A stretch of 64,000 nucleotides of DNA from Natrinema amylolyticum (GCF_020515625.1 NZ_JAIWPJ010000002.1:744001-808000), one strand, 5' to 3'; shown: positions 1 to 64,000, counted from the first letter of the stretch. The notes: a model not told the origin generated them from the sequence alone. Made by a program: numbers and translations.

Positions 1-1323
1 CACGCTCTCGGCCTCGGCCTGGACGAGGTAGGCGCGGTCGTCGTCGTAGTCGGCGACGATCTCGAGGGCCTCCTGCGTGCCGATGCGGTTGAGCGCCCAC
101 GCGGCGCTGGCGCGAACGCGGTCGGCGTCGTCGTTCTCGAGGACGTCCGCGAGCGGCTCGATGGCGCGGGTGTCCCCGATGAGGCCGAGCGCGCGGGCGG
201 CCCAGCTACGGACGTCGGCCTCGTCGGCGACGAGTTGCTGGGCGATCGGTTCAACCGCGTCCGCGGTACCGATTTCGCCGAGTGCCCGGAACGCGGGCTG
301 CTGGAGGTTCGGGTTGGAATCGACGTAATCGACCAGCGTGTCGACGACCTCCTCGTCGTCGACGCCGATTTTGCCGAGGATCCGCATGGCGGCCTGATCG
401 CGGCGGTTGGCCTTCTGGAGCATCGGATCGATGGCCTCCTCTGGGCCCATCCGCTCTAAGGCCTCCATGCAGTGGTCCTCCATGAAATCGGAGTCGAAGG
501 TCTCGAGCGCGAGCAGGATCTGGTCGACGTTGCCCTGCTTCTCGTGGACCTTGAGCGCGTGCCACTCCGGCGGGAAGTCCTTGACGTGGTCGAGCACGTC
601 GTAGTAACCCTCGCGGCGGAGCTGTTCGCGGATCTCGAGGTCCGTCCACTCGGTCGCGTCGTCGATCTCGCTCTGGAGGTCGTCGGTCGCCTCGAGCAGG
701 CCGGCGATGGTCTCGGCGTCGTCGTCCGCGTCGAGGTCGGCGTCCGCGACGGCGTCGGCCGCGTCGTCGAGGGTCGCATCGAGTTGCTCGTCGACCTCGT
801 CACCCTCGTCGACCAGCGCGACGGACGTTCCGAGTAGACCGTTGAGTTCGTCGAGGAAGCCGTCGATCGCCTCGATCAGTTCGGCGTTGCCCTCCTCGGT
901 CCAGCGGGTGCTCGTGATCGTCCCGCTCGCGTCGTCGATCTCGCTCACGACGTCCTCGCCGTAGGGGCCGCGCTGGTCCTCCAGATCGGACTCCAGATCC
1001 GAGAGATCGCTCTCTATCTCGTCGTACTCCTCCTGGAGTTCCTCTTCGGGGGCGGGTTCCTCGTCTTCTTCGTCCTCGTCGTCGGTTTCGGGCGGCTCCG
1101 GCACCTCGACGCTCTCGAGTTCGGTCCGGAACGACTCGAGATCGGCCTCGACGACGTCCAGGTCGTCTTCGGTCTCGGCGGCCGCGAGGGTCGAGTCGAG
1201 CTCCTCGAGGTCGGCTGCCAGGGCCTCGAGTCGCTCACGGACGGCCTCGAGGTCGACGGACTCCGTCTCGTCCGCTTCCTCTTCGGCGGCCGCGTCGTCA
1301 CCGTTCGCCTCGTCCTCGCTCAT
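1..1323 (-). CDS. HEAT-repeat protein, 3' end cut by window edge
   Basis: The frame is open from an ATG at 1323 to the left edge (441 codons, no stop), so the C-terminus lies outside the window. The first 120 or so residues are very acidic and heptad-like, suggesting a coiled coil. A second helical stretch follows, and from about residue 300 onward come repeated helix pairs such as AVEPIAQQL...RSWAARALGLIGDTRAIEPL, typical of HEAT/PBS-lyase repeats. Such repeats are protein-binding scaffolds; no catalytic motif is visible. It lies 66 bp downstream of the archaetidylserine synthase gene on the same strand and may be cotranscribed. Its precise role is unknown; a scaffold or assembly role is inference. 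Confidence 0.85.
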   Translation of the reverse strand, partial: MSEDEANGDDAAAEEEADETESVDLEAVRERLEALAADLEELDSTLAAAETEDDLDVVEADLESFRTELESVEVPEPPETDDEDEEDEEPAPEEELQEEYDEIESDLSDLESDLEDQRGPYGEDVVSEIDDASGTITSTRWTEEGNAELIEAIDGFLDELNGLLGTSVALVDEGDEVDEQLDATLDDAADAVADADLDADDDAETIAGLLEATDDLQSEIDDATEWTDLEIREQLRREGYYDVLDHVKDFPPEWHALKVHEKQGNVDQILLALETFDSDFMEDHCMEALERMGPEEAIDPMLQKANRRDQAAMRILGKIGVDDEEVVDTLVDYVDSNPNLQQPAFRALGEIGTADAVEPIAQQLVADEADVRSWAARALGLIGDTRAIEPLADVLENDDADRVRASAAWALNRIGTQEALEIVADYDDDRAYLVQAEAESV

Positions 1324-1389
1324 GGTCCCACCTCGGGACGACGCCGACGCGTGACAGTGTACATACTCTACGGTCGTGTCAGCACGGCC

Positions 1390-2115
1390 CTAAGCGTTTC
1401 CATGCGCGTCGACCTCGCCGGTTCGTTCGGCGTCGCCCCAGTACAACCAGGGACTGCACGTCATGTACGCCAGGCCGAGCGTCAGGAGGGCGTAGGGAAA
1501 CGTCCGACCGGCGAAATCGGGAACGAGGATCGCGAGCGCGTGGACGACGCCCATGATCGCGGCGTCTCGAGCCAGCAGATCGGGGTACCGGATCCGCGAG
1601 ACCATCAGGTAACAGAACGCGCCGGTGACAGCGAGGACGAGCCACGGCTTCGGTTCGCCCGCGAGGATCGCCGCGCCGAGTACCGTCGCGGCCAGCGTCG
1701 TCTGGACCCCCTCGGTATGGCTCCCGGCGACATCGTAGGCGGTGTACATTCCCAGGCGAGTGACGGCCATGGCGACGAATAGCGCACAGACCGCCGTCAC
1801 GAGCAGGAGTTGGGGCGTGATCGATTCGAACCCGATCTCGAGGCCGTCGGTGACGACGACGAACGAGAGGACGGCGGGGGCGACGGCGAAGGAGGCGACG
1901 TCGGCGAGCGAGTCGAGATAGGGGCCGGCGTCGGTGCCGCCGTAGCGGCGCGCGAGGATGCCGTCGAGGCCGTCCGCGATCGCCGCCAGGAGGATGAGGC
2001 GGGCGGCCAGATCGATGTCGGCGACCGCGACGACGACCGCGACGAACCCCAGAGCGGCGTTAGCGATCGTCACCGCGTCGGCGACGCCCAGCCGACCGAC
2101 GAACCGGGGAAGCAT
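1390..2115 (-). CDS. pssA: Archaetidylserine synthase (CDP-alcohol phosphatidyltransferase family)
   Basis: A 241-residue integral membrane protein that should transfer an alcohol head group (L-serine) onto CDP-archaeol. It carries the family signature DGxxARx8GxxxDxxxD as DGLDGILARRYGGTDAGPYL followed by DSLAD near residues 48-72, with the four metal-binding aspartates intact. The rest is hydrophobic helices. In haloarchaea this branch is linked to the archaeosortase (ArtA) protein-sorting pathway, where archaetidylethanolamine precursors are made from archaetidylserine. That assignment comes from family knowledge and no sortase is seen here. It is divergent from the halocyanin gene across 106 bp. 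The choice between serine, glycerol and inositol as acceptor is the main uncertainty. Confidence 0.82.
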   Translation of the reverse strand: MLPRFVGRLGVADAVTIANAALGFVAVVVAVADIDLAARLILLAAIADGLDGILARRYGGTDAGPYLDSLADVASFAVAPAVLSFVVVTDGLEIGFESITPQLLLVTAVCALFVAMAVTRLGMYTAYDVAGSHTEGVQTTLAATVLGAAILAGEPKPWLVLAVTGAFCYLMVSRIRYPDLLARDAAIMGVVHALAILVPDFAGRTFPYALLTLGLAYMTCSPWLYWGDAERTGEVDAHGNA

Positions 2116-2221
2116 ATGCCCGGATTCGACGGGGAGTTACCTTACGTGTTTTCGTTTCCGCAGGCGGGTTTTCGAGAACTGAACCGAGGCGGTTATACCG
2201 CGACTCTGCGTAGGATTCGGT

Positions 2222-2653
2222 ATGCAACGGCGCGCCTGTCTCGCCGCCGTCGGAACAGCCGTCACAGCGAGCTTGGCCGGGTGTTCGTCCGTGCTCAGTG
2301 CGTTCGACGACGATCCCTGTCGCGGCGAGGACTGTCACATCGGGATGAGCCGCACCGAGTTCACGCCCGACGTCTACGAGATCGCCGTCGGCGACACGGT
2401 CGTCTGGAAGAACACGAGCGAGGCCGACCACACCGTCACGGCCTACGAGGGCATGATTCCGGACGAGGCCGCGTACTTCGCGTCCGGCGGCTACGAGAGC
2501 CAGACGGCCGCGTACGAGGCCTGGGAGGATCGCGGCGGCCGACTCGGGACACGCGATACGTTCGAGCATACCTTCGAGGTGCCGGGCACCTATGCGTATT
2601 TCTGTATCCCTCACGAAGGTGCCGAGATGGTCGGCGAAATTGTCGTCGAGTAG
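2222..2653 (+). CDS. Halocyanin-like cupredoxin lipoprotein
   Basis: A 143-residue exported blue-copper protein, probably a membrane-anchored electron carrier on the outer face. The N-terminus has an export signal ending in a lipobox (SLAGC, cysteine about residue 21). The cupredoxin domain shows type-1 copper ligands in order: His in TSEADHTV, then Cys and His in YFCIPHEG, and Met in AEMVGEIVVE. The insertion between the first His and the Cys is longer than in plastocyanin, with a Tyr/Glu-rich loop. It is followed after 66 bp by a small monooxygenase-like gene on the same strand. The redox partner is unknown. Confidence 0.88.
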   Translation: MQRRACLAAVGTAVTASLAGCSSVLSAFDDDPCRGEDCHIGMSRTEFTPDVYEIAVGDTVVWKNTSEADHTVTAYEGMIPDEAAYFASGGYESQTAAYEAWEDRGGRLGTRDTFEHTFEVPGTYAYFCIPHEGAEMVGEIVVE

Positions 2654-2719
2654 GTCGTCGGCCGGCTCGACCGCTACGGGGCCAGTTTTATCCCCGGACG
2701 GCCGAATGGTTCCGGCGCA

Positions 2720-3025
2720 ATGATCGTCATCCACGCGAGTTTTCCGATCGATCCCGACCGCCGCGAGGAGGGGCTCGAGCTGATCGACGACCTCGTCGCC
2801 GAATCACAGCAAGAAGCGGGCGTACTCGACTATCGGGCCGCGACGGACGTCGCCGATCCGAACGTCGTGCGCTTCTTCGAGCAGTACGAGGACGAGGCGG
2901 CGTTCGGCGCGCACGCGCAATCGGACCACTTTCAGGAGTTCTCGGCGGCGCTACCGGACCTGCTCGCCGGGGACCCGGACGTCACTCGGTTCGACGTCGA
3001 GTCGGCGGAAGACGTCGAACTCTGA
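2720..3025 (+). CDS. Antibiotic biosynthesis monooxygenase (ABM) domain protein
   Basis: A 101-residue protein beginning MIVIHASFPIDPDRR, with the ferredoxin-like alpha/beta fold of ABM/YgiN dimers: a first strand, an ELIDDLVAESQQEAG helix, a YRAATDVADPNVVRFFEQY strand, then AHAQSDHFQEF. YgiN-like members act as quinol monooxygenases or heme-degrading enzymes without bound cofactor. Nothing here fixes the substrate. The length is normal for a single-domain member. A TATA-like TTTTATCC lies about 30 nt before the ATG, so it probably has its own promoter even though it follows the halocyanin gene. Confidence 0.8.
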   Translation: MIVIHASFPIDPDRREEGLELIDDLVAESQQEAGVLDYRAATDVADPNVVRFFEQYEDEAAFGAHAQSDHFQEFSAALPDLLAGDPDVTRFDVESAEDVEL

Positions 3026-3105
3026 ACGATCGACCACCGATCGAACGATCTGTCCCCAACTACCGGAGGCTCGTCGCGCTACCGGCTCGTTCGAGCGGGG
3101 TCTGT

Positions 3106-3117
3106 AGTACTAGTACT
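3106..3117. terminator. Palindromic AGTACTAGTACT between convergent genes, possible terminator
   Basis: A perfect 12-bp palindrome lies in the 139-bp convergent space between the ABM gene and rps3ae. Read on the minus strand, a T-rich run (TTCTTTTG) comes just before it. This arrangement suggests the end of the rps15-rps3ae transcript. CTAG is rare in high-GC haloarchaeal DNA, which makes the element stand out. Termination activity is inferred from position only. Confidence 0.35.
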
Positions 3118-3164
3118 GCAAAAGAACGAATCGCGTCCAGCGAGAATCGAATCGCCGACTGCGA

Positions 3165-3803
3165 TCAGTCCGCGGAGACGTCCTCTTCGTCGACGTCGAC
3201 CGCGGTCGCTTCCTCTTCGGCGACTTCCTCGGGGTGGGCCTCGAGAGTTGCCTTCTGGATCTCGACTCGGCGAAGCGGGTAGATCGTCTTGGCCTCGCCG
3301 TAAATGCCGGAGGAGAGACGACCTTCGACGACGCTGTCGATGAGTTCCTCGAAGGACCGCTCCTCGGCGGCCTCCTCGATCATCTGGACCATTCGTTCGC
3401 GGATGGCCTTCTCCTGGCTCGCGTCGGCCTTCTTGGTCGTAAAGGCGACGGGCTGGATCTGGACGCGGTAGTCGTCCGTCGTGAGGACGGTGACGTAGGC
3501 CTCGATCTTCGAGGCACCGCGGCGGACCAGCGAGCGCAGGTAGTCCCGCGTCAGGGAGTGTTCGACGAACTCCGTGTACGCGCTGTCGCTGCCGACGTCG
3601 GTGATCTTGAAGGTCAGCTTGGTGTTGTTCTCGCTGGCGTTGTTGTTGAGTTCGCCGAGCGTCGTTTCGAGCGTTCGGCCGTAGACTTTGTCCGGTTCGT
3701 CAGCGGGGGTTTCGCCGAGTTCCTGGCGGTCGAACTGCTCGGGTGCCAGAACGGTGTACCACCGCTTTTCCTGTTTCGCACGTGAAACTGATCGTTCACT
3801 CAT
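3165..3803 (-). CDS. rps3ae: 30S ribosomal protein S3Ae (eS1)
   Basis: A 212-residue archaeal/eukaryotic-type small-subunit protein. Recognisable segments include KRWYTVLAPEQFDRQELGET near the N-terminus, TLGELNNNASENNTKLTFKI, LTRDYLRSLVRRGASKIEAY and YPLRRVEIQKATLEA. The C-terminal tail is acidic, as usual in halophiles. It is the last gene of the rps15 - RecJ-like - pcc1 - rps3ae operon. Its ATG lies 8 bp inside the end of pcc1, so translation is probably coupled. It serves in the 30S platform and translation initiation. This gene order is common in Euryarchaeota. Confidence 0.97.
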   Translation of the reverse strand: MSERSVSRAKQEKRWYTVLAPEQFDRQELGETPADEPDKVYGRTLETTLGELNNNASENNTKLTFKITDVGSDSAYTEFVEHSLTRDYLRSLVRRGASKIEAYVTVLTTDDYRVQIQPVAFTTKKADASQEKAIRERMVQMIEEAAEERSFEELIDSVVEGRLSSGIYGEAKTIYPLRRVEIQKATLEAHPEEVAEEEATAVDVDEEDVSAD

Positions 3804-4137
3804 TGTATGTTGTGTCTGAGTCGGTATCGTGATCGGACACAGGTCCCGTGTCCGTCGGTCGGTCGTCCTGTACGGGTCGCGCCTGCGACGCGACGTCGAT
3901 CGCGACCGCGAGGTTGACGACGTAGTCGTCGACCGTCGACTGCAGGCCAGTGGTCGTCTCGCGGTCGATCCGCGTGACGACCGTCCCTGAGCGGTCGTCG
4001 TCGTCGCCGTCGGCTGTGCCGCCAGCGCCGTCGCGCTCGACGGTCGTCGTCATCTCGTCGGTGTTGTCCGGGCTGAGCGCCCGCGCGACGAGCGTTGCGT
4101 CCTCGTGGTCCGTCCGAATCGTCGCTCGCCGGCTCAT
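3796..4137 (-). CDS. pcc1: KEOPS complex subunit Pcc1
   Basis: A 113-residue protein with the Pcc1 fold: an N-terminal strand RRATIRTDHEDATLVARALS, an acidic halophile insertion, a VVTRIDRETTTGLQSTVDDY segment and a helix VVNLAVAIDVASQAR. Pcc1 dimerises and contacts tRNA in the KEOPS machine that makes t6A37 on ANN-decoding tRNAs. Its ATG overlaps the stop of the RecJ-like gene (ATGA) and its end overlaps rps3ae by 8 bp, so the operon is tightly coupled. The acidic loop at about residues 36-50 is longer than in non-halophilic homologues. Other KEOPS genes are not in the window. Confidence 0.9.
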   Translation of the reverse strand: MSRRATIRTDHEDATLVARALSPDNTDEMTTTVERDGAGGTADGDDDDRSGTVVTRIDRETTTGLQSTVDDYVVNLAVAIDVASQARPVQDDRPTDTGPVSDHDTDSDTTYNE

Positions 4138-5375
4138 AGCAAGTCCCTCGCTGCAGCGATGATTGTCGAGTCGTCCACGTCAGGGTCGTATCGAAGGTAG
4201 CCTCGCCGGTGGCCGACATCGTACTCGATGCCGGTCGCCTCGGAATCCGTCTCTGTCTCCGAGTCCGAGTCTGCGTCCGCGTCCGTCCCCGAACCCTCGA
4301 GTTCGCGAGCGACGCCCTCGACGGTCGCACCGAGGGGGTCGGCCTCGCGTGTCGCGATCGCCGCCTCGCCGTCGGAAACGACGAGGACGGCCGGCTCCGG
4401 CGACCGGTAGGCCGCTGCGATCGCCGCGACCGCCTCGACAGGGCCGTCGTCGATGCCAACGACGTACAGCCCGTCGTAGCGGCCGGTCGACGCCGCCTCG
4501 AGCGCCGCGTGGGCACGGCGGCCGCGCTCACGCCACGCCTCGAGCGCGGGGTCGCGGACGTCGTGTCCCATCGCGAGTGCCGTTCCCGTGCCGGGCTGGG
4601 TTCGGGCCAGCGCCTCGAGGACGTCGGCGATGCCACCGAGCGTCGCGAAGGCATGCTCGGGCGTGGCGTACGGTCGGAGTACCCGACCAACCGTCTCTGC
4701 GGCGGCGTCGGTCGCCGCCTCGGCACCGACGACATCGAGTGCGACCAGCGAGCCGATCGCGCGACGGTCGTCCGCATCGAGCGTGTCGGGGTCGCTCCCG
4801 ACGGCGTCCGAAAGTGCCTCGCGCGTCGCGTTGGGGTCGCCCGACCACGGCGCGCGGACTCGCGTCGAATGCGCGAGCCCGTCGACCGGATCAGCGGTCG
4901 GCACCGCGACGCCGGGCCGCTGCTCGACGAGGTCGCGTTCGAGCGCGCTCTCGAGAAGCCACTCGGTCTCGCCCGCTCCGGGGTCGCTCCCGCCGGCGAC
5001 GACGCCGGCGATCGCGAGCACCGGATCCGGCGTCGCACCGAGTTCGCGGACGAGGTCGACGGCCTCGAGGGTCGCCGGTCGGTCGGTCCCCGCGAGTCGG
5101 ATCGTCTCGTCGGTATCGGCGGCCGCGTCGGCGGTGCCGATGACGACCGTCACGTCGCCCTCGTTCGTCGGTGTACGGGCGCGTTCGGATCGCTCCGCGA
5201 CCGTCCGTCCGACGGTCACCTGAAACGGCGTCTCGCGGTCGGCAAGCGCCGTCGCGAGGAGGCCGCTCGCAGCGAGCCCGTCGCCGTCAGCGCGGGCGAT
5301 CAGGCGGACGAAGCCGGCGCTCTCGAGTGCGCTCGTGGCGGACGCCGGCTCGGCGGATCGACCCTCGGTGGACAT
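4134..5375 (-). CDS. DHH-superfamily RecJ-like protein with degenerate active site
   Basis: A 413-residue protein in the position where Euryarchaeota carry a RecJ-like gene between rps15 and pcc1. The DHH-family layout is visible: an N-terminal ARADGDGLAASG (cf. the canonical HxDxDGxxS), a GDVTVVIGTAD strand, LAGTDRPATLEAVD where DHH should lie, then a helical linker and a C-terminal DHHA1-like domain with VVGIDDGPVEAVAAIAA and a modified GGH motif (DVGHRRGYLRY). The first His and the DHH triad are absent, so metal-dependent 5'-3' exonuclease activity is unlikely. It may be a structural, Cdc45-like or DNA-binding paralogue (inference). It starts 6 bp after the rps15 stop. Confidence 0.8.
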   Translation of the reverse strand: MSTEGRSAEPASATSALESAGFVRLIARADGDGLAASGLLATALADRETPFQVTVGRTVAERSERARTPTNEGDVTVVIGTADAAADTDETIRLAGTDRPATLEAVDLVRELGATPDPVLAIAGVVAGGSDPGAGETEWLLESALERDLVEQRPGVAVPTADPVDGLAHSTRVRAPWSGDPNATREALSDAVGSDPDTLDADDRRAIGSLVALDVVGAEAATDAAAETVGRVLRPYATPEHAFATLGGIADVLEALARTQPGTGTALAMGHDVRDPALEAWRERGRRAHAALEAASTGRYDGLYVVGIDDGPVEAVAAIAAAYRSPEPAVLVVSDGEAAIATREADPLGATVEGVARELEGSGTDADADSDSETETDSEATGIEYDVGHRRGYLRYDPDVDDSTIIAAARDLL

Positions 5376-5381
5376 CTGACG

Positions 5382-5855
5382 TTACTCGGCGTCTTCGATG
5401 AGTTCCTTCGCGAACTCGGGATTGTACGTGAAGTCCGGCTCGAGCTCGTCGCCGCGGTAGTACTTGACCAGGCGACGGACCTTCGCTTCGGTGTTCTGCA
5501 GGGCGCGCTTGTTCTGGTAGTCCTGCTGGTTCTGTTGGACGTGCTCGCGCAGGCGCACGGCGCGTTCCATCAGGTTCCAGAGGTCCTCGGGGATGTCCGC
5601 TCGCGCGTCGTTCTCCTCGAGGATCTCGGTGATCTTCTTGCCGGTCGCCAGCTTGACGTCCGGGACGGGCGTGCCGGTGACGCCTTCGTCACGCAGCTTC
5701 ATTCCGATCTGGCTGGGTTCGTGGCCCTGCTCTGCTAGTTCGACGACCCGGTCTTCGATGTCTTCGGGGTCGACGTCGCTCCACTCCGGCGGTTCGTCTG
5801 CCGTCGGCTTGTCCGAACCGGACGAGCCGCGACGGCGGGTGTGCATTCGTGCCAT
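5382..5855 (-). CDS. rps15: 30S ribosomal protein S15 (uS15)
   Basis: A 157-residue archaeal S15. The start at MARMHTRRRG is chosen because the archaeal family begins with this basic motif; upstream in-frame codons (to 5939) encode unrelated residues and cross a palindromic promoter element. Conserved stretches include PPEWSDVDPEDIEDRVVELA, GHEPSQIGMKLRDEG and the C-terminal helical rRNA-binding part RALQNTEAKVRRLVKYYR. It binds 16S rRNA helices in the platform. It is the first gene of the rps15 - RecJ-like - pcc1 - rps3ae operon. Confidence 0.97.
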   Translation of the reverse strand: MARMHTRRRGSSGSDKPTADEPPEWSDVDPEDIEDRVVELAEQGHEPSQIGMKLRDEGVTGTPVPDVKLATGKKITEILEENDARADIPEDLWNLMERAVRLREHVQQNQQDYQNKRALQNTEAKVRRLVKYYRGDELEPDFTYNPEFAKELIEDAE

Positions 5856-6188
5856 TGTTGAGGATAGGAATCGCACTGACCGCTCGTATACTGTCGAACG
5901 ACAGTATCGGCTCTCTGCACTTCCGCAATCCCAAGCCACCCGAAAGAGAGGGGTGGCGCAGTCAGATTTGCGGCCGTGCGCTTCCCAACTCCACTTCCCG
6001 CGTCGGGGACTAAAGGGTTTCTACATTGCCATCGACGCCGCGCGTTCGGACGGCGTTCGCAGAGGTGAGGTGGCTGCTCGAGGAGTCGGACCCGACCGAT
6101 CGCAACCGTCCGTCCGACGAACTGTCCGTTCGCCGGATTTTTCGTGCGTTACGTTCATACCGCGGGAGTCCGAAGTGACGGGTACGGA
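5856..6188. other. 333-bp divergent intergenic region (rps15 / DUF5793-like gene)
   Basis: Besides the 5888-5907 palindrome and the 5935-5957 hairpin, it holds a second possible minus-strand promoter around 6006-6024 (AAACCCTTTAGTCC read on the minus strand) that would give a leader of more than 100 nt for rps15. I see no tRNA-like or box C/D structure. No protein-coding frame with family features was found. Confidence 0.5.
5888..5907. promoter_or_regulatory. Inverted repeat over the rps15 promoter
   Basis: Two 9-bp arms, ATACTGTCG and CGACAGTAT, are separated by AA. They lie 33-52 bp upstream of the rps15 ATG and overlap a GTATAC TATA-like element read on the minus strand. A second hairpin, GCCACCC...GGGTGGC (5935-5957), lies farther upstream. 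The spacing fits an operator or a leader structure controlling the ribosomal operon. The regulator is unknown. Confidence 0.5.
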
Positions 6189-6659
6189 ATGAGGCGCGAG
6201 CACTTCACGTTAGACGTCAACAACATCGACTGGGTCGAAACCGGCGGCGAGCCAGCGAAGCCCTCGGTATCGATCGATTTCACCGGCCCGGCGACCATGC
6301 TTCGCGAGCGCCTCACTGGTCCCGACGGAGACGTTCTCGAGGCGAGTGAAACGGACGCGGCCCTTCGCTTGCAGGGACCGCTCGGGGACGACACCACGGG
6401 GGTAGTGAGCGTGACCAACCGCGTCACCGGCGAGTTCATCCTCGAACTCAACGAGGACGCCGACGACGTCCTCCAGTTCATCCGAGCGGCGCGGGGCTAC
6501 GGCGAGGACGCCGCCGACGACGAGGGCCGCTACGAGGTCGTGATCACGCTCGATGGCGACCAGTTCGTCAGCTACGATAAGCGGACGTTTCTCGTCTACG
6601 ACGACGAGGGAAGCCTGCTCCGCCAACACAGCTTGATCCCCAGCGGCGTCGAGCTGTAA
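6189..6659 (+). CDS. Conserved haloarchaeal protein (DUF5793-like)
   Basis: A 156-residue soluble acidic protein starting MRREHFTLDVNNIDWVETGG. That opening and the mix of beta segments (SVSIDFTGPATMLRERL, GVVSVTNRVTGEFILEL, RYEVVITLDGDQFVSYDKRT) match what I recall of the haloarchaeal family labelled DUF5793. No catalytic or metal motif is visible. The ATG at 6189 is preferred over an upstream in-frame start at 6144 because conservation begins at MRR. It is a single gene, divergent from rps15. Function unknown. Confidence 0.7.
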   Translation: MRREHFTLDVNNIDWVETGGEPAKPSVSIDFTGPATMLRERLTGPDGDVLEASETDAALRLQGPLGDDTTGVVSVTNRVTGEFILELNEDADDVLQFIRAARGYGEDAADDEGRYEVVITLDGDQFVSYDKRTFLVYDDEGSLLRQHSLIPSGVEL

Positions 6660-6716
6660 CCGTCTCCGTTCGATAGTTTCTCCTACTGACAGAAACGGAC
6701 CGGCAGCTATAAGTAT

Positions 6717-6732
6717 TTTAGGCCCGCCTAAA
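6717..6732. promoter_or_regulatory. DtxR/Idr-like operator at the ABC ATPase promoter
   Basis: The palindrome TTTAGGCCCGCCTAAA (arms TTTAGG and CCTAAA around CCCG) directly follows a TATA-like TATAAGTA (6708-6715) and ends 34 bp before the ATG of the ABC ATPase. TTAGG...CCTAA is the half-site pattern of DtxR/IdeR-type metal repressors, which have haloarchaeal relatives (Idr/SirR). Binding here would block transcription initiation. The match to a metal-repressor site is by resemblance. Confidence 0.6.
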
Positions 6733-6766
6733 GGGAACGTACGCCGGCAGACGCCGGAGTCGATTC

Positions 6767-7939
6767 ATGGCGAACGGAGATCTACTCACCACGACGGTCG
6801 AGGACGAAGCCCGGGAACCGACGGCCACGGAGACGGTCCTGGAACTCGACGGAATCGCGAAACGCTTCGGCAGCGAGGACGTCATCGGCGACCTCTCGCT
6901 GTCCGTCCGCGACGGTGAGATCCTGACGCTGCTCGGTCCGTCCGGCTGTGGGAAGACCACGACGCTGCGTCTGATCGCCGGCCTCGAGAAGCCCGACGCC
7001 GGACGGGTTCGGCTTCAAGCCGAGACCGTCGCCGGTGACGGTCGGTTCGTCCCGCCGGAGGAACGCGGCGTCGGCGTCGTGTTTCAGGACTTCGCGCTCT
7101 TTCCCCATCTGACCGCTCACGAGAACGTCGCCTTCGGCCTGCAAGAGTGGGACCAAGCCGATCGGGACGCCCGCGTCGGCGAACTCCTCGAGCTCGTCGG
7201 GCTCGCGGACCACGGTGAGGACTACCCGGACGAGCTCTCGGGCGGACAACAACAGCGAATCGCGCTCGCGCGTTCGCTGGCTCCCGAACCGGAGATGCTG
7301 TTGCTCGACGAGCCGTTCTCGAACCTCGACGTGGATCTGCGCGTCGAGATGCGCGAGGAGGTCCGACGGATCATCAAGGAGACGGGCGTCACCGCGATTT
7401 CCGTCACGCACGATCAGGAGGAGGCGCTGTCGATCTCCGACCGGGTCGCCGTGATGAACGACGGCGATATCGAACAGATCGACACCCCCCAGCAGGTCTT
7501 TCAGCAGCCCGAGTCGCGGTTCGTCGCTGGCTTCCTCGGTCACGCCAGTTTCCTCTCGGGCGAGGTCCACGGCGATCACGTCGACACTGCGCTCGGTCGC
7601 GTGCTCCGCGACGACGTCCACGGACTGGCCCACCAGTACGACGGGAGCGTCGTCGACCTGCTAGTGCGCCCGGACGACGTAACGGCCGCTCCCGCCGAGG
7701 GGTCGGAAGCCGACGGCCGCGTCGTCTACCGACGCTATCTCGGCCCGACGGTCCTCTATCGGGTGGAACTCGACGGCGGCGAAACCATCGAGTGCATGCA
7801 CAACCACTCCGACCGGATCGACCTTGACGAGCGCGTCGCCGTCCGCGTCACCGCCGACCACGAACTCGCGTGGTTCCCCGCCGACCACCGCGAGGACGCG
7901 GATGCGGACGGCGACGCGGTCCCCGCCGGCGCGGACTGA
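6767..7939 (+). CDS. ABC transporter ATP-binding protein, iron/polyamine-type (FbpC/PotA-like)
   Basis: A 390-residue nucleotide-binding subunit. Walker A GPSGCGKTT (about 57-65), Q-loop VVFQDFALFPHL, signature LSGGQQQR (about 160), Walker B MLLLDEP and the H-loop SVTHDQEEALSISD are all intact. The C-terminal 120 residues form a TOBE/OB-type domain (DLLVRPDDVTAAPAEG), as in FbpC, PotA and CysA. No permease or binding protein gene adjoins it, which is odd for an importer. The DtxR-like palindrome on its promoter favours ferric iron as substrate (inference). Alternatives are spermidine, sulfate or thiamine import. Confidence 0.85.
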   Translation: MANGDLLTTTVEDEAREPTATETVLELDGIAKRFGSEDVIGDLSLSVRDGEILTLLGPSGCGKTTTLRLIAGLEKPDAGRVRLQAETVAGDGRFVPPEERGVGVVFQDFALFPHLTAHENVAFGLQEWDQADRDARVGELLELVGLADHGEDYPDELSGGQQQRIALARSLAPEPEMLLLDEPFSNLDVDLRVEMREEVRRIIKETGVTAISVTHDQEEALSISDRVAVMNDGDIEQIDTPQQVFQQPESRFVAGFLGHASFLSGEVHGDHVDTALGRVLRDDVHGLAHQYDGSVVDLLVRPDDVTAAPAEGSEADGRVVYRRYLGPTVLYRVELDGGETIECMHNHSDRIDLDERVAVRVTADHELAWFPADHREDADADGDAVPAGAD

Positions 7940-8073
7940 ACCGGCGCGGTGGGACCGGATATCCGACTGATCCTCGACTCCCTACTCGTTCAGTCTCGTC
8001 GAAAGCAGATCCGTCCTCTTGTTCCCGCAGCCCATACAGTCAAGTTAATCAACACGTCGGCCCTACCGGTTCC

Positions 8074-8718
8074 ATGACCGATGCGAAACGGATCGCGACG
8101 TACTGCGGCATCGCCGGTGCGATCGTGTCGTTGGGCGCGATCACGCTCGCGACGATCGTCGCCTCGCCCGAGACGTTCACTTGGCAGGACCGCGCTCTCT
8201 CGGACATGGGCCGCTACGGTGCGCCGACCTTTCCGCTCTTCAACGGCGGGCTGATCGTCGGCGGCCTAATGGGGCTGCCCTTCGCCTGGCGGTGCTGGCT
8301 CGCGACTCGCAACCTCTTCGAGCGCCTCGGCATCGCCCTCCTCGCGACGGCGGTCGTCGGACAGATCGGCGTCGGGATCTTCTTCCTCGAGCACACAGCG
8401 GTCTACCTCGAGACGAGCCTGCACGGGCTCGCGGCGCTGACGGTCTTCGGCGTGGCTCCGTTTGCGGGATGGCTCTACGGCTCCGGGGCAGCGCTGGCCG
8501 GCGACGGCCGGCTCGCGGTCGCGTCGTTCTGGCTCGGGAACGTCCATCTCGTCGCCTGGCTGGGGTGGCTGCTGTCGCTCGGCGGCGAGGCAGACACCGG
8601 CACCTGGTTCGCCGTCCCCGAATTCGTCGCTGCTGTCGCGTTCGGCGGTTGGATCCTCGTTCTCGCGATCACCTTCCTCCGTCGGAACGACAGCGAACGT
8701 GACGTACCGAACCGCTGA
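8074..8718 (+). CDS. DUF998-family membrane protein
   Basis: A 214-residue protein with about six transmembrane helices, starting MTDAKRIATYCGIAGAIVSL. The segment QDRALSDMGRYGAPTFPLFN after the first helix is characteristic of the DUF998 family (SDLG...NPTSPLFN-like in other members). The ATG at 8074 is chosen because upstream in-frame codons are not family-like. Function is unknown; members are found widely in archaea and actinobacteria. It appears monocistronic. Confidence 0.78.
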   Translation: MTDAKRIATYCGIAGAIVSLGAITLATIVASPETFTWQDRALSDMGRYGAPTFPLFNGGLIVGGLMGLPFAWRCWLATRNLFERLGIALLATAVVGQIGVGIFFLEHTAVYLETSLHGLAALTVFGVAPFAGWLYGSGAALAGDGRLAVASFWLGNVHLVAWLGWLLSLGGEADTGTWFAVPEFVAAVAFGGWILVLAITFLRRNDSERDVPNR

Positions 8719-8787
8719 GCGCTCCAGTTCCGTTTTGTGACTGTCGGCCACACAACGCTTAAATCGAAACCGTCCCTAACGGGGTGT

Positions 8788-9066
8788 ATGCATAAAGACG
8801 AACTCCTCGAGCTCCACGAAGAACTCGTCGTCATCATGGAGTACTTCTCGGACCGCGAGGAGGTCGACGAAACGCTGTTCGACCCCTACCGCCAACTCGA
8901 CGTCGATCCCTCGCACGTCCACAAGTCGAAGAGCGAACACAAACACGCCGTCTTCGTCCTCGGGAACGCCCTCGCGAGCGCGATGAGCGAAGACGAGTTC
9001 TCGAGCGCCGGTCGGATCGGCAAGCGAATGAAGGAACTCGCCGAGGACGCAGAGTCAAAAATATAG
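8788..9066 (+). CDS. UPF0058 family protein
   Basis: A 92-residue helical protein starting MHKDELLELHEELVVIMEYF, with HVHKSKSEHKHAVFVLGNAL in the middle. These histidine-rich positions are typical of archaeal UPF0058, a four-helix-bundle family that binds metal. A TATA-like GCTTAAATCG lies about 27-30 nt before the ATG, so the transcript is probably leaderless. The physiological role is unknown. Confidence 0.85.
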   Translation: MHKDELLELHEELVVIMEYFSDREEVDETLFDPYRQLDVDPSHVHKSKSEHKHAVFVLGNALASAMSEDEFSSAGRIGKRMKELAEDAESKI

Positions 9067-9114
9067 ACAGTATCTAGGCGAAACGTATTTAGTGTGGTTC
9101 TCGCTTGTTGAACT

Positions 9115-11979
9115 ATGGACCCGCGCACGCAAGAGCGCGTCGAGGAGTGGGACTCCCGCCCGTTCAACGGTGGGTTCGATGGTCTCTCCGATCTCGCTGT
9201 CGCTGATTTCTCCGGTGCCGTGTCGGCAGTTGGCACGTGGTTATTCATGCTCAACGGCCGTATTATCGGCATCGTCGACGGCGATATCGAAGACTTCGAA
9301 ACCGCCTCGGGCACGCAGTACGAGGCACCCCACCCGTCGCTTCCCCTGCTCTGTGCAATGGAGGAACGCGGCGGCGAGACGCGAGCGAAATACTACACCA
9401 ACGAGACGCCGCTCCGGGAGGTCGACGACACCCTCCAGAGCGGCTCGTTCACCGGCTACATCGAACTGAGCGAGAACGTACTTAGCGGCGACTACTACGC
9501 CGTTTACTACGGCGGCCGCCGCATGGCCGCCGCCTACATCGGCAACGCCGAACGGCTACTCACCGGCGACGAGGCCTTCGAACGAGCGGCCGACGAAGTC
9601 GGCATCTACGAGGTGACGGACGTCGAGATCGACGTCACCGACGTTCCGGGGACGGCCGACGCTGACGGTGACACCGGGCCCGCCGACGAGACGACCGCCG
9701 AGCCTGACTCGAGTCCGGCGGCCGGATCCGTCTCCGAGACCGATCCGGCGGCGTCCGCAATCGGTTCGGACGCGTCTGATCGGGACGAGAGCGGGTCTGA
9801 ACCGGTCGTCGATACGTCGGGTTCGGCGATCGACCCCATCGACGTCTCGAGCACTGAGTCGACCGAGGCCGTGGACGCAGCGGGGGCCGATCCGATCGAG
9901 GACGAAGCTGCGGACGACCCGTCGTCGCTGACGGGGGAAATCGATCTGACGGGCGAAGTAACAGGGATCACCACCACCGACGACGCTGCGACGGAGCCGG
10001 AATCGACCACGGCCGGAATCACCGATACGGATCCGTCTGTTACTGATTCCGGCTCGGTTTCCGATACCGATCCGCCCGCTGACGATTCCAGCCCGTCTTC
10101 CGATACCGATCCGACCCCCGATACCGGTCCGGCCACTGACTCCGATCCCTCTCCGGGGTCGGCCCCGTCCGACGGAGACGTCGACGACCGAGAACGGGAC
10201 AGTATCGAGCGAGTGCAGCAGGATCGAGCGACCGCTGACGGAACGACCGCACCTGCGACCGACGACGCGCCAGCGCCGTCGACTGATGGCCTCGCCGACG
10301 GCGACTCGCCGGCCGACGAGTCCGGCGAGACCGACGTCGAGCCGGGAGCCGGCGACGAGAGCGATGCGACGACCACCGCTTCGAGTTCGGCCGACGGCGG
10401 GGCCGAAGTGAGTATCGACGTCACCCCTGCCGACGAACCGGCGACCGAGGCCGAAACCGAGACCGACGCAGATACCGGGGCGGCGTCGGAGTCGAGTCCG
10501 AACCTCGCAGAGGTCGAGGCGGCGGCCGAGGAGTTAGAGCGCAACGATATCTCCTGGGTCGACGAGGAGGGAGAAACCGATCCAGCGGACCGGCCGACGG
10601 CCGAGGAACCCGCCGCCGAATCCGGGGACGCTCCCGCTGACGGCGAGGAGGGGTATCTCGACGAACAACTCGAGCGCGAGGAGGCGTGGCGGGAGACGCG
10701 ACGCATTCCGTCGATCGATCCCGACGACAGCGAACCGGCGGCCGAGACGGACTCGAGAGAAGGCGGTCGTCGCACGCGGACGAGTCGATCGTCCCCATCG
10801 TCATCGAAGGCCGACGCCGCGACCGCCGCCACATCGGACGGGACGCGGACCGCCTCGAACGACGGGGAACGGCCAGCGGAGTCGACGACGTCGACCGCGG
10901 CATCGACCGAGACTCGCGAAGAGCGGTCCCAGACGGAAACCCGCAAACAGAAGGCGGCCGCGGCCCAGTCGGAGTCGTCCGGCGACGGGCAGGCCGCCGA
11001 GGAGAAGCGACAACGGATCGACGCGCTCACCGAGAAAATAGAGAAGCTACGGGAGCAACGCGACGCCCTCGCGACGAAGGCCGAGGAACTCGAGGCCGAG
11101 CGCGACCGGCTGCGGTCGACGAACGACGAACTGTCCTCGACGGTCGAACGGCTCCAGTCCCGAATCGAAGAGCTCGAGGCGGAACTGGAACGCGAACGGG
11201 AGCGGACCGGCGAATCCGACGCCGACGCCGCGGGCTCCGAGGTGAACGCCGGGACTCGGCTCTCGGCCCAGCAGGCGCTCTCGGGGACGAACCTCTTCGT
11301 GCGGTACGCTTCGAAGAGTCAACCGACCCTCGAGACGGCCCACGACGGCGACGCCGACCGCAGCGAGGTCGCGTCGAACCTCCAGCTCGAACACCATACC
11401 CAGTTCGACTCGGCCGACGCCGCGGTCGACGGGGAGCCGTACGCGGACTTCCTCCCGTCGTCGATGGAGTTCCGGTTCGTCGACTGGCTCACCGCGGTCG
11501 TCCTCTACGAGATCCGCGACACCGGTAACGCCAACGGCCTGGCCGACCTCTACGACGCCATTCCTCGCATCGACCGGGCCGAACTCGACGCGACCATCTC
11601 GCTCGAGGACGACGACACCGAGGACGTTCCCGATCAGGTGACCTTCGACATCGTCGCGTTCGACAAGATGGGGAACCCGTTAGTCCTCGTCACCCTCAAC
11701 GACTCCCGGGAGCCGGCCACGAAGGGCATGCTCGAGGGGTTAGAGGAGGCCGCCTCCGCGGTCAAGGCGAACTATCCGGATCTCGCGGCCGCGTTCGCCG
11801 TCACCTCGAGTTACTTCGAGCCCGGCGCGCTCGAGGTCGCCGAGCAGGCGACCGCCGGCGGGTTCCTCAGCCGCGGCTCGAAACTGAGTTACGTCAACCT
11901 CTCGCGAAAGGACGGCTACCACCTCTGTCTGGTCGAGTCGCGCTCCGACGGGTTCCACATGAACGTGCCGGAGCTGTAG
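9115..11979 (+). CDS. Large acidic three-part haloarchaeal protein (954 aa)
   Basis: Three parts are visible. Residues 1-180 form a folded alpha/beta domain (VEEWDSRPFNGGFDGLSDLA..., GRIIGIVDGDIEDFETASGT). Residues 180-620 are a very low-complexity Asp/Glu/Ser/Thr/Pro linker with repeated D-T-D-P-S units. Residues about 640-705 form a strong coiled coil (RIDALTEKIEKLREQRDALA...). Residues about 715-954 form a second folded domain with FDIVAFDKMGNPLVLVTL and helical repeats, somewhat like a PD-(D/E)XK fold whose catalytic residues are replaced. Haloarchaeal homologues are often labelled transcriptional regulators, but no DNA-binding helix is seen here. It appears monocistronic, with TATA GTATTTAG about 28 nt before the ATG. 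Confidence 0.7.
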   Translation: MDPRTQERVEEWDSRPFNGGFDGLSDLAVADFSGAVSAVGTWLFMLNGRIIGIVDGDIEDFETASGTQYEAPHPSLPLLCAMEERGGETRAKYYTNETPLREVDDTLQSGSFTGYIELSENVLSGDYYAVYYGGRRMAAAYIGNAERLLTGDEAFERAADEVGIYEVTDVEIDVTDVPGTADADGDTGPADETTAEPDSSPAAGSVSETDPAASAIGSDASDRDESGSEPVVDTSGSAIDPIDVSSTESTEAVDAAGADPIEDEAADDPSSLTGEIDLTGEVTGITTTDDAATEPESTTAGITDTDPSVTDSGSVSDTDPPADDSSPSSDTDPTPDTGPATDSDPSPGSAPSDGDVDDRERDSIERVQQDRATADGTTAPATDDAPAPSTDGLADGDSPADESGETDVEPGAGDESDATTTASSSADGGAEVSIDVTPADEPATEAETETDADTGAASESSPNLAEVEAAAEELERNDISWVDEEGETDPADRPTAEEPAAESGDAPADGEEGYLDEQLEREEAWRETRRIPSIDPDDSEPAAETDSREGGRRTRTSRSSPSSSKADAATAATSDGTRTASNDGERPAESTTSTAASTETREERSQTETRKQKAAAAQSESSGDGQAAEEKRQRIDALTEKIEKLREQRDALATKAEELEAERDRLRSTNDELSSTVERLQSRIEELEAELERERERTGESDADAAGSEVNAGTRLSAQQALSGTNLFVRYASKSQPTLETAHDGDADRSEVASNLQLEHHTQFDSADAAVDGEPYADFLPSSMEFRFVDWLTAVVLYEIRDTGNANGLADLYDAIPRIDRAELDATISLEDDDTEDVPDQVTFDIVAFDKMGNPLVLVTLNDSREPATKGMLEGLEEAASAVKANYPDLAAAFAVTSSYFEPGALEVAEQATAGGFLSRGSKLSYVNLSRKDGYHLCLVESRSDGFHMNVPEL

Positions 11980-12168
11980 GCCGTCGAACGGGCGACTGAT
12001 TTTCCGGTTTCGACTCGCGCGAGCGGTTTACACTGCGCCCAACACGTGATCGATAACGACGGCGAAGCGAAGCGCTCGAGGCTCCGAAAACGGCGATAAG
12101 ATGAGTAGTCGGTGCCGCACCGGCTGTCGATCGCGGGGACGGGCGGCAACGCCCGAACCGGATAGAGA

Positions 12169-12474
12169 CTACCCTTCGATCTCCGCGACGTCTTCGATCT
12201 TCATGCCGTCGAGCTTGTCGACGATGTCGTCGATCTTGCCGTCGAGTTCGTCGACGAACTCGGCGGTGCGCTCGGTCTTGATCGCGCCCTGACTCGAGGG
12301 CTCGATCAGGTTCTCCTCTTCGAGGACCCGAAGCGAGTAGCGAACCTTGTGGTGGGGGTAGCCCGTCTCGTTGGACATTTTGACGATCCCGATCGGTTCG
12401 TTCTCGATGACCATCTTCAGGACCTGGAGATGACGTTCCAGCATATCGACTTCCTTCTCGAGTCTATCTATCAT
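12169..12474 (-). CDS. Small winged-helix DNA-binding protein
   Basis: A 101-residue protein: an N-terminal coiled helix (MIDRLEKEVDMLERHLQVLK), then a winged-helix region (VIENEPIGIVKMSNETGYPH, KVRYSLRVLEEENLIEPSSQ) where the recognition helix PHHKVRYSLRVLE is clear, and an acidic C-terminal tail. It is probably a dimeric transcription regulator. The promoter TTTTAAAA (12501-12508) lies about 30 nt before the ATG. Targets are unknown; neighbours do not suggest a pathway. Confidence 0.75.
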   Translation of the reverse strand: MIDRLEKEVDMLERHLQVLKMVIENEPIGIVKMSNETGYPHHKVRYSLRVLEEENLIEPSSQGAIKTERTAEFVDELDGKIDDIVDKLDGMKIEDVAEIEG

Positions 12475-12873
12475 GGCATTTGTTAACTTGTCTTTGGGCC
12501 TTTTAAAAGTTACTCTCGGCGACTGAAAGGACCACTCTCAACTAGGTGTTCGTTCCTGTCAGTAGTTAACGTTTCCGATCTCGGACGTTTCCGAGAACCG
12601 GTAGTGGTTTCGCGGCCGCCGGTGCGCGCTCCTCAACGCATGGCCACGAAATGGAACGCTAACGGGGCCGATCGCCGCCGGTAGCCGACTGTTCTCGCAC
12701 TCGGAAACGACGGCCGTCCGCGTCGTGTATCGACCGTTGGAACTACTCCCATATATACTGGTAGCTATCGGATCGCGAGACGTCGGTCGATGGTCCGTCG
12801 AACTCGTTCCGTGACCGAGAGCCACCCGTATACCGAAATCTGTTTATCGGCCCGGCAAGAATCCGCCGCTGTT
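12475..12873. other. 399-bp divergent intergenic region (wHTH / purA)
   Basis: It holds the TTTTAAAA promoter of the winged-helix gene and, at the other end, a BRE/TATA-like CCGAAATCTGTTTATCGG (about 12834-12850) some 30 nt before purA. A CATATATACTGG segment near 12749 could be a further promoter. No coding frame with family features and no RNA structure was recognised. Confidence 0.5.
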
Positions 12874-14238
12874 ATGACCGTCACTATCGTCGGGTCGCAA
12901 CTCGGCGACGAAGGCAAGGGTGGGGTCGTCGATCTCTACGGCGACGCCGCCGACGTCGTGGCCCGCTATCAGGGCGGCGACAACGCTGGACATACCGTCG
13001 TCCACGACGGTACGAAGTACAAACTGTCGCTGGTGCCGTCGGGAGCCGTCCGAGGGAAGGTCGGCGTCCTCGGCAACGGCTGCGTCGTCAACCCCGAGAC
13101 GCTGTTCGACGAGATCGATACCCTCCGCGACCGCGGGCTCGAGCCCGACGTTCGCGTCGCCGAGCGCGCACACGTTATTCTCCCCTATCACCGCGCGCTC
13201 GACGGCATCGAGGAGGAGGAAAAGGAGGACCTCGCCGCCGGCACGACCAAGCGCGGCATCGGCCCGACCTACGAGGACAAGGCCGGCCGCCGCGGCGTCC
13301 GCGTCGGCGACTTACTCGACCCCGATACGCTCCGCGAACGGCTCGAGTACGTCGTCCCTCAGAAGAAGGCCCTCGCCGAGGAGGTATTCGACAAGGAGAC
13401 CGGCGAGGCGTTCGATATCGACCATCTCTACGAGACCTACCGCGAGTACGGCGAGCGCCTCGCCGAAGAGGAGATGACCGTCGACTGCGGCACCTTCCTC
13501 CAGGACCGGATCGACGCCGGGGAGAACGTCATGCTCGAGGGCGCGCAGGGAACCTCCCTCGACATCGACCACGGGGTCTACCCCTACGTCACTTCCTCGA
13601 ACCCGACCGCGGGCGGCGCGACCGTCGGCACCGGACTCGGGCCGACCGTCATCGGCGACGGCGAGGTCATCGGGATCGTCAAGGCCTACCTCTCGCGGGT
13701 GGGGACCGGACCGCTGCCGACCGAACTCGGCGGCGTCGAGGATCAGACGCCCGACTACGACGCGGATCAGGGATCCAGTGAGGACGAAGAGGAGCTCGCG
13801 ACCTACATTCGCGACGAGGGCGGGGAGTACGGTACCGTCACCGGCCGCCCGCGGCGGGTCGGCTGGCTCGACATGCCGATGCTCCGCCACGCGGCCCGCG
13901 CGAACGGCTTCACCGGGCTCGCGGTCAATCACATCGACGTCCTCTCCGGCCTCGACACGGTCGAGGTCGGCCACAGCTACGAGTTCGACGGCGAGGAGAT
14001 CTTCACGATGCCACCGACCACCGAACAGTGGGGGCGCTGTGAAGCCACGTTCAAATCCTTCGATGGCTGGCCAGAGGTCGACTGGGCCGCGGTCGCCGAG
14101 GAGGGCTACGAAGCCATCCCCGAGAACGCGCGCACCTACCTCGAGTACATCAGCGACGAGCTCGACGCCCCCATCTACGCCGTCGGCGTCGGCCCCGGTC
14201 GCGGGGAGACCGTCGTCGTCGAGAACCCCTACGAGTAA
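12874..14238 (+). CDS. purA: Adenylosuccinate synthase
   Basis: A 454-residue enzyme that joins IMP and aspartate using GTP, the first step from IMP to AMP. The N-terminus MTVTIVGSQLGDEGKGGVVD carries the catalytic Asp and the GDEGKG loop. GDNAGHTVVHDG has the catalytic His, KRGIGPTYEDKAGRRGVRVG and LEGAQGTSLDIDHGVYPYVT bind IMP, and GRPRRVGWLD is the C-terminal signature. The Lys usually found after GDEGKG is Gly here, as in GDEGKGG. The start is chosen at MTVTIVG because the preceding in-frame codons are not homologous. Length is about normal. Confidence 0.97.
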   Translation: MTVTIVGSQLGDEGKGGVVDLYGDAADVVARYQGGDNAGHTVVHDGTKYKLSLVPSGAVRGKVGVLGNGCVVNPETLFDEIDTLRDRGLEPDVRVAERAHVILPYHRALDGIEEEEKEDLAAGTTKRGIGPTYEDKAGRRGVRVGDLLDPDTLRERLEYVVPQKKALAEEVFDKETGEAFDIDHLYETYREYGERLAEEEMTVDCGTFLQDRIDAGENVMLEGAQGTSLDIDHGVYPYVTSSNPTAGGATVGTGLGPTVIGDGEVIGIVKAYLSRVGTGPLPTELGGVEDQTPDYDADQGSSEDEEELATYIRDEGGEYGTVTGRPRRVGWLDMPMLRHAARANGFTGLAVNHIDVLSGLDTVEVGHSYEFDGEEIFTMPPTTEQWGRCEATFKSFDGWPEVDWAAVAEEGYEAIPENARTYLEYISDELDAPIYAVGVGPGRGETVVVENPYE

Positions 14239-14315
14239 GCCGCGAGGGGCCGTCGCGGACGACTCGCTCGCGACGTTCCCGAAACCTTTTGCTTCAGGCG
14301 GCAAGCCTACGTAGT

Positions 14316-14510
14316 ATGAAGGAGTCGTTGCTGGACATTCTCTGCTGCCCGCTCGACAAACACGAACTGGAACTCGAGGACGCCGAGTACGACGACGAGG
14401 AGGTCGTCGGCGGCGAACTCGTCTGTACCGAGTGTGGTGAGGCGTACCCGATCGAAGACGGTATTCCGAACCTGCTGCCGCCGGATATGCGCGAGGAGAC
14501 GCCGGCGTAA
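14316..14510 (+). CDS. Trm112-like methyltransferase activator
   Basis: A 64-residue zinc-ribbon-like protein: MKESLLDILCCPLDKHELEL, an acidic linker, then LVCTECGEAYPIEDGIPNLL. The Cys pairs and the YPIxDGIPxLL ending are the Trm112/UPF0434 hallmark. Trm112 binds and stabilises several tRNA, rRNA and protein methyltransferases; in haloarchaea it is known as a hub for many of them. It lies 13 bp upstream of the next gene, so the two are probably cotranscribed. Confidence 0.88.
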   Translation: MKESLLDILCCPLDKHELELEDAEYDDEEVVGGELVCTECGEAYPIEDGIPNLLPPDMREETPA

Positions 14511-14523
14511 GGTTCCACAGATC

Positions 14524-15114
14524 ATGTCCGGAACCGAGGTCACCGTCCACGTCAACCGCGGGGCCGCCAACGCGCTCGAGGCGGCGAGCGAGACGCTCGA
14601 GACCAGCGAGTCGTTCGGGGTCCTGTTACACGGCCACGAGACGCCCGCGCACGTTCACTGCCGTCTCGACGATGACCTCGACCGGATCGCATCGCTCAGT
14701 GAGACCAACTACTACATCGAACCGGATACCGTGACCGCAGTCCCGGTCGCCGTCAATGCCGACGTCATCGACCGACCCGTCGACGGCCGTCTCGAGGTGC
14801 TGGCCGGCTACGGCTCCGAATCGGTCACGATCGACGTCACCGTCATTCCCGGGCCGCCGGACGTCGACGTCGACGAATCGCTCGCCGAACCCGCTCGACC
14901 GGAGCCCGACCCGACGGCGCTCGAGCGCGCTATCGATCGCTTCACCGCCCTGAGTGGACTCGAGCCGGCGACGCTCGTCGTGCTCGCGCTCGGCGCGGTC
15001 GCGGTCAGCGTCGCGGCGCTGACGGCGGCGACGATCGGTGGCCCCGTCGCCACGGCCGGGATGGGTATCGTCGTCGCCGGCGTTCTCGTGGCGCTGCTCT
15101 TGTTGCTCCAGTAG
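14524..15114 (+). CDS. Conserved haloarchaeal membrane protein (DUF7524-like)
   Basis: A 196-residue protein with a soluble beta-rich N-terminal domain (VTVHVNRGAANALEAA..., VLLHGHETPAHVHCRL, NYYIEPDTVTAVPVAVNADV) and two C-terminal transmembrane helices (LVVLALGAVAVSVAALTAAT and GMGIVVAGVLVALLLLL). It probably sits in the membrane with the domain on one face. The label DUF7524 is from memory of haloarchaeal annotation. It lies in the same unit as the Trm112-like gene. Function unknown. Confidence 0.68.
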   Translation: MSGTEVTVHVNRGAANALEAASETLETSESFGVLLHGHETPAHVHCRLDDDLDRIASLSETNYYIEPDTVTAVPVAVNADVIDRPVDGRLEVLAGYGSESVTIDVTVIPGPPDVDVDESLAEPARPEPDPTALERAIDRFTALSGLEPATLVVLALGAVAVSVAALTAATIGGPVATAGMGIVVAGVLVALLLLLQ

Positions 15115-15225
15115 CACCGCTAGCTCAGGTCTCGGGTAATTCACGCGGCGGCGACGATATCCGCTCGACCGGGAGTCCGTCCCGCCGTGTCGAAATCGAG
15201 CGGTCGGGCCATCGCCGTCAGAAAG

Positions 15226-16401
15226 TCAGTCGTCGACCCGGGTCGCCTCGAGGTCGCCCTCGTCGTCGAATCGCTTGGCTCGGAGGTATCGCGCCCGGTA
15301 GCGGTTCGCACCGTCGTTGACGTCCGCCTCGCGGATCTCGTCGGTTCGGTCTTCCGCGACCGCGTCGATCAGTTCCTCGAGCTGATTGAGTTCGCTCGTC
15401 GTCAACTCGAGTTCGTAGGTGTGTTCGTCTTCGGACTCGAGGATGGCCCACTTGCGGGCGGCGGCGATCACGAGCGAGCACGGCTCGCGGCAGGGGAACG
15501 GCCCGTCGCCGCCGTCCACGTCGAGATCGTCGCCGTCCTCGTACTGCCACTCGCGGCGGCGGAGACACTGGGAGTCGACGCAGCAGGCCTCGGCCATCCA
15601 CTCGACGGCCTCGCGGGGGAGTTCGTCGATCACGTCGTAGATGCCCGTCTGTCGCTCGGCGGTCTCGAGCCAGTGGTCGACGTCCAAGTTCCCGCGCAGT
15701 TCGCGGTGCCAGTTGGCGACCGTCGCGGGATAGAAGAACTCGACCGTTTCGACGAGTTCGTCGCCCGAGAGACCGGTAAACGCCCAGCCGCCGGGCAGCG
15801 TCGGCGCGGTCTTCAGCGGCCGGTAGCGGCCGTCCTCGTCGTAAGTCGCGAGTTCCCGCGCGTCGCGCGGGTCGTCGTAGATCTCGAGATCGCTGATATC
15901 GCTGTCGGCGTCGTCGACGTGCCAGAGATCGTAGACGCGCTCGCCGTCAGGATCGTCGATATCCACGAAGCGGACGGTGATCGAGAGCTGGCCCCACTCG
16001 CGGTCGATGCCGCCGCGGAGCGCGTCGTACCGTTCCGTGACTCCGAGCGTCGCCGGGCGACCGGTCGCGTCGTCGTCTCCGCCGCCGTCGCTCCAGGGAC
16101 CGGTCGTCGCGTCGTCCGGGTCGGCGTCCACGAGCGGCGCGCGCTCGCACCACCGGAGGAAGGCCCGACGAGCGGTCCCCTCGCCGCCGACGGTCTCCTG
16201 CCAGTAGTACCAGTTCGTGACGTACTCCTCGGCGGATTCGAGCGCTCGACGGAGTTCGGTCTCGTCGAGGCCGGCCCACTCGTTTTCGGCCGTCTCGAGG
16301 ACGTACTCGCCGTCCGTTTCCGCGACGCGCAGGCCGTCGAACGCGACGCCGGCGGACGCGCGTTCGAGCAACGTTTCGAGATCGTCCGTCGCCACCGTCA
16401 C
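15226..16401 (-). CDS. DR2241-family Fe-S protein, partner of CbiX
   Basis: A 391-residue protein of the DR2241 family, which in haloarchaea and Deinococcus is encoded beside CbiX. The N-terminal half is a stabilising domain (YVTNWYYWQETVGGEGTARR). The C-terminal half has a cysteine cluster, ACCVDSQCLRRREW followed by FPCREPCSLVIAAARKW, consistent with a 4Fe-4S site. It starts 3 bp after cbiX on the same strand, so the two are one operon. It may help cobalt insertion or protect the chelatase (inference from context). Confidence 0.82.
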   Translation of the reverse strand: MTVATDDLETLLERASAGVAFDGLRVAETDGEYVLETAENEWAGLDETELRRALESAEEYVTNWYYWQETVGGEGTARRAFLRWCERAPLVDADPDDATTGPWSDGGGDDDATGRPATLGVTERYDALRGGIDREWGQLSITVRFVDIDDPDGERVYDLWHVDDADSDISDLEIYDDPRDARELATYDEDGRYRPLKTAPTLPGGWAFTGLSGDELVETVEFFYPATVANWHRELRGNLDVDHWLETAERQTGIYDVIDELPREAVEWMAEACCVDSQCLRRREWQYEDGDDLDVDGGDGPFPCREPCSLVIAAARKWAILESEDEHTYELELTTSELNQLEELIDAVAEDRTDEIREADVNDGANRYRARYLRAKRFDDEGDLEATRVDD

Positions 16402-16404
16402 TCG

Positions 16405-17322
16405 TCAGTCCCCCGCACCCGCTCCCGCACCCGGTTCGGGGCCGGCGTCGGCCCCGGTCTCTGCGACCGACGCGGCCAGTTCGCGGACCGCATCCCGGGC
16501 GTCGCCGATGTCGGCCCCGGCGTCGGCCGCTCGCTCGAGGACGACGTCCGCCATCAGGTCCTCGGTCCCGACCGCGCCCGTGTACCAGATCCGGTGGCCG
16601 TCGACCTCGGCCGGTACGTCCCACCCGAGACGGTAGTCATCGGTCAGTCCCATGTCCTCGGGAATGTCCTCCTGCGTGTGGTAGCCGTCGGCGATGAAAA
16701 GCGGGACGACGACGATGTCATCGCTCTCGAAGTAGTCGGTGACGTCGTCGACCTCCGGCTCTTCGTCCATGAATAGCGCCTTCACCTCGTCGAAGCGGTC
16801 GCGCTCGGCGATGCGGTCGCTGTGGTACTCGATTGCCTTCGCGGAGTTCTCGTTCCGGTCGGTACCGTGGCCGACGACTGAGAGGCCGAACCCCTCCCCG
16901 ACGTCCGGGTCCTCCGTCGCGGTCTCGGCTCGCTGGACGATCACGTCCGTCATCGCGTCGTGGGTCCCGACCGGCCCGCAGTAGTGGATCGTCTTGCCGA
17001 CGTCCTCGGCCTCGAGCGTGGCCTGTGAGGCGCTGGTGCCGTCGGACTCCCACTGATCGGGGTCCCAATCGTCGAGTCGCAGTTCCCGCGGGATGACCTG
17101 CTCGGTGAAGTAGCCCTCGCTGATGAACAGGGGGACGACGAACACCTCGTCGGACTCGAGGGTGCGGATCACCTCGCGGAAGTGCGGCTCTTCCTTCCAG
17201 AACGCCTCGCGGACCTCGTCGAACGCGCCCGTCTCGCGAATCGTGTCCGCGTGGGCGTAGGTCGGATCCGAGGCGTCCGGATTCAGGTGCGATCCGTGTG
17301 CCGCGATGACCAGCGCTTGCAT
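16405..17322 (-). CDS. cbiX: Sirohydrochlorin cobaltochelatase, two-domain form
   Basis: A 305-residue protein made of two CbiX domains in tandem. The first begins MQALVIAAHGSHLNPDASDP with the metal-binding His in AAHGSHLN. The second has VVGHGTDRNENSAKAIEYHS. Each is followed by the EVFVVPLFISEGYFTEQVIP / DIVVVPLFIADGYHTQEDIP strand-loop. It inserts cobalt into sirohydrochlorin, the entry step of anaerobic cobalamin synthesis. The start is chosen at MQALVIAAHG; the upstream in-frame ATG at 17370 adds a non-family leader. It is cotranscribed with the DR2241 gene and works with the CobN/CbiC/CbiE cluster at 56-63 kb. Confidence 0.92.
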   Translation of the reverse strand: MQALVIAAHGSHLNPDASDPTYAHADTIRETGAFDEVREAFWKEEPHFREVIRTLESDEVFVVPLFISEGYFTEQVIPRELRLDDWDPDQWESDGTSASQATLEAEDVGKTIHYCGPVGTHDAMTDVIVQRAETATEDPDVGEGFGLSVVGHGTDRNENSAKAIEYHSDRIAERDRFDEVKALFMDEEPEVDDVTDYFESDDIVVVPLFIADGYHTQEDIPEDMGLTDDYRLGWDVPAEVDGHRIWYTGAVGTEDLMADVVLERAADAGADIGDARDAVRELAASVAETGADAGPEPGAGAGAGD

Positions 17323-17405
17323 GGTCGTCCGTTCGGACGCAGCCGGTATATACCCTATGGAGAAGCACAATAGTTCCTCTTCGACAATCGAAATAGACTT
17401 TCTAT

Positions 17406-17431
17406 TTAGCTAAAACTGGTTCAGCTAATAC
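17406..17431. promoter_or_regulatory. Inverted repeat TTAGCT...AGCTAA upstream of cbiX
   Basis: The arms TTAGCT (17406-17411) and AGCTAA (17423-17428) are separated by 11 bp, about 85-105 bp upstream of the cbiX ATG. Read on the minus strand, the distal part is GTATTAGCTGAA, and the nearly identical GTATTAGCTCAA occurs at the chlID/cobN divergent promoter (58008-58019). A shared cobalamin-pathway control site is a possible reading. Confidence 0.35.
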
Positions 17432-17480
17432 GAATCGGTTCGGGCAGGCGTCTCCGGTCCCGACGGCGTCTCCTCCCCGC

Positions 17481-17825
17481 TCATCGTGGAACGGTGACCG
17501 TCGTTGTCGCCTCGCAGTCCGTCTCTCGAGCCCGCAACTCCGCGATCGCAGTGTACTCGCCCGGCTCGGGGTCGGACCACTCCGCCTCGTAGGTCGTCGA
17601 CTCGCCGGGATCGAGTCGTTCCGAACTCAGTACCTGGGCGAACATGCGGCCCTCGCTGAACCGCCAGACCTCGCTGCCGTCGTCGACGAGCACGAACTCC
17701 GCCTTGCAGGCGTCCGAGAACTCGAGCTCGACGGACTCGTCGCTCGTATTGGTGACGGTGAACACGAACATGACGGCGTCTCTGGACCCGTCCGCCGGCG
17801 TCTCGAGCGATCCCTCGAGGCTCAT
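17481..17825 (-). CDS. BsuPI-related putative proteinase inhibitor domain protein
   Basis: A 114-residue single domain starting MSLEGSLETPADGSRDAVMF. Alternating strands (VFTVTNTSDESVELEFSDAC, KAEFVLVDDGSEVWRFSEGR, LDPGESTTYEAEWSDPEPGE, YTAIAELRARET) match the immunoglobulin-like BsuPI family (intracellular proteinase inhibitor). No signal peptide is seen with this start. An upstream in-frame extension exists but is low-complexity and overlaps the 3' end of the beta-helix gene. It is probably cotranscribed with the beta-helix gene, 55 bp upstream. Inhibitory activity is not established for most members. Confidence 0.75.
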   Translation of the reverse strand: MSLEGSLETPADGSRDAVMFVFTVTNTSDESVELEFSDACKAEFVLVDDGSEVWRFSEGRMFAQVLSSERLDPGESTTYEAEWSDPEPGEYTAIAELRARETDCEATTTVTVPR

Positions 17826-17880
17826 TGCCGGTGGGTTCGACCCCGTCGCGGATAGGTCTTGGCCGTCCGGTCGCTCGCAA

Positions 17881-19386
17881 TCACGACGACGTCCACTCCC
17901 GGAGTTCGCCGTCGACCTTGACGCGTTGCCCGACGCCGTCGAACGTGACGCCGCCGTAGTCGACGCTACTGCCCGACCCCACGTAGACGCCCGCGTCGCC
18001 ACAGTCGGCCGCGCGGGCAGTCGTCAGCGTCGCATCGACGCCGTCCCTGAACCGGAACGCCTGGTCTCTGGCCCCCTTCGCGGTGATTCCGTTGAGCTTC
18101 AGATCGGCCATGTCGTCGAAGATGATCGCGTTCGTGAACTCCCCGTCGACGACGATGTTCGAGATCGCCGCGCCGTCGAACCCACCCGCGTACAGTCCCG
18201 ATCCGGCGGCCGTGGCGTCGCTGTCGGTCCTGATCGTGACATTGCTGATCGTCAGTTCCCGCCGGCCGTCCTCGATATGGCCCAGCGAGATCCCGCGCGC
18301 GTTCTCGATGCACGAGACGGCGTCGATCGTCAGGTCTGCGACCAGTCCGCCGGTGTCGGCCCTGATGGCCGAATGCCGGCAGCCGGTGATGTACCCGTCG
18401 CTGATCGTGATCGACTCGTTGCCGTCCCGGTGGAGGTGGACGCCGTACTCGGGGTCGTTGGTCGGATCGATCTCGAAGTTCGTGAGGGTGCAGTTCCGAG
18501 TCGGCGTCCCGTCGTCGGCGACGAGCGTCTCCCGTTTCCCGTCCCACACGCCGTTCGTCCCGGTCCCCGCGTTCTGATTGTCGAACTGCACCGGCGCGTC
18601 GGAGCCGCCCTCCCCGCCGCGAGTCGCCCAGTAGCCGTCCACGGTGACGTTCTTCGCGGAGACGACGTCGACGTGGTGATAGTAGATGCGGTCACCGTAG
18701 ATCCGCTCCAGACGGACGTTTTCGGCGTGGGCGGGCATGATACCGGTCGCGTCCGGCGCGTCGATCCGGACGTCGCGAACCGTCCAGTTCGACGCGCCGT
18801 CGTACCCGGTCGCGTCGAACCTCCTGTTCGAGAGCAGTGCCCGCCCTTCCTCGCCGTCGGGTCGGGGCCCCTCGAGGACCGTCGCCCGACCCGCGCCCTG
18901 CAGGACCGTGTCGTCCCCGATCAGCGGCGTCCGCTCGAGCAGGTACCTCCCGGGCGGGAAGTAGACGATTCCGCCGCCCGCGTCGGCGACGGTCTCGAGG
19001 AGGTCGTGGACGGCCGCTCCGACCGCGGTTTCTCCGTCGCCTTCGATCCCGTGGGCCTCGACGTTCCAGACGGGCGACTCCGCGGTGCGGGCATGGGTGG
19101 TCGTCGTCGCCTCGAAGTGGCTCGTCCCGGGGACCGGCCGATCGGGGCTTCCCCGGCCGCCGAAGTAGACCCAATCATCGCTGTCCCCGTCCCAGCGCCA
19201 CGTGATCCCCTGATCGGTAGCGTGGTAGAGTTCGTCGTCGTACTCGCCCGTCATCGGACGGTCGGCGATGGGGCCGCGGACGATCGCGTGTCGATCGACC
19301 GCCTCGACCGTGTCGGTGTGATCCCACTCGTCGCCGGGTTCGTACGTTCCCAGTCCGAGTCGTGGCGTCTGATCGGCCACGCTCAC
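17881..19386 (-). CDS. Right-handed parallel beta-helix repeat protein
   Basis: A 501-residue protein. The N-terminal part (LGLGTYEPGDEWDHTDTVEA, DRPMTGEYDDELYHATDQGI, WRWDGDSDDWVYFGGRGS) resembles the head of haloarchaeal virus-tail or surface beta-helix proteins. Residues about 160-500 are pectate-lyase-like coils with repeated N-x-T/I-I-x-N patterns (LTNFEIDPTNDPEYGVHLHR, ISDGYITGCRHSAIRADTGG, ISNVTIRTDSDATAAGSGLY). A GTG start at 19386 is chosen. It overlaps the stop of a short lipoprotein reading frame by GTGA and is preceded by GGAGGCGAG, a plausible ribosome-binding site. No signal peptide lies in this frame. Function may be glycan binding or cleavage; no catalytic set is identified. 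Confidence 0.72.
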   Translation of the reverse strand: MSVADQTPRLGLGTYEPGDEWDHTDTVEAVDRHAIVRGPIADRPMTGEYDDELYHATDQGITWRWDGDSDDWVYFGGRGSPDRPVPGTSHFEATTTTHARTAESPVWNVEAHGIEGDGETAVGAAVHDLLETVADAGGGIVYFPPGRYLLERTPLIGDDTVLQGAGRATVLEGPRPDGEEGRALLSNRRFDATGYDGASNWTVRDVRIDAPDATGIMPAHAENVRLERIYGDRIYYHHVDVVSAKNVTVDGYWATRGGEGGSDAPVQFDNQNAGTGTNGVWDGKRETLVADDGTPTRNCTLTNFEIDPTNDPEYGVHLHRDGNESITISDGYITGCRHSAIRADTGGLVADLTIDAVSCIENARGISLGHIEDGRRELTISNVTIRTDSDATAAGSGLYAGGFDGAAISNIVVDGEFTNAIIFDDMADLKLNGITAKGARDQAFRFRDGVDATLTTARAADCGDAGVYVGSGSSVDYGGVTFDGVGQRVKVDGELREWTSS

Positions 19387-19520
19387 TCGCCTCCGTAGTT
19401 CCGTCCGTATGACGCTCTGTACGCACCGAGAACTCTCGGGTCCGTACAGCCTGCGAGCGCGACACAGCCGCCCGATGCCGCGGCGAGGAGATCCCGCCGC
19501 CGCAGTTCCGAACTGTCCAT
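19383..19520 (-). CDS. 45-residue Tat lipoprotein coupled to the beta-helix gene
   Basis: A short frame starting MDSSELRRRDLLAAASGGCV has a twin-arginine motif and a lipobox (ALAGC), then only about 20 residues (TDPRVLGAYRASYGRNYGGE) and a stop. Its TGA overlaps the GTG of the beta-helix gene (GTGA). A TATA box framed by an inverted repeat lies 24-30 nt upstream of its ATG. Two readings are possible: a genuine micro-lipoprotein translationally coupled to the larger gene, or a frameshift that separated the signal peptide from the beta-helix protein. The ribosome-binding site before the GTG favours the first. Confidence 0.5.
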   Translation of the reverse strand: MDSSELRRRDLLAAASGGCVALAGCTDPRVLGAYRASYGRNYGGE

Positions 19521-19537
19521 ACGGGCCGACTGTGCCG

Positions 19538-19556
19538 CCGTGGTATATAGCCACGG
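19538..19556. promoter_or_regulatory. TATA box framed by a perfect inverted repeat
   Basis: The sequence is CCGTGG-TATATAG-CCACGG: two 6-bp arms exactly bracketing a TATA element. It is centred 27 nt upstream of the minus-strand micro-lipoprotein ATG, as expected for a leaderless haloarchaeal promoter. A protein bound to the arms would cover the TATA box. It lies between this operon and the divergent DUF2797 gene, whose start is 78 bp away. Confidence 0.55.
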
Positions 19557-19633
19557 GCCACGTCGTCGTCCGCTGTCCGCCCATCGCCGGCGAGAGCGTG
19601 ACGTCTATTTGCACCCGGTTCCAACTCGAGTCC

Positions 19634-20389
19634 GTGCAACTGGTCGGCTACGAACCGAGCGGGCGAGGGTCGGCGCTGCTGATAAGCGACGGCAGCGGCG
19701 ATGTCGACTCCCGCCCGCTCGAGGCCGGCGACGACCTCGCGTACGCGCTCGGCGACCGCCACTGTGCCGGCACCGTCCACGACGACGAGCACGTTTCCTG
19801 TGACCGGCCGTCGACCCCCTACTGTGACTATCACACGAACACGTGGGTCTGTGCGCGCTGTACCGGAACCTGCCTGAAAGACGAGATGGACTGTTACGAG
19901 GAACACGCGGTCTACATCGCGGCCTTCGCCCCGGACACGTTCAAGGTCGGTGTCACGAAACACCGGCGACTCGAGACCCGCCTGCGCGAGCAGGGGGCCG
20001 ACCGCGCGGCCCACGTTCACACCGTTTCGAACGGCCGCGTCGCCCGCGAACTCGAGGCCGAAATCGCGACCCGGCTCGTCGACCGCGTTCGAACCGGCCC
20101 GAAAGTCGCCGCGCTCGCGGCCGATGTCGACGAGGCCGCCTGGGGGTCAGCTCTCGCGGAGTTCGACGTCATCGACCGGTTCGAGTTCGACTACGGGATG
20201 GACCTCGAGGCCCGCCCGGTCCGCGAGACGATCGCCTCGGGGACCGTCGTCGGCGTCAAAGGCCGACTGCTGGTCCTCGCGAACGGCGGGACGACCTACG
20301 CCGTCGACATGCGCGATCTGGTCGGCTACGACCTCGAGGCGGGCGCGTCGGAGCGGAATCTCCAGTCGTCGCTCGGGTCGTTCGGATAG
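19634..20389 (+). CDS. DUF2797 family protein
   Basis: A 251-residue protein. The GTG at 19634 (VQLVGYEPSGRGSALLISDG) is chosen because family similarity begins there. It has a Cys/His-rich centre (HCAGTVHDDEHVSCDRPSTP, YCDYHTNTWVCARCTGTCL) followed by a GIY-YIG-like segment EEHAVYIAAFAPDTFKVGVT and KHRRLETRLREQGADRAAHV. That pattern is typical of DUF2797, where a zinc-binding region precedes a GIY-YIG-type domain. Nuclease function is possible but unproven. It is divergent from the beta-helix operon. Confidence 0.8.
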   Translation: MQLVGYEPSGRGSALLISDGSGDVDSRPLEAGDDLAYALGDRHCAGTVHDDEHVSCDRPSTPYCDYHTNTWVCARCTGTCLKDEMDCYEEHAVYIAAFAPDTFKVGVTKHRRLETRLREQGADRAAHVHTVSNGRVARELEAEIATRLVDRVRTGPKVAALAADVDEAAWGSALAEFDVIDRFEFDYGMDLEARPVRETIASGTVVGVKGRLLVLANGGTTYAVDMRDLVGYDLEAGASERNLQSSLGSFG

Positions 20390-20407
20390 CGTTCAGGGGG
20401 CATTTCA

Positions 20408-21040
20408 TCAGTCGGGGACGTACTCGAGTTTCGTATCGCCGGTCGCACCCCAGTTCGCTCGTTTCTCTTCGTCGACGCCGTATTCGATACTGTAGGACGT
20501 TTCTCGCCGCCAGTCGTTCGCGGGGAGGTGCTCGCGGACCTGCCGCGCGGCGACGTCGTAGTGAGCGCCGCGGTGGAGGTACTCGTACTCGAGGTCGACG
20601 ACGTCCAGATGCGCGTGGATCGCCACCCGGTCCGCATCGAGTTCCCAAACGTGGACGTGATTCCACTCGTCGCCCAGCCGCGGCCGGCGAACCGAGTAGT
20701 CCGGGGCGACGAGTTCCTTGCCGTCGCTGTCCCACGCCGCGGTCTCCGCGTCGGGAAACGCTCGTGTCCAGCGGAGGTTCTCGAGGCCCGTAAACTCGGC
20801 TTTGATCGCAGCGAGCGCCCGTCGCTCGCCCGGTACGACGACGTGCGTGCTGATCGGCATCGTGACGTCCCACCCGCCGTCACCGTCCGGCTGATACACG
20901 CAGCGGGGGTAGTCGGTCTCTCGATCCGCCTCGGGAACGGACGCCGAGTCTGCCGGTCCGGCGACGACGCCCGCCCCGCCGACGGTCGCCAGCGACGTTC
21001 CGATCCCCGCGATCGCCTCCCGTCTCGTCGCCCGCGTCAT
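20408..21040 (-). CDS. Tat-exported protein of unknown function
   Basis: A 210-residue protein. The N-terminus MTRATRREAIAGIGTSLATV has a twin-arginine-like motif and a hydrophobic stretch, then an Ala-x-Ala-like region without a lipobox. The mature part is Trp/His-rich (DVTMPISTHVVVPGERRALA, GDEWNHVHVWELDADRVAIH, AHLDVVDLEYEYLHRGAHYD). I do not recognise a family. Its 3' end is 18 bp from the convergent DUF2797 gene. It may be a cell-surface or secreted protein. Confidence 0.65.
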   Translation of the reverse strand: MTRATRREAIAGIGTSLATVGGAGVVAGPADSASVPEADRETDYPRCVYQPDGDGGWDVTMPISTHVVVPGERRALAAIKAEFTGLENLRWTRAFPDAETAAWDSDGKELVAPDYSVRRPRLGDEWNHVHVWELDADRVAIHAHLDVVDLEYEYLHRGAHYDVAARQVREHLPANDWRRETSYSIEYGVDEEKRANWGATGDTKLEYVPD

Positions 21041-21207
21041 CGGTCACCCCGCTGGCGTTCGGAGACCGACCGACGGTCGCGTTCTTGCGTCCACTGATCC
21101 ATGCTGTCCCAGGTGTCTCGATTCGACGACGCCGCTCACAATCGTTCGGCCTTCGTGCTCGTGGTAGTAGCGCCTTCGGTATCGGTCGTCGTTCTGTGGT
21201 CCCGTAC

Positions 21208-21558
21208 TCACGGACCGATTCCCTCGACGGGAACCTCCGTCTCGCAGTTCGGACACGACGCGTGCTCGTCCGACCCGGTGTAGGTCCACGTCTTGCCGCA
21301 CTCGTGGCAGGTCAGCTCGATCGACTCCGGTGCGTCCTCGACGTCGGTTTTCAGCCCTCGAAGTCGCGAGACGATGGCCTCGAGGTCGGCGATAGACGCG
21401 TCGTCGATCGGGACGCCGCGCTGCCGGTCGGCCGCGTCGGCGCCCCCGTCATCGTCCGTCGAGACGAGCCGATAGTCCGCTCGGTCGCCGTCGCTCGCGT
21501 CGACAATCGCGTACGGTCCCTCGCTGACGATCGGGTCTCGGTCGGATTGGTCGTCCAT
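21208..21558 (-). CDS. Small zinc-ribbon protein
   Basis: A 116-residue acidic protein starting MDDQSDRDPIVSEGPYAIVD. The middle has a helix DDASIADLEAIVSRLRGLKT, and the C-terminus is a zinc ribbon ELTCHECGKTWTYTG...HASCPNCETEVPVEG (CxxC, then CxxC 16 residues on). Such ribbons bind nucleic acid or protein partners. Only the C-terminal third is recognisable. It is divergent from the Gly-rich gene at 21688. Confidence 0.7.
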   Translation of the reverse strand: MDDQSDRDPIVSEGPYAIVDASDGDRADYRLVSTDDDGGADAADRQRGVPIDDASIADLEAIVSRLRGLKTDVEDAPESIELTCHECGKTWTYTGSDEHASCPNCETEVPVEGIGP

Positions 21559-21687
21559 ACGATGGGTTTCGGCTCCGCTCGGGTCGGTTTTGTGCAAGCA
21601 TTGATCGCCGATCGAGTCGGTGAGACGATCGGTACGAGCATCCGAAACATGGCAACCCTTTTCCCCGACGCAACGGAATCCGATGGT

Positions 21688-22080
21688 ATGACGGACGAAA
21701 ACGACTCCCCCGACGGAGACGCAGGCGAGGAAAGCGAGGAGAAATCCTTCCGCGAGCGCGTCGAGGAAATCCGAGAGAAGCGAGCCGAGGAAGGCGAGGG
21801 CGAGGGTGAGCCCCCGGAGAGTCCGTTCGGCGGCGGCGGTGGCGGCCCCGGCGGTCCGGGTGGCATGGGCGGCAACCCGTTCGCTCAAATGATGGGCGGC
21901 ATGATGGGCGGCGGTGGCGGCCCCGGTGCCGGCCCGGGTGGCCCCGGTGCGGGCGGTCCGGGCGCTGGCGGACAAGACGAGAGCAACGAGGAACTCGTTC
22001 GCGAGGTCCGACAGATGCGCGACGAGCTCCGCGACCAGACCCGCGCGCTCAAGCGGATCGCCGACGCGCTCGAGGACTAA
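21688..22080 (+). CDS. Glycine-rich low-complexity protein with C-terminal coiled coil
   Basis: A 130-residue protein in three parts: a highly charged N-terminus (SFRERVEEIREKRAEEGEGE), a Gly/Pro/Met-rich centre with GGGGGPGGPGG and PGAGPGGPGAGGPGAGG repeats, and a helical C-terminus (LVREVRQMRDELRDQTRALK RIADALED) likely to dimerise. The ATG at 21688 is preferred, although an in-frame ATG at 21649 could add 13 residues. No enzyme motif is seen. The helix-linker-helix design suggests an assembly or adaptor protein (inference). Confidence 0.68.
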   Translation: MTDENDSPDGDAGEESEEKSFRERVEEIREKRAEEGEGEGEPPESPFGGGGGGPGGPGGMGGNPFAQMMGGMMGGGGGPGAGPGGPGAGGPGAGGQDESNEELVREVRQMRDELRDQTRALKRIADALED

Positions 22081-22167
22081 CGGCCGTTCGTCCCGTTTTT
22101 GCCGTTTCCATGTCGAATCGACTAGCTGCGGCGATATCTCGCGTCTCGAGAGCGGCGAATCGGTCGG

Positions 22168-23943
22168 TTACTGTCTGACCCGAAGCCGGCCGTGATCGTC
22201 GTATCGGAACCCGGCGGCTTCGAACGCTCCCTTCGCCGCGCGGACGTCGACCTCGCCCTCCGAGCCCAGGAACGGCGTTTCGGGATCTCTCCCGTCCCAC
22301 TCGAGACTTTCGGGCACCCATTCGTCGGTGACTGCAGTCGCGACGGGACGGGCGTGACCGTGGAATATCTCGTCGACCAACCACTCTTTGTCGAGTAACT
22401 GCGCGAGTACCCGCCGGAACCGGTAGTTGCTAAACGGTGCGTCGCGGGTGTTGAATCCCAGACAGTAAAACGACCACGACGACGACTCGAGCAACTGTAC
22501 GTCGTTGGACGTGTCGACACCGCCGATATCGGAGGGGCCGAGCGGGAGGCTCGTCACGTCGGCGTCGTCGTTCGCGACGACCTGTGCCGCCGTGTCGCCG
22601 CTCGGATGGATCTCGATAGGACACTCGTCGACGGTCGGTGCCGGGAGATCGACGGTCGGGCGACGCGTGAAGTGGTCGTCGAACCGCTCGAGCGTCAGCT
22701 GGGTCCCCTCGGTCCGACCGGCGAACTGGAAGGGGCCGCTCCCGATCGGCGGAACGTTGTTCGTGACGACGGCCTCCGTGGTTCCCTGGGCGATGCTGGG
22801 GCCGCCGGGTCCCATGACGTCGGTCGCCCGATCACGCCAGATATGAGCGGGAAGTATCGGTACGAGAAGCGCACGCTCGCCGACCGCCGGCGACGTTTCG
22901 ACCGTGAGTTCGACGCGGTGGCCGTGGCGGATATCGACCGATTTGACGGCGTCGACCTGTCCCCGATACAGCGGTGCTGGCGAGGCCGTATCGTGATCGC
23001 CCAGCGAGGTATCCTGGAGGAACTGATACGTGAACTTGACGTCTTCGGCGCTCAACGGCTCGCCGTCGTGGAACTCACAACCGTCCCGGAGAGAGATGTC
23101 GACCGTTCGGCCGTCCCATTCCCACGACTCCGCGAGCCACGGCTCGATCGCCTCGTCACCGTTCTGCGTCGCCAGCGAGTCGTACAGGAGATCGGTGATC
23201 GTTCCGCGATGACGGTAGTCGGTCGCGATCGGATTGAGATTCTCCGTCGGCCTGGCGTCAGTGTGGGCGACTCGGAGCGCATCGACGCCGTCGGCCGGGT
23301 CGAGACCGAGATAGCCGTGGCGCGTCGCGAGATGGCCCTCGCTCCAGCCGTCGAACCGGTCCGTCCTGGCGACCCGGTGCTCCTCGGGGACGCAGATCGG
23401 AACGAACGGCTGCTCGGTCGCGATCGCCTCGAGCATCGCCGTGACGGCTTTCCGTCTATCGTCACCCTCGGCGTTGCGCTGGTCCTCGAGGAGTGCATCG
23501 ATGTTCTGGTTGCTGAACCCGAAGGGGTTCTGCCAGCCAGATTCGTCGATATACCGCGAGTACAACGCCTCGTAGAGGAAGTCGGGATCGGCCCCGCCCG
23601 GATGGCGTCCGATACAGATCTCGAAATCGTGGTCGTACAGTACCGCTCGACGGAACTCGATGTCGGACCGAAGGTCGATGGAAACGTCGACCCCGACGGC
23701 CGTGAGGTTCTCCTCGAGATGACGTGCGATTCGGACGGACTGTCTGTCCGCGTCCGCCGGGACCGTCGTGATCGTCACGGAGAGCTGTTGGATGTCGTCC
23801 GACCTGACGATATTCCGGACCTGGCGAAGACAGCCGCTGCTCGAGACCGTCAGTCCGGCTGTCGCTGCCAACATGGCACGGCGACCGAGGGACCCGCGGT
23901 CACCACGACTCTCTCCGTTTGGGGCGGCCCGTCTCCTGTTCAT
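22168..23943 (-). CDS. Family-5 solute-binding lipoprotein with circularly permuted order (copy 1)
   Basis: A 591-residue Tat lipoprotein (LGRRAMLAATAG, lipobox SSSGC near residue 38). Residues about 52-210 match the part that is normally C-terminal in SBP_bac_5 proteins: LSVTITTVPADADRQSVRIA, a GVDVSIDLR strand, GGADPDFLYEALYSRY, NIDALLEDQRNAEGDDRRKA and FVPICVPEEHRVARTDRFDG. From about residue 220 comes the usual N-terminal half (LNPIATDYRHRGTITDLLYD, LAESWEWDGRTVDISLRDG, FHDGEPLSAEDVKFTYQFL, VPPIGSGPFQFAG), ending with AKGAFEAAGFRYDDHGRL. It should bind a peptide-like or metal ligand outside the cell. No permease or ATPase gene is adjacent. It has its own promoter at 23975-23988. Confidence 0.85.
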   Translation of the reverse strand: MNRRRAAPNGESRGDRGSLGRRAMLAATAGLTVSSSGCLRQVRNIVRSDDIQQLSVTITTVPADADRQSVRIARHLEENLTAVGVDVSIDLRSDIEFRRAVLYDHDFEICIGRHPGGADPDFLYEALYSRYIDESGWQNPFGFSNQNIDALLEDQRNAEGDDRRKAVTAMLEAIATEQPFVPICVPEEHRVARTDRFDGWSEGHLATRHGYLGLDPADGVDALRVAHTDARPTENLNPIATDYRHRGTITDLLYDSLATQNGDEAIEPWLAESWEWDGRTVDISLRDGCEFHDGEPLSAEDVKFTYQFLQDTSLGDHDTASPAPLYRGQVDAVKSVDIRHGHRVELTVETSPAVGERALLVPILPAHIWRDRATDVMGPGGPSIAQGTTEAVVTNNVPPIGSGPFQFAGRTEGTQLTLERFDDHFTRRPTVDLPAPTVDECPIEIHPSGDTAAQVVANDDADVTSLPLGPSDIGGVDTSNDVQLLESSSWSFYCLGFNTRDAPFSNYRFRRVLAQLLDKEWLVDEIFHGHARPVATAVTDEWVPESLEWDGRDPETPFLGSEGEVDVRAAKGAFEAAGFRYDDHGRLRVRQ

Positions 23944-23974
23944 TTCGTTCGCTTATCATACTTGAAGAGCCACG

Positions 23975-23988
23975 ATATAACAGTATTG
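23975..23988 (-). promoter_or_regulatory. Promoter of solute-binding protein gene copy 1
   Basis: Read on the minus strand it is CAATACTGTTATAT, 32 nt upstream of the ATG. The same element with one change (CAATATTGTTATAT) precedes the second copy at 31 nt. TTATAT is the likely TATA box. The spacing predicts a leaderless transcript. Confidence 0.6.
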
Positions 23989-24099
23989 TGCTCTTCCTAG
24001 CTGGCAGGATTGCTCCACAACACTGTGTGAGACGGGTGTTCTGGGCCGTATCTCCGAGTCCGGTGGTCACTACCACCGGTATTCCTGACTCGATCGCAA

Positions 24100-24963
24100 C
24101 TACTCACTTCGATCCAACCACGGTATCCGGTCCTCGACCTCTCGGAGCCGTTCGTCGAGTAGGTCGGAGACTGGCCAGCGACCGACGAGTCTGTCCGAGA
24201 GAACGACACAGAGGGCCGCGAGAAGCATTCCGGCGATGACGTCGATCCCCCAGTGGATTCCGAGAAACATCGTCGAAATCGCGACGCTGGCCGCCAGCAC
24301 GACCGCGACGGGGAACCACTTCGGAAACGTCGAGCGCGTTATCGCTGCGAACGTCGCGACGGTCGCCGAGAGCGAGGTGTGAAGCGACGGGAAGACGTTG
24401 GTGTTGCTGTTGACCTCGCGGGTGAGGTATTGATACTGTGGATTGGTATCGAACAGCATCGTTTCCGCGACTTCGGCGGGCATCACGTTTCGGGGGCCGT
24501 ACGCGATGACGAAGATGTAAAGGACGAGTCCGATTACGTAGTTGAGCGCGTACGCGGTCAGTAACCGACGGAACATTCGCGTATCGGCCAGCGTAAAGTA
24601 CGCGATAACCGGAAAGATGAGCAAAAAGACGTAGCCGTAGACGTAGACCGACGAGAAGTACGCCGTCGTCTCCGGGGTCGCGATCGACTGAAAGAGCAGG
24701 ATGAACTCCCCCTCGATATTGTAGAAACTCGAGGTGAGATGAAATCCGATATCTCGGGAGAGCCGCGGTGCGCGCTGTCTGGCGAACCGATTGATCAGCA
24801 AGACGACGAGCAAGACGGCGATAGCGGGTGCTGACGTTTTGAGTCGGGCTCGCCACTCCGATCGCGTCTGTACGAGGCGCTCTCGGCCGATAAAGAGAAC
24901 TACCGAGATCGGGAGGAGGATCCCGGTCACGACGACGAGTTGAATCAGCACGTCGGCGAGCAT
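24100..24963 (-). CDS. PAP2_3 (Aur1/inositolphosphotransferase-like) membrane protein
   Basis: A 287-residue protein with about seven transmembrane helices. The PAP2 motifs C2 and C3 are present as NVFPSLHTSLSATVATFA and GIHWGIDVIAGMLLA, giving the catalytic His pair and Asp. The KxxxxxxRP C1 motif of classical phosphatases is absent, as in the Aur1/Ipt1-like branch. That branch transfers head groups between lipids or hydrolyses lipid phosphates. The GGAG ribosome-binding site overlaps the stop of the upstream solute-binding protein gene (5 bp apart), so the two are coupled. The substrate is unknown. Confidence 0.82.
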   Translation of the reverse strand: MLADVLIQLVVVTGILLPISVVLFIGRERLVQTRSEWRARLKTSAPAIAVLLVVLLINRFARQRAPRLSRDIGFHLTSSFYNIEGEFILLFQSIATPETTAYFSSVYVYGYVFLLIFPVIAYFTLADTRMFRRLLTAYALNYVIGLVLYIFVIAYGPRNVMPAEVAETMLFDTNPQYQYLTREVNSNTNVFPSLHTSLSATVATFAAITRSTFPKWFPVAVVLAASVAISTMFLGIHWGIDVIAGMLLAALCVVLSDRLVGRWPVSDLLDERLREVEDRIPWLDRSE

Positions 24964-24968
24964 CGCTC

Positions 24969-26771
24969 CTAATAGCCCCCAAGCAGTCGCCCGTTATCAT
25001 CGTATCGGAACCCGGCTCGCTCGAACGCCACTTTCGCGGCTTCGACGTTGAGATCGCCATCAGTGCCGGCGAACGGCGTCACTGGATCGTCACCGCTCCA
25101 CTCGAGGCTCCCGGGGACCCACTCGTCGGTCACCGGCGTTGCGACGGGCGTCGCCTTCTCGTAGAACACGTCCGTCGCGATCGCCTCCTTGTCGAGTAAC
25201 TGCGTGACCGCCCTGCGAACGTGGGGGTTGCTGAAGGGCGCATTTCGGACGTTGAATCCGAGATGATAGAACGCTCGCGACGGGGACCGGAGATGCTCGA
25301 GGTCCGGCGAGTCGGGAATCGTGGGCACCGAGTGGGCATTGAGCATCGTCGCCGTGACGTCTGCCCCGCCGTCCTCGACGCGAGTGATCGACGAGTTGCT
25401 CGCGGGATCGACGGAGAACTGCACTTCCTCGACCGTCGGTTCGGGGAGTTCGACGTCGTCCCGAAGCGTAAAGTGCTCCTCGAAGCGCTGGAGGACGAGG
25501 GACTCGTCTTCAGAGCGACTATCGAACTGGAACGGGCCGCTACCGACGGGCGGGATGTTGTTTCCGGAGACGACGGACCACCGCCCCTGCGGTGCAGTGA
25601 AATCGCCGCCCGTCGCGTACTGATCGATCAGTTCGAGCCAGACGTGTCTGGGCAGAATCGGCACAGTAAACGCCCGCTCGACGGTCTCTCGACCGCCCGT
25701 CACGGTGACCGTGAGCTCGCGGTCGTCGTCGACCGTCACTTCCTCGATTACGTCGGCGTGGCCCCGATACCGCGGTGCCGGTGACGGGACCGGGGCCCGT
25801 CCCCACGACGTGTCGCTGAGGAACTTATAGGTGAAGGCGACGTCCTCGGCGGTCACGGGTTCGCCGTCGTGGAACTGACACGCCTCTCGAAGCGTGATCG
25901 TTGCCGTCCGCATCGGCACTCCATCTGCTGTCTCGGAGTCCGAATCCGATGTCACTTCGGCGAACTCCCACGACTCGGCGAGCCACGGTTTGACGTCGCC
26001 CTCGTGTTCGGTCCCCAAGGAGTCGTAGAGCAGATCGATCGTCGTCCCGCGGTTCCGGAGCGTCGCCGAGAGCGGGTTGAGGTTCCGAGTCATTCGGCTA
26101 TCGGTCACGAGTGCGTGCAGCCGGTCGACACCGTCGGCCGGTTCGAGACCGAGATAACCGTGGCGGGTCGCGAGGTTCCCCCCGCTCCAGCCGTCGAACC
26201 GATTCGCGCGGGCGACGCGATGCTCCTCGGGAATACAGATCGGGTCGAACGGTTTCGCCCGTGCCAGTCCGGTCAGGACGGCCCGGACGTGTCGCTCGCG
26301 TTCGTCGCCGTCGGTTCGCCGCTGATTCTCGAGATGCGTATCGAAGGCCATGTTGGTGAACCCGAAGGGGTTCTGCCAGCCGGCCTCGTTCGCGTACGTG
26401 GAGTGGAGAGCCTCGTAGAGGAAGTCGGGATCGTAGCCGGCGGGATGGAGCCCGACGTAACAGTCGAAGTTGTGGTCGATCAGAACGGCCTCCAGTAACT
26501 CCGATCGCGACCGCATATCCAACGAGACGTCGACACCGACTTTCTCGAGGTTCGCCTCGAGCCGGCGGGCGATCCGGACGTTCTGTCGATCGGCATCCGC
26601 GGGGACCGTCGTGATGGACAGCGAGAATTGCTCGTCTTCGCCCTGATCGACGACGCTCTGAACGCGGTCGATACAGCCGCTCGTCGTGAGGGCCGCGCCG
26701 GTCACACCGGCGGCCAGAAACGAGCGTCTGCTCACGCCGTCGTCGTCAGGCGGGGAGGGGTTCCAATTCAT
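24969..26771 (-). CDS. Family-5 solute-binding lipoprotein with circularly permuted order (copy 2)
   Basis: A 600-residue paralogue of the 22168 gene. The start is MNWNPSPPDDDG, with Tat motif SRRSFLAAGVTGAAL and lipobox TTSGC. The first about 200 residues after the lipobox again match the normal C-terminal segment (LSITTVPADADRQNVRIARR, GYDPDFLYEALHSTYANEAG, PFDPICIPEEHRVARANRFD). The normal N-terminal half follows (LNPLSATLRNRGTTIDLLYD, LAESWEF, FHDGEPVTAEDVAFTYKFL, IPPVGSGPFQFDS), ending with AKVAFERAGFRYDDNGRL. An insertion of about 15 acidic residues interrupts the ESWEF...TITLREA region. It forms an operon with the PAP2_3 gene. An alternative GTG start at 26786 would add five residues. 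Confidence 0.85.
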   Translation of the reverse strand: MNWNPSPPDDDGVSRRSFLAAGVTGAALTTSGCIDRVQSVVDQGEDEQFSLSITTVPADADRQNVRIARRLEANLEKVGVDVSLDMRSRSELLEAVLIDHNFDCYVGLHPAGYDPDFLYEALHSTYANEAGWQNPFGFTNMAFDTHLENQRRTDGDERERHVRAVLTGLARAKPFDPICIPEEHRVARANRFDGWSGGNLATRHGYLGLEPADGVDRLHALVTDSRMTRNLNPLSATLRNRGTTIDLLYDSLGTEHEGDVKPWLAESWEFAEVTSDSDSETADGVPMRTATITLREACQFHDGEPVTAEDVAFTYKFLSDTSWGRAPVPSPAPRYRGHADVIEEVTVDDDRELTVTVTGGRETVERAFTVPILPRHVWLELIDQYATGGDFTAPQGRWSVVSGNNIPPVGSGPFQFDSRSEDESLVLQRFEEHFTLRDDVELPEPTVEEVQFSVDPASNSSITRVEDGGADVTATMLNAHSVPTIPDSPDLEHLRSPSRAFYHLGFNVRNAPFSNPHVRRAVTQLLDKEAIATDVFYEKATPVATPVTDEWVPGSLEWSGDDPVTPFAGTDGDLNVEAAKVAFERAGFRYDDNGRLLGGY

Positions 26772-26801
26772 ACCGTTATGTAACACCCATTCTCATCTGA
26801 T

Positions 26802-26815
26802 ATATAACAATATTG
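26802..26815 (-). promoter_or_regulatory. Promoter of solute-binding protein gene copy 2
   Basis: CAATATTGTTATAT on the minus strand, 31 nt upstream of the ATG at 26771. It differs by one base from the element before copy 1. The surrounding bases differ, so the conserved core suggests a shared promoter or regulator site rather than a simple recent duplication of flanks. Confidence 0.6.
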
Positions 26816-26984
26816 CGTACTACGTCGAACGCGTGGCGGAGTAAAGAATCTTTTCAATCAGGGAAACAGTCGTCTCAACCCGTCGATGGCGTGGGATTAG
26901 CTAACAGATGGTTCAACGAACGCGATCGACTCCAGTACGCCGCGGGAGCGCAACATCAATAGGTCGACCGACGAAAAGGGGGGT

Positions 26985-27263
26985 ATGGACGTCGCTGCCG
27001 AACGGATCGAGCGCCTGCACGACCACGCTCGAGCGGCGGCAGCGAACGGTGCGGACGACCGTGCTCGATACTACGTTCGGCTCGCCCGGCGGGTCGCGGA
27101 GCGAAACCGCCTGACGCTGCCGCGGGAGTTTCGACGGTTCACCTGTGATCGGTGTGATGCGTACCTCCGTCCGGGAAAGAACGCCCGCGTGAGATTGCGG
27201 GACGGCCACGTCGTGATCACCTGTGACTGCGGTGCACACGCGCGCTATCCCTACGAGGAGTGA
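26985..27263 (+). CDS. rnp4: Ribonuclease P protein component 4 (Rpp21)
   Basis: A 92-residue protein starting MDVAAERIERLHDHARAAAA, with helix DRARYYVRLARRVAERNRLT, the basic PREFRRFTCDRCDAYLRPGK and a second Cys pair in VVITCDCGAHARYPYEE. The CxxC...CxC zinc ribbon and the YVRLARR segment are the Rpp21 signature. It binds the specificity domain of RNase P RNA and aids tRNA 5' maturation. It is upstream of yhbY and mscS on the same strand, with a 93-bp gap to yhbY. Confidence 0.93.
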   Translation: MDVAAERIERLHDHARAAAANGADDRARYYVRLARRVAERNRLTLPREFRRFTCDRCDAYLRPGKNARVRLRDGHVVITCDCGAHARYPYEE

Positions 27264-27356
27264 CCGTCGGTCCGTCATCAAATCGGTATTTGCGACCGGT
27301 TTCCGCCGGCGTCGGAATCGAGAAGATTGAAGCGCCTCGGTTCGTTATTCGGGGCC

Positions 27357-27605
27357 ATGGATAAACAGGAACTCAAGCAGCGAGCGCACGATCTCGACGT
27401 CACCGTCTGGGTCGGGAAGAGCGGCGTCGACGCAGTCGTCGACGAACTCGACGACCAGCTCTCGGATCGGGACCTCGTGAAAGTAAAATTCCTCCGCGCA
27501 GCCCGCGCGGGGAGTTCGACTGAGGAAAAGGCGGCAGATCTCGCCGAGCGTGTCAATGCTGAATTGATCGATACGCGCGGCCATACGGCAGTGGTCCATC
27601 GATGA
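27357..27605 (+). CDS. YhbY-family CRM-domain RNA-binding protein
   Basis: An 82-residue single CRM domain: MDKQELKQRAHDLDVTVWVG, then KSGVDAVVDELDDQLSDRDL with the GKSG loop, VKVKFLRAARAGSSTEEKA, and VNAELIDTRGHTAVVHR. YhbY proteins associate with pre-ribosomal particles. Its stop overlaps the mscS start (ATGA). Translation is therefore probably coupled to the channel gene. Confidence 0.9.
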   Translation: MDKQELKQRAHDLDVTVWVGKSGVDAVVDELDDQLSDRDLVKVKFLRAARAGSSTEEKAADLAERVNAELIDTRGHTAVVHR

Positions 27606-28525
27606 GCGGTGGGATCGAGTTGGCCCCGATACAGGCCCTCGGTCCGATCGGTCGTGGCCTCGACGAGTTCGGGTTCACTGTCGCACAGGCCGCTGCCGCG
27701 GAGAGTGCGATCAAGTTCGTCATCGCGCTCGTCGCGATCTGGCTCGTCGGCCGAATAGTCGTCTTACCGCTCATCAAACGAGCGTTCGACCGACGAGAGA
27801 TCGACGAACACGCCCAGAACCCGCTGTTGATGCTGACGCGGTTCGGCATCGGATTCGGTGCCGTCGCGATCGCCTTCGGGTTCGCCGACTACGGGAACTT
27901 CCTCGTCTCGATGGCCGGCATCGCGGCGGCCGGGGCGCTCGCTATCGGGTTCGCGATGCAGGACGTGATCTCGAACTTCGTCGCGGGCGTCTTCATCTAC
28001 ACCGACAAACCGTTCCGAATCGGTGACTGGATCGAGTGGGACAACGGCGACTACGCCGGCGTCGTCGAGGACATCAGCCTCCGTGTGACTCGAGTCCGAA
28101 CGTTCGACAACGAACTGCTCACCGTTCCCAACTCGGCGCTCACCGACGGCGTTCTCAAGAACCCCGTCGACGCCAACAAACTCCGACTGAAGTTCGTCTT
28201 CGGAATCGGCTACGACGACGACATCGAACGCGCGACGGAAATCATCGTCGAGGAAGCCGAGCGCCACCCCGACATCATGGACGACCCCGCGCCCTCGGTT
28301 CGACTGACGGAACTCGGGAACTCCGACGTCGGCCTCCAGTCGCGGTTCTGGATCGCGAACCCGTCCCGCGCCGACTTCGTTCGAACCCGCGGAGAGTACG
28401 TCACCGCAGTCAAACAGCGCTTCGACGAGGAAGGAATCGACATCCCCTACCCCGTCCGAACCCTCGAGGGCGGTCTCAACCTCGAGAGCGGCGACGGTCA
28501 GAGCGTCGTCCAACCGGCCGAATAA
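27602..28525 (+). CDS. Mechanosensitive ion channel, MscS family
   Basis: A 307-residue membrane protein. N-terminal transmembrane helices include SAIKFVIALVAIWLVGRIVV and a central helix at about 75-100. The pore-lining helix is Gly/Ala-rich (MAGIAAAGALAIGFAMQDVI). The beta domain follows (KPFRIGDWIEWDNGDYAGVV, EDISLRVTRVRTFDNELLTV, PNSALTDGVLKNPV) with the cytosolic vestibule (RLKFVFGIGYDDDIERATEI). It should open on membrane tension and release osmolytes upon dilution stress, a real risk for halophiles. It is coupled to yhbY by ATGA. Confidence 0.93.
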   Translation: MSGGIELAPIQALGPIGRGLDEFGFTVAQAAAAESAIKFVIALVAIWLVGRIVVLPLIKRAFDRREIDEHAQNPLLMLTRFGIGFGAVAIAFGFADYGNFLVSMAGIAAAGALAIGFAMQDVISNFVAGVFIYTDKPFRIGDWIEWDNGDYAGVVEDISLRVTRVRTFDNELLTVPNSALTDGVLKNPVDANKLRLKFVFGIGYDDDIERATEIIVEEAERHPDIMDDPAPSVRLTELGNSDVGLQSRFWIANPSRADFVRTRGEYVTAVKQRFDEEGIDIPYPVRTLEGGLNLESGDGQSVVQPAE

Positions 28526-28911
28526 CGCGCCCAGCGGTCGTCTTTTCCGTTTCATCGTTCCCGATCGCGATCCCGGTTCGACCGATCCGGCAGCCGGGAG
28601 CGCGCCTCTCACTACCTTCGAGCTGCACGACTCTCCGGAAGAGCGTGCTCCTCCGGGCGGTGAGGGACCGCTGGTCCCTCGAGCAGTCGGCGCGAAGTCC
28701 TTCGAGACGGCGAAGCCGTTTCGTGATGCCGTAAACCTTCGATTTGTGAGCATGCCGACACCCTCGCGGACGCAGAGCGTCCGCTCAGCGGAGAAGGGCA
28801 GGCGGTCACTCAGTTACCGGCCGAGCGAGCGGGCTGACGACCGACGTGAGTACTGAAAGGAACGAACGGAGGGAGGAACGTTTTCAATCGAAATTTTGTC
28901 GAACGAGCAAG
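28526..28911. other. Intergenic region with three short perfect hairpins
   Basis: Between mscS and the SRP RNA there is no recognisable gene. It contains three 19-nt hairpins at 28662-28680, 28704-28722 and 28766-28784, each with 8-bp stems and 3-nt loops. Frames across the region are short and lack family features. It may be decayed coding DNA or structured non-coding DNA. Confidence 0.5.
28662..28784. repeat. Cluster of three 8-bp-stem, 3-nt-loop hairpins
   Basis: GAGGGACC-gct-GGTCCCTC (28662-28680), GAGACGGC-gaa-GCCGTTTC (28704-28722, one G-T pair) and GCGGACGC-aga-GCGTCCGC (28766-28784). The stems differ in sequence but have the same size. Read on either strand they fold. No function is known to me. 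Confidence 0.55.
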
Positions 28912-28934
28912 GCGCGCAGCGCCGCCGCTCGCGC
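28912..28934 (-). terminator. GC-rich hairpin downstream of SRP RNA, possible terminator
   Basis: On the minus strand, GCGCGAGCG-GCGG-CGCTGCGCGC folds with one bulge about 27 nt beyond the predicted 3' end of the SRP RNA. It is followed by a stretch with T and A runs (GACAAAATTTCG). A role in transcript end formation is inferred. Confidence 0.4.
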
Positions 28935-28960
28935 AGAACAACTTCGTGCGGTATGAATGC

Positions 28961-29264
28961 GGACGACCGCGGTTGCCCGGCGTTCCGGCCGGGGGAATCT
29001 CGGTTGCCTTCTCCACCCCGCAACCCGTCGAGCGACAGGTGTCCGGCGGTCCACTGCTCGCTTCCGCGCCTGATGGGCTGTCGCCGACTAACCGCGATGG
29101 GGCGTCCCTGCGGACGGCCATCACGGACCGCTGTCCCCGACGGACGAGGCTTCTCTGTTGGCTCCCGAGGCCCCGGTCGGTCTGACCGGACGCCCGCGGT
29201 GTTCGGTCCCCGCTAATGACCATAGCGCGGGTAACGAGCAGGGCCAAACTGCCCGACCTAGTCC
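28961..29264 (-). ncRNA. ffs: Signal recognition particle 7S RNA
   Basis: On the minus strand the 5' part GGACTAGGTCGGGCAGTTTG, then CTCGTTACCC and CGCTATGGTCATTAGCG, matches the archaeal Alu domain (helices 3 and 4 with loops able to pair). The S domain has helix 8 with the conserved ATCAGGCGCGGAAGCGAGC (GGAA loop). The long helix 5 pairs ACCGCGG near the 5' side with CCGCGGT near the 3' end. Terminal GGAC/GTCC closes helix 1, giving about 304 nt, close to known halophile 7S RNAs. A promoter with CGAAAGG and CCTTAAGT lies just upstream (about 29284-29302). Ends are uncertain by roughly 10 nt. Confidence 0.88.
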
Positions 29265-29283
29265 ATCCCATAGTAGGGAGAGG

Positions 29284-29302
29284 GAACTTAAGGACCTTTC
29301 GC
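29284..29302 (-). promoter_or_regulatory. Promoter of the SRP RNA gene
   Basis: On the minus strand it reads CGAAAGGTCC-TTAAGTTCCC: a strong BRE (CGAAAG) joined to a TATA-type CTTAAG. The TATA centre is about 26 nt before the predicted RNA 5' end at 29264. This resembles stable-RNA promoters of haloarchaea. Confidence 0.6.
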
Positions 29303-29433
29303 CTCTCGGATCGCCGGACGGCATACGGGTCGGACGGGAACGAGGGAGCGACGGACTGTGCGGATCGACGACGCCGACGGACCCGGCGACGGTGACCGCG
29401 AAGCGGCGACGCGTCGGGCGCGGGACCGATCGG

Positions 29434-31695
29434 TTACTCCGCCTCGGTTTCGGTCTCGGCGCCCTCGAGGACCTCGTCGAAGTCGCCGGCCCGCGGGCCG
29501 GGTTCGAACTCGGCGGCCGATTCGGGCGAGATCTCCTCGAGCGCTCGCTCGAAGTGGTCGGCCGTCAGTTCGATTTCGTCGACGTCGCGCGCTTCGCCGG
29601 TCGCCGCGGCGCGGACGTGTTCGCGGACGGCGATCGTCGCGGCCTCGCGGCAGACGGCCTCGACGTCCGCGCCGGTGTAGCCCTCCGTCTCGGCCGCGAG
29701 GTCGTCGAGATCGACGTCGTCAGCCAGCGGTCGACCCTGGGTGTGAATCTCGAAGATCTCGCGGCGAGCAGTCTCGTCGGGTTCGTCGACGGAGACGTGG
29801 CGATCGAGCCGACCCGGCCGGAGGAGCGCGTCGTCGATCAGTTCGGGCCGGTTCGAGGCCGCGATGACGACGACGTCCTCGAGCTCCTCGAGCCCGTCGA
29901 GTTCGGTCAGCAGCTGGGAGACGACACGCTCGCCGACGTTGGAGTCGCCGACGCCGCTCCCACGCTCGCTCGCGATGGCGTCGATCTCGTCGAAGAAGAC
30001 GATCGTCGGCGCGTTCTCGCGGGCCTTGCTGAAGACCTCGCGGACGCCCTTCTCCGATTCGCCGACGTACTTGTCGAAGAGCTCGGGTCCCTTGACCGAG
30101 ATGAAGTTCGACTGGGACTCGTTAGCGACGGCCTTGGCGAGCAGCGTCTTGCCAGTGCCCGGCGGGCCGTGCAGCAGGACGCCTTTGGCTGGCTCGAGCG
30201 CGACTCGCTCGTAGGCGTCGGCGTGTTCCATCGGCCACTGGACGCTCTCGCGCAGGCGCTCCTTGGCGTCCTCGAGGCCGCCGACGTCGTCCCAGCTCAC
30301 GTCGGGAACTTCGACGAAGACCTCGCGCATCGCAGAGGGCTCGATGCCGCGGAGGGCGCTCTTGAAGTCGGCCTCTCCGATCTCGATCGCCTCGAGCGCC
30401 TCGGCGTCGATCTCGTCCTCCTCGAGGTCGAGTTCGGGCCGCACTCGCCGCATCGCGGTCATCGCGGCCTCCTTCGCGAGGTTCTCGAGGTCCGCGCCAA
30501 CGAAGCCGTGGGTGTTCTCGGCGTAGCGCTCGAGGTCGACGTCCTCGGCGAGGGGCATGCCGCGGGTGTGGATCTGGAGGATCTCCTCGCGGCCCGCGGC
30601 GTCGGGGACGCCGATCTCGATCTCGCGGTCGAACCGGCCGGGACGGCGCAGCGCGGGGTCGATGGCGTCGACGCGGTTCGTCGTCCCGATGACGGTGATC
30701 TCGCCGCGCTGCTCCAAGCCGTCCATCAGCGAGAGGAGTTGGGCGACGACGCGGCGCTCGACGTCGCCCTGGACGTCCTCGCGCTTGGGCGCGATGGAGT
30801 CGAGTTCGTCGATGAAGACGATCGACGGCTCGTTCTCGGCCGCCTCCTCGAACACTTCGCGGAGTTGCTCTTCGCTCTCGCCGTAGTACTTCGACATGAT
30901 CTCCGGGCCGGAGATCGTCTGGAAGTGGGCGTCGATCTCGTTGGCCACGGCGCGGGCGATCAGCGTCTTGCCGGTGCCCGGCGGACCGTGGAGCAGGACG
31001 CCCTTTGGCGGCTCGATGCCGAGCGCTCTGAAGAGTTCGGGGTGGCGCATCGGCAGTTCGATCATCTCGCGGACCTGCTCGAGTTCGTCGTCTAAGCCGC
31101 CCACGTCCTCGTAGGTGACGTCCGGCGGTTGGCCGTCGGCCTCTCCTTCGCCCTCGAGCGGGCCGGTCGCTTCGACCGAGAGCTCCTCGCCGCCGCGTTC
31201 GGTCACCTCGACGTCGGTGTCGCCGCCGACGACGACGGAGCCGCTCGGCTCGGTGTCGACGACGGTGACCGGGAGCCGCCGACCGGAGCGCGTCGAGAGG
31301 AGGCCGAAGCCGAGCGACAGCGAGAACGTATCGCCGGGGCTGACGGCCCGTTCGGAGAGCTTATCCTTCAGGTAGGAGCCGACGTCGCCCTGAATGCGGA
31401 CGTTCTCCGGCAGCGCGAGCGTGACTCGCTCGGCGGGTTCGACGTCGGCCGCCTTGACGTCGACCGCGTCGTCGATCCGAACGCCGGCGGCCTGCCGGAG
31501 CTGGCCGTCGATGCGAACGATCCCCGCGTCCTCGCTGCGGCCCGGCCAGACGCGCGCGACGACGCGACCCTCCGGACCCTCGATCGCGACGAACTCGCCG
31601 CTCGAGACGCCGAGTTCGGCCATCGTTTCGCGGTCGATCGCGGCCAGGCCACTACCTGCGTCCTTCCGTTTGAGTGGTTTTACTCGAAGTCGCAT
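29434..31695 (-). CDS. cdc48: CDC48/VCP-type AAA+ ATPase
   Basis: A 753-residue unfoldase/segregase with an N-terminal double-psi barrel domain ([20 protein letters not shown]) and two AAA modules. Walker [10 protein letters not shown] occurs near residues 237 and 511; Walker B is [11 protein letters not shown] and [11 protein letters not shown]. The second-region-of-homology motifs [20 protein letters not shown] and [20 protein letters not shown] are intact. It extracts and unfolds proteins for the proteasome or remodelling. The ATG at 31695 is chosen over a GTG at 31701 because homologues begin MxLxVKPL. The C-terminal tail is acidic. Confidence 0.96.
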
Positions 31696-31896
31696 GGCCA
31701 CTGTATTGTGCGTCGTGTGATCGAGACCGTTCGTCGACGCGTTCGACTGTAGGAACGACGAACTCAGGACAGGAGCCGACCGGTCGACGCGCGTGAGTCG
31801 AACGGTCGACGGGGAGGTAGTTCACCGGACAGAGCCGGGGATCGATTCGTCTTCGGTGACGATGTTGGGATTCGGGAGTGCCGACTCAGGGAGCGG

Positions 31897-32265
31897 TTAG
31901 CCCTCGAGCGGGATCTCCTTGCCCTGGGCGGTCGAGTCGGCCGTCGGCAGCCGGACTTCGAGAACGCCGTTGGTGTACTCGGCGGCGATCTCCTCGTCGT
32001 CGATCATCTTGGGGAACCGGAACCGACGGTGGTAGGTCTTCTTGCGGCCGCGGCTCTCGTCGGAGTGCTCGGCGGCGACGTTCAGGATCCCGTCGTCCCA
32101 CGCTAGATCGATCTCGTCGGTCTCGAAGCCCGGCATGTCGATCGTGAGGACGAACTCGTCGTCCTCCTCGTACAGTTCGTAATCGCTGCCTCCGGTGTCA
32201 CCGAACAGCTGGGACGGGAGGTCGAGGCCTTGCATCCAGGTGCTGGGTGGGCTCGCTCGCACCAT
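31897..32265 (-). CDS. Hsp20/alpha-crystallin small heat-shock protein
   Basis: A 122-residue ATP-independent holdase. The alpha-crystallin domain spans about 27-115, with YELYEEDDEFVLTIDMPGFE, IDLAWDDGILNVAAEHSDES, the basic RKKTYHRRFRFPKMIDDEE, and the closing AAEYTNGVLEVRLPTAD containing the NGVLEVRLP signature. A Shine-Dalgarno-like GAGGTGAT lies about 5 nt before the ATG, and a TATA-like GATTTATTACG about 45 nt upstream. It is divergent from the DUF5798-like gene. Confidence 0.92.
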   Translation of the reverse strand: MVRASPPSTWMQGLDLPSQLFGDTGGSDYELYEEDDEFVLTIDMPGFETDEIDLAWDDGILNVAAEHSDESRGRKKTYHRRFRFPKMIDDEEIAAEYTNGVLEVRLPTADSTAQGKEIPLEG

Positions 32266-32438
32266 GGCTGATCACCTCGATTTCAGTAGGAGATTGTCCG
32301 CGGTTCGTAATAAATCTGTCGAACCGTGCGATAGTATACCAAACGAGTACGACCGATCGAGCGGATCGTCACAGCTCGAGCACGTCTGACGTCTGCGGGA
32401 GGAAAAGGCCCATTAGTACGTCGACACATCGAGTACGT

Positions 32439-32795
32439 ATGGGACTCGGCAGCACCGCAAAGAAGATTCAGACTCTCTCGGATCGGGCCGAGGCGATGTA
32501 CAAGCAAGTAAAGAAACTCCAGCAGCGCATCACCGGACTGGAAGAGGAGATGGACGAAACCCACGACACGGTCACGCGCCTGGACCACCAGCTCACTGAG
32601 CAGCGCGCACTCCTGCTCGCGATCGCCGACGAACAGGGCCTCGACGGCGAACAGATCTTGGCCGACGCCGCGATCGACGAAGTCGAACTCGAGGACGAGA
32701 GCGCGGCCGACGGCGACGAGTCGGTAGCGAACGAGGACGGGGCGAACGAAGAGGAAGCGACCGACGCAGTAACCGGGGAGACGACGGCCGAATAG
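32439..32795 (+). CDS. Small coiled-coil haloarchaeal protein (DUF5798-like)
   Basis: A 118-residue protein starting MGLGSTAKKIQTLSDRAEAM, with a long coiled coil (YKQVKKLQQRITGLEEEMDE, THDTVTRLDHQLTEQRALLL) and an acidic low-complexity tail. This matches my recollection of the haloarchaeal family called DUF5798. No catalytic motif is seen. The start follows the TATA-like AAAAGGCCCATTAG region. Its function is unknown; oligomerisation is likely. Confidence 0.7.
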   Translation: MGLGSTAKKIQTLSDRAEAMYKQVKKLQQRITGLEEEMDETHDTVTRLDHQLTEQRALLLAIADEQGLDGEQILADAAIDEVELEDESAADGDESVANEDGANEEEATDAVTGETTAE

Positions 32796-32887
32796 CGTCT
32801 CTACCGCACCGAGCGCCGTCGATCGCGGGACGTCACGTTTCCGCGACGGGACAAGAGCTAACAACGCGGGCAACTTTTGCCGAACCG

Positions 32888-33868
32888 ATGACGACCCACG
32901 AGGAGCCGGTGGATTCGGTACTCGAGACGATCGGTCGAACGCCGCTCGTTCGGCTCCAGGACGGTCCCGACGCGGTCCCGATCTACGCGAAACTCGAGAC
33001 GTTCAATCCCGGTGCGAGTATCAAGGACCGGATCGGTCGCTACATGCTCGAGCGGATGCTCGAACGCGGCGACGTCTCGACGGGCGGGACGATCATCGAG
33101 CCGACGGCCGGCAACACGGGTATCGGACTGGCGATCGCGGCCGAGCAACTCGAATTGGACGCCGTCTTCGTCGTCCCCGAGCGGTTCAGCGTCGAGAAAC
33201 AGCAGTTGATGGCCGCGCTGGGCGCGGAGGTCATTAACACGCCGACGGACGAGGGCATGGAGCGGGCGATCGACCGCGCTCACGAACTCGCCGCGGAACT
33301 CGACAACGCAGCCGTCCCGCAGCAGTTCTCGAATCCGCTTAACACCGAAGCCCACTACGAGACGACTGCACCCGAGATCTTCGGGGCGCTCGACGGGGAA
33401 GTCGGCGCGGTCGTCGCCGGCTGCGGGACCGCCGGAACCCTCATGGGAATCGCCCGCTACGCGCTCGAGCGGGATCCCGAAACCCACATCGTCGCCGTCG
33501 AACCCGAGGGCTCCGTCTACGGCGAACTCGTCGGCGAGGACCGCGCGGAAGACGAGTACAAGACCGAAGGGATCGGTACCCACGACACCGCGACCAACGA
33601 ACTGTTCGAGCCCGACCTGGTCGACGACGTCGACGCCGTTTCGGATCGCGACGCCCACGACGAACTCAAACGCCTCGCTCGCGAGGAGGGCCATCTGGTC
33701 GCCTCGAGCGCGGGTGCCGCGAGCGTGGCCGCGAAGCGAGTCGCCCGCGAGATCGCCGACGGCGATCTCGACGTTCCCCACGAGACGGTCGTGACGCTCT
33801 TCCCGGACTCGAGCGAGCGCTACCTCTCGAAGGGGATCTACCGCTCGTTCGAGGAGTGGACGTCCTAA
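32888..33868 (+). CDS. PLP-dependent cysteine synthase family protein
   Basis: A 326-residue fold-type II PLP enzyme. PLP lysine in FNPGASIKDRIGRYMLERML, the substrate loop EPTAGNTGIGLAIAAEQL, the phosphate-binding GCGTAGTLMGIARYAL and the C-terminal TLFPDSSERYLSKGIY are all present. It should make cysteine from O-acetylserine (or a related activated serine) and sulfide, or cystathionine from O-phospho-homoserine-type substrates; the substrate cannot be told by motif alone. It is followed 58 bp later by a divergent isoprenoid-synthase-like gene with its own ribosome-binding site. Confidence 0.9.
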   Translation: MTTHEEPVDSVLETIGRTPLVRLQDGPDAVPIYAKLETFNPGASIKDRIGRYMLERMLERGDVSTGGTIIEPTAGNTGIGLAIAAEQLELDAVFVVPERFSVEKQQLMAALGAEVINTPTDEGMERAIDRAHELAAELDNAAVPQQFSNPLNTEAHYETTAPEIFGALDGEVGAVVAGCGTAGTLMGIARYALERDPETHIVAVEPEGSVYGELVGEDRAEDEYKTEGIGTHDTATNELFEPDLVDDVDAVSDRDAHDELKRLAREEGHLVASSAGAASVAAKRVAREIADGDLDVPHETVVTLFPDSSERYLSKGIYRSFEEWTS

Positions 33869-33926
33869 GATCGGCCGGCGGTTCGGCCATCAGTACACTC
33901 ATTAGATTCCCTCGAGAGAGGGAGAT

Positions 33927-35063
33927 ATGCGCTGGTTGTCAGATACCCTTCCGTCCAACGAGGAACTCCCACCTGCTCTCCGGGAGACAGTCGACGCGTA
34001 CGCCGAACAGGGCGGTCTGTTAGGCGCGTTTACGAACTTCTTCGTATTCCTCGAAACCGACGACGAGGCCCTCGCCGAAACGCTCGCGTCGATCCCGACC
34101 GATCTCTTCGTGACGAGCGCGCTCCACGACGACGCGATCGACGATTCCGACGAGTGGGACACGGATCGCAAGCGACGACTGAACGAGCACGTTTCGGTCG
34201 GTGACATCGCCTTTACGAACGTCGTCGAAGCCGTCGCCGACGCCCCCGAAGACAGTGATCTGGACCCAGTGCTCGAGACCGTCCGCGAGATCGGTGCGGG
34301 CCAACTCGCGGAAGCGGAGTTCGATGCCGCGACGGCGACCGTCGACGACGCCATCGCTCGCGTCGAGGCACGCGGCGGCGTCTGGGGCGAACTCGCGGTC
34401 GCGCTCGTCGCGACCAGCGGCCGCTATTCCAACGTCCAACTCGACCACCTCCGAACGATCGCGACGAACGGCCTGTTCGTCCTGACCGTCATCGACGATC
34501 TCGCGGACCTCCCGGAAGATCTCGAGAACGACGTCGCGACGCTTCCGCTCGTCTGTTTCGACGGGGATCCCGACGCGTATCGATCGACCGACGCCCTGAT
34601 CGACGCCGTCCTCGCTTCGGACGTTCCCGACCGACTCGAGGATCTCGTCGCCCAGCGACGGGCCGCGATCGACGCTGCCGCGTCCGAGCTATACGCGTCG
34701 CTCGAGCACTCGAACGAGGCGATCCTCGAGGCCGCCGTGTGCGCACTGGAGTGGTACTGCGAGTCGGTCTGCTCGGTGCCGATCGCCGAAACCGTCTCGC
34801 CCGCCGAGCAACGAGAGATCCGTGACCGGTTGACCAGCGACGAGGTGGCGACGCGTCAGTACGTCGCTGAGCGCGCCGCGGCGTACCCGGCCGAGATCGA
34901 CGCCGACGAACTCAGTTCGACCGTGACCGAACTCCCCGGGCGACCGCTCGTTCGAACGGTGATCCGGATCCGGCACCTCCAGGCGATCGCCGACGGCGTG
35001 ATGCACACGACGATCGAAGACGCCCTCGCAGCGCTTCGAGCCGAGTCGGCACCGGCCTCGTAA
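33927..35063 (+). CDS. Divergent class I isoprenoid synthase-like protein
   Basis: A 378-residue all-helical protein with the layout of trans-polyprenyl synthases. FVTSALHDDAIDDSDEWDTD at about 61-80 replaces the first Asp-rich motif (LxHDDxxDxxxxRR), followed by the expected RRLNEHVSVGDIAFTNVVEA. GVWGELAVALVATSG precedes the second Asp motif VIDDLADLPEDLENDVATLP near residue 189. Both motifs keep metal-binding aspartates, so activity is possible, but the second is altered. The last 150 residues are unlike known members. A Shine-Dalgarno-like GGGAG lies before the ATG. Product unknown: a prenyl diphosphate or a terpene. Confidence 0.72.
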   Translation: MRWLSDTLPSNEELPPALRETVDAYAEQGGLLGAFTNFFVFLETDDEALAETLASIPTDLFVTSALHDDAIDDSDEWDTDRKRRLNEHVSVGDIAFTNVVEAVADAPEDSDLDPVLETVREIGAGQLAEAEFDAATATVDDAIARVEARGGVWGELAVALVATSGRYSNVQLDHLRTIATNGLFVLTVIDDLADLPEDLENDVATLPLVCFDGDPDAYRSTDALIDAVLASDVPDRLEDLVAQRRAAIDAAASELYASLEHSNEAILEAAVCALEWYCESVCSVPIAETVSPAEQREIRDRLTSDEVATRQYVAERAAAYPAEIDADELSSTVTELPGRPLVRTVIRIRHLQAIADGVMHTTIEDALAALRAESAPAS

Positions 35064-35095
35064 TCGAGACGACCGGAGCCCTCGTCGCCGCCTCG

Positions 35096-35506
35096 TCAGG
35101 CGACGAGCCGTCGATGCTGGACTTTCATACACCGGTCCTGAACGACGGTTCGGTTCGCAGTCTCCGCTCGAGCCGCCGCCTCGTCGTCGCGGATCCCCTG
35201 TTGGGTCCAGATGACGTCGACGTCGTCGCGCTCGAGGGCCGCGTCGACGATCTCGCTGACCTCCTCGCTGGGCCGGAAGATACAGACGACGTCGATCTCC
35301 GCCTCGACGTCCGCGAGAGAATCGTAGACCTCCCGGCCGAAAATCTCGTCCGCAAAGGGGTTGACCGGAATCACGTCGTAGCCGTGATCGAGCAGGTACT
35401 TCGGCACGTCGTGGGCCGCCTTCCCGGGCGTGCTCGAGCAGCCGACGACGGCGATCGTCTCGTACCCGAGGATCTCCTCGAGTTCGTCCGCGGATTCGAC
35501 TGGCAT
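35096..35506 (-). CDS. CoA-binding (Rossmann) protein, YccU-like
   Basis: A 136-residue protein. IAVVGCSSTPGKAAHDVPKY carries the nucleotide loop, then VIPVNPFADEIFGREVYDSL, EIDVVCIFRPSEEVSEIVDA and VIWTQQGIRDDEAAARA complete the CoA_binding_2 fold. In this family, free CoA is held in the cleft; a catalytic role is not known. It ends 33 bp from the convergent isoprenoid-synthase-like gene. Confidence 0.9.
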   Translation of the reverse strand: MPVESADELEEILGYETIAVVGCSSTPGKAAHDVPKYLLDHGYDVIPVNPFADEIFGREVYDSLADVEAEIDVVCIFRPSEEVSEIVDAALERDDVDVIWTQQGIRDDEAAARAETANRTVVQDRCMKVQHRRLVA

Positions 35507-35638
35507 ACGCGAGCGTACGGGCTCGAGGGCAAAACGTCTCGGGGTCGCGGTGACAAACGGACGCCTTCACGTGGCTGTGTCCGTGCGTCGATGCAGGAAT
35601 ACCAGTCCAGCACGGATACGAAACGTTGTGAGCGGAGT

Positions 35639-36271
35639 CTACGTCGACAGCCCGGCCGTCCGGATCTCGGGTTCTTCGTCGTCGGTCGTCTCCTCGAGTT
35701 CGACGACGGCGTCGAAGAGCTGCTTGAGCGTATTCATCGTCTGGTCGTCGTGGGCCGTCGAGTCGATAACGTAGACGCCCAGCGCGTCGGCGCTCTGAAT
35801 TCGACCCGTGAAGACGTGGAGGAACCGGAAGACGGTCTGCAGATCGGAGTACATCAACAGTGTCGAGACGGAGTGGAGGAGGACTCGGTTCTCGGTGAGG
35901 CCACGAGTCTCGTAGAACTCCTGGAGGAACTCCGAGAGCTTGATGCCGATCCCGGTCATGTCGACGGGCGAAGAGGCGTACTTGATCCGCGGATCGTCGT
36001 CGATCGTCCCGATGCCGCGCTGTTTCGTGACGCAGTCGACGACGCCGATGTCCGGCTCGACTCCCTCGTCGACGTGGTCGTCGAAACTCTCGAGAACCTT
36101 GTCGGCGCTGTCTTTCGTGGTGATGACGATCGAACCGTCACCGCGGTTTGCGCCGCTCCCGAGGATATTGAAGGCGATCCGTCGTTTCCCTGTCAGTGGC
36201 GGGCCCGCGACGAGTACGTTCGTCCCCGGATCGAGTTCGACGTCCGGAAGGACATCTGCGAGGTCATACAT
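35639..36271 (-). CDS. RAD55/KaiC-like ATPase (RecA superfamily), degenerate Walker B
   Basis: A 210-residue RecA-fold protein. The Walker A is NVLVAGPPLTGKRRIAFNIL. A strand GSIVITTKDSADKVLESFDD follows. The Walker B position reads NRVLLHSVSTLLMYSDLQTV, with no acidic residue at the end of the strand, so hydrolysis may be weak. The C-terminus has LGVYVIDSTAHDDQTMNTLK. Haloarchaea have many such small RAD55-family proteins, often in signalling. TATA-like TTTATAGTAC lies upstream at about 36362-36371. Role unknown. Confidence 0.75.
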   Translation of the reverse strand: MYDLADVLPDVELDPGTNVLVAGPPLTGKRRIAFNILGSGANRGDGSIVITTKDSADKVLESFDDHVDEGVEPDIGVVDCVTKQRGIGTIDDDPRIKYASSPVDMTGIGIKLSEFLQEFYETRGLTENRVLLHSVSTLLMYSDLQTVFRFLHVFTGRIQSADALGVYVIDSTAHDDQTMNTLKQLFDAVVELEETTDDEEPEIRTAGLST

Positions 36272-36447
36272 ACGGGATACTCACATCCATCGCCATGGTA
36301 ACGAGCTGGTACCACAGCCCACTCCGAAGGCCGGCGTGTTGTATGAAAATACGCGAAGCGGTTTATAGTACTTTTGATTATAAACCCGCCGGTTACGTGG
36401 ACGATCGGAACAGACACTCGATCCGCCGCCACCGTCGTTCCCGCGCG

Positions 36448-37302
36448 TTAGAGTGGCAGCGAGAGCTCGAGGGCGGCGCGCCCGACGATGAACGCCAGCG
36501 AGGCGAGAAACATCCCGTATTTGAGACGTGACTGACCGACGGTCGGATCCTCGAAGCTCTCGTAGGCCGCGGCGAGCATGACGGCGTCGGCCGGGACGAC
36601 GACCAGCAGGTAGGCGACGCCGAACTCCCCACGGAGGAACGGGATCGGGCTCGCGACGACCGCGAGGACGAGGAGGACGGCGGCGACGGCGAGCGCCCGA
36701 CGTTCCCCGATCGCGATCGGAAGCGTGTGCAGGCCCTCCTCGCGGTCGCCCTCGATGTCCTCGACGTCCTTGATGATCTCCCGGGTCAGCGTCGCGATCG
36801 CGGCGAGGACGAAGAGGACGATCGCCGGACCGATCTCGCCGACCGCCGCGGCTCCGAAGAGGAACGTGCTGCCCACGAGGTAGGCGACGAGCGCGTTTCC
36901 GAGGCCGGGAAGCCCCTTGAAGACCTCGGTGTACGCGATCAGCGCGAGGAGATTGACGCCCGCGATGGCGATCGCCAGCGGGGGCAACGTGAGTGCGAAT
37001 GCGACCGCGCCGACAAAGAGGACGATGCTGAACGCGAGCGCACCGCGCGGACTCACCGCGCCGCGGGGGATCGCCCGGCCGGGCTGGTTGATCCGGTCGA
37101 TCTCTCGATCGAAGTAGTCGTTGATCGCGTTGCCCGCACCGACCGCCAGCGCCGTGGCCCCCACCGCCGCGGCGACCGCGACCGGCTCCTCGCCAACGCC
37201 GCCCGCAACGAACGCGCCGATGAACGTCAACACGCTCGCCGCGATCACGTTCACCGGTCGCGTCAACTCGAGCAACCCGCGACCCGTCTCCCCGACTGTC
37301 AT
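36448..37302 (-). CDS. Geranylgeranylglycerol-phosphate geranylgeranyltransferase (DGGGP synthase)
   Basis: A 284-residue UbiA-family membrane prenyltransferase with about eight or nine helices. The first Asp-rich motif NAINDYFDREIDRINQPGRA at about 56-75 and the second, REIIKDVEDIEGDREEGLHT, at about 168-187 bind the Mg-diphosphate. It adds the second geranylgeranyl chain to GGGP, forming the archaeal diether core. The start MTVGETGRGLLELTRPVN fits the family. It is monocistronic on the minus strand. Confidence 0.9.
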   Translation of the reverse strand: MTVGETGRGLLELTRPVNVIAASVLTFIGAFVAGGVGEEPVAVAAAVGATALAVGAGNAINDYFDREIDRINQPGRAIPRGAVSPRGALAFSIVLFVGAVAFALTLPPLAIAIAGVNLLALIAYTEVFKGLPGLGNALVAYLVGSTFLFGAAAVGEIGPAIVLFVLAAIATLTREIIKDVEDIEGDREEGLHTLPIAIGERRALAVAAVLLVLAVVASPIPFLRGEFGVAYLLVVVPADAVMLAAAYESFEDPTVGQSRLKYGMFLASLAFIVGRAALELSLPL

Positions 37303-37486
37303 ACGCGAGAGTGGTCATGCGGCCCGGTTAAACGGTACGGTCCGCCGTCAGGAGCATTGGTCGCTCGGTCCGGCCGTTGGTCTGTTCGGTATTCAGGACT
37401 CGAGCGAACGGGAGCGAGAACGAGAGTCGAGTGGGAACCGAGCGCGAGCCGCCCGTCTCGATCGGTCACCGCATTCGGCCGGCGTC

Positions 37487-37669
37487 TCAGCACCACTCCT
37501 CGAGATCACAGAGCGCGTCGCCCTCGATCTCGAGCCACTTGCTCACCCGCTCGTCGCCGCTCGCGTCCGCGGGAACGGCGGTCCAGCTCCCCTCGTCGTC
37601 CGAGAGTAACTCGAGCGGTGTCGCACCGGACTGCGCCTCGTCTGGAATGGGGGCCTCGGTTTCCGTCAT
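37487..37669 (-). CDS. Small acidic haloarchaeal protein (DUF7511-like)
   Basis: A 60-residue protein starting MTETEAPIPDEAQSG, with TPLELLSDDEGSWTAVPADA and SGDERVSKWLEIEGDALCDL. That pattern (PLELL, W-x-VPxDAxxDE, KWL, CDLEEW) recalls a short haloarchaeal family labelled DUF7511. No function is known. A promoter-like TTATGTAG lies about 25 nt upstream. It is divergent from the tRNA-Arg gene. Confidence 0.7.
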   Translation of the reverse strand: MTETEAPIPDEAQSGATPLELLSDDEGSWTAVPADASGDERVSKWLEIEGDALCDLEEWC

Positions 37670-37818
37670 GACGTACCTAGACGTTGGAACTACATAACAA
37701 AGACCCCCGGCGGCGATTGTCATCGACTGAAAATTCCCGGTCGCTGTGCATGTCGTTCCCTGACGGAATCGGTGAAAATCGAGTGACTTATACGGAACCA
37801 CCCGGAATAACTCCATGC

Positions 37819-37893
37819 GGGCGCTTAGCTCAGTCTGGACAGAGTACTTGGCTTCGGACCAAGCTGTCACGGGTTCAAATCCTGTAGCGCCCA
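37819..37893 (+). tRNA. tRNA-Arg (anticodon TCG)
   Basis: The acceptor arms GGGCGCT and AGCGCCC pair fully. The D-arm is GCTC...GAGT, the anticodon arm is CTTGG-CTTCGGA-CCAAG with anticodon TCG at positions 34-36, and the T-arm is ACGGG-TTCAAAT-CCTGT. Length is 75 nt, without an encoded CCA. It reads the CGA codon (and CGG by wobble is less likely). A TATA-like CTTATACGG lies about 25 nt upstream. Confidence 0.95.
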
Positions 37894-38126
37894 CTCGCAA
37901 ACGGCCCGCTTCTCGACTAATACTAACTTCCCGTAGAGTTACCACTATCTGTATTTTCCGCGGTTTTGACGTTCGGACGAAGGGATCGAAATTTGATACC
38001 AGTTCGGAATAGGGTGTGGACCCGTCACGTCGTGCGACTCCCACCGCAAACGTGGGCGGTCGAGTCACAAGAACAGTGGTAACAAAAAGTCCAAGAACAA
38101 AGAGAAAAATAAAGGATGAATAACTA

Positions 38127-38902
38127 ATGCGATTTAACCTCCTTGCGGTTGTTCTTGGACTCTTACTCGTCGCTGCAGGACCAGCCGTGACTATGGGACA
38201 TCCGGGCGCGTTTGGCATGTCCGCTGAGAATCACTCAGTAGAGACGGAACGGCCAGTTGAAAACGTCACTCAACGTATGATAATAAGTCTAGAGGATAAC
38301 TCTGTTAATGCTCGTTTCCAGGTTTTTCATCGCATATCCTGCTCGGTCCTCGAGTGAAGCCGAGGCCGCACGAAACGCTTGACCCAGAGTGGTTTGCCGG
38401 TCCTGAACGAGTCCAGCGGATCTTCAATGAGACAGCAGATGATACAGATAATCTCACAACAGGTTCTCTCCTCGTATATCATACATCGTCTGTGCATACT
38501 ACACCGGGAAGCCCGGATACCGGATCCCTGCCTGATGCTGAACACGGGTGGGTCATGATTCAACAACGAATCTGGTGGGACAATTACGTCGAAACTGACG
38601 AGAACGTCTCTATCGGTCGTGCTCATACGCAGGCGCTCAACGAGAGCGGGGAACTTCATGTAATAACCCCTGAATCGTGGGAACCAACGACTCTCAACGG
38701 TGATCCAGTCGTTCGAGGAACCGGACATACGAGGCTGCGTTACGTATGGTGGCTCTCCGGTGACGATCCCGACCTACTCCTCGAGTTCGAGTCACCGACG
38801 GAACCACGAGATGACTCCCAAGGGTTCGCTGGTATTCCTGTTACTCTCGTCGCGATTCTCCTCGCGGTTGGCCTCATGGGGCTTCGACGCCGTCTCGAGT
38901 GA
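38127..38902 (+). pseudogene. Frameshifted remnant of an exported, membrane-anchored protein (DUF7345-like)
   Basis: The first frame (38127-38357) encodes a signal peptide MRFNLLAVVLGLLLVAAGPA and ENVTQRMIISLEDNSVNARF, then loses homology. A second frame briefly reads SSSEAEAARNA and stops. The third frame (to 38902) carries ETLDPEWFAGPERVQRIFNE, WVMIQQRIWWDNYVETDENV, LRYVWWLSGDDPDLLLEFES and a C-terminal transmembrane helix GIPVTLVAILLAVGLMG with RRRLE. Together they make the usual layout of haloarchaeal secreted DUF7345-type proteins. At least two frameshifts are needed. GC content is visibly lower than in neighbours. It lies just beyond tRNA-Arg. Confidence 0.72.
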
Positions 38903-39040
38903 GTACGGTACGGGAGTGAACGCGTCTGCATAATGGAAGCTGCTGTGGCTTCACTCCGTGCGGATACACCGTTCTGATCGATACTTGAATGCCGCTCGTC
39001 GACCTCGAGAATTACCTACAGATTCATCCAAGACTAGTCG

Positions 39041-40840
39041 TCACTCGTCACTCGAGCGATACGGCGTCTCTGCGAGCAGCGAGTCGTCGTCGACCGCGTC
39101 GGTCAGCGCGAGGCGGTCGACGGTCGATCGAGTCGGTCGACCGTCGGGGCCCCAGCCTCGTACCTGATAATAGTGGTCGAGGGCGGTTTCGAACCAATCG
39201 TCGTCGACGACCTGTCCCGCGTTCGGTCCCGACTCGAGGGGCTCTCGCAGGGGTGCCGGCAGTTCGTCGTCGGCGCGTCTCACGCCCTCGCGGACGTTGA
39301 ACAGGCGGGTCAGGGTCCAGACTCGCTCGCCGACGGTCAGCAGATCGCCAGTCGTCTCGAGCCGGACGGCGTCCAGCCACTCCGCGCCGAGGTCGTCGAA
39401 GACGTCCCCGACGAAGTCGTCGACAATGAGACACCAGAGGATCGATCGCCGGTTCTGCTCCTCGACGACGGCGCGTGCCGTGCGCTCGGGACTCCACTGC
39501 TCGTCGAAGACTTCCCGTTCGATCGGACGGGCTCGTCGGTGACAGGCCCCGCGGTCGCTGGTCGCGTACGCGAGCGCCATACTCGGTGCGCCGCGCGGGT
39601 CGTACGCCGGGAGCTCCATCGCCTTGACGGTCGGGACGAGTTCGTCCCCGCCGAACTGCGCCGCCGCCGCGGTGACGCCGTCCGCGAGCGCGTCGCCGAG
39701 CGACGTGTCTCGCGCGGCGATCTCCTCAAGCATGCGTCGAGCGCCGTCGGGATCGCCGAAGGAGAACGATCGCTCGAGCAGGCCCGCGTCGGCGGCCTTG
39801 ACGGCCCATGCGACCGCACTACCGGCGCTGATGAGGTCCATTCCGAATCGGTCGCAGATCTGGCCCAGTTCCGCGACGGCGTCGAACTCGTCGATCCCGA
39901 GACCGGCCCCCAGCGTCATCGCGGTGGCGCCGCGCGGGACGTAGTCACCGTCTGCCGTCTCGACCCGGAACCCGCCGGAGTCGGTGTCGCTGTCGTCGTT
40001 GCCGTCCTCATACTCTCGCTCGCTCGTCAGTTCCTTGACCGCAGCGGCACCGATCGCGTCGGCTCCCTCGAACGTGCCGTCCTCCCAGCCGCGGGTCGAG
40101 AGCGCGCCGACCTCGTTCGCGAAGTCGACGGTTTCGACCGTTTCGCTCGCCCGCAGCCACTGCCCGGTCTCGTCCTCGCGGTATCGCTCGGCGTACGCCT
40201 CGCGCAGGTCCGCCAATCCCGCTGGCGGCTCCCCCCTCGCGACGACGGCCTTCAGTCGTTTCGACCCCATTACGGCACCGGCGCCGCCTCTGCCCGCGTG
40301 GTGATCTCCCTCGTCGGACGCGATCGTCGCGTAGGCTACCTGCCGTTCGCCCGCCGGGCCGATACAGGCGACCGACGCGTCGGGGAAGCTCGCGGCCGTC
40401 TCGACCGTGTCGTCGCCCCACGAGTCGGTCGGCTCGACGGTTGCCGTGCCGTCCTCGATGACGAGACGGACGGGTTCCGTCGCCGTCCCGGTGACGAGCA
40501 GACCGATATGTGGTCCGAGCGACCCCACGAGCGCGTCCGGAAACGTACCGCCGGCGTAGGAGTCGAGAAAGCCGCCGGTCAGCGGCGATTTCGTAATGGC
40601 AGCGTACCGCGACTCCCCGGGCAGATAGCCCGAGAGCGGGCCGAGCATGAACAGGAGAACGTTCGCCGGGCCGAGCGGGTCGGTCCCGGCCTCGAGTTGC
40701 TCGTAGAGATAGCGAGCGCCCAGGCCCTTCCCGCCGACGTACCGGCGGAGCCACGGTTCCGGGACTGGGACGCTGTCGACCGATCGCGTCGAGAGATCGA
40801 CGCGAAGGAGCCGGTCGGGTGTAGCGAGTGGCACTAGCAC
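39041..40840 (-). CDS. Aldehyde:ferredoxin oxidoreductase family protein lacking the CxxCxxxC motif
   Basis: A 599-residue tungsto-pterin enzyme family member; GTG start (GTG CTA GTG CCA...). Residues about 34-110 contain VGGKGLGARYLYEQL and the pterin region ITKSPLTGGFLDSYAGGTFP; HHAGRGGAGAVMGSKRLKAV follows. FGMDLISAGSAVAWAV and TSDRGACHRRARPI are also conserved. The three clustered Cys that ligate the 4Fe-4S in AOR should lie before ELGQICDRFGMDLIS. Here that stretch is SDTDSGGFRVETADGDYVPR without cysteine, while the later Cys (RSILWCLIVDDFVGD) remains. Electron transfer by the usual cluster is therefore doubtful. It is downstream of yqeC. Confidence 0.85.
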   Translation of the reverse strand: MLVPLATPDRLLRVDLSTRSVDSVPVPEPWLRRYVGGKGLGARYLYEQLEAGTDPLGPANVLLFMLGPLSGYLPGESRYAAITKSPLTGGFLDSYAGGTFPDALVGSLGPHIGLLVTGTATEPVRLVIEDGTATVEPTDSWGDDTVETAASFPDASVACIGPAGERQVAYATIASDEGDHHAGRGGAGAVMGSKRLKAVVARGEPPAGLADLREAYAERYREDETGQWLRASETVETVDFANEVGALSTRGWEDGTFEGADAIGAAAVKELTSEREYEDGNDDSDTDSGGFRVETADGDYVPRGATAMTLGAGLGIDEFDAVAELGQICDRFGMDLISAGSAVAWAVKAADAGLLERSFSFGDPDGARRMLEEIAARDTSLGDALADGVTAAAAQFGGDELVPTVKAMELPAYDPRGAPSMALAYATSDRGACHRRARPIEREVFDEQWSPERTARAVVEEQNRRSILWCLIVDDFVGDVFDDLGAEWLDAVRLETTGDLLTVGERVWTLTRLFNVREGVRRADDELPAPLREPLESGPNAGQVVDDDWFETALDHYYQVRGWGPDGRPTRSTVDRLALTDAVDDDSLLAETPYRSSDE

Positions 40841-41005
40841 AGGGAACGCCGTCGACGGGAAAAAGCGTTATCACAGCACCTGTCGGCGGTCTGTCGACAC
40901 GCGACGAGATGCCGGACCGCCGTTCTCGATCACTGCGAGGACGGCACCGACCGCGACCGGCCGCGCCCGAGAACGCGACCGCACGGCAGGCCGGAGGGCT
41001 GGGGT

Positions 41006-41047
41006 ACCGGGAACTGGGAACTGGGAACCGGGGACCGGGGCCGGGGG
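41006..41047 (+). repeat. G-rich heptanucleotide tandem repeat
   Basis: Units ACCGGGA, ACTGGGA, ACTGGGA, ACCGGGG, ACCGGGG, then CCGGGGG: five full 7-mers and a variant. The runs of three to five G with 2-4 nt loops could form a G-quadruplex on the plus strand. It ends 5 bp before the yqeC stop codon in the 212-bp yqeC-AOR spacer. Confidence 0.75.
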
Positions 41048-41052
41048 CGATC

Positions 41053-41772
41053 CTACACGACGGCCACGAGCGGCCGTTCGGCACGCATCTCGGCGAGGAC
41101 GACCCGCGGGACGTCCGCTCGCTCGTGGATCTCCGCAGCGACGCGGCGTCCGGTTTCCTCGAGTTCCTCGTCGTCTACCATATTGATGAGCGGAATTACC
41201 GTCGCGTCGTCCGGAACGTCCTTGCAGCCGCCCTGATCACTGGCCAGGACGGTCGCGACGTCGGCCGGTCGGATCTCGTCGCCAGGGTCCAGGCCGGTCA
41301 GCGCCGCTACCCGCTGGACCCGGTGAACGCGATCCTCGGTGAGCGGCTGTCCGACCACGTGCGCGCTCGCGATCGAAACGATCGTCGAAGCGCTCTCGGG
41401 AAGCTGTGGCTCCCGCTCGTTCGGGGCCTTGAACCGGCGCATTCTTGCGCCATCCGCTTTGACGAGCACAGGTACGTCGAGGTCCGAGAGCTCGGCGACT
41501 GTCTCTCTGTCGTATCCGAGGTAGCGGTCCTCCCGTTCCCGTTCCGGAACGACACCGAGGGGCCAGTCAGCGGCCGCTTCGACCGCAGCAACCGGGTTTT
41601 CCGTGACGACGACTCGATCGACCCAGTCGTCGAAGATGGGAATGCGAACGGTGGCGGTGACGACCGTGCGCTCCAGCGCCGCCGCGAGCGTCGCCATCGT
41701 CGTTTTCTTCCCGCCCGCCCCGACGACGCAGGTCGTTCCGCGCTGGGCCTCGAGTGCCTCGACGACGTCCAT
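41053..41772 (-). CDS. yqeC: YqeC-like selenium/molybdenum cofactor maturation protein
   Basis: A 239-residue protein. TTCVVGAGGKKTTMATLAAA near the N-terminus is a P-loop-like motif. VVVTENPVAAVEAAADWPLG, VPVLVKADGARMRRFKAPNE with the KADGAR motif, and IVSIASAHVVGQPLTEDRVH match YqeC, a protein linked to selenium-dependent molybdenum hydroxylases. The exact step is not known. It lies upstream of the AOR-family gene on the same strand, with 212 bp between. Confidence 0.85.
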   Translation of the reverse strand: MDVVEALEAQRGTTCVVGAGGKKTTMATLAAALERTVVTATVRIPIFDDWVDRVVVTENPVAAVEAAADWPLGVVPEREREDRYLGYDRETVAELSDLDVPVLVKADGARMRRFKAPNEREPQLPESASTIVSIASAHVVGQPLTEDRVHRVQRVAALTGLDPGDEIRPADVATVLASDQGGCKDVPDDATVIPLINMVDDEELEETGRRVAAEIHERADVPRVVLAEMRAERPLVAVV

Positions 41773-41854
41773 ACTGATGGCAACGGACCGCCGGTCATAA
41801 CGGTTTACGTCCAGTCGCCGGCCGAGCGAGGGACGGCCGCACCGCCGAACCGAT

Positions 41855-42127
41855 TCACCGGAGTTCCATCTCTTCGGCGCGTTCGGCGGCGAGTTCCGCG
41901 ATCTCCTCGACGCTGCTGTCGGAGCGGTCCGCGAGGACGCGCGTCAACATCCCGAGCTGGATCGCCGCGGCCTCGCGGAGTTCGGCCGCCTCTTCGGTGT
42001 CGTTGCCCAGGTAATACTCGTGGCGGCCGTCCTCGTGGACGAGGCCGGCGTACACGGAGCGGAGATCCTGCTCCGTGATCGCTGCGGCGGCTTCCGTCTT
42101 GACTTCCTCGAATTGCGGGTTCGCCAT
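41855..42127 (-). CDS. Conserved small haloarchaeal protein
   Basis: A 90-residue helical, acidic protein: MANPQFEEVKTEAAAAITEQ, DLRSVYAGLVHEDGRHEYYL, GNDTEEAAELREAAAIQLGM, LTRVLADRSDSSVEEIAELA. I do not recognise a named function. The YYLGNDTEEAAELREAAA segment looks conserved-type. It lies 82 bp upstream of yqeC on the same strand and may be part of that unit. Confidence 0.65.
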   Translation of the reverse strand: MANPQFEEVKTEAAAAITEQDLRSVYAGLVHEDGRHEYYLGNDTEEAAELREAAAIQLGMLTRVLADRSDSSVEEIAELAAERAEEMELR

Positions 42128-42348
42128 ACACCGACCGCCGTTCCCGAGGGACTAAACCGATGGGATCCCGCCCGCGATTCGACCGGTGTCGCTCTCGGTT
42201 GGTCGAGTGAGCGATTCCCGCTCACACATGCGGTGACCTCCGTTTGGCACCGCTATCTCGAGACGAAATGTCATACGGACTTAGTAATTTTGTGAAAATA
42301 TATACAAATGCTCTTGCTTGGTGCTTCAAAATGTGAGAACTTAATCGC

Positions 42349-42367
42349 TTGCCGGCAAAATTTATAA
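42349..42367 (+). promoter_or_regulatory. Palindrome plus TATA upstream of the OFA transporter
   Basis: A perfect 10-bp palindrome TTGCCGGCAA (42349-42358) lies directly before the TATA box TTTATAA (42361-42367). The ATG is at 42403. A regulator at the palindrome would cover the BRE position. The whole upstream 120 bp is unusually A/T-rich (42283-42402). Confidence 0.5.
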
Positions 42368-42402
42368 AGTGTTAAAATGGGGCGTTCGCACATGATCGGT
42401 GT

Positions 42403-43692
42403 ATGTCAGAGGCAGACGCAGAGAAGAACCGATGGCTCATCGCTCTCTCCGCCATCGCGATCCATCTGTCGATCGGATCGATCTACGCGTACAGTGTCTA
42501 TCAGAATCCGCTGCAGGATCTCAACGGGTGGAGCATCTCCGACGTGACGTTCGCGTTTACCGTTGCGATCTTCGTCCTCGGTATTTCGGCGGCGTTCCTC
42601 GGGAAGTACGTCGAGAAGTACGGCCCGCGGAAGGCCGGACTCGCCGCGGCAGTGATGTTCGGCGGGGGGACGATACTCGCAGGCGTCGCGATACAGGCCG
42701 GGAGTTACATCGGCTTCCTCGTCACCTACGGGGTACTGGGTGGTGCCGGACTCGGTCTCGGCTATATCGCACCCGTCTCGACGCTCGTCGAGTGGTTCCC
42801 GGACCGCCGCGGCATGGCGACCGGGATGGCGGTCATGGGATTCGGTGCCGGCGCGCTGATCACCGGCCCGGTTGCACAGGGGTTGATGACGTCGCTGAGC
42901 ATTCCCATGAACTTCTACATCCTCGGTGCGGGTTACTTCTTGGCGATGGCCCTCGGCGCGAGCTACATCCAGAAGCCGCCGGCCGGCTGGGTTCCCGAGG
43001 GGATGGATCCCGACGAACTCGAGGACACCAACAGCAAGGGCGTCACTGTTTCCACTGACCTAGCACAGCTGACGGCCAACGAGGCGATCAAGACCAAGCG
43101 GTTCTGGCTCGTCTGGCTTGCGCTGTTCATCAACGTCTCCGCCGGGATCATGCTCCTCTCGGTCGCCTCGAACATGACCCAGGAGATCACGGGTGCGTCG
43201 GCGGCACTCGCCGCCTCGATCGTCGGAGTCATCGGCGTATTCAACGGTGCCGGTCGCATCCTCTGGGCGAGCGCCTCGGATTACCTCGGTCGGACAGCGA
43301 CCTACGGGACGTTCTTCGGCATTCAGGTCGTGGCGTTCGCGCTGATGCCGAACATCTCCAACGTCTGGGTCTTCGCAGCGTTCATGTTCGCTATCGTCAC
43401 CTGTTACGGCGGCGGCTTCGCTTGCCTGCCCGCGTATCTCGGTGACCTGTTCGGAACGAAGGAACTCGGCGCCATTCACGGCTACTCGCTCACCGCGTGG
43501 GCGCTTGCCGGCGTCGCCGGCCCGACGCTCGTCTCGGAGATCGTCGAGCGGACTGGGAGCTACTCGCTGTCGTTCTACATCGTCGCCGCTACGCTCCTCG
43601 TCGGCGTCGGATGCATGCTCCTCCTGCGCTTCGACATCAACAGCATCAAAACGGAAAACCAGGACACCGCCGGACAGCCGGCACTGGACTGA
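42403..43692 (+). CDS. MFS transporter, oxalate/formate antiporter (OFA) family
   Basis: A 429-residue protein with 12 transmembrane helices. Typical OFA features are the N-terminal helix ALSAIAIHLSIGSIYAYSVY with QNPLQDLNGWSISDVTFAFT, GLGLGYIAPVSTLVEWFPDR and RRGMATGMAVMGFGAGALIT, and the second half starting FWLVWLALFINVSAGIMLLS. It should exchange or import small carboxylates. The formate dehydrogenase genes follow after 193 bp, which points to formate (inference from context). Confidence 0.85.
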   Translation: MSEADAEKNRWLIALSAIAIHLSIGSIYAYSVYQNPLQDLNGWSISDVTFAFTVAIFVLGISAAFLGKYVEKYGPRKAGLAAAVMFGGGTILAGVAIQAGSYIGFLVTYGVLGGAGLGLGYIAPVSTLVEWFPDRRGMATGMAVMGFGAGALITGPVAQGLMTSLSIPMNFYILGAGYFLAMALGASYIQKPPAGWVPEGMDPDELEDTNSKGVTVSTDLAQLTANEAIKTKRFWLVWLALFINVSAGIMLLSVASNMTQEITGASAALAASIVGVIGVFNGAGRILWASASDYLGRTATYGTFFGIQVVAFALMPNISNVWVFAAFMFAIVTCYGGGFACLPAYLGDLFGTKELGAIHGYSLTAWALAGVAGPTLVSEIVERTGSYSLSFYIVAATLLVGVGCMLLLRFDINSIKTENQDTAGQPALD

Positions 43693-43885
43693 GAGACGAT
43701 ACGGGCGCTCGTAACGGCCGGATCTGTTTCGGATTGCGTGCGTCAGTCGAGACGCACTCTCAGCCCTGAAACGCGACCACGTCCGTTGTCGCGTCGAAAA
43801 CATCGTCGGCAGTACGGGCCGGCGATCGCATTGCGGTCTCCAGCAGAGACGTACACTGAAATACCTCGAATACGAGACGGCATCG

Positions 43886-45409
43886 ATGACTGATATCACA
43901 CCCGCGGTCGAGCGGTCACCGGTCCTCAGGATCGCGACCGATCCGACTACAACCGGCCGCGAAACCGCATACGAAACAGCACGTAGCATAGCCGACTCCG
44001 TTCCAGTCGTCCGGACTGGACCGACCGGAACCACCGCGTTCGACCCGCTAGTACTCGCTACCGTCGACGGGCGAACGGCCTTCCACCCCGATCCGGACCG
44101 CGAGGCGATCGCGAACATCGTCAGTGCGCTCGAGACGGGCGAACTACTGTCCGACGACGCCGCCGCGGTCGTCGAACACGAGCCGGAAACGCGTTCGCTT
44201 CCCGTCCCCGAAACCGGCCCGCTGGCCGCCGGACGGCGCGACGTCCTTGGGCCGTGCGGGTGGGTCAACCCGCTGGCACCGAGCGACTATGATCTCGTCT
44301 CGCCCGAGCGTGACGCGAGCGCAGTCAGCGATAGCGGCCTGCTCGGACGCGGTCGCGGCGACGCGGCCGCGGACGAGGCCGTCGGCAAGACGTGGGCCGA
44401 GATCCGCGAGACCGACGGCGACCCAGTCGTCGTCGTCAATGCCAACGACACCGACGACAGACAGCGTATCGACCGGACGCTGCTCGAGAGCGCCCCGATC
44501 GCCGTCCTCGACGGAATCGCGGCGATCGCCGACCACGTCGGTGCAGCGGACGCGGTCCTCTACGTCAACGAGATCGAGACGGATCTCCACCGCCACCTCG
44601 ACGCGGCCGTCGACGCGGCCGCCGACGACCTCCCGGTCGTCCCCCAACTGGTCGCCGGTCCGGACGAGTACCGCGCCGGCGCGCCGACCGCGGCGCTCGA
44701 GGCACTGGAAGGAAACGACCGGATCGAGCCGCGAATCCAGCCGCCGTCACCGTCAGTTCACGGACTGTACGGCCGACCGACGGCGGTCCACTCCGTGCGG
44801 ACGGTGCTGCAGGTCCGGCGGGCGCTGCGGGACGAGACGCCGACCGACGCGGGCGAGCGCGACCCCGGTACTCGCCTGTTCACCGTCACCGGCGACGTGG
44901 CGGCACCGGCGACCGTCGAACTCGCGTCCGACGACGCGCTCGAGACCGTCCTCGACGCCGTCGCGGTCGACGGGTCGGTCAAGATGGCCTGCGTGGGCGA
45001 CGTCTTCGGCGGAATCACCCGGACGCTCGACGTTGACGCGACCCGGAGCGGGCTGGCCGGCGCCGGCCTCGGGACGGAGGGCGTGGTCGAGTTGCTGAAC
45101 GACGACCGCTGTGCGGTCGCGACCGCCGGCGAGCGGGCGCGGTTCGCCGCCACCGAGAACAGCGGCCGCTGCGTCCCCGGCCGCGAGGGGACGAAACAGC
45201 TCACCGAACTCCTGCGCGACGTCTATCGGGGATCGCTCGACCTCGAGAAGATCCGCGAACTCGGTCGCACGATGGAGCGGTCGAGCAACTGCCGGATCGG
45301 CGCGCACGCGCCGCGTCCGGTGACGACGGCGATGGACGAGTTCGAGCCGGAGTTCCGCGCGCACGCCGACGGCCGCTGTCCGAGCGGCACCTGTTCCGAG
45401 AAACTATGA
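43886..45409 (+). CDS. NuoEF/HoxF-like subunit with degenerate cofactor motifs
   Basis: A 507-residue protein with the domain order of fused NuoE-NuoF (FdhB) subunits. The thioredoxin-like N-part keeps TGPTGTTAFDPLVLATVDGR but not the Cys ligands. The FMN/NADH part reads GLLGRGRGDAAADEAVGKTW and VVVNANDTDDRQRIDRTLLE, where GRGGAGFPTG and NADEGEPG are expected. PPSPSVHGLYGRPTAVHSVR is the remaining landmark. Of the 4Fe-4S site, CGxCxPC is SGRCVPG, with SNCRIGAHAPRPVTTAMDEF and RCPSGTC kept. Flavin, NADH and cluster binding all look lost or changed. ATGA overlap with fdhA shows tight coupling. Confidence 0.8.
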   Translation: MTDITPAVERSPVLRIATDPTTTGRETAYETARSIADSVPVVRTGPTGTTAFDPLVLATVDGRTAFHPDPDREAIANIVSALETGELLSDDAAAVVEHEPETRSLPVPETGPLAAGRRDVLGPCGWVNPLAPSDYDLVSPERDASAVSDSGLLGRGRGDAAADEAVGKTWAEIRETDGDPVVVVNANDTDDRQRIDRTLLESAPIAVLDGIAAIADHVGAADAVLYVNEIETDLHRHLDAAVDAAADDLPVVPQLVAGPDEYRAGAPTAALEALEGNDRIEPRIQPPSPSVHGLYGRPTAVHSVRTVLQVRRALRDETPTDAGERDPGTRLFTVTGDVAAPATVELASDDALETVLDAVAVDGSVKMACVGDVFGGITRTLDVDATRSGLAGAGLGTEGVVELLNDDRCAVATAGERARFAATENSGRCVPGREGTKQLTELLRDVYRGSLDLEKIRELGRTMERSSNCRIGAHAPRPVTTAMDEFEPEFRAHADGRCPSGTCSEKL

Positions 45410-48400
45410 GTACGAACACGAACGCGAACGAGACGCTTCCAGGCGTTCCAGACCTCACCGATCCGCAAGAAGAGACGCCGGTCACGGCCGAATTCGAGAC
45501 CGGGACCGCGAACGATCCGGACGTCGGCACTCGCGACGCCGAGCCGACGACCGTGACGGTCAACGGCGAGCCGGTGACCGTCCCGCCGGGCTCGACGGTC
45601 ATCGACGCGATGCAATCGCTCGACGACGACGTCGTCAGCGTCGACCCCGGTGCGGACGGCGTCGAAGACGACGCCGATGTGCCCGCGCTCTGTTACTACG
45701 ACCGAGACGGCGACTGCAGCGACGAGATCGGGCCCCGCAGCGAGTGTCGGACCTGTATGGTCGAGACCGAGGAGCACGGGATGGTCCCGTCCTGTTCGTT
45801 CCCGGCGGAAGACGGGCTCACCGTCGAGACGGACACGCCCGACGCCGAGGAGAGCCGCAGCGTCAACCTCGATCTGGTCCTCTCGAATCACAACCTCCGG
45901 TGTACGACCTGCAACGGCAACGGTCGCTGTGAACTCCAGAGCGCGGCGATCAGCGAGGACGTCGACCACCCGCGCTACGGCGTCTTCGACGAGCGCGACC
46001 AGTACGAACCGCTCGACGACACCTCGTCGTTCATCCAGATCGACCGCAACAAGTGCATCCTCTGTAACCGCTGCGTCGACGGCTGTAACGACGTGCAGGC
46101 CGAGGGCGTCCTCCGCATCGAGGGCCACGGCGAGGACACGCGCATCGGCTTCCAGTCCGACGCCGAGACGATGGCCGACTCCGACTGCGTCTCCTGTGGC
46201 CACTGTTCGACGGTCTGTCCGACGGGCGCGCTGACGGAGAAGGGGATCGGCGGTGCCGCGACCCTCCCGCTGCCCGGCTTCACCCAGCGCAACTCGATCG
46301 GGAACGTGATCGAACACGAAGACGCGGAGACGCTCGACGACACGACGTCGCCCAACCGATCGCCCGCGCCGGGCGGTGACCTCACGGTCGGGACCGGCGC
46401 GACCATGAACGGCGGGCAGCGCGGCGTCGCCGGCTTCATGGAGCAAGCGAAACGGAAGCTCGGCAAAGCGGCCGGCGACTACGGACGGAAGGCGTTCCTC
46501 GCCGGCGAGCACACTGCCGAATCGATCGCGGCGAACACCCTCCCCGAAGGCTACCTGTTCGACATCGCCGACGCGGTCAGCGACTACCGGCTGAGCAAGG
46601 TCGATAAGGCGGAGACGACCTGCGGGTTCTGCGCCGTCGGCTGTCGCTTCGAGATGTGGGGCAAAGACGACGAGTCCCTCGGCGTCGTGCCCGTCGACGA
46701 CCCCGACGACGCGCCCGCGAACAACTTCTCGACCTGCGTCAAGGGGAAGTTCGGTCACGAGTTCGCCAACAGCGAGAACCGGCTCACGACGCCGCTCGTC
46801 CGCAACGACGCCGGCGAGCTCGAGGAGGCCACGTGGGACGAAGCGCTGGACCTCGTCGCGGACCGACTCACCGAGATTCGGGACGAACACGGCGTCGACG
46901 CCGTCGGCAGTCTCGCGTCCTCGAAGGGGAGCAACGAGGAGGCCTACCTCGTCCAGAAGTTCGCCCGACAGGTGCTCGGCTCCAAGAACGTCGACAACTG
47001 CGCGCGACTCTGTCACTCCTCGACGGTCGCGGCGCTCCAGCAGACGATCGGCTTCGGCGCGATGACCAACCGCATCAACGAGGACGTCGGCGAGGCCGAC
47101 GCCTACCTCATCAGCGGCTCGAACACCACGGAGTCCCATCCGGTGCTGGCGACGCGCATCAAGCAGAACGTCAGGGACGGCGCAGACCTCGTCGTCTTCG
47201 ATCCGCGGAAGGTCGGCATCGCCGAGCACGCCGACCAGTACACTCGGACCACTCCCGGCTACGACGTGACGTGGCTCAACGGGATGATCCGGTACATCAT
47301 CGAGAACGACCTCCACGACGAGGCGTTCATCGAACGCAACACGAAGAACTTCGAGGACCTGAAGGAGAAGGTGCAGGCCTTTACGCCCGAGAAGGTCGAG
47401 GAACTCGCCGGCGTCTCACCCGAGGAACTCGCCTCGGCCGCCGAGACGCTCGCCGAGGCCGACTCCGTCGTGTTCGGTTGGGCGATGGGGATGACCCAGC
47501 AGAGCACCGGGACGGACAACTTGCTCGCGATGGCCGACCTCGCGCTCGTGCTCGGCCAGCTCGGCAAGCCGGGCGCCGGCCTCTCGCCGTTCCGCGGCCA
47601 GAACAACGTTCAGGGCGGCGGCGGAGACATGGGGACGCTCCCCGGCAGTCTCCCCGGCTATCAGGACCCGGCCGACGACGACGTCGGCGAGAAGTTCGCC
47701 GCGGCTTGGGGCGAGCGCCCGCCTGAAGAGCCCGGCCTCAAAGTGCCGGAGATGCTCGCGGAGGCCCACGAGGGCAACCTGCAGGCCATGTACGTCGTTG
47801 GCGAGAACCCCGCCCTCTCCGAACCCGACGTCGATCACGCCGGCGAGGCGCTCGCTGACCTCGAGTTCCTCGTCGTCCAGGACATCTTCATGACCGAGAC
47901 CGCCGAGCACGCCGACGTAATCTTGCCGGCGGCGACCTCGCCGGAGAAACACGGCACGTTCACCAACACCGAGCGCCGGATCCAGCGGGTCCGGCCCAGC
48001 ACCGAGCCGCCGGGGAAGGCGAAGCAGGACTGGGAGATCACCCAGGCGCTGGCCCGCCGGCTCGGCTACGACTGGGACTACGACCACCCGAGCGAGATCA
48101 TGGACGAGATCAGCGACCTCGCGCCCATCTACGGCGGCGTGAGCTACGACCGTCTCGAGGAGGGCGAGGAACACGGCCTCCAGTGGCCCGTTCCCGACGA
48201 GGACCACCCCGGAACGCCCTACCTCTACGACTACGAGGAGGGTAACTTCAACTTCGACGACGGGAAGGCGCGGTTCGTCCCCGCCGACGGCGGCCACCCC
48301 GGCGAGCTTCCGGACGAGGAGTTCCCGCTCACGCTCACGTCCGGCCGAGTACTCTATCACTGGCACACCGGCCAGATCACCCGCCGCGTCGAGGGACTGA

Positions 48401-48747
48401 TGAGCCACGTCGGCGAGAGCTTCGTCGAGATCCACCCCCAGACGGCCGCCGACCTCGGCGTCGAAGACGGCGAGTACGTCCGCGTCGAATCCCGGCGCGG
48501 CGAGATCGTTGTCAAGGCCCAGGTCACCGAGCGCGTCGGCGAGGGAACGCTGTTCATCCCGATGCACTTCGCGACCGGCGCGGTCAACAAACTCACCCAG
48601 GAGACGTTCGATCCGCAGGCCGGCATCCCCGAGTACAAGATCTCGAGCGTCCGGCTCGAGGCGCTCGGCGCGGAGACCGACGAGACGGTGTTGCAAACGC
48701 CGGACGTCGGCTCGAGTAGCGGTCCGCGCATCGCCGGCGACGACTAG
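45406..48747 (+). CDS. Formate dehydrogenase alpha subunit with NuoG-like N-terminus
   Basis: A 1113-residue molybdo/tungsto-pterin oxidoreductase. The N-terminal part holds a 2Fe-2S domain (PALCYYD, ECRTCMVE, SCSFPA), the His/Cys motif HNLRCTTCNGNGRC, and two 4Fe-4S sites (NKCILCNRCVDGC; DCVSCGHCSTVCPTGA). The catalytic part starts with TTCGFCAVGCRFEMW at about 404. The active-site Cys is in NCARLCHSSTVAALQQ near 536, so it is a cysteine, not selenocysteine, enzyme. The guanylate-binding C-terminal domain is complete. It oxidises formate to CO2; the electron acceptor is unclear because the NuoF-like partner is degenerate. Confidence 0.93.
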   Translation: MSTNTNANETLPGVPDLTDPQEETPVTAEFETGTANDPDVGTRDAEPTTVTVNGEPVTVPPGSTVIDAMQSLDDDVVSVDPGADGVEDDADVPALCYYDRDGDCSDEIGPRSECRTCMVETEEHGMVPSCSFPAEDGLTVETDTPDAEESRSVNLDLVLSNHNLRCTTCNGNGRCELQSAAISEDVDHPRYGVFDERDQYEPLDDTSSFIQIDRNKCILCNRCVDGCNDVQAEGVLRIEGHGEDTRIGFQSDAETMADSDCVSCGHCSTVCPTGALTEKGIGGAATLPLPGFTQRNSIGNVIEHEDAETLDDTTSPNRSPAPGGDLTVGTGATMNGGQRGVAGFMEQAKRKLGKAAGDYGRKAFLAGEHTAESIAANTLPEGYLFDIADAVSDYRLSKVDKAETTCGFCAVGCRFEMWGKDDESLGVVPVDDPDDAPANNFSTCVKGKFGHEFANSENRLTTPLVRNDAGELEEATWDEALDLVADRLTEIRDEHGVDAVGSLASSKGSNEEAYLVQKFARQVLGSKNVDNCARLCHSSTVAALQQTIGFGAMTNRINEDVGEADAYLISGSNTTESHPVLATRIKQNVRDGADLVVFDPRKVGIAEHADQYTRTTPGYDVTWLNGMIRYIIENDLHDEAFIERNTKNFEDLKEKVQAFTPEKVEELAGVSPEELASAAETLAEADSVVFGWAMGMTQQSTGTDNLLAMADLALVLGQLGKPGAGLSPFRGQNNVQGGGGDMGTLPGSLPGYQDPADDDVGEKFAAAWGERPPEEPGLKVPEMLAEAHEGNLQAMYVVGENPALSEPDVDHAGEALADLEFLVVQDIFMTETAEHADVILPAATSPEKHGTFTNTERRIQRVRPSTEPPGKAKQDWEITQALARRLGYDWDYDHPSEIMDEISDLAPIYGGVSYDRLEEGEEHGLQWPVPDEDHPGTPYLYDYEEGNFNFDDGKARFVPADGGHPGELPDEEFPLTLTSGRVLYHWHTGQITRRVEGLMSHVGESFVEIHPQTAADLGVEDGEYVRVESRRGEIVVKAQVTERVGEGTLFIPMHFATGAVNKLTQETFDPQAGIPEYKISSVRLEALGAETDETVLQTPDVGSSSGPRIAGDD

Positions 48748-48918
48748 TCGCGCCGCGACGCGAATTTTATCACGTCTTTTTTGGAGCGGTTTCGCAATGC
48801 CGCTCGAGGGAAGCGGGGATTCCCGAAACCGAAAGTGTTCCTTTCAGAGCGATCGTCGTCCCGTCTCTCGGCTTGATTCGATCAGCCTCGAGAACTGCTG
48901 TGACTGCTCTCGGGCTAT

Positions 48919-50067
48919 TCAGGAGCCGAGATCTAACCGCTCGTCCCCCATCCGTTTCCCGCGATGGACGAGTCGGGTCCCGTAATCGGTCCGATCGTCG
49001 TTCCACGTCGACAGCGCCGAATCGAGCGAGTCGCGACGCTCGAGCGCCTCCGCGAGCCGGACGGAATCCCCGGCGGCCTTCGCGGTTCCGGCCGCGGTGT
49101 GCGGCCGGGCAACGAACGCGGCATCGCCGAGCAGGCACACTCGATCGACGGTCATCTCGGGAACGGTAAGATCGTAAATCGCCTGCACGAAGGGCGCTCT
49201 CGTCGCCTCCACGACGGTCGTAAACACTGGCGGGAGCAGCGCCGCCGCTCGAGCGCGCTGCCGATCCGCGACCGAATCGCGGAGGGTTCCGGGCGGAACG
49301 GTAACCGTCCGCTCGACTCCATCGGCGCCCGTGAAAACCGCAGTCCGGTTCCGATCCTCGAGCGTGTCGTACCAGACCCAGTTGAGCCGCCGTTCGCCGG
49401 GCGCGACGCTGCCGTCGTCGCCGGGAATGAAGTACGCCAGAATCAGCATATTCGGCCCCTGGTAGAAGGTGAAGGTGTCGTCGAACGAGTCGACGGCGTC
49501 CGCCGGAAGCTCGTCCTCCGGGACCACGCCGCGCCAGGCGACGTACTCCGCGAACTCGGGTTCGACACCGGGGAACAACTGTTCGCGCGTAGCGGACTGG
49601 CCACCCTCGGCGGCGACCAGCAGGTCAGCGGTTCGCTCCCCGCCGTCCGCGAACGCCGCAGTCGCCGTCTCTGGGTCGACCGCGCTCACCTCCGTTCCCG
49701 TCTGGTACCGTTCATCCGGAACGGCGTCGCGAAGCCGTCGGTAGATCGCGTCCCACGACGTGAAGACCATCGAATCGGGGCTCGTGGTGTCGACGCTCCC
49801 GTCGCGCGCGAGGAACCGCCGTTCGCTCGCGGTCGTCGTCATCTCGGCCGGCTCGGCGACGTCGCGGCGCTCGAGGAACCGACGGACGGTCCCTTGGGCG
49901 ACGATTCCGGCTCCGCGACCGCGGAGTTCGCCCGTCGATTGCTCGTAGATCGTCACGTCGTGGCCGGCCCGCCCGAGTGCGATCCCGGTGAAGAGACCAC
50001 CCATCGAGCCGCCGGAGACGGCCACCTCGAGCGAGTCCGTCGTCTGATCGGAGCGGCGCTGAGACAC
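48919..50067 (-). CDS. FAD-dependent monooxygenase
   Basis: A 382-residue group A flavin hydroxylase. The dinucleotide loop EVAVSGGSMGGLFTGIALGR has GxGxxG changed to SGGSMGG, as in 2,6-dihydroxypyridine hydroxylase-like members. TADLLVAAEGGQSATREQLF (DG-like) and VCLLGDAAFVARPHTAAG (GD motif) bind FAD. The GTG start at 50067 is chosen because the upstream residues are not family-like. The substrate is not deducible. It lies 68 bp downstream of the small gene at 50136, same strand. Confidence 0.85.
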   Translation of the reverse strand: MSQRRSDQTTDSLEVAVSGGSMGGLFTGIALGRAGHDVTIYEQSTGELRGRGAGIVAQGTVRRFLERRDVAEPAEMTTTASERRFLARDGSVDTTSPDSMVFTSWDAIYRRLRDAVPDERYQTGTEVSAVDPETATAAFADGGERTADLLVAAEGGQSATREQLFPGVEPEFAEYVAWRGVVPEDELPADAVDSFDDTFTFYQGPNMLILAYFIPGDDGSVAPGERRLNWVWYDTLEDRNRTAVFTGADGVERTVTVPPGTLRDSVADRQRARAAALLPPVFTTVVEATRAPFVQAIYDLTVPEMTVDRVCLLGDAAFVARPHTAAGTAKAAGDSVRLAEALERRDSLDSALSTWNDDRTDYGTRLVHRGKRMGDERLDLGS

Positions 50068-50135
50068 GGATGGATCTCGCCGCTCGAGAGCCGAAAGGGC
50101 TCGGTTCGGGACGGGACGCCCGCCTGGCGTTCCGT

Positions 50136-50462
50136 CTAGTCGCCGGCCGCGTCGCTCGCGAGCCACGACTCGAGGCGATCGACGACGGCCGCGGCGACGG
50201 CCTCGCCGATGCGGTCGGGTGAGTCAGAGAGGTCCCAGACGTAGTCGCCGCGCTGCGTGACGGTCACCCAGTCGACGTAGCCGCGGCGATCGAGTTCGAC
50301 CAGGAGGTCTTCGAACACTGATTCGTCGAGCCGACAGTCGAGCGCGCCTTCGATCGATTCGGCGAGCTGGGGCGTGGTCGCGACGAGCCCGTTCTCGAGG
50401 CTGCTATCGACGGTCGCGGGGCCGGTCGTCGGTGTCGGCGGGGAGGGCGGCCGATCGGTCAT
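50136..50462 (-). CDS. Small winged-helix-like haloarchaeal protein
   Basis: A 108-residue protein starting MTDRPPSPPTPTTGPATVDS. The latter part (LVATTPQLAESIEGALDCRL, DESVFEDLLVELDRRGYVDW, VTVTQRGDYVWDLSDSPDRI) has the helix-turn-helix and wing pattern of a small DNA-binding domain. The short Pro-rich N-terminus is unstructured. The promoter has a TATA-like AATAGTTC about 30 nt upstream. Targets unknown. Confidence 0.62.
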   Translation of the reverse strand: MTDRPPSPPTPTTGPATVDSSLENGLVATTPQLAESIEGALDCRLDESVFEDLLVELDRRGYVDWVTVTQRGDYVWDLSDSPDRIGEAVAAAVVDRLESWLASDAAGD

Positions 50463-50586
50463 GGTCGACCACTGGTTGCCGCCTGTGTCGTAATAGTTCT
50501 GATGGTAGTCGCCGACGAGCGATGGTCGGAGGGAACGGACTGTCACCGACTCGGACGAGAGACGAACGATAGTCCCTCGGACGGAC

Positions 50587-51918
50587 TCACTCCGCGGCCA
50601 CGAGCTTGTAGCCGCCGCCGTCGTCGTCGATCCCCTCGTCGGACGCGTCCTCGCCGTCCTCGGGCGGGTTCGGGGCGCGTTCGGCGTAATAGATCGCGCC
50701 GTCGATCACGCGCGGCGTGCTCGTCACGTTGCCGCCGCCGTCGACCGCCCAGACGAGGTCGCCGGTCCGTTTCTCGAGCGCGTAGAGGCCGGTGTCCTTC
50801 GATCCGACGAGCACCCGCTCGTCGGTGACGGTCGGACAGCCGATAAGCGCCCCGTCGGTCTCGAACGACCAGTGTCGCTCGCCGGACTGCGCGTCGAGCG
50901 CGTACAGGTTGCCGTCGTGGCTCCCGATGAAGACTGTGTCCAGGACGGGATCGAGCGCCGGTCCCGACATCACCAGATCGCCCGTCTGGAACGACCAGTC
51001 CTCGGTGCCGTCCGCGAGGTTCACCCGGTAGACGCGATGGTCCCACGAGCCGAAGTAGGCTCCGCCGTCGTAGGTCGCGATGGGGCCCTTGATCTGGTTG
51101 CTCCCGCTGTCGTCGGTCTCGAACGACCACTCGAACTCGGGGTCGGGATAGGACCAGCCGTAGAGGATGCCGTCGTTCGACCCGCAGACCAGCCGCCCGC
51201 TCTCGAGGTCGAGCGCCGGCGTCGAGTGGGGGTGGTCGGTCGGCCGATGCTGCGGATCCTCCCAGACGACGGCCCCGTCGCTCGCGTCAACGATGAACGT
51301 GCTCCCTTCGGGGTCAGGGTATTCGACCGCCATGACGAGGTGCCCGTCGTGGTAGAGCGGACTCGAGCCGATAGAGCCGCCGAGTTTCGTCTCCCAGTCG
51401 ATATCGCCCGACTCGGCGTCGACGGCGTAGAGCACGCCGTCGTACGCGCCGACGTAGACCCGGCCGTCGGCGACGGCCGGCGTGCCGTGGATTCCCCGCC
51501 CGTCGGTGTCCGTTCCGGTCCGCCAGCGCTCCTCGCCGTCGGCGTCGAGGGCGACGAGATGACCGGTGTCGCCCGGAAAGACGAGTCCGCCGTCGGGCAG
51601 GGGGACGGCGCTCGCCTTCGCGGCGGTGTGCGATCCCGTGTTGAGTCGGTCGAGCCGCCAGTCCCGCGTTACGTCGTCGGGAACCGTGGCCTCGGGGTAG
51701 TACCCCCAGCGCTCGAGGGAGCGCCTGAACTGGACGACGCCGTCCGGAACCGTCTGTTCGAGCCCGGTGTCGACGCGCGGAATGGCGTCTCGTTCGATTC
51801 GGCCGAGACAGCCCGCCAGTCCGGCGGTCGCGGTGACTGCGCCGACGGCCGCTCGGAGGACCCGTCGCCGACCGTGGGTCCGCTCGAGCGCCCCCGACGC
51901 GTGTGAATCGTCTGTCAT
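50587..51918 (-). CDS. PQQ-like beta-propeller lipoprotein
   Basis: A 443-residue protein. The N-terminus has a basic/twin-arginine region (RTHGRRRVLRAAVGAVTATA) and a lipobox (LAGC). The rest is WD-like repeated PQQ units: GHLVALDADGEERWRTGTDT, GVLYAVDAESGDIDWETKLG, HRVYRVNLADGTEDWSFQTG, GNLYALDAQSGERHWSFETD and TGLYALEKRTGDLVWAVDGG. This is the BamB/quinoprotein-like propeller. No enzyme residues are evident, so a structural or binding role on the cell surface is likely. Confidence 0.88.
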   Translation of the reverse strand: MTDDSHASGALERTHGRRRVLRAAVGAVTATAGLAGCLGRIERDAIPRVDTGLEQTVPDGVVQFRRSLERWGYYPEATVPDDVTRDWRLDRLNTGSHTAAKASAVPLPDGGLVFPGDTGHLVALDADGEERWRTGTDTDGRGIHGTPAVADGRVYVGAYDGVLYAVDAESGDIDWETKLGGSIGSSPLYHDGHLVMAVEYPDPEGSTFIVDASDGAVVWEDPQHRPTDHPHSTPALDLESGRLVCGSNDGILYGWSYPDPEFEWSFETDDSGSNQIKGPIATYDGGAYFGSWDHRVYRVNLADGTEDWSFQTGDLVMSGPALDPVLDTVFIGSHDGNLYALDAQSGERHWSFETDGALIGCPTVTDERVLVGSKDTGLYALEKRTGDLVWAVDGGGNVTSTPRVIDGAIYYAERAPNPPEDGEDASDEGIDDDGGGYKLVAAE

Positions 51919-52048
51919 TGCGAGGACCGTCTCGCTCGAGCGGTACCTGTTTTGTGTTGTCGGCGTGAGAAACAGCCGCCAATCTCTCCTATCGTCTCGC
52001 GAGACGAGACGCCGCGTGCAGACGCTCTCCGGTTCGAACGGTCGACCG

Positions 52049-52705
52049 TTACTCGTCCGGCAGTTCGTTGATGATAACGACGGCCTCGCCGTCGATGACC
52101 GTCTCGTCGTCCTCGCCGACGACCGTCGTGTGCAACCGGTATCGGTCGCCGCCGAGGTCCTCGACGATCTCGCACTCCGCGGTGACCGTCTCGCCGATCC
52201 GGACCGGGCCCGTGAACTCGAGGTCCTGTGAGAGGTAGACCGTCACGCCGGGGAGTCGGGCCAGCGCGGCGCTGATCGTCCCGGCCACGAGCGTGCCGTG
52301 GGCGATCTGTCCTCCGAACTGGGTGCCCTCGGCGAAGTCGGACTCGAGATGAAGTCGGTTCGTGTCGCCGGAGACGCGCGCGAACGCGCTCACGTCGGTG
52401 TCCGCGATCGGCTTACTGAAGCGGACGTAATCGCCGACGCCGAGCGAGTCGTAGTCGTCCGTCGAGCGTTCCATGACCCAGTGTTCGTCACCGAACGCGA
52501 CTTCGGCCGTCGGTGACGGCGTCGTCGTATCGACCGGCGGCTCCGTCGCGGACTCGTCTCCCGCCGCGGAACTGAAGCCCATCGCGGCGAGGAGCGCGTT
52601 GTTGGCCTCGACGTAGCTATTGACGACGTGTTTCGAGATGCTGGTCCACTGGTCGGTCGCCGGGGTCGCGTCGGCGCTGTCGGTGTCCGGACATTGACTA
52701 CTCAT
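52049..52705 (-). CDS. MaoC-family (R)-specific enoyl-CoA hydratase-like protein
   Basis: A 218-residue protein with an extra N-terminal part: SISKHVVNSYVEANNALLAA resembles polyhydroxyalkanoate-associated helices. The hot-dog domain has the hydratase motif FARVSGDTNRLHLESDFA (catalytic Asp and His), IAHGTLVAGTISAALARLPG and YLSQDLEFTGPVRIGETVTA. It converts enoyl-CoA to (R)-3-hydroxyacyl-CoA, which could feed PHA synthesis. No PHA synthase is present nearby. TATA-like CAATATAC lies about 85 nt upstream. Confidence 0.85.
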   Translation of the reverse strand: MSSQCPDTDSADATPATDQWTSISKHVVNSYVEANNALLAAMGFSSAAGDESATEPPVDTTTPSPTAEVAFGDEHWVMERSTDDYDSLGVGDYVRFSKPIADTDVSAFARVSGDTNRLHLESDFAEGTQFGGQIAHGTLVAGTISAALARLPGVTVYLSQDLEFTGPVRIGETVTAECEIVEDLGGDRYRLHTTVVGEDDETVIDGEAVVIINELPDE

Positions 52706-53089
52706 AGGTTTGGATGTGGCAACGAACCGTTCGACGGGAGTTGCGATTCCGGATTGGGCTAGTACGGTCGCTGCCTTTGTGGTATCGCCAAAGTATATTG
52801 GGCGACTGACGATAACTGTCCCGAGCGCTGATCGATTCTCTCGCCGCTACGCCCTATCCATTTAGTCTGAAAACGGCGTGCGTACCCGACCCATGCCACT
52901 GCGCAGCCGATCGCGGCGGTGGAACGGCGACTCGAGGCGCTCGGGCGTTTCAGTCGATGGAGACTCGAGACCGATCGATGGACACACGGAAGCGCTCGAG
53001 GGGACTGTGACCGCTCGACGGCCAGCGTGACTGCTCGAGCGATATTCGGCCGAAAGACCAGTATGCCCCGCAGACGCCCACCCCGAGGC
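52706..53089. other. 384-bp intergenic region upstream of the MaoC-like gene
   Basis: It contains the MaoC promoter candidate (CAATATACTTTGG on the minus strand near 52788-52800). It also holds imperfect direct repeats of CTCGAGC-type text around 52935-53045 on the minus strand (CGAGCAGTCACGCTGG and CGAGCGGTCACAGTCC). No gene was recognised. Overlapping open frames here are extensions of the antisense of the hydrolase gene. Confidence 0.45.
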
Positions 53090-53917
53090 CTAGGCTGCGG
53101 GGAGGTCCGCGAGAAAGTCGGCCGCGATCTCGTTGAACGCCTGCGGGCGGTCCTGATTGACGAGATGGCCGGAGTCGGCGAGTTCGAGCTGGTCGCCGGT
53201 CGCGACCGCCGACGCGATCTGTCGGCCCTGTCGCTTGACCAGCGGGGCCTCCTGCTCGCCGTGTATTACCATCGTCGGCGTTTCGACACCGGTCAGTTCG
53301 GGCGGATCGTAGCGATAGAGCGCGTCGAAGATCTTCCGAAACTCGGTCGCGGAGATGTCGCCGACGTCCTCGATCGCCTCGGCCCTGGTCTGGGGGTCGA
53401 CCGATAACCACCGCTGGCCGGTCGTCGCCTGAATCGAACACAGCATCGACCGGAACGTTCCCGCCGAGCCCGAGAGCGACAGCGACGTGGACAGCGCCGG
53501 CAGCGGCGACCAGAACGATTTGACGCCCGTCGGCATCTCGATCGGGGGCATCGATCGCACTGCGCCGCCCAGAATCGCGCCCGTCGCATCGTCGGGATGG
53601 CGATCTATGTACTCCTGGACGACCATCGACCCCAGCGAGAGCCCACAGAGGACTGGCCGCTCGATCTCGAGCTTCGAGAGCAGGGCCTCGAGGTCGTCGG
53701 TGAAGAGGCCGATCGAGTACTCGTCCGGGTCGGTCACGCCGGTCTTGCCGTGACCTCGAACGTCGAGCGTGACGACCCGATACTCCTCCGCGAAGCGTTC
53801 GACCTGCGGTTCCCAGGCCTGGCCGTTCATCCAGCCGCCGTGGACGAACACCAGCGGCGGGCCGTCACCGCTCGTCTCGTACCAGATGGTCCCGTCCGCG
53901 AGTTCGAGTTCTGCCAT
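53090..53917 (-). CDS. Alpha/beta hydrolase
   Basis: A 275-residue hydrolase starting MAELELADGTIWYETSGDGP. The oxyanion region is LVFVHGGWMNGQAWEPQ, the nucleophile elbow is VLCGLSLGSMVVQEYI (Ser in GLSLGSM), and the late part has TPTMVIHGEQEAPLVKRQGR (acid) and LADSGHLVNQDRPQAFNEIA (His). All triad positions are present. It resembles 3-oxoadipate enol-lactonase-type hydrolases, but the substrate is not evident from neighbours. Confidence 0.88.
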   Translation of the reverse strand: MAELELADGTIWYETSGDGPPLVFVHGGWMNGQAWEPQVERFAEEYRVVTLDVRGHGKTGVTDPDEYSIGLFTDDLEALLSKLEIERPVLCGLSLGSMVVQEYIDRHPDDATGAILGGAVRSMPPIEMPTGVKSFWSPLPALSTSLSLSGSAGTFRSMLCSIQATTGQRWLSVDPQTRAEAIEDVGDISATEFRKIFDALYRYDPPELTGVETPTMVIHGEQEAPLVKRQGRQIASAVATGDQLELADSGHLVNQDRPQAFNEIAADFLADLPAA

Positions 53918-54014
53918 ACACTCCCTGCGGCTCGCTCGCTCTTACAATGCCGGGTTGCGTTTGACGTATTGCGAGACTGTCAAAACGACCGTTGACTCGC
54001 GGCCGGCCTCGCGG

Positions 54015-55592
54015 TCAGTCGTCAGTGCGCGTCTCGGGCCGAACCCAGCGGTCCCAGAACGAGTCGAAGTCGGCCTCGTCTTCGGTGATCCGGTCCCACG
54101 CCGCCAGCCCGCGCTCCTCTCGAGAGCCCGGAACCGTGTTGTCGAGGACGAGCGCGGCGAGGCCGCCGACGGCCATCCCGGTCGAGCCGATGATGAAGAC
54201 GGTGTCGACGACGGCCTGTGCAACGGCTTCGATCCAGATCGAACCGGGCCCGCTCGCGCCGCCCAGCGAGTCGACCGTCGCCTCAAGCCCGACGGCCTCG
54301 CGGAACGCGAGCGTGCTCTCGAAGTTGCCCATGTACGCCGGAATCGCCAGCCCAACGAAGAGGGCGAAGCCGATGATGAAGGTGTTGCGCGAGGAGTCGA
54401 GATCGACGTGGCGCAGGTTCGAGATACCGACGGCGACGATCTGGCCGAACATGGCGATGAAGAGGCCGCCGACGATCGGGTCGGGGATCGTCGCGATCAG
54501 TTGGCCGAAGTAGCCGATGAAGCCGACGAATAACATGACGACGGCTCCGATCTGGACGACGTACCGCGAGGCGACGCCGGTCAGTCCGATCGCACCGATG
54601 TTCTCGGAGTAGGAGGTCGATCCGGCGGTCCCCATCACGCCGGAGAAGACGTTCATCAGCCCCTCCATCCCGATGCCGTGGTTGATCCGCTTTCCGCTCG
54701 GGGCGCCCGAGCCCGTGATGTTCGCCACCGCGTAGTAGTCACCGATGCTCTCGACGATCGAGGCCAGCACGCCGGCGAACATCCCGACGACGAAGGCGGT
54801 CGTCACCTGCGGCACGCCCCACTGGAAGGGGTAGATCGGCAACAGCATCCGGGTGTCCGCGACCTGCTCGAAATCGACGAATCCCGGATGACTCCCCCCG
54901 ATGACGCCCGCCACCGACAGTGCGGCGGCGACGACCCAGGCGATGACGAGCGCGAGAATGACCGGGTACAGACGGAACGCCTTGTGTCTGACGTCGAGAT
55001 ACTGCGAAAACAACAGAATGAGGCCGAGCGTGAGGCCGAGCAGCCACCAGCTCTGGTCCGGCGTCGTGATCTGCGGTGCGCTGAACAGCGATAGCCCGAT
55101 CAGTGCGATCGTCGGCGCGATGACGACCGGCGAGAGGAACCGACGGAGTTTCCCGACCAGTCCGAAGTACCCCATCGCGACCTCGACGACCGCAGCGACA
55201 ATGATTGCCCCCTGTAACTGCAGCAACGCGGTCTCCCAGCCCGCGCCGCCGGAAACGCCGCCGGCGGTGACGACGCCGACGATCGCTAGCGCGGGTGCGA
55301 GCATCGAGAACGGCGCGCCCTGGACGATCGGGTATCGGTTCCCGAACGTCGTCTGGGCGAGCGTCGCGATCCCCGAGACGACGAAGAACGTGCCGACGAA
55401 TCGGGCGGTAACGCCGTTCGGCATCCCCATCGCCCCCGCCAGTATCAACGGGACCGCGATGTTCGCGCCGACCATCGTCAAATAGTGCTGGATCCCCAGC
55501 ACCATCGATTCGCCGAGCGGCGGCTGTTCGTCGATTCCGTACTCGATATCGTCACCGACGGACTCGTCGGCGACTGGCTCGTCCCCCGTCAT
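54015..55592 (-). CDS. Nucleobase:cation symporter-2 (uracil/xanthine permease) family
   Basis: A 525-residue membrane protein with about 14 helices. PLGESMVLGIQHYLTMVGAN at the N-terminus is the NCS2 hallmark (Q-H in helix 1). FAGVLASIVESIGDYYAVAN matches the helix with the substrate-binding Glu, and GMEGLMNVFSGVMGTAGSTS, YSENIGAIGLTGVASRYVVQ match the conserved motif region. It imports uracil, xanthine or urate with H+ or Na+. No nucleobase catabolic gene lies next to it. Confidence 0.9.
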   Translation of the reverse strand: MTGDEPVADESVGDDIEYGIDEQPPLGESMVLGIQHYLTMVGANIAVPLILAGAMGMPNGVTARFVGTFFVVSGIATLAQTTFGNRYPIVQGAPFSMLAPALAIVGVVTAGGVSGGAGWETALLQLQGAIIVAAVVEVAMGYFGLVGKLRRFLSPVVIAPTIALIGLSLFSAPQITTPDQSWWLLGLTLGLILLFSQYLDVRHKAFRLYPVILALVIAWVVAAALSVAGVIGGSHPGFVDFEQVADTRMLLPIYPFQWGVPQVTTAFVVGMFAGVLASIVESIGDYYAVANITGSGAPSGKRINHGIGMEGLMNVFSGVMGTAGSTSYSENIGAIGLTGVASRYVVQIGAVVMLFVGFIGYFGQLIATIPDPIVGGLFIAMFGQIVAVGISNLRHVDLDSSRNTFIIGFALFVGLAIPAYMGNFESTLAFREAVGLEATVDSLGGASGPGSIWIEAVAQAVVDTVFIIGSTGMAVGGLAALVLDNTVPGSREERGLAAWDRITEDEADFDSFWDRWVRPETRTDD

Positions 55593-55770
55593 CGATTCTC
55601 GTCGGATAACGACGGAGGGTGTTCAAAGGGGTGTTGGTCCGCCCCCGCCGGCCCCGTCCGTGGGCCGTCGTACCGTCCCAATTCAGCAGTGTGTCTCTCC
55701 GAACGCGCGGAGTCAGGATCGACTCGAGCACGCCACACGTCTCCCCGCGGGGCCTACCGCTGGGGCTCGT

Positions 55771-58005
55771 CTACCGCTGGGCCCCGTCCGCCGCGGTCTC
55801 GGCGGCGGCTCGGACAGTCTCGACTGAGAGCGAGTCGAGATCGACCAGTTCGCCCTCGGTCTCGCTCGCGACCAGTTCCGAGAGGCCGGCGCGGGAGTCG
55901 TCGCCGGCGTCGACCACGATCACTCGAGCGTCAGTGGTCGCGAGCGCTCGAGCCGCCGTCCGCGTCGCGTCCGTCGGACTGCCATCGGCGACGTTCGCCC
56001 GTCCGTCGGTGACGAGGACGACGACCGAGGCGTCGGTATCGGCGCGCTCGAGCACTCGCCTCGAGGTCTCGAGTCCCGCGGGAAGCGGCGTCCGGTCGCC
56101 CGAGGGGAGGTCCTTCAGGTGGCGGGCGGCCAGCGAGACGCTGTCGGTCGGCGGGAGCAAGACGTCGGCGTCCTCGCCGGCGAAGGCGACGAAGGAGACC
56201 TGATCGCGGTGTTCGTAGCTGTCTCGCAGGAGTTCGAGGACGACGCCTTTCGCGGTCTGCATCGCCGGTCGCATCGAGGCGCTGGCGTCGACGGCGAAGA
56301 CGATCGTCACCGAGGTGTCGCCGGTGCGGACCGACTGCCGGAGGTCCCGTTCCCCGACCCGCGACTCACCGCGGGACGCGGCCGACCGGACCGACGCCGC
56401 GGCGTCGATCGACCCCTCGCCCGAGGCGGGTTCAGTGCGGACGCGAGCGCCCCGGTTGTCCGTGCTCGGGGCCGTGCTCGCCCGCGATCCCGCTCCGGCC
56501 GCGCTCTCGTCGCTTTTGGCGGTCGGCGTCTCGAGGTCAGGAGCCCGCGCCTCGCCGACCTCGGCCCGTCGCTGGCCGGGAACCAGCGGCTGGGCGGTTT
56601 CGTCCGCTTCGTCGTCGTCCGGCGACTCCTCCGAGTCCGACTCAGAGTCTCGGTCGCTCGAGTCGTCGTCCGGGCTTCCCTCACCGGCCTCGGCGGGCGA
56701 CTGATTCGGCGACCCCGGCTCCTCGCCGCCTTCCGGACGGCGCTCGGATCCGGAGTCGTCGCCGTCGCCACCGTCGGATTCGGAATCACTGCCGTCGCTG
56801 GCCTCGTCATCGTCCGCGTCGTCGCCTCCCTCGTCTCCGTTTCCCTGGTCGCGATCGCCGCGTTCGTCGCCGTCCCCCTGTTCGGGTTCGGAGTCGCCGT
56901 CTTCGGCCTCGTCGCCGTCGCCCTCGTCCGCATCGCTCTCGTCGTCTCCGTCCCCGTCGTCCGGCGACTCCTCGTCGAACCGGTCCTCGAGCAGGTCGTC
57001 GAGATCGGGTTCGTCCTCGAAGGGCGTGCTCCGGAGCCGGTGGGGGAGGGCGTAGGTCGCGGCCTCGTGAATGTCGGACTCGATGACCGTCTCGCGGCCC
57101 TCGAGCGCGGCCAGCGTCATCGCCGTCCGAGCCATCGCCACGTCGCCGCGGTGGCCGTCGACGCCGGCCTCGAGACAGAGTTCGGCGATCTCCGCTTTGA
57201 ACTCGGAGGGAAGGTCGACGCTCGAGCGGCGGTCTCGGGCCGCGGCGAGGTCGTCCCGCACGGTCTCGACTTCGTCGGCGTACTCCGTTCTCGGGTCGGG
57301 ACCGGTACCGCCGTCGGCCTCGAGCGCGCGATCGATGATCTCGACGCGGTCGTCGATCTCCCGGCAGCCCTCGACGCTGGCCTGGAGGGCGAAGCGATCC
57401 CGCAACTGAGGTCGCAGGTCGCCCTCCTCCGGGTTCATCGTCCCGATCAGGGTGAAGTTCGCGGGATGGGAGACGCTGACTCCGTCGCGCTCGACGGTGT
57501 TGACGCCGCTGGCGGCCGAGTCGAGGATGACGTCCACGAGGTGGTCGTCCAGCAGGTTGACCTCGTCGACGTAGAGGATGCCGCGGTTCGCGCGGGCCAG
57601 CAGGCCGGGATCGAAGTCGGCCTCGCCGGCCAGCGCGTCCTCGACTGAGAGGGTGCCGACGACCCGGTCGCGGGTCGCGCCCAGCGGCAGGGTGACGAGC
57701 GGAACCGGTCGCGTCTCGACCGGCAGGTCGTCGGGGTCGCGGTCGCGGCAGTCCGCACACTGCAGGTCGGGGTCGTCGGGCGAACAGCCGTACGGACAGT
57801 CCGCGACGGCCCGCTGGTCGGGCAGGAGATCGACGAGCGCCCGAACGGCGGTCGACTTCGCGGTCCCCTTCTCGCCGACGATCAGGGCCCCATCGAGGCC
57901 GTCGTCGGCCGCGACGGCGAGCAGCACGCGCTTCAGATCGTCCTGTCCGACGATCGCCGGAAAGGGGAGTGACGACAGCTTTTTGCCCCCGGCGTTTGCA
58001 ACCAT
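55771..58005 (-). CDS. Mg-chelatase-like ChlI/ChlD fusion (cobaltochelatase subunit)
   Basis: A 744-residue protein. The AAA+ part has ALIVGEKGTAKSTAVRAL (Walker A), an insertion with CPYGCSPDDPDLQCADC, VTLPLGATRDRVVGTLSVED, and GILYVDEVNLLDDHLVDVIL (Walker B). Residues about 330-500 are a long acidic linker. The C-terminal VWA domain shows a MIDAS-like FAVDASASMRPAMQ and VLVTDGRANVADGSPT. It lies back to back with cobN (34 bp), so it is probably the ATP-driven partner of CobN in cobalt chelation, as seen in archaeal cobalamin clusters. A TATA TTTTAAACC lies 23-30 nt before its ATG. Confidence 0.88.
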   Translation of the reverse strand: MVANAGGKKLSSLPFPAIVGQDDLKRVLLAVAADDGLDGALIVGEKGTAKSTAVRALVDLLPDQRAVADCPYGCSPDDPDLQCADCRDRDPDDLPVETRPVPLVTLPLGATRDRVVGTLSVEDALAGEADFDPGLLARANRGILYVDEVNLLDDHLVDVILDSAASGVNTVERDGVSVSHPANFTLIGTMNPEEGDLRPQLRDRFALQASVEGCREIDDRVEIIDRALEADGGTGPDPRTEYADEVETVRDDLAAARDRRSSVDLPSEFKAEIAELCLEAGVDGHRGDVAMARTAMTLAALEGRETVIESDIHEAATYALPHRLRSTPFEDEPDLDDLLEDRFDEESPDDGDGDDESDADEGDGDEAEDGDSEPEQGDGDERGDRDQGNGDEGGDDADDDEASDGSDSESDGGDGDDSGSERRPEGGEEPGSPNQSPAEAGEGSPDDDSSDRDSESDSEESPDDDEADETAQPLVPGQRRAEVGEARAPDLETPTAKSDESAAGAGSRASTAPSTDNRGARVRTEPASGEGSIDAAASVRSAASRGESRVGERDLRQSVRTGDTSVTIVFAVDASASMRPAMQTAKGVVLELLRDSYEHRDQVSFVAFAGEDADVLLPPTDSVSLAARHLKDLPSGDRTPLPAGLETSRRVLERADTDASVVVLVTDGRANVADGSPTDATRTAARALATTDARVIVVDAGDDSRAGLSELVASETEGELVDLDSLSVETVRAAAETAADGAQR

Positions 58006-58039
58006 ACTTGAGCTAATACAACAGAGGTTTAAAAGTACG
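58006..58039. promoter_or_regulatory. 34-bp divergent promoter between chlID-like gene and cobN
   Basis: The two start codons are only 34 bp apart. TTTAAA at 58028-58033 is the TATA for the minus-strand gene (about 23-28 nt from its ATG). The motif AGCTAATAC at 58011-58019 (GTATTAGCT on the minus strand) lies 21-29 nt before the cobN ATG and resembles the element upstream of cbiX. Both genes must therefore share overlapping control. Confidence 0.55.
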
Positions 58040-61000
58040 ATGACACGGATCGGGATCTATACCGCGACGGAGAACGAACTCGGCTCGATCGGCCGGGCCG
58101 CCCAGCGCCTCGAGGACGTCGAGCTGGTCGTCCGCTCGGAGAGCGACCTCGAGGACGAGGCCGACGTCGAGGAGTTCGTCGAGGAATTGCACGACGCCGC
58201 GGCGGCGATCTTCTGGCTGCACGGGGCCGAAGACAGCATGCCGGGCTACGACTACGCGACGGGGGCACTCGAGGAGGCGAGCGTGCCGCTGATCGTCAAG
58301 GCGACCGGCGACGCCTTCGCCTTCGAGGACACGACGGTCTCGGAGGCACACCGCGATCTCGTCTACGACTATCTGGAGAAGGGCGGGACGATCAACGTCG
58401 CGAACCTGTGTCGGTTCCTCGCCGCCGAGTACGAGGGCCGGGACGTCGAGTACGACGACCCGACCGAACTACCGACGGAGGGCGTCTACCACCCCGACCA
58501 TCCGGGGATCGAGTACGAGGAGTTACTCGAGACGCACGACCCCGACAAGCCGACGGTCGCGGTCTGGTTCTACGAGTCCCACTGGACTCACGAGAACACC
58601 CGGTACGTGGACGCGCAGGTCCGAGCGCTCGAGGAGCAGGGGGCCAACGCCCTGCCTATTTTCTGTAACCCCGCCACGGACACCGACGAGCAGGAAGACG
58701 CCGAGTGGGTGACGGACAACTGGCTTATTGACAGCGACGGACAGTCCATCGTCGACGCCGTGCTCTCCTCGTTCATGTTCTCTCTCTCGATGGACGAGCG
58801 CGGCCGTAGCGCCGACGACGAAGGCAGCAGTGCGGAGGACGTTTTCCTCGACCGCCTCGGCGTACCGGTCCTGCAGACGGTCACCACGATGCGCTCGCGC
58901 TCGCGGTACGAATCCAGCGACACGGGCGTGATGGGCTTCGAACTCGCCCTCTCCGTGGCGCTGCCGGAGTTCGACGGGAACGTGATCACACACCCGATCT
59001 CCGGCAAGGAGCGCACCGACGACGAGGCCGGCATCGGCTCCGCGCCGAAACACCACTTCCCGATCGAGGACCGGATCGACCACGCGACGCGCCTCGCGGT
59101 CAACTGGGCCGAACTCAGACACACGCCCAATGAGGAGAAGCAGGTCGCCGTCGTCCTCCACAACTACCCGCCGAGCGACGACGGGATCGGGACCGCGTTC
59201 GGCCTCGACAGCCCCGAGTCGACGGTCAACCTGCTCGAGGAACTCGACGCCCGCGGCTACGATCTGGGCGACGAAATGCCCGAGGACGGCCAGACGCTGG
59301 TCGAGAAACTGACCGCACAGCTCACGCTCGAGGACCGGTGGGTCGCGCCGGAGGACGTCCGCGATCTTTCCGTGGATGTCGTCTCACCGGACACCTACGA
59401 GGAGTGGTTCACTGACACCGACGAACGCTTCCAGGAGAACATCATCGAGGAATGGGGCGAGGTCCCCGACCGCCCGTTCGCAATTCCGGGCGTCGAGTTC
59501 GGCAACGTGCTGGTTACCGTCCAACCACCGCGCGGATTTGGGATGGACCCCTCGAAGGTCTACCACGACTCGAACCTCCAGCCGCCACACGATTACTTCG
59601 CTTTCTACGGCTGGCTGCGCAACACGTTCGAGACCGACGCGGTCGTCCATCTGGGAACCCACGGCAGCCTCGAGTGGCTCCCCGGGAAGACCGTCGGGCT
59701 GAACGGCGAGAGCGCGCCCGACCAACTGATCGACGATATCCCGAACGTCTACCCCTACATCGTCAATAACCCTGGCGAGGGGACCCAGGCCAAGCGGCGC
59801 TCCTACGCCGCCATCGTCGATTATCTGACGCCCGTGATGCGAAACGCGGGCACCTACGACGAACTCTCTGAACTCGAGGAACTCGCGAACCAGTACCGCG
59901 AGGCCGGGATGGAGGACGCTCGGAGCGACGACGGCGAACACCTCGCGGACCTCATGCGGGAGAAAGTCGAGGAACTCGACCTCGCCGTCGAGTTGGGTAT
60001 CGCCGGCACGATCGACGAGAAGGCCGACGTTCGCGGGCCCGACGAGGCCGGCTCGACGCTGGCTGAAGGCGACGTCGACGGCGACGAGGTCGATATCGAC
60101 GAACTCGTCGAACGGATCCACGAGTACCTCACGGACGTGAAGACGACCCAGATTCGGCTCGGACTGCACACCATGTCCGAGCCGCCGGAGGGCGAGCGCC
60201 TGACGGAGTATCTGGTCGCCCTGACGCGACTCGAGAACCCCGGCGCGCCGAGCCTGCGCGAGAGCGTCGCCGGCGCGCTGGGCGTCGACTACCAGACGAT
60301 GCTCGACTCGCCCGGCGAGTACGCCGAGGACCTCGGGATGACCTACGCCGAGGCCGCGGACGTCGTCTACGAGACCAGCGTCGACCTGATCGAGACGCTC
60401 GCCGAACACGACTTCGACATCCCGGTCTCGGAGCGCGAAGCGGGGCCGGACGACGAGGTGAACGTCAACCTCCTGATCGTCGACCTCGAGACGATCGGCG
60501 ACGGGCGCGCGAAATCGGGCGCTCACAACGATCTTCGGAAGGCACTCGCGTACATCTGCGAGGAGGCCCAGCCCCGCGTGCAGGGGGCCGAAGACGAGAT
60601 TCCGCGAACCGCGGACGCCCTCTCGGGCGAATACGTCCCGCCCGGGGGCTCCGGCGCACCGACCCGCGGCGGCGTCGACCTGCTGCCGACCGCGCGGAAC
60701 TTCTACACGCTCGACCCGCGCAAGGTGCCCGCGAAGGCCGCCTGGCAGGTCGGGAGCGAGGTCGCGGAGGGCGTCCTCGAGCGCCACCACGACGAAAACG
60801 ATGAGTACCCCGAGGAGATCGGCGTGGTTGCCTGGGGGACGCCGACCGTGCGCACTCGTGGCGAGACCATCGCCCAGGTGCTCGCGATGATGGGCGTCGA
60901 GCCCCAGTGGACCGACGCCGGCCGGATCGACGACGTCGAGCCGATCCCGCTCGAGGACCTCAATCGCCCGCGAGTCGACGTGACAACCCGCGTCTCGGGA

Positions 61001-61936
61001 CTGTTCCGCGACGCCTTCCCGGCCGCGGCGGGCGTCATCCACGACGCCGTCGACGCCGTCGTCGACCTCGACGAACCCCTCGAGATGAACTACGTGAAGA
61101 AACACGTCGAGGAAGAGCAGGCGGAACTCGAGGAGGAAGAGGGCCTCGACGAATCCGACGCCCGCAAGGCGGCCAAACACCGCGTCTTCACGACCCGGCC
61201 CGGCGGCTACGGTGCCGGGACGAACAAGGCCGTCGACGAGGGCAACTGGGACGACCGCTCCGATCTGGCCGAGGTGTACGTCCAGTGGGGCGGCTACGCG
61301 ATGGGATCGCGCGGCCGCGTTTCGGACGCCCACGACGCCTTCGAGCGCCGCCTCTCTTCCGTCGACGCGACGGTCAAGATCGAGGACACGATGGAGCAAG
61401 ACGAGTTCGACTCCTCGGACTGGTACGCCTTCCACGGCGGCTTCATCTCCGCCGTGAGCGAGATCTCCGGCACGGAGCCCGCCTCCTACGTCGGCGACTC
61501 CTCGGACCCGGATAATGTCGACGTCTACACCAACGAGGAGAAGGTCCGTAAGGCGATGCGCTCGCGCGTTCTGAATCCCGACTGGCTCGAGTCGATGGAG
61601 GAACACGGCTACAAGGGCGCGGGCGACCTCTCGACGACGGTCGACGTGACGCTCGGCTGGGACGCGACCACCGGCGTCGTGAGCGATACGCTGTGGGAAG
61701 AAGTCGCCGAGAAGTTCGCCTTCGACGACGCTCGTCAAGAATGGATGCGCGACGTGAACCCGTGGGCGCTCGAGTCCATCACGGACACGCTGCTCGAGGC
61801 GATCGAGCGCGATCTGTGGGACGCAGACGACGAGACGATCGACCGACTGCGCGATCTGAACCTCGAGGTCGAGGGCGACCTCGAGGCGCGGACGACCAAC
61901 GAGGGCGTCGGTGCGGAGGTGTCGACCGATGACTGA
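58040..61936 (+). CDS. cobN: Cobaltochelatase subunit CobN
   Basis: A 1298-residue large chelatase subunit. The ATG at 58040 is chosen (MTRIGIYTATENELGSIGRA); upstream in-frame codons overlap the divergent gene. Conserved regions include AIFWLHGAEDSMPGYDYATG, IFCNPATDTDEQ, GVPVLQTVTTMRSRSRYESS, LVTVQPPRGFGMDPSKVYHD, VVHLGTHGSLEWLPGKTVGL, VYPYIVNNPGEGTQAKRRSY and VFTTRPGGYGAGTNKAVDEG. It binds the corrinoid and inserts cobalt with the ChlI/ChlD-type ATPase. Length matches the CobN/BchH family. It precedes a 23-residue frame and cbiC in one operon. Confidence 0.95.
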   Translation: MTRIGIYTATENELGSIGRAAQRLEDVELVVRSESDLEDEADVEEFVEELHDAAAAIFWLHGAEDSMPGYDYATGALEEASVPLIVKATGDAFAFEDTTVSEAHRDLVYDYLEKGGTINVANLCRFLAAEYEGRDVEYDDPTELPTEGVYHPDHPGIEYEELLETHDPDKPTVAVWFYESHWTHENTRYVDAQVRALEEQGANALPIFCNPATDTDEQEDAEWVTDNWLIDSDGQSIVDAVLSSFMFSLSMDERGRSADDEGSSAEDVFLDRLGVPVLQTVTTMRSRSRYESSDTGVMGFELALSVALPEFDGNVITHPISGKERTDDEAGIGSAPKHHFPIEDRIDHATRLAVNWAELRHTPNEEKQVAVVLHNYPPSDDGIGTAFGLDSPESTVNLLEELDARGYDLGDEMPEDGQTLVEKLTAQLTLEDRWVAPEDVRDLSVDVVSPDTYEEWFTDTDERFQENIIEEWGEVPDRPFAIPGVEFGNVLVTVQPPRGFGMDPSKVYHDSNLQPPHDYFAFYGWLRNTFETDAVVHLGTHGSLEWLPGKTVGLNGESAPDQLIDDIPNVYPYIVNNPGEGTQAKRRSYAAIVDYLTPVMRNAGTYDELSELEELANQYREAGMEDARSDDGEHLADLMREKVEELDLAVELGIAGTIDEKADVRGPDEAGSTLAEGDVDGDEVDIDELVERIHEYLTDVKTTQIRLGLHTMSEPPEGERLTEYLVALTRLENPGAPSLRESVAGALGVDYQTMLDSPGEYAEDLGMTYAEAADVVYETSVDLIETLAEHDFDIPVSEREAGPDDEVNVNLLIVDLETIGDGRAKSGAHNDLRKALAYICEEAQPRVQGAEDEIPRTADALSGEYVPPGGSGAPTRGGVDLLPTARNFYTLDPRKVPAKAAWQVGSEVAEGVLERHHDENDEYPEEIGVVAWGTPTVRTRGETIAQVLAMMGVEPQWTDAGRIDDVEPIPLEDLNRPRVDVTTRVSGLFRDAFPAAAGVIHDAVDAVVDLDEPLEMNYVKKHVEEEQAELEEEEGLDESDARKAAKHRVFTTRPGGYGAGTNKAVDEGNWDDRSDLAEVYVQWGGYAMGSRGRVSDAHDAFERRLSSVDATVKIEDTMEQDEFDSSDWYAFHGGFISAVSEISGTEPASYVGDSSDPDNVDVYTNEEKVRKAMRSRVLNPDWLESMEEHGYKGAGDLSTTVDVTLGWDATTGVVSDTLWEEVAEKFAFDDARQEWMRDVNPWALESITDTLLEAIERDLWDADDETIDRLRDLNLEVEGDLEARTTNEGVGAEVSTDD

Positions 61937-62000
61937 CGACGGAAGCGAACCCGTTCGGCCGAGTACCGATACTCGAGGTCCGGAGTGTGATACCAAATGA
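61929..62000 (+). CDS. Possible 23-residue ORF bridging cobN and cbiC
   Basis: A short frame (MTDDGSEPVRPSTDTRGPEC then DTK) starts inside the end of cobN (8-bp overlap) and ends with ATGA overlapping the cbiC start. Such perfect coupling at both ends would let ribosomes move from cobN to cbiC. Whether the peptide has a role or just maintains coupling is unknown. It is acidic, with one Cys. Confidence 0.35.
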   Translation: MTDDGSEPVRPSTDTRGPECDTK

Positions 62001-62746
62001 CCGATAGTCAGGAGTTCGAGGAGGAGTACGCCGATCTGGGCGCGACGACGCAGAACGCGATGGACATCGCGGAAACGAGCATGGACATCGTCCGGCAGTT
62101 CGTGCCGGACGAGACGCTGGCCGACCGCGTTCGGCAGAAGTCGGTCCACTCGATGGGCGACATCGAATTCCAGCACCTGATCGAGTTCACCGGCGGGGAC
62201 GAGATCGGTGATGACGAGGACGCGCCGGTCCGCGCCGGCGCTCGAGCAGTGCTCGACGAGGCCACCATCGTGACCGATATCACGATGTCGAAAGCCGGGA
62301 TCACCGGCCGCGGCCACAACTGCGAGAAGCGGAAGGCGATCGGCAACGGCGCGGAGCTGGCGAAAGAGACCGGGATGACCCGCACCGCGGCCTCGGTGCT
62401 CGAACTCGACAAGCAGGGCGTCTACGACGGCGCGATCGCGACGATCGGCAACGCGCCGACGGCCGCCTTCGCGCTGGCGGACTGCATCGAGGACGGTACC
62501 CGACCGGCGGCCATCGTCGCGACTCCCGTTGGTTTCGTCAAGGCCGAGGAGAGCCGCCAGCGCATCCGCGAGGTCAGCGAGGAGTACGACGTCCCGGCGA
62601 TCACCAACGTCGGCCGCCGCGGCGGGAGCGGACTGGCGGCCGCGCTGACGAACGAACTGATCCACGTCGCGAAGGACGTCCGAACCGACGAGATCGACCT
62701 CGAGCTCGACGCCGAGACGCGGGCCGCGGACGGCCGGAACCGATGA
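61997..62746 (+). CDS. cbiC: Precorrin-8X methylmutase
   Basis: A 249-residue enzyme (CbiC/CobH) that shifts the C-11 methyl to C-12. The active-site His is in VRQKSVHSMGDIEFQHLIEF. AGARAVLDEATIVTDITMSK, GAIATIGNAPTAAFALADCI and ATPVGFVKAEESRQRIREVS complete the fold, with TNVGRRGGSGLAAALTNELI at the end. The first 25 residues are a halophile extension. It overlaps the bridging ORF and cbiE by ATGA, so the operon is translationally coupled. Confidence 0.95.
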   Translation: MTDSQEFEEEYADLGATTQNAMDIAETSMDIVRQFVPDETLADRVRQKSVHSMGDIEFQHLIEFTGGDEIGDDEDAPVRAGARAVLDEATIVTDITMSKAGITGRGHNCEKRKAIGNGAELAKETGMTRTAASVLELDKQGVYDGAIATIGNAPTAAFALADCIEDGTRPAAIVATPVGFVKAEESRQRIREVSEEYDVPAITNVGRRGGSGLAAALTNELIHVAKDVRTDEIDLELDAETRAADGRNR

Positions 62747-63546
62747 GCGGCGAGTACGACCTCGACGCGGGACCGGATCCGGCGACGTTCGCCGCGGGAG
62801 CGGCGGAACCCGATCTCGACGAGAGGGCAGACGACCCTGTCTACGCCGTCGGCGTCGGCCCTGGCAACCAAGAGTATCTCACGCCCCGCGGCGAGCGCGC
62901 GATCCGCGAGGCCGACGTCGTTGTCGGTTTCACGACGGTCGTCGAGTTCGTCGAAGACCTGACCGACGCCGACCTGCTGACCTGCGGCTACAAGGACGAG
63001 GCCGAGGCTCTCGAGGCGTTCGGCGAGCGCGTCGCCGCCGGTGAGTCGGGGACTGCGGTCGCAATGGGCGACCCGAACCACTCGGGCTACCAGTTCGTCG
63101 GGAAGGTCCAGGATACCGTCGAGCGTTCGGACCCCGATGTCCCGGTCCGCGTGATCCCTGGCATCTCCTCGATCCAGATGGCCGCCAGCCGCGCCCGGAC
63201 GCCGATGGAGGACACCGAGTTCGTCACGCTCCACAAGAGCGGCGACCTCGAGTCGGACATGGACCGCCTCGCGGCCGCGGTCGACGACCGACACCTGCTC
63301 GTGCTCCCGCGGCCGTACGACCGGATGCCCGGCGATATCGCCGACTTCCTGCTCGAGGCGGGGGCTGATCCCGATCTCGAGGCGCTGGTGCTCGAGAAGC
63401 TGACCCACGACGACGAGCAGATCCACCGGTTCACGCTCGAGGAACTGGCGGAACACGCTGGCGGGAGCGGAAAGAACGACACGCCGTTCTCCGATCTGGT
63501 CGTGCTCGCGGTTCGACGGCTGGTCGCGCCGACGTCCTCGACGTAG
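62743..63546 (+). CDS. cbiE: Cobalt-precorrin-7 (C5)-methyltransferase
   Basis: A 267-residue SAM-dependent tetrapyrrole methylase. YAVGVGPGNQEYLTPRGERA is the GxGPG start motif, AVAMGDPNHSGYQFVGKVQD is the GDP motif, and RVIPGISSIQMAASRARTPM is the PG(I/V)S motif, all at typical positions. The residues GNQEYLTPRG favour CbiE over CbiF/CbiH/CbiL, which have different second halves. It methylates C-5 of cobalt-precorrin-7. The first 30 residues are an acidic extension. It is the last gene of the unit in view. Confidence 0.9.
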   Translation: MSGEYDLDAGPDPATFAAGAAEPDLDERADDPVYAVGVGPGNQEYLTPRGERAIREADVVVGFTTVVEFVEDLTDADLLTCGYKDEAEALEAFGERVAAGESGTAVAMGDPNHSGYQFVGKVQDTVERSDPDVPVRVIPGISSIQMAASRARTPMEDTEFVTLHKSGDLESDMDRLAAAVDDRHLLVLPRPYDRMPGDIADFLLEAGADPDLEALVLEKLTHDDEQIHRFTLEELAEHAGGSGKNDTPFSDLVVLAVRRLVAPTSST

Positions 63547-63647
63547 CATCATCGGTTCCGTTTCCGGTTCCGGAATTCGTCGCGGTCTCCGGCGACTGTC
63601 GTCCATTGACTGCCGTCCGACCGGATCGGTCACGCGGTGGAGCGCTG

Positions 63648-64000
63648 TTATTCCGGGGCCGCCCAACCGAACTCGAGCCATGCGATGCCGAGACCGAACA
63701 GTAACATGCCAATCGCGTCCGTGGGAGTGCTTCCGTGGGCGACGATACTGATCGGCGAACCGAAAAGGAGGACGAGCGGGATCGCGGGTGCTCCCGATCG
63801 ACGCAGGAGGACGGCGATCGCGAGAACTGCGACGAGGTTGCCGACGGTTCCAAGGAGTGCCAGGATGCCGGCGACGCCATCGATCGGATTCATGAAAATC
63901 ACCTCGACGACCGTTGCAACGCCCTCTTGTTGGTCGGTAGAGAGACCACGTGACTCGCGGAGCAGGACGGCCGTCGCGATGCCGGCGATCGCTTCGAACG
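63648..64000 (-). CDS. Small multi-helix membrane protein, N-terminus cut by window edge
   Basis: The frame is open from the right edge to a TAA at 63648, so the true start lies outside; the in-frame ATG at 63893 is internal. In order it reads FEAIAGIATAVLLRESRGLS, then VIFMNPIDGVAGILALLGTV, GNLVAVLAIAVLLRRSGAPA, IPLVLLFGSPISIVAHGSTP and DAIGMLLFGLGIAWLEFGWA. At least three transmembrane helices are seen. I do not recognise a family. It is convergent with cbiE, with 101 bp between. Confidence 0.7.
   Translation of the reverse strand, partial: FEAIAGIATAVLLRESRGLSTDQQEGVATVVEVIFMNPIDGVAGILALLGTVGNLVAVLAIAVLLRRSGAPAIPLVLLFGSPISIVAHGSTPTDAIGMLLFGLGIAWLEFGWAAPE

Follow-up and report, generated by a model that had tools for sequence, protein, structure and literature searches.

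The locus described here raises the question of whether a solute-binding protein of family 5 (SBP5) can carry its parts in exchanged order and still be a member of that family. Few families of prokaryotic nutrient receptors are as large as SBP5, in which the order of the parts has been taken as fixed. The window that we analysed is a 64,000-nt stretch of the 4.7-Mb genome of the haloarchaeon Natrinema amylolyticum. An earlier note on this DNA had proposed that two of its genes, P0001 and P0002, encode circularly permuted SBP5 lipoproteins.

On the minus strand, the locus comprises P0002 (26786-24969), a gene encoding a PAP2-superfamily membrane protein (24963-24100; Pfam PAP2_3, E 3.7e-15) that starts 5 bases past the P0002 stop codon, and P0001 (23943-22168). 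Both lipoprotein ORFs are intact: P0001 encodes 591 residues from an ATG start and P0002 encodes 605 residues from a GTG start. The span first given for the pair, 22168-26771, holds at its lower end; its upper end is an internal ATG at residue 6 of P0002, and the GTG start places the end at 26786. The two proteins are 52% identical and belong to the same subfamily, annotated here as group A. According to their translations, each begins with a twin-arginine (Tat-type) signal peptide and a lipobox ending in Cys38: RRSFLA...TSGC38 in P0002 (26673-26786, minus strand; a Pfam TAT_signal match, E 0.057, is weak and below the cut-off) and GRRAMLA...SSGC38 in P0001 (23830-23943, minus strand). There follow some 150 residues that are C-terminal in canonical SBP5 proteins (P0002 residues 54-206, 26169-26627; P0001 residues 53-205, 23329-23787; both minus strand) and then the normally N-terminal two thirds (P0002 residues 217-605, 24972-26138; P0001 residues 222-591, 22171-23280; both minus strand). 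In DppA numbering, residues ~350-507 come first and are followed by residues 1-347. Both proteins end just past an AKxAFExAGFRYDDxGRL element, which is exactly where the normal C-terminal segment would start, as had been claimed.

The Pfam model SBP_bac_5 (PF00496) matched each native protein in two out-of-order stretches, with scores above the curated cut-off of 32.4 bits (P0001, 156.2 bits; P0002, 167.8 bits). The larger stretch aligned residues 266-584 of P0001 with model positions 2-283 and residues 265-599 of P0002 with positions 2-284. Neither native protein could be aligned collinearly over the full length of the model. By contrast, the rearranged proteins each gave a single continuous match, to positions 2-362 for P0001 (169.9 bits) and 2-360 for P0002 (180.6 bits). 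As collinearity was obtained only after rearrangement, in line with the prediction of the earlier note, we classified the two proteins as a permuted variant and not as ordinary members. Once rearranged, they are homologous over their full length to the DppA-OppA-AppA-NikA proteins (cluster C), including the motifs LNP, LAESWE, FHDGEP.TAEDV and GSGPF. A full-chain HMM built from 11 canonical SBP5 proteins yielded two out-of-order domains for the native order (160.2 and 41.8 bits in P0001; 146.9 and 41.5 bits in P0002) and one domain for the rearranged order (212.8 and 199.5 bits, respectively). When the moved part was shuffled 100 times, the best domain reached at most 165.3 bits for P0001 and 147.8 bits for P0002. 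Three canonical proteins put through the same rearrangement lost their continuous match.

Searched alone, the first 228 residues matched SBP_bac_5 weakly (P0001, positions 287-362, E 0.015; P0002, positions 281-360, E 0.002), as might be expected if the N-terminal 160 residues were an unrelated or merely similar domain added to a C-terminally truncated SBP5. However, the moved part alone scored 49 bits in P0002 and 48.7 bits in P0001 against a C-part HMM derived from canonical proteins only (E ~3e-12 for 100,000 sequences), compared with at most 2.6 bits for 200 shuffles of that part. An added domain is also at odds with the continuous match obtained on rearrangement, with the 72.7% identity between the moved part of a permuted relative, L229, and the C-terminal part of its canonical orthologue, L240, and with the prediction of P0002 as one confident structural unit, described below. 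We consider this explanation highly improbable. P0001 and P0002 are circular permutants of SBP5: both segments are homologous to those of canonical proteins, their order is exchanged, the old termini are joined, and no duplicate segment is left over. The reordering is complete, involving neither truncation nor duplication, and it is present in both paralogues, as first proposed. Their identity and common subfamily support the inheritance of one shared event, so they do not count as two independent cases.

According to an AlphaFold2 model computed from 85 aligned sequences, P0002 adopts a single compact fold (pLDDT 86.6, pTM 0.85), with pLDDT values below 50 only at residues 1-49 and 282-287. 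Using VIA-align, residues 217-605 were aligned to residues 1-328 of NikZ, 18-357 of AppA and 1-347 of DppA with Z-scores of 20-22 (DppA, Z 20), a match to the fold of cluster C across the two thirds that are N-terminal in SBP5. This structural match covers residues ~217-605, the moved segment being placed by the sequence HMMs and the confidence of the whole model. The model of a permuted protein from another subfamily, group E, had a pLDDT of 87.7, and its residues 244-658 matched AppA 17-358 (Z 23.4). Among the matching solved structures that were inspected, all had the canonical order and none contained a permuted chain. The normal fold is apparently kept in the permuted chain, and, as the earlier note expected, the model shows one SBP5-like fold whose termini have moved to the new site. 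In such a fold, a short linker would bridge the old termini, both of which lie in lobe I, and the new termini would lie in domain III, directly past the AxxxLxEAGY helix. Unlike in canonical proteins, the C-terminal third would thus lead the chain, and the signal peptide and lipid anchor would be attached to domain III, not to lobe I. As the fold is apparently kept, permuted SBP5 proteins should still close on a ligand in the manner of any Venus-flytrap binding protein, and we predict that they bind ligands.

Permuted SBP5 proteins are widespread. In the N. amylolyticum genome, 10 SBP5 genes were found, 4 of which are permuted (P0001, P0002, L004 and L005); the latter two adjoin dpp-type permeases. 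When 292 genomes of the same class were searched with P0002, alignments among the matches listed crossed the junction at about residue 216 in many genera, with E-values down to ~1e-66 and better at the top of the table. We then assigned the order of the SBP5 ORFs in the fetched loci using separate N-part and C-part HMMs. The outcome was bimodal: among 284 ORFs, 162 were permuted, 112 were canonical, 10 had the N part only and none was ambiguous, numbers that refer to ORFs and not to species because some loci were fetched repeatedly. The permuted order occurs in haloarchaea, in archaea that share the window's phylum but not its class (L131, L135 and L138; possibly from the methanogen side), in Alpha- and Gammaproteobacteria, and in spirochaete and actinobacterial metagenome-assembled genomes (MAGs). 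Among the matches listed, the permuted members include those of Halomonas socia, of two MAGs recorded as Spirochaetaceae and Micromonosporaceae, and of other Alpha- and Gammaproteobacteria. Permuted genes are carried on plasmids in Nitratireductor, Ketogulonicigenium, Neorhizobium, Maritalea, Roseomonas and Microvirga. A Nitratireductor protein, WP_113156578.1, is one of the bacterial members of group D. NCBIfam models matched permuted members partially and far below their cut-offs, and the best Pfam stretch of these members breaks off midway through the model. Two-piece tblastn matches, such as those in Streptomyces, were left out of the permuted count, since order is disregarded when pieces are joined, and a candidate from Cytobacillus (L103) proved to have the canonical order. 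One of the archaeal proteins, L131, carries a C-terminal PGF motif and a membrane helix at residues ~530-588, and may therefore be anchored at the opposite end from the lipoprotein forms.

This distribution also bears on whether the reordering could be an assembly or sequencing artefact or the product of a broken gene. The gene of one group C relative (genome G163) is split in the linker, and the sequence there carries CTGTCTCTTATACACAT and an N, resembling a library adapter. Against this stand uninterrupted ORFs and relatives of full length in clearly more than 100 genomes, including single-contig chromosomes, and the conservation that flanks the junction on both sides, such that the probability of an artefact is negligible. 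As for the G163 gene itself (L259/L273), it is interrupted by CTGTCTCTTATACACATN, most likely a sequencing-library adapter left in the assembly.

Two haloarchaea carry the two orders at the same locus. The permuted L276 and the canonical L277 (genomes G054 and G075, respectively) occupy the same operon, consisting of an hpt-like phosphoribosyltransferase gene, the SBP gene, dppB, dppC, dppD and dppF. Identity between their SBPs is 81% for the signal peptide and 72.7% for each of the N and C parts, whose order is swapped, and the upstream, internal and downstream DNA blocks are each 70-76% identical. Because the signal peptide did not move, the rearrangement lies inside the mature coding region. 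In several further genomes, hpt is found upstream of SBP genes of either order.

Most likely, the part of the gene that encodes the mature protein was duplicated in tandem and in frame downstream of the signal peptide, yielding SP-N-C-N-C, after which the first N part and the last C part were lost. Among the 284 classified ORFs, no partly duplicated intermediate of the SP-N-C-N-C type was found, so we infer this route. A C-part match on both sides of the N part was detected in 1 of the 284 ORFs, a canonical protein of a Lachnospiraceae member (L193), in which residues 47-116, ahead of the N part, gave a weak second match of 20.9 bits. This match could be due to chance or be a duplication remnant.

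The cut points differ between subfamilies. Proteins of groups A and D end past AGY...DGRL, and those of group E end shortly past the AELLEE helix. Group C proteins end before this helix and carry it at the new N-terminus, and those of group B retain a stretch beyond it. The breaks are thus clustered in domain III yet not identical, consistent with separate events.

For phylogenetic trees, the sequences were rearranged and each of the two parts was aligned on its own. The maximum-likelihood tree of 59 proteins required 8 order changes, well supported branches made 7 of these unavoidable, and none of 200 bootstrap trees of this set could be explained by a single change. On this tree, the order changed at least 7-8 times. 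A second tree, of 57 proteins from groups C and E with an outgroup, required 5 changes. The L131/L135 group, group C and group E fell apart from groups A, B and D. With respect to the latter, the 59-protein tree placed the group A event separately from that of groups B and D, and an AU test found a single A+B+D clade tenable (p-AU 0.196); these three groups may represent one event. In group C, six canonical rows are nested inside permuted ones and may reflect reversion, gain and loss being indistinguishable at this point of the tree.

Could one ancient permutation, passed on by vertical descent or by gene transfer, account for these data, with the apparent repeats arising from tree error or reversions? 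The tenable A+B+D clade and the nested canonical rows of group C would be compatible with such a history. However, uniting all permuted rows in one clade was rejected (p-AU 7.6e-62), as was uniting those of group E (p-AU 1.1e-4), although these p-values are somewhat optimistic, the clades having been chosen with the first trees already in view. When the N part and the C part were used separately, the resulting trees still required 7 and 5 changes, respectively, and in both the nearest row to the canonical L240 was the permuted L089. The cut points also argue against a single origin, the helix present at the new N-terminus in group C being absent there in group E. A single ancient event is accordingly very unlikely, and we favour a history in which permutation has happened, or been reversed, several times within SBP5. 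That the family has been permuted and that its order has changed repeatedly are, taken together, conclusions in which we have high confidence. More tentatively, and with somewhat less than even expectation, we suggest that SBP5 permutation is both recurrent and reversible, that one hot spot in domain III has been cut in both directions between living orthologues of the same operon, and that the moved anchor was selected for altered docking on the permease or membrane.

Natural circular permutants are known in other families, such as saposin-like plant proteases and DNA methyltransferases, and usually arise by duplication and deletion. A 2006 survey by Weiner and Bornberg-Bauer reportedly covers circular permutation in multidomain proteins. 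Like these permutants, the SBP5 proteins apparently keep their fold despite the reordered sequence. Unlike them, they offer before-and-after orthologues at the same locus, at 73% identity, and repeated changes in archaea and bacteria. Periplasmic binding proteins and sensors have also been permuted or fitted with inserted domains in the laboratory, and tolerate new termini or insertions (PMC4974565, PMC11213343). As described there, those proteins are laboratory constructs, whereas the permuted SBP5 proteins are natural, widespread and found within transport operons. PMC2588589, in which the survey by Weiner and Bornberg-Bauer is cited, lists the Pfam family and cites a paper on circular permutation, and goes no further. 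A literature search covering open-licence papers found no description of a permuted SBP5 protein, in agreement with the earlier note, which knew of no such family. Natural permutation and laboratory-permuted binding proteins are already known; the widespread, recurrent permutation of SBP5 is apparently undescribed. Before-and-after orthologues at one locus make it possible to test how permutations originate in real genomes, how often they revert, whether new termini alter folding, anchoring or docking, and why one site is used repeatedly. Permuted SBP5 proteins are also natural templates for sensors based on permuted binding proteins.

The genomic context of group A differs from that of the other permuted subfamilies. 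Of the 48 group A ORFs, 40 have a PAP2-superfamily gene directly downstream, compared with no such gene at the loci of the remaining 226 ORFs. Annotated examples occur in Natronorubrum bangense (SBP-PAP2-SBP-PAP2) and Haloferax gibbonsii, and the group A locus L108 carries this partner. No homologue of dppB, dppC or hpt was found in the 64-kb window or in the group A loci L108, L109 and L180, and the only dppD-like match in the window is a distant ORF (6722-7936). A permease gene next to group A may have been lost or may never have existed, and the group may have become coupled to the PAP2-superfamily membrane protein in an envelope system, a proposal made with low confidence from gene neighbourhood. 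The lipoprotein might capture a solute released or processed by the PAP2 protein, or pass its ligand to a permease encoded elsewhere. Taken further, the missing permease genes and the frequent PAP2 pairing could mean that the proteins of group A no longer take part in transport and act as sensors, or as components of an envelope system built around PAP2. The conserved SBP5 core, together with the Tat lipoprotein signal, points instead to extracellular ligand binding, and it is common for orphan SBPs to share a permease. We regard a loss of the transport role as possible but rather doubtful, and prefer to view group A as binding proteins perhaps coupled in some way to the PAP2 protein.

Permuted members are mostly found in complete dpp-type ABC operons. 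In groups B-E, these operons have the arrangement SBP-dppB-dppC-dppD-dppF in archaea and bacteria, annotated records included. Judged by these operons, the permuted proteins of groups B-E are very likely ordinary binding proteins of dpp-type ABC importers. In groups C and E, an hpt-like phosphoribosyltransferase gene lies directly upstream of SBP-dppBCDF operons containing permuted or canonical SBPs (L276, L277, L280, L281, L282 and L285), which hints that the substrate of these operons may be related to purines or nucleosides.
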